Origin: a virus
Strand: one strand, 5' to 3'
Virus record (IMG/VR): IMGVR_UViG_3300042691_026603
Span: 1-33,000 of that record
DNA: 33,000 nucleotides
Positions 1 to 33,000 of the stretch are shown here, in pieces. How positions within the stretch are numbered: the stretch's first letter is position 1; each line of letters opens with the position of its first letter. The notes beneath the pieces are model-generated. The model saw only the letters and a program-made list of their open reading frames with translations, searched no databases and had not been told where the DNA came from. The translations under genes were made by a program, and so were the position numbers.

Positions 1-96
1 GCCCCAATTCGTGTTGTGGCTTGGCGCTGCGCATCCGGCGAGGGCGAGCGCCAGCGCGACAATCAATGCGGCTTTCGCGATTGGTGATGACATCAT
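1..96 (-). CDS. Putative lipoprotein, N-terminal part only
   Basis: Only the first 32 codons are inside the window; the gene runs off the left edge. The start ATG overlaps the stop of the QueC-like gene (ATGA). The visible part is a classic type II signal peptide: a short polar start with one lysine, a run of Ala/Leu/Val, and a lipobox L-A-G-C with the cysteine near residue 21, followed by a polar, disordered-looking stretch. It would be exported and lipid-anchored, probably to the outer membrane. A lipoprotein just downstream of tail fibre genes could be an Rz1-like spanin or another lysis or superinfection protein, but the mature part is not visible, so function is not assigned. Confidence 0.7.
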   Translation of the reverse strand, partial: MMSSPIAKAALIVALALALAGCAAPSHNTNWG

Positions 97-800
97 GGCG
101 CTTCATCCACTTCCTGATTGGGGCGCTTCAAATACCAATTGCTGCCCGGCACAGGATAAGGGCCTTCCACTTCTGGCGGCGGCTCGATCCAGTAGACCGC
201 CTCGCGGATGCCGGCGGCGGCGTAGTGCAGGCAGGTGCGGCACACTTCGCACTGCAGGGCGTTTTCGAGATTGGTGGGGTCGTCAGGAGGCAAGAGGCGA
301 GGGTGAAAACATCCCCACAGAAGCTCGATGAACTCTTCCGGCAGGCCGGCAGCGACTTGAGCCTTGGTCTGCTCCCGGAACGGGGAGAGCATCCTGACCT
401 GATCGCGGGTCTTGCCGGTCATGGTCTCGAACAGCGTCCAGCCGTCATCCCAATCCCGCGAGGGAGACGCGGCGTCCTCTGCGCAGCGGCCTGACATGAT
501 GTGGGTCAGCGTAGTGTCAGCGTTGAACAGCGTGGCGGCGGCTTTGAGCAGCGTGTCCGAATAAAGGCCATCTTCCACAACGCTGGGGTTCTCGACGATT
601 AGCGTGTCGAATGTGAACCCCTGCTCAGCCAGCCAGTCCCATTGCTGCTCTACCCAATAGCGCTCGACATCAGGGAACAGGGGCCATGAGCTAGGCATAG
701 CGACATGGACAGCCAGAACATCGACCTGCTGCGAGAGCAGGTGATGCAGGGCCGCCGCGCTGTCAATGCCGGCTGAATGTAGGAGGAGAACCTTTGTCAT
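93..800 (-). CDS. QueC-like PP-loop ATPase (7-cyano-7-deazaguanine synthase family)
   Basis: 235 residues. An N-terminal PP-loop motif is present as S-A-G-I-D-S (residues 9-14) where the family normally has SGGxDS. A later PF..QTKAQV segment and four cysteines (about C164, C184, C187, C190, the last three as CxxCxxC) match the zinc site of QueC. QueC converts carboxy-deazaguanine to preQ0 with ATP and ammonia, for queuosine tRNA or, in some phages, DNA deazaguanine modification. No QueD, QueE, FolE or DpdA homologue is visible here, so it would have to use host-made substrate or act on another one. The start overlaps the stop of the upstream gene (ATGA), with a good AGGAGGAG site. Its place at the end of the tail operon suggests late expression. 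Confidence 0.75.
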   Translation of the reverse strand: MTKVLLLHSAGIDSAAALHHLLSQQVDVLAVHVAMPSSWPLFPDVERYWVEQQWDWLAEQGFTFDTLIVENPSVVEDGLYSDTLLKAAATLFNADTTLTHIMSGRCAEDAASPSRDWDDGWTLFETMTGKTRDQVRMLSPFREQTKAQVAAGLPEEFIELLWGCFHPRLLPPDDPTNLENALQCEVCRTCLHYAAAGIREAVYWIEPPPEVEGPYPVPGSNWYLKRPNQEVDEAP

Positions 801-1270
801 GTCGGCGCGTAAAACATTGTGGCCCCGTAGACGGGTCCGGGGTAGGGAACAGCAGCCTGCCAATAGCTGCCGTTCCAAGTGAACGAGCCTTTTCCTATAT
901 TGTAATTTGAGAACCCGGTAATGTTGGCGTAGCTAAAGCTGTTCCACGCCCCTGTGTTGGTGAGATATATTGCGCCGTCAAAATAGTATGTCGTCGCACC
1001 GTTGCCAAACTCATCGCCGCCGAACGTCTGCGTATAGCCGGGGATCAGCGCAACGTCGTGCCCGCCTCGATCAGGCACGCTGAAGTTGACGAATGACTGG
1101 CTGGAGTATCCGACATAGACCGACTTCCACCAACTCCTGCTGATGAACTCGGACAGTGAGCAGTTGTTACGCGCGAACCAGAGCTGGCCGTAGTGAGCCA
1201 TGTCCGAAGGGCCGCCTCCGGCGTAGACCTCATTTTTGAGGGCTTGAATGCTATATCCCGTGACGGCCAT
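797..1270 (-). CDS. Small tail-fibre-associated protein, unknown family
   Basis: 157 residues, rich in Tyr, Phe, Trp, Asn, Gly and Ser and poor in charged residues, a composition typical of beta-structured receptor-binding or fibre-tip proteins. The start lies inside the last 20 bases of the S74 fibre gene and the stop overlaps the QueC-like gene, so all three are translationally coupled. I do not recognise the family. Position directly after the fibre gene suggests a fibre tip, an adhesin or a fibre-assembly protein. This is inference from context and composition only. Confidence 0.7.
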   Translation of the reverse strand: MAVTGYSIQALKNEVYAGGGPSDMAHYGQLWFARNNCSLSEFISRSWWKSVYVGYSSQSFVNFSVPDRGGHDVALIPGYTQTFGGDEFGNGATTYYFDGAIYLTNTGAWNSFSYANITGFSNYNIGKGSFTWNGSYWQAAVPYPGPVYGATMFYAPT

Positions 1271-2723
1271 TGCCTGCCTCCAGCCGCTCGACGCGGGCGG
1301 TCAATTCCTTGATGGCTTCGATCAGGACGGGGATCAGCTTAGGGTAGCTGACCGTCTTGTAGACCTCGCCGGTGTCGGGGTCGTCCACGGAGGCGCTGAC
1401 CATCTCCGGGAATATCTTTTCGACCTGCTGCGCGATCACGCCGATGTCGGCCTTGCCGGCCTCGCCGATGAGTTTCGAGCGGTTGTTCCATGTGAAAGTC
1501 ACGCCGTCGAGTTGCGTGATCTTGGCGAGCGCGCCCTCAATCGGCTTCACGTCGTCCTTGAGACGCTCGTCGGAGTAGGCGCTGACGTTACCGGCGGCCA
1601 CCATGTTGCCGCTGGCATCGAAATACCAACGCCAAGAACCGTGGCTCCACCCGCCCACGCCGAAATAGCCATCAGCTCGCAGGTGCATGCCGGTGCCATA
1701 CGATCCAGTGCAGAGAAACGTCATGCGAGCAAGAGCGCTGTCGCCGGTGCCTGACGCGCTCCGAACACGTATGGAGCCTTCGGTTGCGCCAGCGCCTGAT
1801 GTCCCTTGATTGCCGTTTATTGCGTGCCCGTCCAAGAAGCCCGTCATCGCCCCGCCCGACAGGGCGAGCTTCTCAGTGTCAAGCTCCTGCAGAGCGGCCT
1901 GCACGTTGGTCGCGGAGATGCTCCCTGCGGGAGTTGAGGGCAGCTCGCTCGCGTTTCCCCCGCCTGAAATTTTCAAGACCGTCCACAGCGACACCCCGTC
2001 GCGAGCGAGGATGACAAAGCTGCGTGCGGCGTTCAGCACAAGGGTGGTCAAGCCGCTGATGGTGTCGCTGCCTGCGCGTGACAGCGTGAGCGTGTTGGTT
2101 GCGCTGATCGCGCCGATTTCGTCCACGACCAAGATGTAGGGCGGCGCGCCCGGCGCGTTGGCGGCGGGCAGAGTAAACGTGCGAGGTGCCGTCAGTGCGG
2201 CATTCAAGCCGACCACGCGGGCGGATGCTGAGATCGTGGCGTTCGCGTTGCCGTAGGCGATGCGGTCGTCGCTCATCAGCGCCGAGGATCCAAGCCCGAG
2301 CGTGGCCCTCGCGGCCGCCGCATCTAGGTCGTCGATCAGGCTCAGGCCGAAGGCGCTTGCAGCGCTGGCTGGCACTGCACCGATGCCGGCGGGTGTGATC
2401 GTGCCGGGCTGCCAGTCGCCAGCGCCCTTGATGAGAACCTGCCCCGTTGACGCGCCGGTGGTCGTCACATCTGTCAGGCTGTCCAGAGTGTGCGTGTGCA
2501 TCGCCGGAGCCTTGTCGTCCAGCGCCGCCTGCAATCCTGAGACATCGGCGATGGCGTGGCCGTGGGTCAGCAAGGCCCGCGCGGCGACAGACGAGAGGAG
2601 CCCGTGAACGTCGGTGTCGACTGCGTTGATCGCCGTGATCAGGCGCGGGAAGTCCTCGCTGATCAAGTTGGCCGAGTTCGGAACCGGGTAGTTCCGGTTC
2701 GGGGAGCGTGAGTCAACTGGCAT
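1251..2723 (-). CDS. Tail fibre with C-terminal S74 intramolecular chaperone
   Basis: 490 residues. The start is placed at the ATG at 2723, 11 bases after the preceding stop, with AAGGA upstream; an in-frame extension inside the DUF4815 gene is not needed. The N-terminus is a short virion-binding region; the middle is Ala/Gly/Thr-rich with repeated fibre-like segments such as HAIADVSGLQAALD. The C-terminus (about 382-490) is a peptidase S74 / endosialidase chaperone domain, seen as SDERLKDDVKPI, the IGVIAQQVEKIFPEMV motif and a final coiled coil (LIEAIKELTARVERLE). This domain trimerises the fibre and then cleaves itself off before the conserved serine. The product is the likely host-recognition fibre. 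Confidence 0.9.
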   Translation of the reverse strand: MPVDSRSPNRNYPVPNSANLISEDFPRLITAINAVDTDVHGLLSSVAARALLTHGHAIADVSGLQAALDDKAPAMHTHTLDSLTDVTTTGASTGQVLIKGAGDWQPGTITPAGIGAVPASAASAFGLSLIDDLDAAAARATLGLGSSALMSDDRIAYGNANATISASARVVGLNAALTAPRTFTLPAANAPGAPPYILVVDEIGAISATNTLTLSRAGSDTISGLTTLVLNAARSFVILARDGVSLWTVLKISGGGNASELPSTPAGSISATNVQAALQELDTEKLALSGGAMTGFLDGHAINGNQGTSGAGATEGSIRVRSASGTGDSALARMTFLCTGSYGTGMHLRADGYFGVGGWSHGSWRWYFDASGNMVAAGNVSAYSDERLKDDVKPIEGALAKITQLDGVTFTWNNRSKLIGEAGKADIGVIAQQVEKIFPEMVSASVDDPDTGEVYKTVSYPKLIPVLIEAIKELTARVERLEAGNGRHGI

Positions 2724-2733
2724 GTCTCGGTCC

Positions 2734-5700
2734 TTAGATCGCGTAAGCGCGCATACGCGCGACCGCCGCCCGAGCCGCAGGCCCGCCGGCAATCGTGATG
2801 CGGATGCGTCCGTTTGCAGCCGTGAACGGGTTGCGCTCGTACTTCACATCAGACCAGTTGTTTCCGAGCACGGTGCTGGTCCCCGCCGTCAGCGCGTTCC
2901 ACGTCCCGCCGCCGTTGTCGCACTCCACCGTGACGGTCGAGCCGGCGGGCGTGAACTGCGCCATCACGGCGTTGACGCGCACGCCGGAGCCCATCGGGAA
3001 CAGCCGCGTCACGTAGGTGCCGCTGGTCCTGATCCGCCCCCCGATGATCAGCGTGCCGGGGTAGAGGATCGGGCTGATCTTTTCGGTGCCGGTCAGCACC
3101 GCGCGCACGGTGATGGACTCGTTCAAGAACTCGGTGAAGGGCCTATTCTGGCCGGGGGCAAGCGGGATCACCTGCCCGCTGGCGCGCACGACCTCGTAGC
3201 GGAACCGGGCCTCATCGGTCGGAAGCTCAATCCCGCCCCGGACCATGATGTCGCTGACGTTGGTCAGCGAGCCAGTCCAGAGGCTGATCGTGCGGGTGGT
3301 CGGATCGAACTTCGCCGCGACCAGCTCGAAGTGAAGGTCGGCCTCCTGAATAGGGGTCCAGCTCACGCGGTTCGCGGAGGCAAACAGCACGCCGACCGTG
3401 TAGGGCTGCGAGCTGACGCGGGCCTGCCCGCCACCGGGCAGGTCATAGACATCCCCCAGCCGGGCGATGGCGACCGCATGATCCGGGTCGGCGGTCAAGA
3501 TCACCACGCAATACTGGCGCAGGCCGTCGAGGTAGACTGGTGCGCGGAACCGGGCCTCGATCAGATTGCCGACCACAGGCGTCGCCATGCTGACGAACGC
3601 CTCGGCCAGAACTTCATTGCTGGGGTAGCCATTGACCATCGGCGAAAGCTGCACGCGAACACCGTTTGCCCGGTTGCCGATAGCGGTGAACCGGAAATTC
3701 AGACCGACGATCAGCCTCCCCTCGCTCAGCGCGAAGGACTGCGCCAGCGGGTCAGACCCGCCGCCGTCTCCGTCGCCACCTGTCCCGAAATCGACAACGA
3801 CCGGATTACTGACCTGCTCAATCACGGTGATGACGTTAGTCACCGTGACCGGTGGCGGAGCCTCGCGGGCGACGAGGTGGACGCGGCGAAGGGTGACGGT
3901 ATCGACCGTGCCCTCGCCGATGTAGATGGCCTGCGCGAAGCTGCCAGTCGCGCCGGTCGCGCGCACCACGCGCCGGCCCGCCGGCATGGAGGCCGGGATC
4001 GTGAAGGACAGGGTGATGACGCCCGAGCCGTTGGCGGTCTGCGTGCCGGCGGGCTTCACGTTGACGCCGTCCATGGTCAGCGTCGCGAGGTTCTCGCCCC
4101 CGCCGAAGCCTTCGATGGTGACGGCTATCGCGATCTGGCGCAGCGATGGTGCAACCGTGCGGCGAAGCTCAGTCTGCTCGATGATTGTCGTGGTGCCGGG
4201 CGGGACGTTAGGGGCGGTCTGAAACTCCCGCGTCACGTCGCTGGTCCATGCCGTCGCGATGTCGTTCCAGAAGTCGATGGCCGGCTCGATCCGCATCCCG
4301 GCGGGAAACGGGGTGAAGTTGTCGTAGGGGTTGATGAGCATCCCCGAGGTGCGGAGCGGCTGCGAGAGCACAACCTCCTCGGTGAAGGCGAGCGTCTCGA
4401 TGTTGGTGCCGACGCGCTGCATCAGCACATTGTCGACGGCGAGCGAGAGCGACCCCCGGTCGATGGCGGCGGTCTGTGACGCACCGGCGTCGCGAAAGAA
4501 GTCATCGGTGAAGCTGTCTGTGAAGATGCCCTTCTTGCTGACAGGCTCGGACTCGGCGATCTGCGAGCGAAGGCGCTCGCGGTCAAACTGGTCGAGAACG
4601 TCGATCAGGCGATTGAACAGCCTGCGCTGGTCGTCAAAGGTATAGTTCCGGGTGCCGTTGTTTGTGACCGCCGGCGCTCCGATCCATGTGTTCGCGATCT
4701 CGGCGAGCTTGAGGATGTTGCTCGGCGGGAGGGGAGCCAGCGCGCCCTCGCGTGCGGCAATGCCTTTCACGTAGGCGGGGCGTCCGGTCACATCGAGCCC
4801 GAGGATGTCGATGCGCGGAACCTTGCTGGTGTAGGTGATCTGCGCGAGCTGGCCGTTGACGCCGCCCTCGACGGTGACCGTCGTGTCGGTCACGGCGGTT
4901 GGGGTCACACTGTCATTGTAGAGGTAGGTGACATTGTAGGTGCTGGATGCCGCCGGCTCCGCGCCGCCCGGTGCCCACGAGATCGAGCCAGAGCTGAGCA
5001 GGTAGTCGGTCGTGGCGACGTAGGTGGTGCCGCCCTGCACCACGCTCTCGACAGCGACGACCGAGGAGAAGGTTAGCGCATCCGACCCGCCCGCGACAGC
5101 GCTGCGGGTCACGGTCTGCGTCACCCGCTTGACGATCACGGCTGCGCTGACGCCGCTGATCGGCGGGCGGCCCACTGTCAGGACATGCGTGCCGCCGGTC
5201 GGGCCGGTCATCGTGATCGGCTCTGCCGTGATCGTCTCGAGGTCCGGCTGCTCCGGTTCCGAGTGGCGGATCGCCGCCTCGCGGATGCGCTTGAAGCCCC
5301 GGATGTTCGCGGTGCCGGCGCTGATCGAAAAGACCTGATCCATGCCGATCTTGCCGAGCGGCGTGACAAGGCAGCCATCGGCCACGCCGTAGTTGCCGAG
5401 CGCATCGAAGTCATAAACCGCGATCTGCTGCTGGATGCCAGACAGCGCGGGCGGCGGGGCCTGATCGACCACAACGCCATCGCGCACCTGATAGACCGTG
5501 AAAAACTGGCCGGCCTGCGCATCGGTCGGCAGCGCCCAGACCAGCGTTTCCCGCACGCGGGCAGCGCCCGGCTCGCCCTCAGCTTCGGTGCCGGGATGCA
5601 GGCCGAGCAGCGTGGCGTCATCGTCGCTGGTGACGTTCGTCTTCTGCAGGCGCACGCCGACCAGAACCTCGCCGGTAAGCGGGAAGCTATTGATGACGGC

Positions 5701-5985
5701 AGCCGGCACCGGGCGCACGTCGCCCGCGATATAGATGCGGCCAGCCGAGAGAGTGGCGCGCTCCTCGTCGATGTTGATGACGATGCTCGCGCCCTCGGCG
5801 CGGTCGCCGTCCTTGGCGACCATGTTGCCAAGCCGCTGGTCGCGGCGCTCGGCGATGGTCTGCGCCTCGTTGAGGTCGGCCCCCTGCACGAAGGTGCCCT
5901 CGGACCAGACCAGACGCGCACGCGCGGCGTCAGCGTCGGCGCGGTCGTAGGCAGCAGGAAGGCCGCTCGGGTGCTCAAAAGCCAT
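2734..5985 (-). CDS. DUF4815-family tail/baseplate structural protein
   Basis: 1083 residues, the largest gene in the window. The N-terminal 130 residues (VWSEGTFVQGADLNEAQT and the ASIVIN... region) match what I know of DUF4815 proteins, large virion components found next to P2-like baseplate genes. The rest is predicted beta-rich, with Ig-like or carbohydrate-binding-like segments full of Thr, Val and Gly and a glycine/aspartate linker at about residue 740. It follows the 320-residue protein by 6 bases, with AGGA before its ATG. A role as baseplate-peripheral or fibre-anchoring protein is likely. No enzymatic motif is apparent. Confidence 0.8.
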   Translation of the reverse strand: MAFEHPSGLPAAYDRADADAARARLVWSEGTFVQGADLNEAQTIAERRDQRLGNMVAKDGDRAEGASIVINIDEERATLSAGRIYIAGDVRPVPAAVINSFPLTGEVLVGVRLQKTNVTSDDDATLLGLHPGTEAEGEPGAARVRETLVWALPTDAQAGQFFTVYQVRDGVVVDQAPPPALSGIQQQIAVYDFDALGNYGVADGCLVTPLGKIGMDQVFSISAGTANIRGFKRIREAAIRHSEPEQPDLETITAEPITMTGPTGGTHVLTVGRPPISGVSAAVIVKRVTQTVTRSAVAGGSDALTFSSVVAVESVVQGGTTYVATTDYLLSSGSISWAPGGAEPAASSTYNVTYLYNDSVTPTAVTDTTVTVEGGVNGQLAQITYTSKVPRIDILGLDVTGRPAYVKGIAAREGALAPLPPSNILKLAEIANTWIGAPAVTNNGTRNYTFDDQRRLFNRLIDVLDQFDRERLRSQIAESEPVSKKGIFTDSFTDDFFRDAGASQTAAIDRGSLSLAVDNVLMQRVGTNIETLAFTEEVVLSQPLRTSGMLINPYDNFTPFPAGMRIEPAIDFWNDIATAWTSDVTREFQTAPNVPPGTTTIIEQTELRRTVAPSLRQIAIAVTIEGFGGGENLATLTMDGVNVKPAGTQTANGSGVITLSFTIPASMPAGRRVVRATGATGSFAQAIYIGEGTVDTVTLRRVHLVAREAPPPVTVTNVITVIEQVSNPVVVDFGTGGDGDGGGSDPLAQSFALSEGRLIVGLNFRFTAIGNRANGVRVQLSPMVNGYPSNEVLAEAFVSMATPVVGNLIEARFRAPVYLDGLRQYCVVILTADPDHAVAIARLGDVYDLPGGGQARVSSQPYTVGVLFASANRVSWTPIQEADLHFELVAAKFDPTTRTISLWTGSLTNVSDIMVRGGIELPTDEARFRYEVVRASGQVIPLAPGQNRPFTEFLNESITVRAVLTGTEKISPILYPGTLIIGGRIRTSGTYVTRLFPMGSGVRVNAVMAQFTPAGSTVTVECDNGGGTWNALTAGTSTVLGNNWSDVKYERNPFTAANGRIRITIAGGPAARAAVARMRAYAI

Positions 5986-5991
5986 TGTCGA

Positions 5992-6954
5992 TCAATCCTG
6001 CACAGCCTCGACCATCAGGCCGAAGGTTTCGCCGTTTGCGGGGGCATAAGCTGCCCGCGCCTCGATCAGCGCGAAGATCGCGGTGCCGGAGGCGAGGCGG
6101 ATGTCAAAGTCAGGGGACGGTGCGGCCATGCCGGCTGCACCGTCTGAGAAGGCGCGGTCCATCGTCACGTCAATTGACCCGCGATAGTTGGCCGCGCCGT
6201 TCGTCAGCCAGACGCCGTTGTCGCCGTTCGTTGCCGTGGGCGCGGCGGTGTAGAAGTGAACGCGGAACGAGGCGTTAGCGACGCCCGTGCTGCTCTTGCG
6301 GAGCCGCAGGCGGGTAATCGAAAAGCCGCCAGCGGTGACGCGGGCGAGCGCCAGAGACAGCGCCGCGACCGATCCGGCGGTGGTGCTGTTCGCCACCAGA
6401 TCGCCGGAGGCGTAGGCGGTCGTGTCAGCAGGCCGAACGAAGGTGGCCTCGACCGCGACAACGCGCCGGCCCGTAGCCCCGATGAAGTTCTCGCCAGCAG
6501 GCGTGGCAGCGGTCTCCGCCAGCGCCGCAGCCTTGAGGAGCGCGATCACCGTGCCATCGCCAGTGCCCGACCACGCAGCGTCAGCGGGAGAACCGACATC
6601 CGCGTCAAGATTGGTCAGCGCCGTCGCCGAGACAGGGAGAGGGCTGCCGGTGTCGTTCGTGACCTCGACCGAGCCGATGATGATTTCCTCGTGCGGCGAG
6701 ACGCCGACCGCGATGTCTGCACCGAACGTCGGCTCGGTCATCCCGTAGAGCAGGGAGCCAGACGGGACGGTGACGATGCGCCCGCCTGCATCGGGCGCGA
6801 CCCGGAAGAACTGCGTCGCGCCGGGCACCGGCAAGCTCGCCGCAAGAACAAGCCTGATCTGCCCTGATGAAGCGTAATCGACGACCACGCGGCGCGGGCC
6901 GGTGGCGATGGCCGTGTAGGCCGTGCGGGTGAGGGCTGTGGAGACAGTGGTCAT
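5992..6954 (-). CDS. Beta-rich virion structural protein, unknown family
   Basis: 320 residues. The start overlaps the gpI stop by one base (TGATG). The sequence has two parts: an N-terminal half of short beta-strand-like stretches (residues 1-150) and a C-terminal half beginning near FVRPADTTAYASGDLV, a segment style common in phage virion proteins. It is low in Cys and has no catalytic motif I can identify. Position between gpI and the DUF4815 protein argues for a baseplate or fibre-network component. Function beyond structural role is unknown. Confidence 0.7.
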   Translation of the reverse strand: MTTVSTALTRTAYTAIATGPRRVVVDYASSGQIRLVLAASLPVPGATQFFRVAPDAGGRIVTVPSGSLLYGMTEPTFGADIAVGVSPHEEIIIGSVEVTNDTGSPLPVSATALTNLDADVGSPADAAWSGTGDGTVIALLKAAALAETAATPAGENFIGATGRRVVAVEATFVRPADTTAYASGDLVANSTTAGSVAALSLALARVTAGGFSITRLRLRKSSTGVANASFRVHFYTAAPTATNGDNGVWLTNGAANYRGSIDVTMDRAFSDGAAGMAAPSPDFDIRLASGTAIFALIEARAAYAPANGETFGLMVEAVQD

Positions 6955-8129
6955 CAGAACCTCAAGACGTAGATGGGGCGCTCACGAACGGTGAGCCCGA
7001 ATGGAATGTTGACGGAGACCGAGGCGATCTCGCGCCCGCCAGAAATCCCTGTCCGTAGCGCCGCCATTGACGCGCTCGGGATCGTGCCGCCGTTGAGCCG
7101 TGAGCTGGCAGGTGCCAGCCAGCGGGCACCCGGAGCAGCGCCGGAAGGAGGCGTCGCGCCGACCACAATGCACATCGATGTCGCCACGCGGCCCGCCCCG
7201 TCACCGAAGCCAGTCCGGGCGGCAACGATCAGCGCGTCGGGCAATAGCGGGTCCACCGCATAGCGTGATCCGGCGACCAGATAGGCCCCGTCGCCAGCGA
7301 GCTTGACCGCGTGGGCGACCGCCCGAGCGTTGCCGATCACCTCGCCGGCAGCGTCCTTGAACCGAATGTAGAACGGGGCCTGATTGAGCATCAGCGCAGC
7401 AATGCCGGCCCGCCGAGACAGAGCGGCAGGCTGCGACCACAGGAACGCAGACGAGGACCAGAGGTAGGTCGCGTTGACCCAAAGATCGCCCTCGGGCACC
7501 GGTGCGATCCATGCCCCCAGCGGCTCAAGATCGGCCTGCGTCAAAGTGATGTCGCGCTCGTAAAGCCGCCCGAAGCTCCACTTCGCGCCGATCCCCGGCA
7601 GGTAGACGCCGGAATGATCGGAGGTCAGGCTCGCGCTGGTGCGCTGGTAGCTCGTCTCAGCCGCCCGGATGTCATAGCCCCGGAAGCCACGCGAGAACTT
7701 TGAGCGGATCGGCGGGGACAGGCTGACGATGCCGTCGATCCGGGCAAGGTCGGGCAGGTCATTGTCGCGCACCCGCGACAGGTAAAGCTGAAATCGGTTC
7801 CAGCGCCGGCGGCGCGCTGCCGCCTCCTCAATCGTGCCGGCGTAGCCGATCCAGCTCAGGCCCTGATAAATAGCGGACGGCGTGCCGCGCACCCGCTGCC
7901 ACTGCACGCCCTCGTCGATGAGCTGGTTCAGCGTCGGGACGTAGGGCGTCAGCTCCCCGAGCCCATACTGCCAGATCAGCCACGGAAGGAACTGCGGCGG
8001 CGTGAGATCGTTGGCGATCCGCACGTCTTGATAGCGCGACCCGAGCGCCCGGATCGGGTCTCGCGTCTCTGCGAACAGCCGCGCCCATTCGGTCGCGTTG
8101 CCCGGCAGGATGTCTACATGCCCGGTCAT
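6954..8129 (-). CDS. I: Baseplate/tail protein I (P2 gpI family)
   Basis: 391 residues, longer than P2 gpI (about 180) because of a C-terminal extension. The N-terminus has the usual gpI layout: LLPGNATEWAR-type opening, a helical region with DIRIANDLTPPQFLPWLIWQYGLGE-like content, and an ALIDEGVQWQRVRGTPSAI-like segment leading to the conserved Gly/Trp region. gpI works with gpJ in the baseplate wedge of contractile phages. The start overlaps the gpJ stop by one base (TGATG). The added C-terminal 200 residues are beta-rich and may carry fibre attachment, as in other alphaproteobacterial phages (inference). Confidence 0.85.
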   Translation of the reverse strand: MTGHVDILPGNATEWARLFAETRDPIRALGSRYQDVRIANDLTPPQFLPWLIWQYGLGELTPYVPTLNQLIDEGVQWQRVRGTPSAIYQGLSWIGYAGTIEEAAARRRRWNRFQLYLSRVRDNDLPDLARIDGIVSLSPPIRSKFSRGFRGYDIRAAETSYQRTSASLTSDHSGVYLPGIGAKWSFGRLYERDITLTQADLEPLGAWIAPVPEGDLWVNATYLWSSSAFLWSQPAALSRRAGIAALMLNQAPFYIRFKDAAGEVIGNARAVAHAVKLAGDGAYLVAGSRYAVDPLLPDALIVAARTGFGDGAGRVATSMCIVVGATPPSGAAPGARWLAPASSRLNGGTIPSASMAALRTGISGGREIASVSVNIPFGLTVRERPIYVLRF

Positions 8130-8995
8130 CAGAAGTCGCGCCCGCGCAGCGTGAGCGTGAGCGACGAGATGCGCACCGCCTGAAACGGCGACATGACCAC
8201 ATCAGCGGTCGGGCTAGTCATGACGACGCGCTGGACGCCCGAGACCATCAGGCGGGAGCTGAGCCACGAGACGGTCAGATCGCGCCCCAGCCCGGCCTCG
8301 GCAGCCCATGACACCGGGATCGTGTTCTGCAGCTCGGTCAGGATCGTCACGTCTGCATTCGGCAGGAGCCAGACGTCGGCGGTCACGGCCACGACGTTGA
8401 CGACGGCGGATCGCACCACGATCCGGTCATTGACCATGCGGACGTTCTCGGCCTGCACAGCGGCATCGACGAGCGCGAGGAGCGTGCTATCGGCGACGCC
8501 GTTGTTGTCGGTCGCGAAGATCGCGATGTTTACCTGCGGGCTGAGGCCCTCGGTATAGATCACGGCATCGAGCACGCGCAGGCTGGCGCTGAGCGCCACG
8601 TAGCGATAGCGCGGGCCGGTGCCGCCGGTGCTGCGTCCCTGAATGCCGAGGATGATCCGGCCCTTGTAGCGGTCGTCGCTTTCGCCGGGCAGGCGGGTGG
8701 TGTCATAGAACGCCCCGAGGTGATCGACCTCAGCGCCGCGCGCATAGTAGAGATAGTGGGCGCGGGCGATGTCGTTGCCGCGAGCGCGGAGCCAGACCTC
8801 TTTGTAGCTCGCCTCCTGCAGGAGGATCAGGCCGGGCTCGGTTTCAAGGCCGACGGTGTCGTAGTTAAAGCCGAACGCGCCGGCGCGATCCACCAGCTCT
8901 TGCTTGCGGGCCGCGAGGATAGCCTCGAAGTCAAGCGTCTCGATGATCTCGGGGGTCGGCAGCGCGGCCAGATCGGCGAGCGAAAACTCTGACAT
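8129..8995 (-). CDS. J: Baseplate assembly protein J (P2 gpJ / Mu gp47 family)
   Basis: 288 residues, close to the usual P2 gpJ length of about 300. The N-terminus (LADLAALPTPEIIETLDFEA) and the segment around YLYYARGAEVDHLGAFYDTTRLPGESDDRYKGRI are the family signature, where a variable-length linker leads to the R-x-R-I-L motif. gpJ forms the wedge of the contractile-tail baseplate. It starts 11 bases after gp25 with AGGGGA upstream. Together with V, W and I it defines a P2/Mu-like baseplate module. Confidence 0.92.
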   Translation of the reverse strand: MSEFSLADLAALPTPEIIETLDFEAILAARKQELVDRAGAFGFNYDTVGLETEPGLILLQEASYKEVWLRARGNDIARAHYLYYARGAEVDHLGAFYDTTRLPGESDDRYKGRIILGIQGRSTGGTGPRYRYVALSASLRVLDAVIYTEGLSPQVNIAIFATDNNGVADSTLLALVDAAVQAENVRMVNDRIVVRSAVVNVVAVTADVWLLPNADVTILTELQNTIPVSWAAEAGLGRDLTVSWLSSRLMVSGVQRVVMTSPTADVVMSPFQAVRISSLTLTLRGRDF

Positions 8996-9006
8996 GCTGC
9001 GATCCC

Positions 9007-9417
9007 CTAGGCAGGCTCAAAGGTCACGCCACGGTCAGCGACTGGTGCCAGCCGGACCTTGCGGGTGCCCTCTACGGTGAAGTCGCCGAGGTGCCCACGG
9101 GGACGATAGGCCCCCTCTAATTCGAGGACATAGCGCCCCAGCCGCGACACTGAGATCGACTGGATTTTGGTGATGCGATAGCGGGGCTCGAATGCCTCGA
9201 TGGCGACCCAGATGGCCAGCTTAGTCCGCAGGATCGTCTCGGCTGTCAGGTTCTCGCCGAGAAGGACGGGGACCAGAGAGCCGACCCACTCGCGCTGCAC
9301 GCGCTCGCCGAACCGGGTGGAGAACAGGATTTCGAGCGATTGCAGGACGTGCGCCCAGCCATCGATGACCGCGCCACTGCGCCAGTCGAAGCCCGTGCCG
9401 GGCCGCTCGTCTAGCAT
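9007..9417 (-). CDS. W: Baseplate wedge protein, gpW/gp25 lysozyme-like family
   Basis: 136 residues, the normal length. The LQSLEILFSTRFGERVQREWVGSLV region matches the gp25 signature in which the first-strand Ile/Leu run is followed by a conserved EWGS-like turn. The family is a structural T4 gp25 / P2 gpW homologue that nucleates sheath and wedge assembly. No catalytic role is expected. GGAGG precedes the ATG and the gene sits between V and J, the canonical order. Notably, its usual partner, the sheath, is not encoded nearby. Confidence 0.88.
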   Translation of the reverse strand: MLDERPGTGFDWRSGAVIDGWAHVLQSLEILFSTRFGERVQREWVGSLVPVLLGENLTAETILRTKLAIWVAIEAFEPRYRITKIQSISVSRLGRYVLELEGAYRPRGHLGDFTVEGTRKVRLAPVADRGVTFEPA

Positions 9418-9429
9418 GATGGCCTCCGG

Positions 9430-10014
9430 TCAGTTTGCAGGAACGGCGGTGCTAGCGCCGCCGGGCAGGACGCCGCCGTGAATGTGGCCGGCGTCGATGC
9501 TCTTGCCGTTGTGCTTGATGGTGCCGCCGGTCGTCGTGATGCCGCTGCCGGTGATCTCGTGAGTGACGCCGCCGACCGTTGCCTTGATGCCGCCGGCGGT
9601 CATCTCGAGGACCGCGCCGCCGACCGCCATCTTGAGCAGCCCGTCCTTGAACTCGATCCGCACGTTGCCCACGGTGAGCACGTTGTCGTCTAGGTTCTGG
9701 CTCGGCGGAGCATTCGCCGTGCTCCATGTGTAGGGCTCGGCGGCGGCCTGCCTGAACTCGCCGTAGGGCGCGTGGAGGCGCACCTGCTGGCCGACCGTTG
9801 GGCTGATCATAACCTTGACCGCGCCGGCCTGTTGCTTCCACGGCACCCACGGCGACAGAAGGTCAGCGCCGTCAGTCCCGGTGCCGATCTTGGCGCGGAC
9901 CTCTACCTGCCCGCCGCTGATCCTGCGCTCGGCAATCGTGCCATAGCGGTCGGTCTGTGCGGTGCGGCGCTCAAGCTCCGCGAGGCGCGACGCCAGCTCT
10001 GCCAGCTCACGCAT
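9430..10014 (-). CDS. V: Baseplate spike protein V (P2 gpV / Mu gp45 family)
   Basis: 194 residues. An N-terminal coiled segment (ELAELASRLAELERRT) is followed by an OB-fold-like region with the GTIAERR...VRAKIG and WVPWKQQAGAVKVM strands, then a repetitive beta-helix (GGAVLEMTAGGIKATVGGVTHEI) and a C-terminal GHIHGG tip at about residues 176-181. HxH tips of this family bind iron at the spike apex that pierces the outer membrane. The start overlaps the preceding 265-residue gene by 8 bases. No gene lies between it and the connector region, so the usual upstream hub genes are absent. Confidence 0.93.
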   Translation of the reverse strand: MRELAELASRLAELERRTAQTDRYGTIAERRISGGQVEVRAKIGTGTDGADLLSPWVPWKQQAGAVKVMISPTVGQQVRLHAPYGEFRQAAAEPYTWSTANAPPSQNLDDNVLTVGNVRIEFKDGLLKMAVGGAVLEMTAGGIKATVGGVTHEITGSGITTTGGTIKHNGKSIDAGHIHGGVLPGGASTAVPAN

Positions 10015-10804
10015 CAGGCGGCTCCGGTAGCTGCGCCGCTACGTCGTCCTCGTCTTGGTAGCCGGTGCCCTCGCCAAGCTCGCCAGCGAGCATCAGGGAT
10101 GGCGCTCCGTCCTCGGTCTCGTCAGCCGGAGCGACGCCGATGCCATCGGCCTCGATGCGATCCAGCCCCAGCGTGCCGGCTGCCAGACCCCATGCCGGGC
10201 CGGGTGTCCCGATCTCGGCGCGCAGGAGCGCGGCGATAGGCGCAAGCTCTGCATCAGCCTCGGCCATGGTCAGGAAGCGCCCGAGCGGGTCGGTATTGAG
10301 CGGGGCGGCCAGCGGGTCGCTGATGGTCTGCAAGGTCAGCACGATCTGGCGCGCGGCGAACCGGACGCCCTGCCGCGCATCGGCACCGCGCCGCTGCGTG
10401 ATGCGGGTCACGCTGACAACCAGCGAGCGCCAGAGGTCAGCCCATTCACCGGTGCCGCTTTGCAGCGCCCGGATGGCCTGCCGGCACATCAGGTCAACGG
10501 TGATCTCAAGTCCCTCGTCAGTGTCGGGGATAGTCAATTCGGTGCCGCCGGCATCGGTCTTGACCAGAGCCGCGACCGCTACCTCGATCACAAGGTCAAT
10601 CTGGCTGTCAGCCGACGTAATCTCGCGGGCCTCAACCGAGCCCTCCTCGTCGTCGGTAGTCACGATGATGAGCGGCTTGCGCGTCTCCATCACGGTCAAG
10701 TCGATCTCGGTGATCGCGCTGTCAAAGACGCGCGGGCCGGCATAGGTCGCGCCGATCAGCGCCTTGCGCGTGGCAAGGCGGAGGGCGATGCGGGGGATGC
10801 TCAT
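10007..10804 (-). CDS. Unknown neck/tail-completion candidate
   Basis: 265 residues, starting in a 4-base overlap with the 140-residue gene (ATGA) and ending 8 bases inside gene V. The first 40 residues (IPRIALRLATRKALIGATYAGPRVFDSAITEID) and the DLVIEVAVAALV strand suggest a compact alpha/beta protein of tail-terminator or completion type. The C-terminal 60 residues are acidic and Gly/Glu/Asp-rich. I do not recognise the family with confidence. Position between connector and spike makes it the only candidate to bridge the head and the baseplate, which would be an unusual job. Confidence 0.6.
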   Translation of the reverse strand: MSIPRIALRLATRKALIGATYAGPRVFDSAITEIDLTVMETRKPLIIVTTDDEEGSVEAREITSADSQIDLVIEVAVAALVKTDAGGTELTIPDTDEGLEITVDLMCRQAIRALQSGTGEWADLWRSLVVSVTRITQRRGADARQGVRFAARQIVLTLQTISDPLAAPLNTDPLGRFLTMAEADAELAPIAALLRAEIGTPGPAWGLAAGTLGLDRIEADGIGVAPADETEDGAPSLMLAGELGEGTGYQDEDDVAAQLPEPPDA

Positions 10805-11223
10805 GGCTCGCGATCCGAAGCGGCGATTTCAAGCACCGGATCACCGGTGTCAGTGACGACGACGCGGGTGACGTTGTAGCGCTCGCCCTTGCGGTCAACT
10901 AAAACGTCGATCAGCTCCACGGCGTCACCTGCCAGAACCTCAAAGCCGAGGCCGGCATAGACGCTGGCGCGGAGATAGACGCGGGTGGCGCGCGTGCCGG
11001 TGACGACAGCGCCCTGAAACTGTGTGCCTCGCCGCGTGCCCTCAAGGTTAGCGTCGGCATTCTGCATCGATACGACGCCGCGCACCTCCCGCATGGGCCG
11101 GGTTGGGTCCGGGCCGGGGATGGCGTAAGGCGTCACGATCTGAGGGGTGATCCGAACAACCTCCCCCCACACAAGGTCCACCGAGCGGGCGGCCATGCGG
11201 GAGAGGAGGTTGAGCCGGTTCAT
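10801..11223 (-). CDS. Probable head-tail connector/completion protein
   Basis: 140 residues. The ATG at 11223 lies 8 bases after the DUF2190 stop, and the stop overlaps the next ATG. The N-terminus contains a short basic stretch (NRLNLLSRMAARSVD) and then beta strands with VVTGTRATRVYLRASVY and a final VTRVVVTDTGDPVLEI strand. Length and position (two genes after the capsid protein) match head-completion or stopper proteins such as lambda FII-type products, but I cannot place it in a named family. Confidence 0.6.
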   Translation of the reverse strand: MNRLNLLSRMAARSVDLVWGEVVRITPQIVTPYAIPGPDPTRPMREVRGVVSMQNADANLEGTRRGTQFQGAVVTGTRATRVYLRASVYAGLGFEVLAGDAVELIDVLVDRKGERYNVTRVVVTDTGDPVLEIAASDREP

Positions 11224-11231
11224 GGCTAGGC

Positions 11232-11561
11232 TCAGAACGCGCCGTTGAGGCGCACGCGGCCCGTCGAGGACGGGTTGGCGGCAACGGCAATCGCCACGCC
11301 GATCTTGAGGTTAGTGCCAACGGTCGTGGTGCAGTTTTTGGCTGTGTTGTCCCAATAGATGAGCGCGCCTTGGGTCCACGCCTGAGCGGAAACCTTCGGA
11401 AGCTCGAACACGCCGGTAACCTGCCCCTCGAAGGTGGTGCCGTTGGCAGCATCGCTGCCCGCGACAGAAAACATGTTGCCGACCTGAACACCGCGACCGG
11501 AGGTCAGGTTTTCGGGAGCAGTGAGCATGACAATCACGCCCTGCTGAATGAGGTTCTTCAT
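11232..11561 (-). CDS. DUF2190 protein, probable head decoration protein
   Basis: 109 residues. The opening MKNLIQQGVIVMLTAPENLTSGRGVQVGNMFSVA, with G..G.....G..F.V, and the later G..IYWD motif are the DUF2190 pattern. These proteins sit beside major capsid genes in many tailed phages and are thought to decorate or stabilise the shell. A strong GGAG site precedes the ATG, after a stem-loop that separates it from the capsid gene. Expression separate from the capsid gene would suit a protein needed in high copy. Confidence 0.85.
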   Translation of the reverse strand: MKNLIQQGVIVMLTAPENLTSGRGVQVGNMFSVAGSDAANGTTFEGQVTGVFELPKVSAQAWTQGALIYWDNTAKNCTTTVGTNLKIGVAIAVAANPSSTGRVRLNGAF

Positions 11562-11594
11562 TTCTTTTTCTCCAAAGAGGAAATTAAGGTGAAC

Positions 11595-11621
11595 GGCGAG
11601 CCGGCTTTTTGCTGGCTCGCC
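11595..11621 (-). terminator. Stem-loop between capsid and DUF2190 genes
   Basis: An 8-base perfect stem (GGCGAGCC with GGCTCGCC) encloses an 11-base loop, and the inner bases extend the stem with one mismatch. It lies 22 bases after the capsid stop on the minus strand. No long U tract follows, so it may be a weak terminator or an mRNA-stabilising or processing hairpin rather than a strong stop. Confidence 0.55.
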
Positions 11622-11642
11622 TAGGTCATTTCATCGGCGCTA

Positions 11643-13316
11643 TTAGGCACCGACCGAGCGCTGCAGGCCACGGAAGTCAGCGGCCTCGGCGGCGAAGTCA
11701 TGGCGGCACTTCGTCCGCACGCCATCCACGTCGAAGCTCATCTCGCTCTCGACATAGGGACCGTTCTGGCCGGTCAGCGTTGCATAGACAATAGTGTCAA
11801 CCTGCGTCGAAGCGAGGAACCACTGCGTCGCGGAACCAGCAACGTCAATGCCGAGCTTCGTCGCCTTCTGGATGCCGTTCGAGAGGCGAGCCTCCGAGAT
11901 CGGCGTCAGCGAGCGGATGAAGTCGGGCACCACCTGCGAGGTCTGGGCTGAGTTGAGCGGCGCGAGGATTTGCGCAGCGGAAAACTCAAGCTCCGGCGGG
12001 ATCAGGAGGAAGGTCGGCGTGATGTTCAGGGTCGTGTCGCCGTCCAAGTCCTTCTGCTTAGCCATTTTGACACGCACGGCGTTAATGGCGTCGGAGGCCA
12101 GAACGGAGCCAGCGCCGGTCGTGTTGTTGTTGTGGCCAGCGGCGAACAGGGCGGTGTTGTCCTGCTTAAGCGTCGGGTTGGCCAGCAGCTTGCCCCACAC
12201 GATGTCGCTTTCCAGCGTAGCCGATGCCTGCCCGAACTCGGACGGCACGGCGCGGAAAGCCCCGAGGTCGTCGTTCAGGATCATCTGGCGGGTCATCGCC
12301 ACCATGATGCCGTAGGTGGACAGGGCGATGTCCTCTTGGCTCTCGGCGAACGCGCCCATCTTGTATTCGCCACGCTCGTTCAGGCGCTCAAGCTGGGGAG
12401 CAAGGCCCTTGCGGAGGATGAACGCCTTCTTGAAGTCCGAGAGCGTCATCTGGCGGGTCCAAGGCCGGAAGGTCTGCGGTGCGGCCTCGTAGGCAGCGCG
12501 CAGTTCCTTGTTCACGACGTTGGAGAGCAGCAGCGGGAAGTCGGAGGTGGTGAGAGCGCGGGCAGCAATCTCATTGTCCGTCAGGCCGCGCACCGAGATA
12601 CCACGCCACGAAAGGCACTCCTCGGCGAGCCGGATCAGCCGCATGCCGCGATACTGGCGGGCGGCGTCATTCAGCTTGCTCTCGCGGTTAAAGTCGCCGC
12701 GAGCGAACAGGTAGTCGGCCACCGCATCGCGGCGGGTCTGAGTTTCGTCCCGGCCAGAGACTTCGGCGCGTGCGTTGCTGTCCACGACTGGCTCCTTGGC
12801 GACGATCTTGTCGAGCAGCGAGGCGCGGAATGCGTCAAGGCTCAGGTTGTCGGTGATGGCCTTGCGACCGAGGGTCATCTGACCGTGGCGCTCGGCCAGA
12901 TCAAGGATGGCCGTGGTGCGCTTGCGCTCGTCCTCAGCGGTCGGGCCGGTCGCCTCGGCAGGCTCAGGCGGGGCAGCGAGCTTGCGCTCCTCCTCGGTGA
13001 TCTGCGCGCGGATCGGGTCGGCTTCCTTAAGGATCGCGGCGTGCTCGGCCTCGATCTTGCGCAGGGCCTCGACGTCAAGGCCCTCGACGGCCTCGGCCAT
13101 CTTGGCGTTGGCGCGGGTCATGATGTCGGCGACCTGCATCCGCAGGCCGGCGAGCGAGAGCGTTGCCATCGTCACCACGTCATAGACGTGCGAGGCGGCG
13201 GGCTTGAGGGCAGGAATGGCTGCGAGTGCATCGCTGGAGAAGCCCAGCGAGGCAATGGCGGCGATGGTCAGGACGGCGATCAGGGAATAGACCGCCGGGG
13301 TGCGATGAGACTTCAT
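11643..13316 (-). CDS. Major capsid protein, HK97-fold, with unusual hydrophobic N-terminus
   Basis: 557 residues. From about residue 220 the sequence has the HK97-fold pattern seen in Mu-gpT-like capsid proteins: MILNDDLGAFRAVPSEFGQASATLESD-like E-loop/P-domain region, then LFAAGHNN... and FLLIPPELEF. Residues 50-130 form a charged helical delta-like scaffold (ALRKIEAEHAAILKEADPIRAQI). The first 49 residues instead carry a basic start and a 20-residue Ala/Ile/Leu segment resembling a signal peptide. The ATG at 13316 has CGGAG upstream; an internal ATG at 13169 (MATLSLAG) would remove the hydrophobic part but has a weak site. The prohead protease next door may remove the N-terminal region. 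Confidence 0.9.
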   Translation of the reverse strand: MKSHRTPAVYSLIAVLTIAAIASLGFSSDALAAIPALKPAASHVYDVVTMATLSLAGLRMQVADIMTRANAKMAEAVEGLDVEALRKIEAEHAAILKEADPIRAQITEEERKLAAPPEPAEATGPTAEDERKRTTAILDLAERHGQMTLGRKAITDNLSLDAFRASLLDKIVAKEPVVDSNARAEVSGRDETQTRRDAVADYLFARGDFNRESKLNDAARQYRGMRLIRLAEECLSWRGISVRGLTDNEIAARALTTSDFPLLLSNVVNKELRAAYEAAPQTFRPWTRQMTLSDFKKAFILRKGLAPQLERLNERGEYKMGAFAESQEDIALSTYGIMVAMTRQMILNDDLGAFRAVPSEFGQASATLESDIVWGKLLANPTLKQDNTALFAAGHNNNTTGAGSVLASDAINAVRVKMAKQKDLDGDTTLNITPTFLLIPPELEFSAAQILAPLNSAQTSQVVPDFIRSLTPISEARLSNGIQKATKLGIDVAGSATQWFLASTQVDTIVYATLTGQNGPYVESEMSFDVDGVRTKCRHDFAAEAADFRGLQRSVGA

Positions 13317-13337
13317 CGTGTGCTCCGTGCTGTGTTA

Positions 13338-13370
13338 GTGGGGCAGATCGCCGTCCTCCTGCTGCCCCAC
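13338..13370 (-). terminator. Stem-loop before the capsid gene
   Basis: A 9-base perfect stem (GTGGGGCAG with CTGCCCCAC) with a 15-base loop lies between the protease stop and the capsid start on the minus strand. No U tract follows. It could act as a processing or protective hairpin at the 5' side of the capsid message. Paired with the stem after the capsid gene, it brackets the most highly needed message. Confidence 0.45.
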
Positions 13371-13392
13371 CGAGCGCAGGCGGCAACTTGTG

Positions 13393-14046
13393 TCAGCGCG
13401 AGCAGAGCCCGTGCTGTGCGGCACGCATACGCATCCGGGCGGCGGCGGCCTCGGGGGTGTCGCGCTGCAGGAAAAGGCACTCATTCAGTTCGGGCTCGAC
13501 CAGCTTCCCGCCCTTGCCGGAGCGAACCTGCGCGCCGGCATCTGCCGGGATCGCGACCGCGCTGATCTCGAACGGCTCCCAATCGACCACGCGCCAGAGC
13601 GCTACATCGCCCTCGCTGCCATCGGTTTTCTCGATCTTGTGGAGGCGGTAGCCGACGCTGATGTTTCGCACGTCGCTTTCGATAATCCGCTGAACCTCGC
13701 CCGCGACATCAGGCGCGCGGGTCAGCTTGACTTTTGCAGTGCCCTCGCCGGTGCCGACGCGGGCGGAATTGGGGACGACCGAGCCTAGGACAGCGCGGAG
13801 CGCATCGCTTTCGTGACTGTTAAGAAACGGCGCACCGCGATTAAGGCGAGCAAGGCGAACTGCTCCGGGGGCAACGACAAGCTCCTCGTCGTAGTAGCCA
13901 CCGTCGCGCCAGTCGTAGCGGCGAACCTTCTCGCCGGTCGTCCAGATCACGTCGATGGTGCGAGTGGCCTCGTCGTATGAGTTCTCGCGGACAAAGAAAA
14001 AGTCGGGGTGGATCATAGGCGGAGCTTTAATCGTGCCGGTTGCCAT
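13393..14046 (-). CDS. HK97-family prohead protease
   Basis: 217 residues. The start is taken at the ATG at 14046, preceded by GAGGT and 11 bases beyond the portal stop. The FLNSHES segment (about 76-81) holds the conserved His, followed by VLGSVVPN, and the I-E-S-D-V-R-N-I-S-V-G-Y stretch near 122-133 holds the candidate nucleophile serine. The E-I-S-A-V-A-I-P-A motif (about 160-168) is typical of the S78 family. It trims scaffold regions from the capsid protein during head maturation. Position between portal and capsid is standard. Confidence 0.9.
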   Translation of the reverse strand: MATGTIKAPPMIHPDFFFVRENSYDEATRTIDVIWTTGEKVRRYDWRDGGYYDEELVVAPGAVRLARLNRGAPFLNSHESDALRAVLGSVVPNSARVGTGEGTAKVKLTRAPDVAGEVQRIIESDVRNISVGYRLHKIEKTDGSEGDVALWRVVDWEPFEISAVAIPADAGAQVRSGKGGKLVEPELNECLFLQRDTPEAAAARMRMRAAQHGLCSR

Positions 14047-14056
14047 GATGACCTCG

Positions 14057-15589
14057 TCAGTTAGGCGGTTGAGCGGGCGCATCGCCCGCGTTGATCTGGA
14101 TTTGCAGCGCCCCGTTCTTCGCGACCGTGCGCGGGTCGCTGTCCAGAATGAGATTGAGCGCGTCGAGCTGAGCGTTGGTGGCCGCGATCTCGGCGAGGTG
14201 CGCCGCCGGATCGAGCCCGCGTTCCGCGATCTTTTGCGGGAGCGTCGCCAGCCCTGAGCGCAATTCAAGCAGATCGGACATCGCGTCCTTGAGCGGATCG
14301 ACGCTGTAGAACTTCGGCGGCGACCACTCCCACGTCAGCGTGTCGTCGCTGATCGCGCCGGACAGGTAGTGCGCCTCGGTGAACCAGTCGGCGATGCGGT
14401 CCAGCATCATCGGGATCATCATCTGCCACTGCACCGTCTCAACGAGGCGGCGATACTCGGTCAGCCCGGCCCGGATCGAGGAGTAGTTGACCTGCGAGAG
14501 GTCGCCGGTCAGCAGCTCATAGGGTAGGCGGAAGCCAGCCGCGACGGTGTGGAGCATCGAGCGCTTGTAGGCGTCATATGATCCGGTGGCGGCGGGCGTG
14601 TTGAACTTGATGTCGCGACCGCCGCGAGCGTAGGCGAACATGCCGGGCTCAAAGCGCTCAACCGACTGGCCCTGCGCGTCATAGACGCCGGCGTGCTGGT
14701 CGCCATCGAGCGGGATGCCGACGCCCATGTCGTTCTCGTCGCCGCCGGTGACAACGCCGACCATGCAGGCTTCAATCTTTTTGCGGATCAGCTCCGCGGC
14801 CTCGTAGTCGCCGAGGTCACGCAGCGCTGACATTGCTGCGGTGCCCCATGGGACGCCGCGCACCTGCGTGCGGAGCTTGTCGTAGACGTGGATCACATCG
14901 GCAGCGGGCACGCGAACAGACGTGATGCCCGGCCTAGTGAAATAGTTGACGTTGTCGGGGTGCTGGCTGAATAGCCAGTAGGCTACGCGCCGCCCGATCT
15001 TGTCGAACTCGACGCCCTGAATAGCGTAGTTCCCGCCCGGCAGCGGTCCATCTTTAAGGCTGTCAATCAGATCAGCCTCGATGATCTGGATTTGCATGTT
15101 GCCGGGCACGCGATCCGTGACCCTGCGCCAGCGCCGGCGGATCAGAACCTCGCCGGCCTCGACGACCTGCCGGAAGGCGAGCGTCTGCAAGCCATTCAGA
15201 TCGAGCTGGCCGTCAGCATCGCAGCGGCGGGCCCACTCGGCCCATGCCTGAGCGGCGGCCTTGGTGCGGGCTTCCGTGCGCGCCTTTGGGCGGCCCTCGA
15301 TGCCATTGCCGACGACGTTAGTCACCCACTTTGAAACGGCATTTGCGCCGTGAGGGTTGTTCCGCACCAGCTCTCGCATAGCTGCGCGCAGGGCCGGCGC
15401 TGCGACGCCGATTTCGCTGTCAGCGCTTGAGCCCGTGCGCCGCAAGGCGGGGTTATTGCGTCCGGGTCGAGCTGCATCATAGGACCGAGCCGCGATCTCA
15501 AATGCCGCGCGCTGGCGGATGCGGCGTAGTCCAGCAGCGGGCGCAATGGCCCCGATTGCGCGGTCCAGCCACGTCGTCCGCATAGCCAT
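14057..15589 (-). CDS. Portal protein, lambda gpB family
   Basis: 510 residues, the usual length. The N-terminus (RSYDAARPGR...) and the following RELVRNNPHGANAVSKWVTNVVGNGI region are the classic signature of lambda-type portals. Further conserved stretches are ADLID, the GVEFD.IGRRVAYWL strand, RPGITSVRVPAADVIHVY and YSSIRAGLTEYRRLVETVQ. The portal forms the dodecameric DNA entry ring. The start overlaps the stop of the gpW-like gene (TGATG). A second in-frame ATG lies two codons on. Confidence 0.93.
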   Translation of the reverse strand: MAMRTTWLDRAIGAIAPAAGLRRIRQRAAFEIAARSYDAARPGRNNPALRRTGSSADSEIGVAAPALRAAMRELVRNNPHGANAVSKWVTNVVGNGIEGRPKARTEARTKAAAQAWAEWARRCDADGQLDLNGLQTLAFRQVVEAGEVLIRRRWRRVTDRVPGNMQIQIIEADLIDSLKDGPLPGGNYAIQGVEFDKIGRRVAYWLFSQHPDNVNYFTRPGITSVRVPAADVIHVYDKLRTQVRGVPWGTAAMSALRDLGDYEAAELIRKKIEACMVGVVTGGDENDMGVGIPLDGDQHAGVYDAQGQSVERFEPGMFAYARGGRDIKFNTPAATGSYDAYKRSMLHTVAAGFRLPYELLTGDLSQVNYSSIRAGLTEYRRLVETVQWQMMIPMMLDRIADWFTEAHYLSGAISDDTLTWEWSPPKFYSVDPLKDAMSDLLELRSGLATLPQKIAERGLDPAAHLAEIAATNAQLDALNLILDSDPRTVAKNGALQIQINAGDAPAQPPN

Positions 15590-15804
15590 CAGCCCCGACC
15601 GAACTCAGCGAGTGAGACGCGGGGACGCGCCACGGGGCCGGCTGCCTTGGCCTGCTCACTGAGCAGGTAGTCGAGCCGCTTCTTGAGGTCCGCGAAGGAG
15701 CCGAACTCGGTCTCCTTCATCACGGCCCCGTCCTGAAACTTCACGCGCAGCGCGCCCGAGGCAATAGCCTCGACCAGCCCGGCGATCTCTTGCTCATAGG
15801 CCAC
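15589..15804 (-). CDS. gpW-like head-tail joining protein
   Basis: 71 residues. Segment VKFQDGAVMKETEFGSFADLKKRLDYLLSE follows the lambda gpW pattern, in which an alpha-helix leads to a short beta hairpin and a second helix. These small proteins plug or extend the portal after DNA packaging. The gene lies between large terminase and portal, as in lambda, and its stop overlaps the portal start. It starts 46 bases after the terminase stop, with AAGGAGCGCC upstream of the ATG. Confidence 0.85.
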   Translation of the reverse strand: MAYEQEIAGLVEAIASGALRVKFQDGAVMKETEFGSFADLKKRLDYLLSEQAKAAGPVARPRVSLAEFGRG

Positions 15805-15850
15805 GGCGGGCGCTCCTTGGTGATCGGTTGCCGGGAGCGCGCGGGCGCGC

Positions 15851-17860
15851 TCACCAGATGGATTGTCGAGGCAGGAAGCCCTGCCGCTTTGCTGACGCTG
15901 GCGTGGCCGCTGGCGGGCGCTCGCTAGTTTCGGCGACCTCTATAGCGCCCTGCTGCTCCGGCGGCGCTGTAGCCGCCCCACCGGGCCGCCGTGCGCCCTC
16001 GCGGATGCGCTGGACCCCCAGCATGTAGGCGGCGGCGAATGCCAGCGCCTCGCAGTCGAGGAAGTGGTTGTCCCGGAAGGTCACGACCCACTGATGGCCG
16101 CCGCCCGGCTTGCGGACTCGGGCCTCGGAGACGATCTGCCGGCAATACTCCTCGGATGGCTCCTCGTGCAGATGCCAGCCGCCGGGCTGATCCGCCGGCC
16201 ACTTAATCCGCTCGTGAACCCACGATTTGAAGAAGTCGGTCGATAGACGCACGAGGTCGATGCCATACTTCGCCTTGCCCCCTTTCGGGGCGGCGTCGAT
16301 CCTGTTGACCGTCAGCGGCGTCGGGCGGGTGTCGAAGCCCTTAGTGGCGAAAACCTGCCGCGAGAAGCGGCGGGCGAACTCATAGACCTTGTGCTCGGGC
16401 ACCAGATCGCGCTTGCCGGGGCGGAAGCCCGCATCGACGAACATGCGCGCGATGGGCAGGCCCGCCCACGTCGATTGCAGCACGTCAGCGAGATCGGTCC
16501 AGACCTCCTCCTGTGAGGTGTCGCCCCAGATTTCGCCGCTAGTGATCAGCGCGCTCTGCTGGCGCGATCCCCAGCCGCGCACGGCGTAGATCAGGCGGTT
16601 CTTCTGCACGTCCACGCCGGCGGTCAGGAACAGAACCCACTCGGGCACGTCGCCTTGCCGATACGGCAGCGCTAGCCCGCGCACATGCTCCCATTCGGGG
16701 ACATCGCCGCCGACCGGAGCCCATAGCTCGCCGAACCCGGCGTTAATGACCGTCTGAACCTGCTGGTGATCGCCGGAGCGCAGCGCGGTCACGTAGGCTG
16801 CGGCCCGCTCGCCAAAGCTCTTGAACGGCGAGCATAGCCCGCTCACCCAGAAGCTCAGCGTCTCGCTGGCCGGCGGGTCGCCGACTACGTTGCCGTCCTC
16901 ATCGATGGTCTGCCCCGGCGCGACATAGACGCCCGTGGCGTTCATGCTCTCGCGGTGCTCGTCAGTGATGACGCAGCCATTGCGAGGGCACACCAGATGC
17001 GCCTCGGCCTTCGCCCGGCTCGACGTAGTCTTGCGAGCGTCAGGTATCTCAAGGCACGAGAAGCGGGGGACAAAGCGCTCGCTGCAATGCGGGCAGCGCC
17101 ACGTCCAGTGGTAGCGCGTTCCCTCCTGCCAGAGGCCCCAAATCTTGCTATCTATCTCGTCGGCTTCCTGCTCGGCCCAGAACTCAAGACCGCTTGCCTC
17201 GTCCCTCACCACGTCCTTCGGCCCCTTGCTCGGCGTGCTGACGATCACATGCACGAAGTCGTCGTAGGTGTCGCCGCGAGCATCGACCAGCCCGACAGGG
17301 TCGCCTTGCCCCTTGACGTTGCGCAGCAGCTCGTCAGCCTCGTCGGTCAGCGCGAGGCCAGCCGGGTCGGATTTGAGCGCAGTCGATGATCCGCCGTGCG
17401 CCAGCCGGAGCGGCACGCCCGCGATCAGCTTGCGGGTTTTCTTGTTCGCCTGCCCGCGCGACACCTTGCCCTTTAGGACCGGGGCCTCATCGAGCAGCGC
17501 CATGACGCGCGGCTCCCATTGCTCGACAATAAAATTTCGGGTCGGGCCCACGTAGAGGATCGGGGTCGGGGCCTGATCCAGCTTCTGCCCGATCAGGTCG
17601 AGCAGCATCTCGCTCTTGCCGCCCTGCGCGGCCATGGCTAGCACGACGCGGCGATGAGTGCCGGCAGCGGCGGCGCGTCCCGGCGCGATGGTGTAGGGCG
17701 TCAGGTTAGGATTGCGCGGGCCGGGCCGACCAGCCGTCTCGGGGTATCGCCGATTAGCTGCCCCCCACTCGTCAGGTGTCGTTCTCCGCGTCGCCGTTAG
17801 CAGTCGTGCGACCCGCTGCCACGTCGCGAGACCTCTCAGCGGCACGAGCGGCGATGTCAT
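15851..17860 (-). CDS. Large terminase subunit, lambda GpA family
   Basis: 669 residues from the ATG at 17860. TPDEWGAANRRYP and RPGPRNPNLTPY near the N-terminus are GpA hallmarks. The ATPase has A-A-Q-G-G-K-S (about 77-83) and a Walker B-like L-T-D-E-A-D-E-L. A CPHC...C...C cluster fits the zinc-binding region of this family, and the nuclease part follows (GVDVQ, D-A-G-F). It cuts and translocates DNA into the prohead, with the TerS protein giving specificity. The start sits 89 bases inside the small subunit gene. No nearer ATG or GTG in frame gives a complete N-terminus, and a GTG at 17875 is an alternative. Confidence 0.92.
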   Translation of the reverse strand: MTSPLVPLRGLATWQRVARLLTATRRTTPDEWGAANRRYPETAGRPGPRNPNLTPYTIAPGRAAAAGTHRRVVLAMAAQGGKSEMLLDLIGQKLDQAPTPILYVGPTRNFIVEQWEPRVMALLDEAPVLKGKVSRGQANKKTRKLIAGVPLRLAHGGSSTALKSDPAGLALTDEADELLRNVKGQGDPVGLVDARGDTYDDFVHVIVSTPSKGPKDVVRDEASGLEFWAEQEADEIDSKIWGLWQEGTRYHWTWRCPHCSERFVPRFSCLEIPDARKTTSSRAKAEAHLVCPRNGCVITDEHRESMNATGVYVAPGQTIDEDGNVVGDPPASETLSFWVSGLCSPFKSFGERAAAYVTALRSGDHQQVQTVINAGFGELWAPVGGDVPEWEHVRGLALPYRQGDVPEWVLFLTAGVDVQKNRLIYAVRGWGSRQQSALITSGEIWGDTSQEEVWTDLADVLQSTWAGLPIARMFVDAGFRPGKRDLVPEHKVYEFARRFSRQVFATKGFDTRPTPLTVNRIDAAPKGGKAKYGIDLVRLSTDFFKSWVHERIKWPADQPGGWHLHEEPSEEYCRQIVSEARVRKPGGGHQWVVTFRDNHFLDCEALAFAAAYMLGVQRIREGARRPGGAATAPPEQQGAIEVAETSERPPAATPASAKRQGFLPRQSIW

Positions 17861-18419
17861 TTCTGATTGCGTCACACTCGCTCTCGACTTTTCGCCTGAA
17901 AGACACGTCGCGCGATACCCGCGCCGGCAGGCTGGCAAGCCCGGAGATGAATAGGCCGCACAGCTCGTCTACGATGTCGCTGTGCTCGGTCACGTCGATC
18001 AGCCGGCGCTCGCGCTCGGCGGTGCGGACCTCAACCTCGCGCTGACGCGCGGCCTTAAGCCCGCTCTCGGCTGCCGATTTCGATGACCGCCGGTCCTCAT
18101 CCTTTAGCCATCGGATGTAGCCGGCCTGCGCTTGTATCAGAGACACGCCCCCGAGGGGGTGGCGCTCAATGTAGCCTTCGCTGATCAGGTGCAGAACCCA
18201 CGGCGCGGTGATCCCCATCGCCGCGCCGGCCTCCTCCAGCGTCACGTTGCCGGCGCGAAGGTGCTTGATGATGCGGGTGACCGTTCGGATCAGGGGCACC
18301 TGCCCCTTCACGATCTTCGGGATCACGCCGCGCCGGGCGAGGCGTGTAAGCTCCTCCTCCGAGCTGGCGAGGATCGTTGACGCGGCCTCAATCGGGACCA
18401 GCGTCTCCTTATCGCTCAT
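17772..18419 (-). CDS. Small terminase subunit (DNA recognition)
   Basis: 215 residues. The start overlaps the IbrB-like stop (ATGA). The first 110 residues hold winged-helix/HTH-like segments (EEAGAAMGITAPWVLHLISEGYI), the central part is a charged coiled coil (LKAARQREVEVRTAERERRLID), and the C-terminus has the LFISGLASLPARVSRD segment typical of alphaproteobacterial small terminases that pair with GpA-type enzymes. It would bind the packaging site. The gene overlaps the large subunit by 89 bases. Confidence 0.85.
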   Translation of the reverse strand: MSDKETLVPIEAASTILASSEEELTRLARRGVIPKIVKGQVPLIRTVTRIIKHLRAGNVTLEEAGAAMGITAPWVLHLISEGYIERHPLGGVSLIQAQAGYIRWLKDEDRRSSKSAAESGLKAARQREVEVRTAERERRLIDVTEHSDIVDELCGLFISGLASLPARVSRDVSFRRKVESECDAIRNDIAARAAERSRDVAAGRTTANGDAENDT

Positions 18420-18931
18420 TTCGGAACCCATCCGTTGCCGAATTCCGCAGCGCGGCCCCGGTTCGTCATGCCGGAGTGATCGAGCAGGCGCTCAACCTCC
18501 TCCTCCTCCATGGAAAGACGCTGCTGGATTTCCTTGTCGCTCAGCCCCTCGTCCTTCAATGCCGACATGATCTTCGACATATTGACGATCCGGTGCGTGC
18601 CGCGAGCGCGGTTGTGCCTGATCGTGCTCATCATCTGATGGGCCATGTCAGGGTCAAGAAGCCGCACGACCGGGACGAGACCGCCGGTCAAGGCCATGAC
18701 ATCCGGGTCAGTGCTGCCCAGCGTGAAACGGTGAAATCCGTCAACGATTTCCCCGTCAATGCGAGCCACAATTGGCTGCGTCCAGCCATCCTCGAGGATG
18801 CTCGTCTTGAGCAGCTTCATCTCAGGAGGCGCGACGCGGTTCGGGTTATAGCTGTTCGCCCGGAGCGTCTTGGGGTCTACCCACTCAATCTTGTTGAGCG
18901 GCTGGTTTTCAGTGCCGGCTTTCGCGGCCAT
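18416..18931 (-). CDS. IbrB-like ParB-domain protein
   Basis: 171 residues. A ParB/sulfiredoxin-like domain occupies about residues 12-110, with the Y-N-P-N motif (28-31) and a G-E-I-V-D-G-F-H-R segment (60-68) replacing the usual G-x-R-R box. The C-terminus (EGLSDKEIQQRLSMEEEEVERLLD) is an HTH-like region, and GNGWVPK ends the protein, as in IbrB-like proteins I know. In Escherichia coli IbrB is encoded with IbrA by prophages and regulates surface immunoglobulin-binding genes. Here the IbrA-like gene lies directly upstream and the terminase directly downstream. Confidence 0.85.
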   Translation of the reverse strand: MAAKAGTENQPLNKIEWVDPKTLRANSYNPNRVAPPEMKLLKTSILEDGWTQPIVARIDGEIVDGFHRFTLGSTDPDVMALTGGLVPVVRLLDPDMAHQMMSTIRHNRARGTHRIVNMSKIMSALKDEGLSDKEIQQRLSMEEEEVERLLDHSGMTNRGRAAEFGNGWVPK

Positions 18932-19014
18932 TAAGTCACCCGGAAATGATGGCGAGTTGCTTCACGGAGCTGCGCCGCACCATCGAACGGAACGCTGCAA
19001 AGATAGATGCCCTC

Positions 19015-19032
19015 GCTGACAAAAATGTCAGC
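19015..19032. repeat. Perfect inverted repeat in the ibrA-like/ibrB-like gap
   Basis: A 7-base stem (GCTGACA with TGTCAGC) around an AAAA loop lies just after the IbrA-like stop. There is no U tract. It may be a protein-binding site or an RNA processing hairpin. It overlaps a start-less coding-like frame described in the findings. Confidence 0.4.
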
Positions 19033-19043
19033 AAGCGACGGGC

Positions 19044-20333
19044 TTACGCCGGATTATTTGGCAGGTCCCCGGCCTCTTTCATCAAGGCAATCTCGGCCCA
19101 ATACTTAGCTTCCTGAGCCGGGTTGTGCTCCTTGTCGCGCCGTGGCTGCTTGCGCTCCTTGAAGTCGCCGCGCATGGCTAGCATCAGAAGGAAATTCCAG
19201 CTCAGGCCGGTCACATAGTGAGGGGTATTCACCGCGATAGGGTCGCTTGTGCTCGAGACATGGCCGAAATGCCACATCTTGATCCGGCGCACGATCTGCT
19301 CCTGAACTTTCGGGGGATGCTTTTCAATCCACTTTCTCAGGAAGTCGTCCCACGACATTCCGGCTGGCTTCTCCGGCCTCTCGCCGAAGCCATAAAGCTC
19401 AGTTCGGGAGTAGCGCGCGGCGGTCGCCGCTCCCGGCACGCGGTCAACCATTTTCTCCCAGAGATCAGGAAAACAGGTGGCATACATCCACAAGTCTTGC
19501 ATCGGCTCCTCGCCATACGGCGGGGCCACGCGCTGATTATGAGGCTTCATCCCTGACATGCTCATCAGGTCATACGAGCGGTTGTAGTCCCACCCGAACA
19601 CAGATGGCGCGGTCCACACGTCCTCAGTCTTCCAGTCGTAAATCGGGTAAGCCTTCCAGACGTTGCCCTGACTGTAGCCCTCGTCGAACTTCCTGATCCA
19701 TGGGCGGCTGTCCGGCGTCGGCTTAAGGATCGCGCCCAGCCGGATCAGGCTTTCCTGCGCCCGCACGCCTAAGAGGAGCGCGGTGCGCCCGAACTCTCGG
19801 GCCGGGAACAATAGCCCGTTGAGGCTCGGGATCGTGGGCCGCTTGTCCGGCTCAATCGGGAAGTGCGGCATCTGATGATAGGTTATGCCCTCCGGCGGCA
19901 TGGGCCGAACCCACAAGCTTTCCGCCTCGGGTGCCCACGGCCACCAATACGGATGCTTGCGAGAGCAGGCGTTGCGGTGCTGAACCGGGAGGCAAAACCA
20001 CTTCATGTCAACTTCGCCGGATTGATAAACCCGGCGAACGTATGCCTCCGTTTCGTATTGGATCGCCTCCTCATCGAAATGTATCGTCGGCACTTTGCCT
20101 CGACCCATTTCTCGGGCGACCTCAACTGCAAGATTGAGGACTACGGTGCTGTCCTTTCCGCCGCTAAAACTAACAACGACGGTGTCAAACAGCTCAAAGC
20201 ATTCCCTTATCCGCTGGCGGGCAAGGTCAATGACAGACGTTTCAATCGCCGACTTTGTCCGATGAAATCGGCCATCGCTCGCGACTTGCGACTTCTTCAC
20301 TCGGTGAATTTTTACGGGAGCGGCAGTGCTCAT
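19044..20333 (-). CDS. IbrA-like PAPS-reductase-family PP-loop protein (DUF3440 type)
   Basis: 429 residues. The PP-loop V-V-S-F-S-G-G-K-D-S (about 53-62) binds ATP and phosphate in the family. Downstream are FDEEAIQYETEAYVRR, MKWFCLPVQHRNACS, and RTALLLGVRAQES, which mark the IbrA/YbdN branch, and a long C-terminal extension typical of DUF3440. True PAPS reductases use a C-terminal catalytic Cys, which is not obvious here. IbrA-like proteins are found with IbrB and are predicted to act in sulfur- or nucleotide-based DNA chemistry, but the reaction is unknown. The start ATG at 20333 lies 10 bases after the cupin stop; its Shine-Dalgarno is weak. Confidence 0.88.
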   Translation of the reverse strand: MSTAAPVKIHRVKKSQVASDGRFHRTKSAIETSVIDLARQRIRECFELFDTVVVSFSGGKDSTVVLNLAVEVAREMGRGKVPTIHFDEEAIQYETEAYVRRVYQSGEVDMKWFCLPVQHRNACSRKHPYWWPWAPEAESLWVRPMPPEGITYHQMPHFPIEPDKRPTIPSLNGLLFPAREFGRTALLLGVRAQESLIRLGAILKPTPDSRPWIRKFDEGYSQGNVWKAYPIYDWKTEDVWTAPSVFGWDYNRSYDLMSMSGMKPHNQRVAPPYGEEPMQDLWMYATCFPDLWEKMVDRVPGAATAARYSRTELYGFGERPEKPAGMSWDDFLRKWIEKHPPKVQEQIVRRIKMWHFGHVSSTSDPIAVNTPHYVTGLSWNFLLMLAMRGDFKERKQPRRDKEHNPAQEAKYWAEIALMKEAGDLPNNPA

Positions 20334-20343
20334 CTCGACCCCG

Positions 20344-21066
20344 TCACTTCCGAATTTCGTTCGTGCGGATCGCGTCAATATGCTTGGCGGACACCCCGTC
20401 AACAATCGTGCGATTGAGCATCGGGTGTTCCTCGTGCGTCGGGCCGAAGTCGGTGTCCGGGTGAAACACCGTGAGCGTCATGTCGCTGTCCTCAGTCGCG
20501 AAGGCGTGGATCGCGTCAGGGAACAGGATGAACATCTTGCCCGGCAGCAGGTCTTCCGTCCCGAGCGCCGTGTGGCAGAAGCCGCGACCGTCGTGGATCA
20601 GCCCGGCCCGGATCGTGGGGTGCGTGTGCCTCGTCTGGTCGATGCCCGCCGGAAAGTGCAGCAGGTTGAAGCACGGATCGCCGCGCAGCGGCGGCGCGAT
20701 CAGCAACGTGTCCGAGCATCCGTCGATGTAGCGGAGCCGCCCGACGTTATCGGTCGGGCCTCCCACGGAATTGAGGCCGCGATAGCCGAGGCGAAAGGCG
20801 ATGAAGCCAGTCGCGCCTGAGACGGCGAAGCTGGTCCCGGCGAGGGAGAAGTAGCATCCGGCCTGCACGGTGTAGGCGCGGCTATCGACGTTGATCGTGG
20901 CCTCGCCCTTCCAGACATAGCCGAAGGCCGTGCCCTCCTCATTAACGGAGAGCGGCTCGTCAGGGCCGAAGCCGTAGACCTTGGTGGGGTAGTCGGTGTC
21001 GGAGAAGTCGGCCATCAGGCCGGGCTGGAGATCGCGGATCAGGGCGGCGGGGGTAGCGGCGGTCAT
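20344..21066 (-). CDS. Double-cupin domain protein
   Basis: 240 residues. Two cupin-like halves are visible: residues about 45-95 (YVWKGEATINVDSRAYTVQAGCYFSL) and 140-205 (RHTHPTIRAGLIHDGRGFC...LLPGKMFILFPDAIHAF). H147, H149 and H187 form a plausible metal site. Cupins may be isomerases, dioxygenases or small-molecule binders, so the reaction cannot be read from sequence. It begins 4 bases after the ParB-like stop and lies in the same leftward operon as the IbrA-like gene, suggesting a joint pathway. Confidence 0.8.
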   Translation of the reverse strand: MTAATPAALIRDLQPGLMADFSDTDYPTKVYGFGPDEPLSVNEEGTAFGYVWKGEATINVDSRAYTVQAGCYFSLAGTSFAVSGATGFIAFRLGYRGLNSVGGPTDNVGRLRYIDGCSDTLLIAPPLRGDPCFNLLHFPAGIDQTRHTHPTIRAGLIHDGRGFCHTALGTEDLLPGKMFILFPDAIHAFATEDSDMTLTVFHPDTDFGPTHEEHPMLNRTIVDGVSAKHIDAIRTNEIRK

Positions 21067-21070
21067 GGGG

Positions 21071-21748
21071 TCAGTTTTCCTCGTCAGCCATAGCGAGTAG
21101 CGCCTGAGCAGCGGTCTTTAAGCCACGGCTGTCACGCTCGCGCGCTAGATACCGCACCACGCGGTCGCGCTCCTCGGGCAGGTAGTGCAGGTTCAGGGTC
21201 ACGCCGCGAGCGACGAGGTGCGGGTCAACATCGTCCGACTTGTCCTTATCGGGCGCGGGCAGATTGATGCCCGATAGGAAATCTGATCCCGGTGCCGGCG
21301 CAGAATAAACCGCGATTTCATCAGCGCTGAAACCGATGCCGCTGAGGTCAGCGCCGATCTCGGAGAGCGAGGCGATCTCGCTGGCGAGGCGGTCAACGTC
21401 CCACGATGATGTTTCGGCAAGGCGGTTGTCGGCGATAGAATAGGCCCGGCACTGCTCCTCGCTCCACCCCGAAGCGACCATCACCGGGACTTCGCTCAGG
21501 TTAAGCGTCCGGGCGGCAAGCACGCGACCGTGGCCGGCAATGATCGTGCCGTTCTCGCGGACCAGAACCGGGATCGTGAACCCGAACTGACGGATAGAGC
21601 TGGCTAGTTGCTCGACCTGCTCCTCGCTGTGAAGGCGGGCGTTGTCGGCGTAGGGGATGAGGTCTTCAATCGGCCAACGCTTTACCTTGTCGGCAGGCCA
21701 GAGAGACGCAGTTTCGGAGGGGGCTGAGGTGCCCTTCCTGCTAACCAT
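21071..21748 (-). CDS. ParB N-terminal domain protein
   Basis: 225 residues from the ATG at 21748, which has AGGAG upstream; longer in-frame openings reach back through an oppositely oriented gene and are not supported. The ParB-like domain includes LIPYADNARLHSEEQVEQLASSIRQFGF, I-A-G-H-G-R (70-75) and the VPVMVASGWSEEQCRAYSIADNRLAE motif. Phage ParB-domain proteins of this kind are often attached to or next to DNA methylases; no methylase domain is present here. The C-terminal 70 residues (LNLHYLPEERDRVVRYL) are helical. It heads the cluster ParB - cupin - IbrA - IbrB - terminase. Confidence 0.88.
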   Translation of the reverse strand: MVSRKGTSAPSETASLWPADKVKRWPIEDLIPYADNARLHSEEQVEQLASSIRQFGFTIPVLVRENGTIIAGHGRVLAARTLNLSEVPVMVASGWSEEQCRAYSIADNRLAETSSWDVDRLASEIASLSEIGADLSGIGFSADEIAVYSAPAPGSDFLSGINLPAPDKDKSDDVDPHLVARGVTLNLHYLPEERDRVVRYLARERDSRGLKTAAQALLAMADEEN

Positions 21749-21853
21749 TGGGGAGGCTCCTAAAAATATTTCTTGGAAGGGGGGTGACACCGCGCTTGAA
21801 GTGGGTAAATATCCAACTGCCAGCGCAGATGCTGGAGAACGGAGAAAACGAAA
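21749..21853. promoter_or_regulatory. Divergent control region for the late operon and the lone rightward gene
   Basis: 105 bases between the leftward ParB-like ATG and the rightward ATG at 21854. It is A/T-richer than its surroundings. Rightward, GTGACA and AAATAT with a 17-base spacer are a plausible weak promoter. Leftward, no good -35/-10 pair is visible, so a phage activator may be needed. Both assignments are inference. Confidence 0.35.
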
Positions 21854-22372
21854 ATGACCATCAGCACCCAAAAGATCAACGAACTCACCGCCGCCCTCAC
21901 CAACCAGAGCGTTGGAAAGGCCGCTACCAAGGACGCCGCTAGCAAGCGGTTCCTCAAGGCAGCAGCCGAGCGCAGCATCGATGGCGAAGCGATCCTCGCC
22001 GCCGCCGATCCCGTAGCCGCCCTGCAGGCAGCCCTGAACCCCGCGCCCGTCGCGGCTAAGGCCCCGAAGGCCCCTAAGCCCGCCAAGGAGAAGGCTCCGC
22101 GCCCTCCACGGTCCTTCACCCGCACCGGCCTCGCCGCTGCCCCGCGCATCAAGAAGTCCGAGACGCTCCGGGCCGATGGCCTCGTTGACGGCGGCGTTGA
22201 CGCTATCCTGATCGACGCGGTTAAGCGCGGGAACGGCGCTCTGCACTCTGAGCTGTGCGAGATGGTCGGCTGGAAGAAGTGCGACCGCCGCCTGCGGCGC
22301 GCGGCTGACATCTCCGGCGTCAAGCTGATCGTGGCCCGCGAGGGGAAGGACCATCGGTTTAGCGTCGCCTGA
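21854..22372 (+). CDS. Unknown Lys/Ala/Pro-rich protein with C-terminal helical domain
   Basis: 172 residues, the only rightward gene in the left two thirds. GGAGAAAACGAAA precedes the ATG. Residues 1-60 are helical, 65-95 form a flexible Ala-Pro-Lys linker, and 105-172 form a compact domain (SELCEMVGWKKCDRRLRRAADIS, ending KDHRFSVA) that resembles a winged-helix regulator of the DUF3489 type, though the family is not certain. A strong terminator follows. Opposite orientation, own promoter region and own terminator suggest a moron expressed apart from the late genes. Confidence 0.7.
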   Translation: MTISTQKINELTAALTNQSVGKAATKDAASKRFLKAAAERSIDGEAILAAADPVAALQAALNPAPVAAKAPKAPKPAKEKAPRPPRSFTRTGLAAAPRIKKSETLRADGLVDGGVDAILIDAVKRGNGALHSELCEMVGWKKCDRRLRRAADISGVKLIVAREGKDHRFSVA

Positions 22373-22400
22373 TCCGGGGCCACATCGCAGGCCCAACAAG

Positions 22401-22427
22401 GGGTCGCCTTCGGGCGGCCCTTTTTTT
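22401..22427 (+). terminator. Intrinsic terminator of the lone rightward gene
   Basis: An 8-base stem (GGGTCGCC with GGCGGCCC, one G-U pair) around a TTCG tetraloop is followed by seven T residues. It ends 29 bases after the stop at 22372. A UUCG loop and T tract are strong intrinsic-terminator marks. Confidence 0.9.
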
Positions 22428-22431
22428 GTCC

Positions 22432-22668
22432 TCAGCCTACTCCTCGGGGCTCAAGCCATACCGGATCATGCACGAAGTAGGCGGCGAAGTTGGCCGCATC
22501 GAACCGGCACGAGAAGCCCGTCGCCTCGCGGCGCTGCGTGACCCAAGACACCGCCACCTGATCCCTTGCGTTGGCCCGCCGAGCGTAGCGCCGGCGACCA
22601 CTCGCGTCAGGCTCTCGCGCAACTAGAATTAGATCACATCTCATGCCGATCCCGCTGTTTCCGGCCAT
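22432..22668 (-). CDS. Small unknown protein
   Basis: 78 residues from 22668, or 70 from the ATG at 22644. The sequence is basic in the centre (RRRYARRANARDQVAVSW) and ends FAAYFVHDPVWLEP, resembling small prophage proteins I have seen without a name. It lies just beyond the terminator of the convergent gene. Neither start has a good Shine-Dalgarno, so the call is moderate. Confidence 0.45.
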   Translation of the reverse strand: MAGNSGIGMRCDLILVAREPDASGRRRYARRANARDQVAVSWVTQRREATGFSCRFDAANFAAYFVHDPVWLEPRGVG

Positions 22669-22991
22669 TTAGCGCGTCGATCCGTGTGCTCAGAGCTAAA
22701 CCCTTGGGGGCTTCCCGGCTCATCAGCGCCGGCTAGGGCAATGGCGCTCGCGTTTTACGAAACCCCGGATCGGAAAAGCAAAAAAACTCGGAAACCAAAG
22801 ACCTCGCCCGAGTCGCGTGGTAGGGGGGTGCGGGAAGGACCCGAGGTTTTGGCCTGTGCGGGCCGTTGCCGGGCTTGTGGAGGCCGCTGGCGGGCGTTTG
22901 GGCGTGGAGCGGGTCGCGACTAGGGCGCTGATGATCGCCCGCTGGCGGCGCTGCTATGGGCCGCGCGCTGAGGCGCGCTCCCCTGATCGGC
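22669..22991. other. Region without a supported gene
   Basis: Short open frames exist on both strands, but they have low-complexity Arg/Pro/Ala content, no Shine-Dalgarno and no family resemblance. An A/T-rich stretch near 22760-22800 contains leftward TTGCTT and GTAAAA spaced by 17 bases, a possible weak promoter for the gene ending at 22432. Nothing else is recognisable. Confidence 0.4.
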
Positions 22992-23360
22992 CTACGCCCC
23001 CCTGTCCGGCGGGTAGATGCAGAGAGGGACGAGCGCGCTATTGAGGCAGATGTGCCAGCGCCCGTCGATCCTGCGGGGCTCAAGGAGGCGGCGGTCCACC
23101 TCGACTATGAGGGCGGCGGCCTTATCGGCTGGCCACATGGGGTGAGTGCCGGGGGCTATGCGAAAGATGATGACGGTGCCGGCTTCATGGACGGCGGCGT
23201 CAGGGACGGGGGCGCAGTCATTGTTGCCGCAGCAGCGGTAGTCGTAGACCTCATGGGCGTCGGCCTTGGGGGCTGACCAGATGGCGAGGGCGAGCAGGAA
23301 GGCGGCGGCGGCGGTAGCCATGGCGAGGGTGCGGATCATCCGGTTCATCGCGTAGGCCAT
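22992..23360 (-). CDS. Secreted cysteine-containing protein
   Basis: 122 residues. A signal peptide is clear: basic start, Ala/Leu core, and a probable cleavage after A-D-A at about residue 35. The mature part opens HEVYDYRCCGNNDCAPV and ends with WHICLNSALVPLCIYP, giving five to six cysteines likely to form disulphides in the periplasm. I have seen this type in Rhizobiales genomes as a conserved hypothetical. It lies between the Z-like tail gene and the lone rightward gene. Function unknown; a lysogenic-conversion role is possible. Confidence 0.75.
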   Translation of the reverse strand: MAYAMNRMIRTLAMATAAAAFLLALAIWSAPKADAHEVYDYRCCGNNDCAPVPDAAVHEAGTVIIFRIAPGTHPMWPADKAAALIVEVDRRLLEPRRIDGRWHICLNSALVPLCIYPPDRGA

Positions 23361-23468
23361 GAGGCAAGCCTTGTGGTTGTGGTTGGTGGGGCGTCGGGTG
23401 CAGCCATCCTCGCCCCTAGGATGCCAAGAGGGGGAGGGTGCCCCTTGCTGCCCTTGTCGTGCCGGGGC

Positions 23469-24047
23469 TCAGAAGCCCCGGAAGATCGCCCCGATCTGGC
23501 GGTCGAGCTGCTTGATGATCTCGGGGGGCGTAGCGAGGAAGGCGGCCTCACTCTGCCCTGCGACCAGCTCATCGGGGATGTAGACATCCGAGCGGACCTC
23601 GCGGATCGGGAAGCGCCCAGCGCCGGTGCGCTCTAACACGGCCCGGCCAGTGGGGTTGATCCTGATGGGAACGCGACTCGGGAATAGGCCGCCCTTTAGG
23701 AACGCGCCGGGGAAGCGGGTCGCCTTGCTGCGGGGGAAGGCGCGGGTGCCATACCTGAACTCTGCTGGCCGGAAGAAGCGCAGGCGCACGTTGCCGCCCT
23801 TGGCCTTGAGCTCATAGGTCAGGTCTTTGGTGCTCGCGCCCTTGCGCTTGATGGCGCGGACGATGACATCGCGCTTGAGGCCGGTCTGCTTGGCCACTGC
23901 CCTGCGGACCTGCGTGCGCATCTTGTCGCCCTGAGCGTTCAGGGTGCGCATCATGACGATCTTGGTCTTTTCGCTGCCCAGCGACCCGAGCACGTTGTGG
24001 TAGCGGCGCATGTGGCCGTCGAGCGCGTTGATGGTCAGCGTCGCCAT
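23469..24047 (-). CDS. Minor tail protein Z-like
   Basis: 192 residues, as in lambda gpZ (192). Conserved pieces include MMRTLNAQGDKMRTQVRRAVAKQTGLKRDVIVRAI near residues 32-67 and GGLFPSRVPIRINPTGRAVLERTG in the middle. Lambda Z completes the tail near the head-tail junction. Here the gene is about 5.6 kb from the terminase and 14 kb from the connector genes, outside the tail operon. The ATG at 24047 has only a weak GGC upstream. Confidence 0.75.
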   Translation of the reverse strand: MATLTINALDGHMRRYHNVLGSLGSEKTKIVMMRTLNAQGDKMRTQVRRAVAKQTGLKRDVIVRAIKRKGASTKDLTYELKAKGGNVRLRFFRPAEFRYGTRAFPRSKATRFPGAFLKGGLFPSRVPIRINPTGRAVLERTGAGRFPIREVRSDVYIPDELVAGQSEAAFLATPPEIIKQLDRQIGAIFRGF

Positions 24048-24441
24048 GGTGCCAGCCGTTCCTCCGACCGCGTTGATCCCGTGTCGCCTGATCCGCTTGC
24101 GGGGTCAGGGCTCACCGCTCATCCCGAGCTTCCGGCGCGTCCCCGGCAACCACGCTGGCGCTGCCGGGCCTTGCAGGGTGTCGGCCACGACCTCCACCTG
24201 ATGCACCTGAGCAAAGCCTGATTTTTGTCTCACGTGTCAATGGGATTTTTTCCGCCGGTGAGGCGCAGAAGATCAGCGCGGCGTGTCTCAAATCCCTTGC
24301 TAATTTACGGGTGCCGATGATCGATCAGGCACGGCGTTTTGATCGCGTGACGGGGGCAATCTTTTTTTTCCGATGGATGGAACGAAAAAGCCCCGGCTCG
24401 TGGCCGGGGCTTGCTGCGGTCGAGATCGGGAGCTGATCTGA
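24048..24441. other. Intergenic region with terminator but no supported gene
   Basis: This 394-base stretch separates the early small-gene array from the Z-like gene. It holds a leftward TTGACA at 24235-24240 overlapping a CACGTG palindrome, but the base-spaced -10 position is GCTTTG, so a promoter is uncertain. A run of eight T residues at 24362-24369 has no clear stem before it. The terminator at 24385-24412 is described separately. Open frames here lack ribosome sites. Confidence 0.5.
24385..24412 (-). terminator. Intrinsic terminator of the leftward small-gene unit
   Basis: A perfect 8-base stem GCCCCGGC/GCCGGGGC with a 5-base loop is followed on the minus strand by five T residues. It lies about 30 bases after the stop at 24442. 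The stem sequence is the same as that of the hairpins inside the small-gene arrays. Confidence 0.8.
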
Positions 24442-24711
24442 TCAGCGGTCTTGTATGGCCAGCGCCTCATGTTCGAGATCATCGAGGATCGTGGCAATCG
24501 CCAAGCGGCGGGCCGAGTAGATCGCGAGGTCGCGCTTGTAGGCGTCCGGGTGGCCGATGTAGTCGCGCCCGTTGGGCTGGGTGCCGCCGAGCGCGGACAT
24601 CAGGGCAAGGCAGGCAGTCCGGGCCTCAAGTCGGGCGTCGATCAGCGCCTCGGGGCTCGTGCCGTTGAGGTTGATGACGGGGCGCATCAGGTTGTCGGTT
24701 CGGGTCGTCAC
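24442..24711 (-). CDS. Small unknown phage protein
   Basis: 89 residues from a GTG at 24711, which has GGAGG six bases upstream; an ATG at codon 9 (24687) is an alternative. The protein is helical with an EARTACLALMSALGG segment and a GHPDAYKRDLAIYSARR segment. It is the last gene of a unit started by the promoter near 25558-25586 and ended by the terminator at 24385-24412. Confidence 0.7.
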   Translation of the reverse strand: MTTRTDNLMRPVINLNGTSPEALIDARLEARTACLALMSALGGTQPNGRDYIGHPDAYKRDLAIYSARRLAIATILDDLEHEALAIQDR

Positions 24712-24724
24712 TGCCCTCCTCCCC

Positions 24725-24964
24725 TTACGCGCTGACGCGGCTGCGGCGAGCCGAGCCAGTCTTGCTGATCCGGCTGACCAGAGCGTCGCGCAGGTTGCGC
24801 TTCTGCAGCCAGCGCTGGATCGTGGCATCGGACGCCTGCCCTGCCCATGTGCGCTGCGCGGGAGGGTAGGTGCTGATCACCGCCCAGCGAGCGTCAAGGT
24901 CATCCGGCAGCGCGACCTCAGTAGGAACGGTCGATGCGGTTGCGATGGTGTAGGCTCTGCTCAC
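24725..24964 (-). CDS. Small unknown phage protein, GTG start
   Basis: 79 residues. The start is a GTG at 24964 preceded by the shared TGATAGGAGA leader. The sequence (YPPAQRTWAGQASDATIQRWLQKRNLRDAL) looks like a small helix-turn-helix-type DNA-binding protein, but that is inference. The C-terminus is basic (SARRSRVSA). Confidence 0.7.
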   Translation of the reverse strand: MSRAYTIATASTVPTEVALPDDLDARWAVISTYPPAQRTWAGQASDATIQRWLQKRNLRDALVSRISKTGSARRSRVSA

Positions 24965-24997
24965 TTTAATCTCCTATCAGCGGCTGATCCGCTCCGA

Positions 24998-25020
24998 TGC
25001 CCCGGCTCAAGGCCGGGGCA
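24998..25020 (-). repeat. GC-rich hairpin of the shared intergenic leader, leftward copy
   Basis: A 9-base perfect stem (TGCCCCGGC with GCCGGGGCA) and 5-base loop lies upstream of the GTG at 24964. The same stem followed by nearly the same sequence (ATCAGCCGCTGATAGGAGA type) occurs at 29524-29546 on the other strand. Confidence 0.75.
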
Positions 25021-25030
25021 GCAGGCCGGG

Positions 25031-25231
25031 TCAGGCGGTCATGTAAACGCGGGACACCTTGTGGTCATACCGGCACCGGGTATCCTTCGCGTGCTGGATG
25101 GCGAAGGCGCTAGCCTCGGCCTCGCTCGTGAAATCGGCGACATACGATCCGGTGCGCCACGTCTCAACGCGGAAGAATGATTTGGGGTAGGTGGAAGGGA
25201 CGTTCCTGTTGGCGTCGAGATGAAGGCGCAT
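25031..25231 (-). CDS. Small unknown phage protein
   Basis: 66 residues. The ATG at 25231 follows a TGATAGGAGA leader. The FFRVETWRTGSYVADFTSEAEASAFAIQHA part suggests a small alpha/beta fold with a helix after a strand pair. No motif gives a function. Confidence 0.7.
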   Translation of the reverse strand: MRLHLDANRNVPSTYPKSFFRVETWRTGSYVADFTSEAEASAFAIQHAKDTRCRYDHKVSRVYMTA

Positions 25232-25269
25232 TGGTTTATCTCCTATCAGGCGCGGGCTGCACCCCGTGA

Positions 25270-25285
25270 GGCCGGTTGCCCGGCC
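25270..25285 (-). repeat. GNRA-loop hairpin before the 66-residue gene
   Basis: On the minus strand a 6-base stem GGCCGG/CCGGCC closes a GCAA tetraloop. It sits between the genes ending at 25299 and starting at 25231, in the same position as hairpins elsewhere in the arrays. Confidence 0.55.
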
Positions 25286-25298
25286 CCCGAGGGTGAAG

Positions 25299-25520
25299 TC
25301 AGACGCTCACGAAACCGCGTGATGAGGCGAAGCCAACGTAGCCGCCGTGATTTCTGAGGAACTCCGAGACCAGAAAGATCGCGGTCCATGTGCCGTCTGG
25401 CTTGCGGGAGACGATGTAGCGGCAGCCGTAGTCGGCAAGGCCGGTGCGCTCGAGGGCGCGGGTGAGGTTGTCCTCGGTGGCGTAGCCCTTGGCGTTTTCG
25501 AGGGTGATCTTGGTCTGCAT
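25299..25520 (-). CDS. Small unknown phage protein, first gene of a leftward unit
   Basis: 73 residues. The ATG at 25520 (MQTKITLENA) has the shared TGATAGGAGA leader; a longer in-frame opening reaches into the gene upstream and lacks such a site. The body (RALERTGLADYGCRYIVSRKPDG) suggests a compact alpha/beta protein. It directly follows the promoter described at 25558-25586. Confidence 0.7.
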   Translation of the reverse strand: MQTKITLENAKGYATEDNLTRALERTGLADYGCRYIVSRKPDGTWTAIFLVSEFLRNHGGYVGFASSRGFVSV

Positions 25521-25557
25521 GGTAGGTCTCCTATCAGCGGCCTCTTGCCGTTGATTA

Positions 25558-25586
25558 TTGATAACCGACCGGCAGATTTTGGTCAA
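25558..25586 (-). promoter_or_regulatory. Leftward sigma70-type promoter
   Basis: TTGACC at 25581-25586 and TATCAA at 25558-25563 are separated by exactly 17 bases. The sequence just downstream (AATCAACGGCAA, then GCCGCTGATAGGAGA) matches the two rightward promoters near 28650 and 29222. It would drive the four small genes from 25520 to 24442. Confidence 0.75.
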
Positions 25587-25614
25587 GTGGGAAGTTGGAT
25601 TATTTTCCACTCTT

Positions 25615-25797
25615 TCAGCGCCGGATCGCAGGCAGGTCCTTGGCCGCGCTGTCCCCGAACAGGGCGCGGAGCTGGGCCACGGCGGCATCCCGCTGAGGGC
25701 CGGGCCGGAGGAGCGCAACGCTGCGGCGGCACCGGTCGATGATCTCGCGCTCGGCCTCGTCGGCGTCCTGCTGGGTCAGTGGGCGGTCCTCGGTCAT
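25615..25797 (-). CDS. Small unknown phage protein
   Basis: 60 residues from the ATG at 25797, which overlaps the stop of the Cys-rich gene (ATGA). The protein is acidic and helical (TQQDADEAEREIIDRCRRSVALL). It is the last gene of the array that begins at 28557. Confidence 0.7.
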   Translation of the reverse strand: MTEDRPLTQQDADEAEREIIDRCRRSVALLRPGPQRDAAVAQLRALFGDSAAKDLPAIRR

Positions 25798-26024
25798 GTC
25801 GGCTCCTTGCGCCCGCAGTCCTTGCGCTGGCACGTCGCCTCGCTGCCGGGAGGGCAGATGCAGCCCTTCGGGATTGGCGGGATCGACGGATACGGAAAGG
25901 AGGGTGCCCCGATGGGCACCTCGGGCCTGTAATTGGGGGCGTAGGGTGGGCCGGAGAAGCGTCGGCATGAGCCTGTGCAATGCCCTTCATCGTCGCAATA
26001 ACGGCACATCTTGATGTAGCTCAT
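25794..26024 (-). CDS. Small Cys-rich, Pro-rich protein
   Basis: 76 residues. Cysteines lie in a pattern C-x2-C near residues 7-10, C-x3-C around 16-20, and CxC plus C-x4-C at the end, with a Pro-rich middle (PPYAPNYRP, PSIPPIPKG). This suggests a zinc-binding small protein. It is coupled at both ends by ATGA overlaps. Confidence 0.7.
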   Translation of the reverse strand: MSYIKMCRYCDDEGHCTGSCRRFSGPPYAPNYRPEVPIGAPSFPYPSIPPIPKGCICPPGSEATCQRKDCGRKEPT

Positions 26025-26323
26025 GTCGCGTCCCCTTTCAGTGCGCGGATGGCGGCGGCGACCTGTTCGGCAGCGTCAGCCTTGCGGCGAAAAATGTGCG
26101 CAGCAGTCCCGGAATTTGATTGTTCTGCGTCCTCTGACCATCGCAGTTCGCGTGCATCCGCCACCTTCGCTGCTTCCTCCAGCACCTCCGCACGTATCAT
26201 GGGCAGGACTGCTTCAATGGCTGCGCGGATAAGCGTGGCCTGTGCTGGCGCGTTATCCGGCGCGGACCACAACGCTTTCACAGCGCCGTCAACCGCAACT
26301 TCGACCATTTCATCGGTTATCAT
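26021..26323 (-). CDS. Small unknown helical phage protein
   Basis: 100 residues, all helical in appearance: VEVAVDGAVKALWSA, IRAAIEAVLPMIRAEVLEEAAKVA and AEQVAAAIRALK. Proteins with this VLEEAAKVAD...AAAIRALK style occur in many alphaproteobacterial phages without known function. Start and stop overlap neighbours by ATGA. Confidence 0.75.
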   Translation of the reverse strand: MITDEMVEVAVDGAVKALWSAPDNAPAQATLIRAAIEAVLPMIRAEVLEEAAKVADARELRWSEDAEQSNSGTAAHIFRRKADAAEQVAAAIRALKGDAT

Positions 26324-26799
26324 GGCTTGTCCCTCCCGAGGGCTGCGCGGGCGTTTATGCGTTCAAGTGCCGCGTGATATTCTGCATCTGGCAACAACTG
26401 CCTGATGTCAGCTATCTGGTCTGCGTGACCGCCGCGCCGCCAATGGTAATCGGCATCACTGCGCCCTGACTTTGACAACGCTTTAGCCTCGCTCTCATGC
26501 CATGCGCGAGCTTGCGCCAATGCCCCTTCCAGTTCCGTCACGCGGGCTTCGGCGGCGTCTAGTTCCTTCTGCCGGTCAGCGGCCCATTCGGCCCACGTGT
26601 ATTCAGGGTTGGCCTTGTAAGCGCCGGCCTTGCCAAGATGCACAGCGGCTGCCCGCTCGCGTATCAGCCGCTCAATGGTTTCGGCAGCGCATTCCAAAGC
26701 ATATGAGTCCGATCCGAATGCAATCCGCTCTCCCATCCTGAGCATGTTGGCTTTGATACGCAGGCGGGTCACTTGGTCGGCTATTTCTTTGTCAGTCAT
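26320..26799 (-). CDS. Coiled-coil small phage protein
   Basis: 159 residues. The central part (RQKELDAAEARVTELEGALAQARAWHESEAKALS) is a strong coiled coil, with a helical N-terminus carrying an RLIRERAA segment. No enzymatic motif. Its C-terminus (ARAALGRDKP) is echoed by the neighbour ending at 26796 (ARAALGRDAT), hinting at local duplication or recombination. Both ends overlap neighbours by ATGA. Confidence 0.75.
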   Translation of the reverse strand: MTDKEIADQVTRLRIKANMLRMGERIAFGSDSYALECAAETIERLIRERAAAVHLGKAGAYKANPEYTWAEWAADRQKELDAAEARVTELEGALAQARAWHESEAKALSKSGRSDADYHWRRGGHADQIADIRQLLPDAEYHAALERINARAALGRDKP

Positions 26800-27008
26800 G
26801 TCGCGTCCCTCCCGAGGGCTGCGCGGGCGGCAGCGAGGCCAAGCCGTCCGGTCGCAAAGGCATCCTCCCAGACGCTCAACGCCTTGCGCAGTTTGGCTAT
26901 CTCAGCCCGCGACTCCAGCACTTCGGTTGCGAGGGCTTCTTCGACGTAGTCACCATCGATGCGCCCGTATTTGAGAGCGGCAATTACCTGTTCGTCTGTC
27001 AGTCTCAT
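26796..27008 (-). CDS. Small unknown phage protein
   Basis: 70 residues from the ATG at 27008, which overlaps the previous stop (ATGA). An acidic helix (YVEEALATEVLESRAEIAKLRKALS) dominates. The C-terminal RAALGRDAT resembles the end of the adjacent coiled-coil protein. Confidence 0.7.
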   Translation of the reverse strand: MRLTDEQVIAALKYGRIDGDYVEEALATEVLESRAEIAKLRKALSVWEDAFATGRLGLAAARAALGRDAT

Positions 27009-27349
27009 CGTGCTTCCACCCATCTGCCGCCGGCATAGACCTCGAGGTAGCGCTCGCCCGTGTCGAAGTTGACGCAGGAGCGCCGATCCCGGTGCGGGTT
27101 GAACTTGCAGACCAGCCGGGCTGCGATCCCGCCGTTCTTGTCCTCCAGCGCGATCATCATGTGGTCGCCGTCCCTGATCGCGTTGGTGCAGGTGCCGGTG
27201 TGCTGGGAGCAGGCCCGCGTCGGCTTGACGCCGGCGTTGAGGTATTGCCGCACTGCCTTCGCCCACTCGTCGGCCTGCGCGCTCCCGCCTGCCATTGCCA
27301 GCGCCGCGCCCATCAGCGCGGTCGCCCATTGTCTCGATCCTCGTCTCAC
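27005..27349 (-). CDS. Secreted Cys-containing protein, GTG start
   Basis: 114 residues from a GTG at 27349 (GTGA overlap). A signal peptide is visible: RRGS then an Ala/Leu/Met core ending A-Q-A near residue 26. The mature part has four cysteines (ACSQHTGTCTN, LVCKF, RSCVNF), probably two disulphides, and ends with YLEVYAGGRWVEA. It would act in the periplasm. The gene lies inside an otherwise cytoplasmic array. Function unknown. Confidence 0.75.
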   Translation of the reverse strand: MRRGSRQWATALMGAALAMAGGSAQADEWAKAVRQYLNAGVKPTRACSQHTGTCTNAIRDGDHMMIALEDKNGGIAARLVCKFNPHRDRRSCVNFDTGERYLEVYAGGRWVEAR

Positions 27350-27729
27350 CTTCGCTTCTCCACTGTCCCGTCCATGCGCTTGCGCAGGCCCGATGCCTTG
27401 CTGCCGGGGATCGGCCTGCGCGTCTTGGTCTTGAAGCCCCCAGCCAGCGCCTCGCGGCGCTTGGCCTTGGCGATGTCGCCCATGTCGCGGGCGGTCTTGC
27501 CGCCGGGCGCTCGATGGCAGCAGGCGGCTCCTAGAAGCTGCCCGTCCTCGATGGTCAGCGGCTTGGCCTTGTCCACGGCCAGCAGCATCGCCTCGGCAAC
27601 CTTGTGATCGAACTCCACCGCCTTGCCGGTCACGTCCATGCCGCAGCCCTCGCAGCGGATGCGCCCGCGCTCATCCATCGCCCGCTTGAGCATCTGGCCC
27701 TTCTGGGTGCGGGTGAACTCGCGGCGCAT
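27346..27729 (-). CDS. HNH-endonuclease-like protein
   Basis: 127 residues from the ATG at 27729 (TGATG overlap with the upstream gene). A CEGCG motif (about 26-30) and a VEFDHKVAEA motif (about 37-46) fit an HNH-type fold with a zinc knuckle, and a CCHRAPGGKTARDMGDIAKAKR segment resembles the closing half of such sites. The C-terminus is basic. HNH proteins in phages nick or cut DNA and often sit near terminase; this one is in the early array, so a host-DNA or homing role is possible. Confidence 0.75.
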   Translation of the reverse strand: MRREFTRTQKGQMLKRAMDERGRIRCEGCGMDVTGKAVEFDHKVAEAMLLAVDKAKPLTIEDGQLLGAACCHRAPGGKTARDMGDIAKAKRREALAGGFKTKTRRPIPGSKASGLRKRMDGTVEKRR

Positions 27730-28118
27730 CAGGCACCGGCTGCCTTCGCGCGGCAGAAGGCGGCGCACAGGGCAAGGGCTGGCGAGATTGCGGCATGTTC
27801 TTTGGTGTTGGTCCCAAGGAGCGCAAACCCTCTGCCGCTTGGAGTGTTTCCGGCCCGCCACGAACAATTCAGCTCCCGCTCGATCAGCGCCGTGATGGCG
27901 TCGAGGGAGCGGGAAATTCTCCACGTCATGTCTAAAAAAAGCGGGTCTTGGCGATAGTATTCATCGTTAGGTGAATAAAGCCACTCTTTGCGGTCCCGCT
28001 CGCGCCGTTCAATTTTCCAGCCACAGGCAACCAAGATTGCAACATCAATCTCCCGATCCGTCACCGTCGCCCCTTCGCAGCGCTCGGCGAGCGCCAGCCA
28101 TTCCTTCGTGGTCGTCAC
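27729..28118 (-). CDS. Phage ABA-sandwich-like protein
   Basis: 129 residues. The layout (LDAITALIERELNCSWRA...ALALCAAFCRAKAA at the end) follows the phage ABA sandwich family of small phage proteins of unknown role. It starts ATGA-coupled to the previous gene. Its middle is Trp/Tyr-rich (KEWLYSPNDEYYRQDPLF). Confidence 0.7.
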   Translation of the reverse strand: MTTTKEWLALAERCEGATVTDREIDVAILVACGWKIERRERDRKEWLYSPNDEYYRQDPLFLDMTWRISRSLDAITALIERELNCSWRAGNTPSGRGFALLGTNTKEHAAISPALALCAAFCRAKAAGA

Positions 28119-28321
28119 TTGTTCAGCTCCTGATCAATCTGGGGGAGCACGGCGTCGATCCACGCGGCGGTCGTGGGCGCATGGAGGATGCTGTACCGCC
28201 GGGCGTCATGCTCCCTGATCCGGGCCGCCGCGAGCACGATGGGACGGGCCGCATTGAGGGTGGATCGAGCCGAGCGCAGCAGGTCGCGCAGGCGGGCGAT
28301 TTCCAATTGCTCAGCCGTCAC
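28115..28321 (-). CDS. Small unknown helical phage protein
   Basis: 68 residues, helical and basic (ARLRDLLRSARSTLNAARPIVLAAARIREHD). Coupled by ATGA at both ends. No function visible. Confidence 0.7.
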   Translation of the reverse strand: MTAEQLEIARLRDLLRSARSTLNAARPIVLAAARIREHDARRYSILHAPTTAAWIDAVLPQIDQELNK

Positions 28322-28557
28322 GGCTTGCCCCCCTTGCGGGTGGTCAGCGCCGGCACGGGGCGGGTGGTGATCTTGGCGACCGGGTCAGGCGTGAATGCCC
28401 CTACAGGATCGCGGTGCTGGCCGCACCAGTTGTCAGGCTTGGTCGGCGGGAAGCCACCGGTGCCGGGCGGGCCGAACCGGCATTCGAGCCGGGTGACCTC
28501 GGGCATGATCTGGACGGAGTGGGAATGCGTGCACGTTGCGCAGGTTCGGGCGGTCAT
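28318..28557 (-). CDS. Zinc-ribbon-like small protein, first gene of the leftward array
   Basis: 79 residues. C-A-T-C at residues 6-9 and a later C...WCGQH pair fit a small zinc site. The type is common in phages of Rhizobiales. A GGAGAC site lies before the ATG at 28557. The C-terminus is basic (TTRKGGKP). Confidence 0.7.
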   Translation of the reverse strand: MTARTCATCTHSHSVQIMPEVTRLECRFGPPGTGGFPPTKPDNWCGQHRDPVGAFTPDPVAKITTRPVPALTTRKGGKP

Positions 28558-28718
28558 TGGGGGGGTCTCCTCGGCTGAATGAGCCTGACCTTAATAGCGG
28601 AGATTTTGAAAATGCAACGGCCTCGGTTGCTTTTTTTCCAATAGACTATTGCTAAAGAGAGGAGGTTGGTCTATAAATAATCCAACGGCAACGCACCGCC
28701 GCTGATAGGAGAACGAAA
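28558..28718. promoter_or_regulatory. Divergent control region of the two small-gene arrays
   Basis: 161 bases with A/T-rich blocks. The rightward promoter at 28649-28677 is strong. Leftward, TTGCAT and a TATTAA at 28591-28596 make a weaker candidate for the array that starts at 28557, but the spacing does not fit a good consensus. Confidence 0.5.
28649..28686 (+). promoter_or_regulatory. Rightward promoter A with palindromic operator
   Basis: TTGCTA (28649-28654) and TATAAA (28672-28677) have a 17-base spacer. GTTGG at 28665 and CCAAC at 28682 form an inverted repeat with a 12-base gap that encloses the -10 box, a likely repressor site. The whole 68-base block 28626-28693 is repeated at 29199-29266. 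Confidence 0.8.
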
Positions 28719-28916
28719 ATGACCAGCCCGCTTTACCTCACCGAGGCCACCACGAAAGACGAGCTTCTCGCGTTTTGGATCGCCAACACTAACGAATTGA
28801 TTGACGCCTTCATCGCCGCAAACGTAGACCCCGATTTGCCAGAAACGACAGCCGACGAAATCCGAGCGGTTCTCATTCAGTGGTGCGTAGACGGCGACGA
28901 GTGCGCCACCGCATAA
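28719..28916 (+). CDS. Small acidic phage protein
   Basis: 65 residues, acidic with a helical core (DELLAFWIANTNELIDAFIAAN). The ATG follows GATAGGAGAACGAAA. First gene after promoter A. Acidic small early proteins often mimic DNA or bind host factors, but there is no direct evidence here. Confidence 0.75.
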   Translation: MTSPLYLTEATTKDELLAFWIANTNELIDAFIAANVDPDLPETTADEIRAVLIQWCVDGDECATA

Positions 28917-28954
28917 CACCCGCCCCGCACCGCCGCTGTTTTGGAGATACGCAG

Positions 28955-29179
28955 ATGCCCGACCTCAGCCACCTCAACGCCCTCACGATCCGCCTTAACA
29001 ACGAACGCGCCCGCCTTGCGAAGGCTCGTCATCATGGCAACGCGAACGAAGTCACGCTTAGGACGGCTTGGATTGCCCAAGTCGAAAAAGAAATCACCGC
29101 CGAAGAAAAGCTGCTCGGCATCGACGCTAGCGACATCACAATCAGTGACGATGAACTCTTGGCGGCCTTGAGCGCCTGA
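28955..29179 (+). CDS. Small helical phage protein
   Basis: 74 residues from the ATG at 28955 with TTGGAGATACGCAG upstream. It is helical and charged (LNNERARLAKARHH...QVEKEITAEEKLLG), ending in an acidic segment. It shares the transcription unit of promoter A. Confidence 0.75.
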   Translation: MPDLSHLNALTIRLNNERARLAKARHHGNANEVTLRTAWIAQVEKEITAEEKLLGIDASDITISDDELLAALSA

Positions 29180-29221
29180 CCGCGCCGCCCCGCTTTTAGT
29201 TGCTTTTTTTCCAATCCACAC

Positions 29222-29259
29222 TTGCCATATGAAGCAAGTTGGTCTATAAATAATCCAAC
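29222..29259 (+). promoter_or_regulatory. Rightward promoter B with palindromic operator
   Basis: TTGCCA (29222-29227), 17 bases, TATAAA (29245-29250), with the same GTTGG/CCAAC inverted repeat (29238 and 29255) around the -10 box. The block 29199-29266 matches promoter A except in the -35 spacer. A GATAGGAGAG leader follows. Confidence 0.8.
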
Positions 29260-29287
29260 GGCAACGGGCCGTCGATAGGAGAGCACC

Positions 29288-29512
29288 ATGCAGAAGATTT
29301 ACACCGTGAAGGTCAAAATTCCCGCCGCCCCGCTCATGCTGGAACGGACCTTCTTCTTCACCAGCGAGGACAGCCAAACCAAGTTCTACGAAGGGGCCGT
29401 GCATAAGGGCTACACGGTCATTGCCTGCGGGTCTCAGCGTCTGTTCACGGCTGACGAGGCGCTCGTTGAATGCCTCCTCGAGGCCGCCTCGGTTGAGGCA
29501 CCGCACGCCTGA
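29288..29512 (+). CDS. Small unknown phage protein
   Basis: 74 residues (MQKIYTVKVKIP...). A strand-rich start is followed by a helical end with ADEALVECLLEAASVE. Directly downstream of promoter B. Function unknown. Confidence 0.75.
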   Translation: MQKIYTVKVKIPAAPLMLERTFFFTSEDSQTKFYEGAVHKGYTVIACGSQRLFTADEALVECLLEAASVEAPHA

Positions 29513-29523
29513 CCCCGGCCTGA

Positions 29524-29546
29524 TGCCCCGGCTTAGGGCCGGGGCA
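29524..29546 (+). repeat. GC-rich hairpin of the shared intergenic leader, rightward copy
   Basis: A 9-base stem (TGCCCCGGC/GCCGGGGCA), same as at 24998-25020 on the other strand. It is followed after about 15 bases by GCCGCTGATTGGAGA at 29561-29575 and the next ATG. Confidence 0.75.
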
Positions 29547-29581
29547 TTGGAGCGGGATCAGCCGCTGATTGGAGAACGACG

Positions 29582-29857
29582 ATGCCTAAGCCTGCCCCTC
29601 ATCCCCTTTTCACCGTCTGGACCCCGGACGCCGTAGCCGAGTGCATGACCGGGGTGTTCTTCTCCCCTGATGCTCTTTACGAGGCCCTCTGGGCGCTGGT
29701 CCCCTCGAGCAAGTCCTACGATGTCGAGGACAACGGCCCAGCCGACGTGGTTGGAATTGGCGCGCTGGCGGAGAGCTGGCATCTGGTGACGGATGCTCAG
29801 GCCCTCACTCTTAACGATCTGGCGGCGAAGCACGAAGCCAAGATGGCGTCTTGGTGA
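29582..29857 (+). CDS. Small unknown phage protein
   Basis: 91 residues with aromatic and acidic character (WTPDAVAECMTGVFFSPDALYEALWALVPSSKSYDVEDNGPADVV). TTGGAGAACGAC precedes the ATG. No recognised motif. Confidence 0.75.
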   Translation: MPKPAPHPLFTVWTPDAVAECMTGVFFSPDALYEALWALVPSSKSYDVEDNGPADVVGIGALAESWHLVTDAQALTLNDLAAKHEAKMASW

Positions 29858-29876
29858 CCGCCCCGCTCCGGCCTGC

Positions 29877-29896
29877 GGCCCCGGTGATCCGGGGCC
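29877..29896 (+). repeat. GC-rich intergenic hairpin
   Basis: Perfect 8-base stem GGCCCCGG/CCGGGGCC with a TGAT loop, lying after the stop at 29857 and before the GCGTCGATTGGAGAG leader of the next gene. Confidence 0.7.
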
Positions 29897-29929
29897 ATGG
29901 GGCGCAGCAAGCGTCGATTGGAGAGCACG

Positions 29930-30160
29930 ATGGAATACAACGTTTCCTACATCCGCAGCCAAGGCATTGAGTGCAAGTGGGGCCGCACAAGCAATGGAGC
30001 CCCGATCATCGTAGGCAAGACCGACCGCAAGAACGGTAAAGGCGAGCACATTTGGGCTTGGATCGACAACGAAATGTGGAGAGATGCCCGCGTGATGGGC
30101 CTGCGGGAAGCGTTCGACGCGCACACCGCCTTGATCGACTATTTCTCTGTGAGCGCCTGA
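29930..30160 (+). CDS. Small unknown phage protein
   Basis: 76 residues from the ATG at 29930 (MEYNVSYIRS); the upstream in-frame ATG at 29897 lies inside the hairpin and has no ribosome site. The protein is compact and mixed alpha/beta with Trp-rich centre (IWAWIDNEMWRDARVM). Confidence 0.75.
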   Translation: MEYNVSYIRSQGIECKWGRTSNGAPIIVGKTDRKNGKGEHIWAWIDNEMWRDARVMGLREAFDAHTALIDYFSVSA

Positions 30161-30164
30161 CCCC

Positions 30165-30183
30165 GGCGGGCCTCGCGCCCGCC
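30165..30183 (+). repeat. GC-rich intergenic hairpin
   Basis: 7-base stem GGCGGGC/GCCCGCC with a 5-base loop immediately after the stop at 30160. Same position as the other hairpins of the array. Confidence 0.6.
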
Positions 30184-30236
30184 CCCTTCATAGAGCCCCG
30201 GATCGTCCGAGGTTCTACCAAGGGAGAGAATGACCA

Positions 30237-30482
30237 ATGCCTTGCACACATGACCATCGCGGGGAGCCGTTCCCGCCGCTGCCGAAGTCCAAAGAAGGCG
30301 CACGCCGGCAGTATGACAAGCTGGTCCTCAGCTACGCGAAGGACTTTGCCGGCGGCGGGATGTTCGGCTTTGACTGGCCCACGTTCCGGCTGAATTGCCC
30401 GGATCGCTACATGCGCGCTCAGCTCCTTGGCCGCCTGTTCAAGCTCCTGCCGTCGCGCGCAAAGCAGGAGGGCCGGGCATGA
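30237..30482 (+). CDS. Small basic unknown phage protein
   Basis: 81 residues, basic, with CTHDH near the start (possible metal ligands) and a C-terminal RAQLLGRLFKLLPSRAKQ helix. AAGGGAGAG precedes the ATG. The end overlaps the next gene. Confidence 0.7.
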   Translation: MPCTHDHRGEPFPPLPKSKEGARRQYDKLVLSYAKDFAGGGMFGFDWPTFRLNCPDRYMRAQLLGRLFKLLPSRAKQEGRA

Positions 30483-30601
30483 ACCGGCTCGTCACCACTC
30501 AGGAAATCCTGATCATCTTGTCCCCCGGCTTGGCGCTCGCCGCGTTCGCCCTTGTGCTGGCCATCGGCCTCACAATATGGGAGCGCCGCAATGGACGGTG
30601 A
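30479..30601 (+). CDS. Small single-span membrane protein
   Basis: 40 residues, starting in an ATGA overlap with the previous gene. A hydrophobic stretch of about 23 residues (ILIILSPGLALAAFALVLAI) makes one transmembrane helix, with a basic tail (ERRNGR). No Shine-Dalgarno is needed with the overlap. Function unknown; a small membrane-active early protein is one possibility. Confidence 0.65.
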   Translation: MNRLVTTQEILIILSPGLALAAFALVLAIGLTIWERRNGR

Positions 30602-30764
30602 AAACCTGCGACTCATGATCGAGGCGGCCCGCGTGCTGGTCGCCGATCAACAGGCCCGGCTGCTAGCGGAGCGCCTGCGCCTCTACCGGCGGTTCATTCC
30701 GCACGACGCGCTGGTCATCGACCTCGAGGAGCGCCGCATCCATATCGACGCATCCCGGCTCTAG
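30591..30764 (+). CDS. Small unknown helical phage protein
   Basis: 57 residues. It starts 11 bases inside the membrane-protein gene (GGGAGCGCCGCA upstream). Helical and basic (ARLLAERLRLYRRFIP), ending with a strand-like VIDLEERRIHI. The stop lies 10 bases from the convergent gene end at 30774. Confidence 0.65.
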   Translation: MDGENLRLMIEAARVLVADQQARLLAERLRLYRRFIPHDALVIDLEERRIHIDASRL

Positions 30765-30773
30765 GCCGGGGTG

Positions 30774-31364
30774 CTACTCCTCGTCTGTGCCATCGTCGTC
30801 GTCACCCATGGCGAGCAGCACTGTGACCCGATCTTTGGTCAGCCCGATGGCGATCAGCGTTAGCGCCCGATCCCGCGCCCGGTAGGCGGTGGCCCGCGAC
30901 CAGCCACGCGCCTTGCAGGCCGCCCCGAACCGGCGGCGCTGAGCCCGGCAGGACAGGAACAGCTTGAGCGCCCGGCGCGGCCCCTCGTAGGCGTCGAGGT
31001 AACGCATCGGCCAGAGCATCGCCTCCTCAACTCGGGTCATCTCCTCCTGCGAGACGCCCATGATGTAGCGGTTCCGCTCAGCCGCCAGCCGGGCCTCGTA
31101 GGCCCCCAGCTCGCCGGCCTGTAGCATCCCGACCTTCTCGCCGGTCGCCAGCGCCTCGACCTCGACCTCGATGCCCCACGACGGGGTGTAGCCACGCGGC
31201 CCCACGCGCCCCGCTGTGCGGTGGATCACGCGCGCCGCCTCGACTAGCCTGCCCTCGACTGCGGCGCGGCTCCATAGGCCATCCGCCTCGATCTCAGGGG
31301 GCGGCGTGTAGTCTAGCGCCCCGGAATAGTCCCGCTTCATCCAGCGCCCACCACGATCAGACAT
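30774..31364 (-). CDS. HTH-like DNA-metabolism protein (DUF6362-like)
   Basis: 196 residues. The N-terminal part (W-S-R-A-A-V-E-G-R-L-V-E-A-A-R-V-I) resembles the opening of DUF6362-type phage proteins; the C-terminal part (RRRFGAACKARGWSRATAYRARDRALTLIA) is a helix-turn-helix of sigma-like style. A role in regulation of early genes or replication is plausible. The ATG at 31364 overlaps the helicase stop by 8 bases, with AGGAAGGG before it. The acidic end (DDDDGTDEE) is notable. Confidence 0.7.
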   Translation of the reverse strand: MSDRGGRWMKRDYSGALDYTPPPEIEADGLWSRAAVEGRLVEAARVIHRTAGRVGPRGYTPSWGIEVEVEALATGEKVGMLQAGELGAYEARLAAERNRYIMGVSQEEMTRVEEAMLWPMRYLDAYEGPRRALKLFLSCRAQRRRFGAACKARGWSRATAYRARDRALTLIAIGLTKDRVTVLLAMGDDDDGTDEE

Positions 31365-32664
31365 TGCTGTGCCCTTCCTGTAGTGGGTCGTCCTGCGCGG
31401 CTATAGGCTGGTCGAACACTCGCGGCTCGGCTTTGACCTCGTTTGCACCTTTCAGTCGGTGACCGAGAACTGCGCGGCCTGTCATCCATACATGCGTCTT
31501 GGTTGTGCCGATAATCCTGTATTTGAGCAACGCCTTTGTAGCGCGGGACCAGCGCTGCCGCAGGCGGGCATCGACCGCTGCATCATCCCCGGCCTCGGTT
31601 GCAGCAAAGCGTTCCTTGTAGGCCCGCTTGACCTCCTCGGTAGCGACGACGAGGTGGACGTTGCTGCCGACCTCGACGCCAGCCGGCGGCATGATGCCGA
31701 CGCGATCAATGGCCTGATCAAACGCCTGTAGCCACTCGCGCTCGGTATCGCTGACCTTAAAGCCGACTGGCTTCTCCTCGGGCTGATCCGCACCATAGGC
31801 GGCGGTGCTGATAACGACGCAAGATGTCACCGGGTCGCCGTCCTCATCCGTGCCGATCACGACCGACGGCAGGACAAAGCGGAACGGCGACATCTCGTCG
31901 TTCTCATCCTTGGCCTTCTTCATCGTGATCTCGCGGACCTTACGCCCGTTGCTGTGAACGCGGTCTGTCTTGGTGCAGAGCAGGACGCTATCGAGGTTCG
32001 CCTGAATGGCCGTCGATCCGCGCACCTTCTCGCCGCCGGCGTTCATGTGGTGCACCAGAAGAACCGAGATCGCGCACTTGGTCGCGATCCGCTGGCAGCG
32101 CTGGAGGACCGGCGTGATGTCCTTGGCTTGGTTCTCATCAGCGCCGGGGATCGCCGCCGAGAAGGTGTCGACGACCAGAAGCTCAAGGCCGTGCGACATC
32201 TCCCCGCGCCAGTGCTCGATCTCAGCCATCAGGGCGGTCGCATCCTCATCGCTGGCATAAAGGTCGATTGGCTTCTGCAGGAGGACGAACGGCACGTCTT
32301 GTTCAGGGCTGACGGCGTGGTGCTTGCGGTAGGCCGGCAGGCGCTTGCGCCTAACGCCGCGAGCGCTCTCGCCCGCCTGATAGATCACGCCGCCGTGCAG
32401 GGTCTTGCGCCCGAACCACGGCACGCCTCGCGCCACCGCCATCGCGGCGTCAATGGCGGCGAATGACTTGCCGGAGCCAGAGGGGCCAGCCAGCATACAG
32501 ACCTCGCCGCGCGTGATGATGCCCTTGATCAGCCACTCGTGCTGCGGGCCGCTGGTGTCTAGGTCGCTCCACCTGACCGCGCCGAACCGGGACTTGAAGG
32601 CCGGGCGCATGAGCGCAACGGCCTCCTGCTCGAATTGGTCCAGATCGATGATGGCCGCGCTCAT
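31357..32664 (-). CDS. RepA/DnaB-like ATPase helicase
   Basis: 435 residues from the ATG at 32664, which overlaps the Toprim stop (ATGA); an in-frame opening upstream lacks context. Walker A G-P-S-G-S-G-K-S is at about 60-67, Walker B-like LELLVVDTFS follows, with LLVHHMNAGGEKVRGSTAI as the sensor/loop region. The fold is the RecA-like hexameric helicase of the RepA/AAA_25 type. With the Toprim primase piece it forms a replication pair: one primes, one unwinds. Confidence 0.9.
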   Translation of the reverse strand: MSAAIIDLDQFEQEAVALMRPAFKSRFGAVRWSDLDTSGPQHEWLIKGIITRGEVCMLAGPSGSGKSFAAIDAAMAVARGVPWFGRKTLHGGVIYQAGESARGVRRKRLPAYRKHHAVSPEQDVPFVLLQKPIDLYASDEDATALMAEIEHWRGEMSHGLELLVVDTFSAAIPGADENQAKDITPVLQRCQRIATKCAISVLLVHHMNAGGEKVRGSTAIQANLDSVLLCTKTDRVHSNGRKVREITMKKAKDENDEMSPFRFVLPSVVIGTDEDGDPVTSCVVISTAAYGADQPEEKPVGFKVSDTEREWLQAFDQAIDRVGIMPPAGVEVGSNVHLVVATEEVKRAYKERFAATEAGDDAAVDARLRQRWSRATKALLKYRIIGTTKTHVWMTGRAVLGHRLKGANEVKAEPRVFDQPIAAQDDPLQEGHSNV

Positions 32665-33000
32665 GACATGGCCTCGATCTGCTCGGCTAGGGCGTCGTTC
32701 CAATCCTTGCCGGCGGGCGCGAAGCTGATCTGCACGACGCGCCCCTCGCTGCGCCAGCGCCGGGCGGCGGTCAGGATCATTGCGCGGGTCCGAACCGGAT
32801 CGCTGTCACCGTCCCCGAGGATGATGACCTGCTCAATCTCCGGCGGCAGGATCACGCCGGGCCGCTCCATGTCGGGGATGCCGTTCGGGATGCGGGCCTG
32901 CGGGTTCTTCGGGTCGCTCGGATGCGGCAGCGTGTCGGTCGCGGCCCCGGCCAGATTGCCGAGGCTGTAGGCGGCGGCCACGCTGACATCGAGGTTTCCG
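32661..33000 (-). CDS. Toprim-domain primase-like protein, C-terminal part only
   Basis: The frame is open to the right edge, so the N-terminus is outside. An internal GTG at 32981 is probably not the true start. The visible part has G-D-G-D-S-D-P (metal-binding Toprim acid motif), then VRTRAMILTAARRWRSEG and G-K-D-W-N-D-A-L, as in phage primase-like proteins with DUF7146/Toprim layout. It would make primers for the downstream helicase. Confidence 0.85.
   Translation of the reverse strand, partial: GNLDVSVAAAYSLGNLAGAATDTLPHPSDPKNPQARIPNGIPDMERPGVILPPEIEQVIILGDGDSDPVRTRAMILTAARRWRSEGRVVQISFAPAGKDWNDALAEQIEAMS

Follow-up and report, generated by a model that had tools for sequence, protein, structure and literature searches.

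IbrA, a PAPS-reductase-like protein with a DUF3440 region, and the ParB-like IbrB form a pair that is common in prophages. E. coli ibrAB is said to have been first described as altering host gene expression, and a search of open papers found no established biochemical activity for IbrA/IbrB. ParB-superfamily proteins also accompany PP-loop or transglycosylase enzymes in the Dnd and Dpd systems (PMC10853773, PMC12839542), and the ParB/Srx proteins of defence systems have been proposed to nick DNA or to consume ATP (PMC12839542, PMC10853773). Some phages, moreover, encode CmoY, an Asn-synthetase-like ligase that couples glycine to carboxymethylcytosine, has ParBc neighbours and occurs in variants bearing a glutamine amidotransferase (GATase) domain (PMC12783734).

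How does a phage locus compare in which an IbrA-IbrB pair is preceded by a further ParB-like protein and a cupin? We analysed such a locus in a 33-kb record of an uncultured virus (the window); the record is a fragment, so more genes may be missing. Among open papers, we found none on a cupin and ParB in phages together with either a PAPS reductase or a terminase.

The four genes and their products

The genes of interest lie upstream of the terminase genes, as follows.

21071..21748 (that is, 21748-21071), minus strand: ParB1, 225 aa, ParB_N/Srx fold with a GHxR-type motif (IIAGHGR)
20344..21066, minus strand: bicupin, 240 aa, Pfam Cupin_2 and AraC_binding
19044..20333, minus strand: IbrA-type PP-loop ATP pyrophosphatase with DUF3440 region, 429 aa, FSGGKDST
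18932..19043, minus strand: IbrA-IbrB spacer, holding a 10-bp hairpin near 19037-19014
18416..18931, minus strand: IbrB, ParB/Srx-like with a C-terminal helical part, 171 aa, phrog_2159
17772..18431, minus strand: terS, a neighbour outside the cassette proper, weak match to phrog_57 (4e-9)
15851..17938, minus strand: terL of the gpA type, a neighbour, Pfam GpA_ATPase 6e-41 and GpA_nuclease 1.5e-58, phrog_15 2e-168
15589-14057, minus strand: portal, downstream of terL

A first-pass annotation had claimed a set of ParB, double cupin, IbrA-like and IbrB-like genes at 18416-21748; all four ORFs are present there, co-directional and with exactly the lengths and order claimed. The overlap that it described between IbrB and terS is real and measures 16 nt. 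Its tight spacing holds for three junctions in transcription order (4 nt for ParB1-cupin, 10 nt for cupin-IbrA, -16 nt for IbrB-terS), but not for the 112-nt gap between IbrA and IbrB. Folding of this entire spacer yields a z of only -1.3.

ParB1 belongs to the ParB/Srx superfamily (Pfam ParB_N, 1.2e-8; 35.3 bits against a cut-off of 26.3). Stronger than the Pfam match are those to phrog_620 (7e-49), to the ParB part of phrog_498, a 'DNA methyltransferase' (2e-46), and, over residues 16-178, to MTase_II of PADLOC (2e-32). Judged by these profiles, ParB1 is related to the ParB portion of proteins in which ParB is fused to a DNA methyltransferase. IbrB is identified as the partner of IbrA by its match to phrog_2159 (4e-61) and by its position next to IbrA in nearly all loci. 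Its similarity to Pfam ParB_N is weak (1e-3; 19.4 bits, below the cut-off of 26.3), its profile matches ParB, Spo0J and Noc structures, and the motifs DGFHR and TIRHNRARG form invariant columns in the alignment. A scan of ParB1 and IbrB fusion proteins for an informative additional domain found none.

IbrA is a member of its family by its match to phrog_2302 (5e-86), with PAPS_reduct (PF01507; 3e-10, 40.7 bits, cut-off 22.5) and DUF3440 (PF11922; 1e-12, 48.3 bits, cut-off 25) both recognised. The PP-loop FSGGKDST is intact, and C114 (in 74 of 76 aligned relatives), C123 (68 of 76) and C287 are conserved. An AF2 model (pLDDT 84) is closest in fold to PAPS/APS reductase, FAD synthase and CysD. 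In the assimilatory PAPS reductase CysH, a C-terminal ECGLH carries the catalytic cysteine. We rejected an assignment of IbrA as CysH: the ECGLH motif is missing, and the conserved cysteines are those at 114, 123 and 287 only. Viral 'PAPS reductase' genes that have been reported as auxiliary genes of sulfur metabolism can thus be of the IbrA type, devoid of the CysH catalytic motif and located beside ParB.

The cupin of the window is recognised by Pfam (Cupin_2, 5e-9; AraC_binding, 1.6e-8) and has no match in PHROG. Its AF2 model (pLDDT 91) contains two beta barrels, which places it among the bicupins of the cupin superfamily. The second barrel carries a metal site, HxH...H (H147, H149, H187), that is invariant across 27 relatives, whereas the first has no such site. 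The same relatives share the signature GRLxYIDGCSDT ... HPD ... GP..HPMxNRT. The nearest folds to the model are DR1152, EF2996, YlbA and ureidoglycine aminohydrolase (Z 16-18, 10-13% identity); such matches to a predicted structure fix the fold, not the function.

Recurrence of the cassette and partners of the cupin

The gene set exceeds chance because the same set recurs across many other viral contigs. A search of viral contigs with the cupin returned 49 relatives, about two thirds of which adjoin ParB, IbrA and IbrB. Alignment queries produced 558 matches in viral contigs and 155 in genome contigs; from either set we examined the loci of the best 80. This IbrA clade is represented by 127 non-redundant loci, of which 108 have the cupin and most have all four genes; this pool comprises all fetched loci, was partly ascertained via the cupin and, despite filtering, retains near-duplicates, and its records are fragments. 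A less biased sample, the clade loci retrieved via IbrA, contains the cupin in 41 of 60 and ParB1 in 55 of 60. Neither gene was seen at canonical IbrA loci (0 of 17 for each), nor was the cupin at canonical loci retrieved via IbrB (0 of 24). The clade was delimited at 300 bits with an HMM built from cupin loci, which makes the split from canonical IbrA partly circular; the distribution of ParB1 (55 of 60 against 0 of 17), however, supports the split independently of the cupin. Co-occurrence of homologues elsewhere had been set beforehand as the point on which the annotation could fail, and by both counts (108 of 127, and 41 of 60 in the IbrA-retrieved sample) it did not.

The commonest gene order is that of the window, ParB1-cupin-IbrA-IbrB (67 loci), followed by ParB1-IbrA-IbrB-cupin (12) and by an order in which a short PAPS_reduct gene stands between cupin and IbrA (11). 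Junctions are mostly 20 nt or less, and many genes overlap. Among the cassette proteins, pairwise distances correlate at r 0.57-0.72, somewhat above the 0.45-0.55 obtained against TerL; these values carry no correction for phylogeny and include saturated cross-family TerL distances. In many loci the long downstream gene is a terminase large subunit, drawn from several PHROG families; among 94 members, phrog_2 accounts for 31, phrog_15 for 25 and phrog_9 for 12 (the families overlap and are not additive). Since a constant cassette precedes terminases of several families, it is mobile between phages yet keeps its place. Across many uncultured phages that are unrelated to one another, ParB1, bicupin, IbrA and IbrB constitute one tightly packed, recurrent and co-inherited cassette ahead of the terminase genes. 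Complete sets are also present on the bacterial contigs L069, L097 and L103. The cupin has no match in a collection of 50,697 records of isolated phages; studies of DNA modification in cultured phages would accordingly have overlooked the cassette.

The cupin also occurs outside this setting. At nine phage loci without IbrA, on contigs of up to 165 kb from large phages, it directly follows a 370-aa protein with the motifs MYSGGIDST and GENADQLFGS, which hhalign relates to Asn_synthase (95%); this protein has no match in Pfam, PHROG or the 50,697 phage records. Among the best 80 of the 155 genome-contig matches, 46 bacterial loci place a PP-loop ORF no more than 1.5 kb from the cupin, with hardly any farther off; most often this ORF encodes an Asn_synthase that includes the glutamine amidotransferase domain. 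Bacterial cupin homologues also adjoin genes for GTP cyclohydrolase II, AMP-binding proteins and proteins of NRPS size, and a zinc-ribbon partner is present at bacterial cupin loci and was aligned. In the cupin tree, IbrA and Asn-type contexts are intermingled, and well-supported branches force at least six changes of the IbrA label. The cupin thus repeatedly pairs with unrelated PP-loop enzymes, a pattern first recognised in the present analysis: IbrA in phages, the Asn-synthetase-like protein in large phages and Asn_synthase in bacteria.

Additional enzymes join some cassettes. The second, short PAPS_reduct protein is encoded in about 28 of the 127, and a class-II glutamine amidotransferase occurs in four loci (L166, L195, L245 and L249), in one of which (L249) all six genes run end to end. 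Clade loci that lack the bicupin have, in or near its slot, a single-domain cupin (7), a sodium:solute symporter (4), a TctC solute-binding protein (3) or an aldehyde dehydrogenase together with a single-domain cupin (1); an SDR is also found in two loci with the cupin. Since these are small-molecule genes, their presence suggests that the cassette requires a supplied or tailored small molecule.

Possible chemistry and its target

What might such a cassette do? The pairing of the cupin with PP-loop enzymes, the second PP-loop protein and the GATase together point to adenylate-driven group transfer, and as co-inherited genes they provide the first concrete chemical hint for IbrA/IbrB. For IbrA itself, the SGGKDS motif predicts the activity of an AMP-forming PP-loop ligase. 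We tentatively propose, as a reading that falls somewhat short of probable, that the cassette makes a chemical group and uses ATP to attach it by way of adenylation, with phage DNA as the most probable acceptor. IbrA would split ATP into AMP and PPi, adenylating a carbonyl, a carboxylate or a similar oxygen, and a nitrogen or other nucleophile would then displace AMP. The metal cupin would make or trim the small-molecule group, while ParB1 and IbrB would bind DNA and NTP and bring the chemistry to the DNA. All this may take place late in infection, shortly before packaging, and might shield phage DNA from host nucleases.

DNA is favoured as the target because the set includes two ParB/Srx proteins, because Dnd and Dpd likewise set a ParB-superfamily protein beside a PP-loop enzyme or a transglycosylase (PMC10853773, PMC12839542), and because CmoY sets the precedent of a ligase that acts on a modified cytosine and has ParBc neighbours (PMC12783734). 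Against DNA as the target, the bacterial loci that pair the cupin with Asn_synthase are not known for DNA modification, some of them lying beside NRPS-like genes, and the transporter, TctC and aldehyde dehydrogenase genes of the slot fit small-molecule metabolism equally well. A C5 methyltransferase (PF00145) is absent from the window and occurs in 1 of the 49 related records, and CmoA (TIGR00740) in none of the 49; there is thus no known enzyme to install a handle on the base. The multi-step modification of DNA or nucleotides suggested at first pass is plausible and has been strengthened by the pairing of the cupin with AMP-forming PP-loop enzymes and by the CmoY pathway (PMC12783734), with DNA as the substrate being the part that we infer. 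Packaging-linked marking of DNA, also suggested at first pass, is a candidate role drawn from the position of the genes. We hold with more doubt the fuller version, a widespread and undescribed pathway by which uncultured phages would hypermodify their DNA: IbrA would adenylate a base or a donor acid, the bicupin would supply or tailor the group and the two ParB/Srx proteins would deliver it. If it were true, canonical IbrA/IbrB would gain a nucleic-acid-modifying function as well.

The main rival, which we consider unlikely, is that the cassette is metabolic: a free small molecule or nucleotide would be modified, an acid being imported or made and then amidated, with the ParB proteins as NTPases or regulators. 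The symporter, TctC, aldehyde dehydrogenase and SDR genes in the slot agree with this, as do the biosynthetic neighbours of bacterial cupin homologues (Asn_synthase, GTP cyclohydrolase II, AMP-binding and NRPS-size genes) and a bicupin fold closest to small-molecule enzymes. It has difficulty, however, in explaining two ParB/Srx proteins, one of which has its nearest relatives in domains joined to DNA methyltransferases, and the constant position at the terminase. Considerably less probable is a set of host-takeover or counter-defence regulators, in which the ParB-type proteins would deplete nucleotides or attach to host DNA, IbrA/B would change host gene expression and the cupin would sense a ligand. 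AraC_binding/Cupin_2 is indeed a ligand-sensing fold too, and the nicking or ATP consumption proposed for defence ParB/Srx proteins (PMC12839542, PMC10853773) would suit such a role, but the cupin has preserved a metal site, its long signature is strongly conserved, and its recurrent neighbours are biosynthetic enzymes.

Could the chemistry instead be that of sulfur, on DNA or nucleotides, as in DndC (phosphorothioate) or the tRNA thiolases? The PAPS-reductase fold and the near-invariant C114 and C123, which would act as sulfur carriers, speak for it, together with a weak match to DndC. That match nevertheless lies far below the DndC cut-off of 290 bits, the window contains no cysteine desulfurase, DndD and DndE were not seen, and the GATase and Asn_synthase partners indicate amidotransferase chemistry instead, so that we regard this reading as improbable. 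Very improbable, finally, is an accessory to packaging, in which ParB1 and IbrB would prepare the pac/cos region for the terminase by marking or nicking it. IbrB overlaps terS, and in most loci with room the cassette stands before a terminase; yet the cassette is constant though terminase families differ, its four proteins co-vary more among themselves than with TerL, and HNH and other unrelated genes use the same site.

Comparison with described systems

Structurally, the cupin is comparable to bicupins of the (S)-ureidoglycine aminohydrolase type (YlbA/DUF861), whose fold it shares; at such low identity and with a signature of its own, GRLxYIDGCSDT, it does not permit transfer of their function. 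As for canonical IbrA/IbrB, the window has in common with it PAPS_reduct and DUF3440 above the Pfam cut-offs and IbrB directly downstream. Its IbrA is about 33% identical to annotated phage IbrA and falls in a separate clade, and the canonical loci sampled are without ParB1 and bicupin. The name IbrA/IbrB is therefore sound at the level of the family, but not for the clade.

Like Dnd/Ssp phosphorothioation (DndC and DndB), the cassette combines a PP-loop enzyme with a ParB-superfamily protein. Membership in Dnd was rejected, as IbrA scores 28.5 bits against a DndC cut-off of 290.4 and no cysteine desulfurase (PF00266) is present in the 33-kb record, a fragment whose host could supply one. The Dpd system for 7-deazaguanine in DNA likewise includes a ParB-like ATPase (DpdB), in its case with the TGT DpdA; the record, again as a fragment, contains no DpdA/TGT (PF01702) and has a PP-loop enzyme and a cupin instead, and Dpd membership was rejected too. 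Methyltransferases of the N6/N4 type scoring over the cut-off occur in 3 of 36 cassette phages and in 3 of 18 canonical IbrA phages and do not separate the two.

With the CmoA-CmoX-CmoY hypermodification of cytosine (PMC12783734) the cassette shares the logic of an AMP-forming, Asn-synthetase-like ligase, a ParBc neighbour, GATase variants and an occurrence in tailed phages. It differs in having an IbrA of the PAPS-reductase type and an extra bicupin, and we rejected membership since the window has neither CmoA nor a CmoX of the C5-methyltransferase type, and of the 49 related records one has a C5 methyltransferase and none has CmoA. As far as its sequences indicate, the cassette joins no named pathway except, at family level, IbrA/IbrB, and resembles ligase-based hypermodification.

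Hairpin and divergent gene in the window

IbrA and IbrB are separated by 112 nt, and a hairpin whose stem is 10 bp long lies in this gap. A divergent gene, weakly matched to phrog_7790, starts 105 bp from ParB1, and the intergenic region is common to this gene and the cassette.

Window 19014-19037, minus strand: hairpin, CTTGCTGACA-TTTT-TGTCAGCGAG
Window 21854-22372, plus strand: divergent 172-aa gene

Variants of the cassette

Among the fetched contig loci (L numbers, with locus-internal coordinates), a second, short PAPS_reduct protein (230-280 aa) is encoded within or adjoining the cassette in some 25 loci beyond the three listed. Some cassettes include a class-II glutamine amidotransferase with an MCG[IL] start, which adjoins the short PP-loop protein. 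Elsewhere ParB1-type genes are doubled in tandem and followed by IbrA, and in one cassette without a cupin two glycosyltransferase-25-like genes immediately precede the PP-loop genes. Small-molecule genes are found in or near the cupin slot, the bicupin's position, of phage cassettes.

Short PAPS_reduct protein: L002:3824-4522; L047:11201-12052; L249:4829-5608
Class-II glutamine amidotransferase: L166:9350-10033; L195:5750-6538; L245:700-1269; L249:5586-6125
Tandem ParB1-type pair: L009:4905-6170; L015:4852-6173; L228:1027-2282
Two glycosyltransferase-25-like genes: L210:5812-7172
Sodium:solute symporter: L191:5392-6690; L193:6581-8017; L196:6572-8017; L199:919-2343
TctC solute-binding protein: L206:2756-3598; L211:7157-8014
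Aldehyde dehydrogenase: L203:6590-7996

Bicupins in large phages and bacteria

Large phages carry the gene order c10 (245 aa), Asn-synthetase-like PP-loop protein, bicupin; in some of these loci a radical SAM protein (phrog_1802) is encoded upstream. Neither Pfam nor PHROG gives a match for the set's PP-loop protein. In bacteria, the bicupin clusters with Asn_synthase and a zinc-ribbon/Toprim-like protein, A6; in Xenorhabdus, Chromobacterium and Oligoflexia, a cupin shares its cluster with GTP cyclohydrolase II, DUF6939, an AMP-binding enzyme and a protein resembling prolyl-tRNA synthetase.

c10/Asn-synthetase-like/bicupin set: L031 (6091-8642, as an example), L033, L037, L039, L041, L042, L044, L046, L048
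Asn_synthase/A6/bicupin cluster: L122:1761-9174, and further loci of Methylococcales, planctomycetes and verrucomicrobia
Cupin/prolyl-tRNA-synthetase-like/GTP cyclohydrolase II/DUF6939/AMP-binding clusters: L068:5301-12886; L100; L089

These last three are possibly natural-product clusters.
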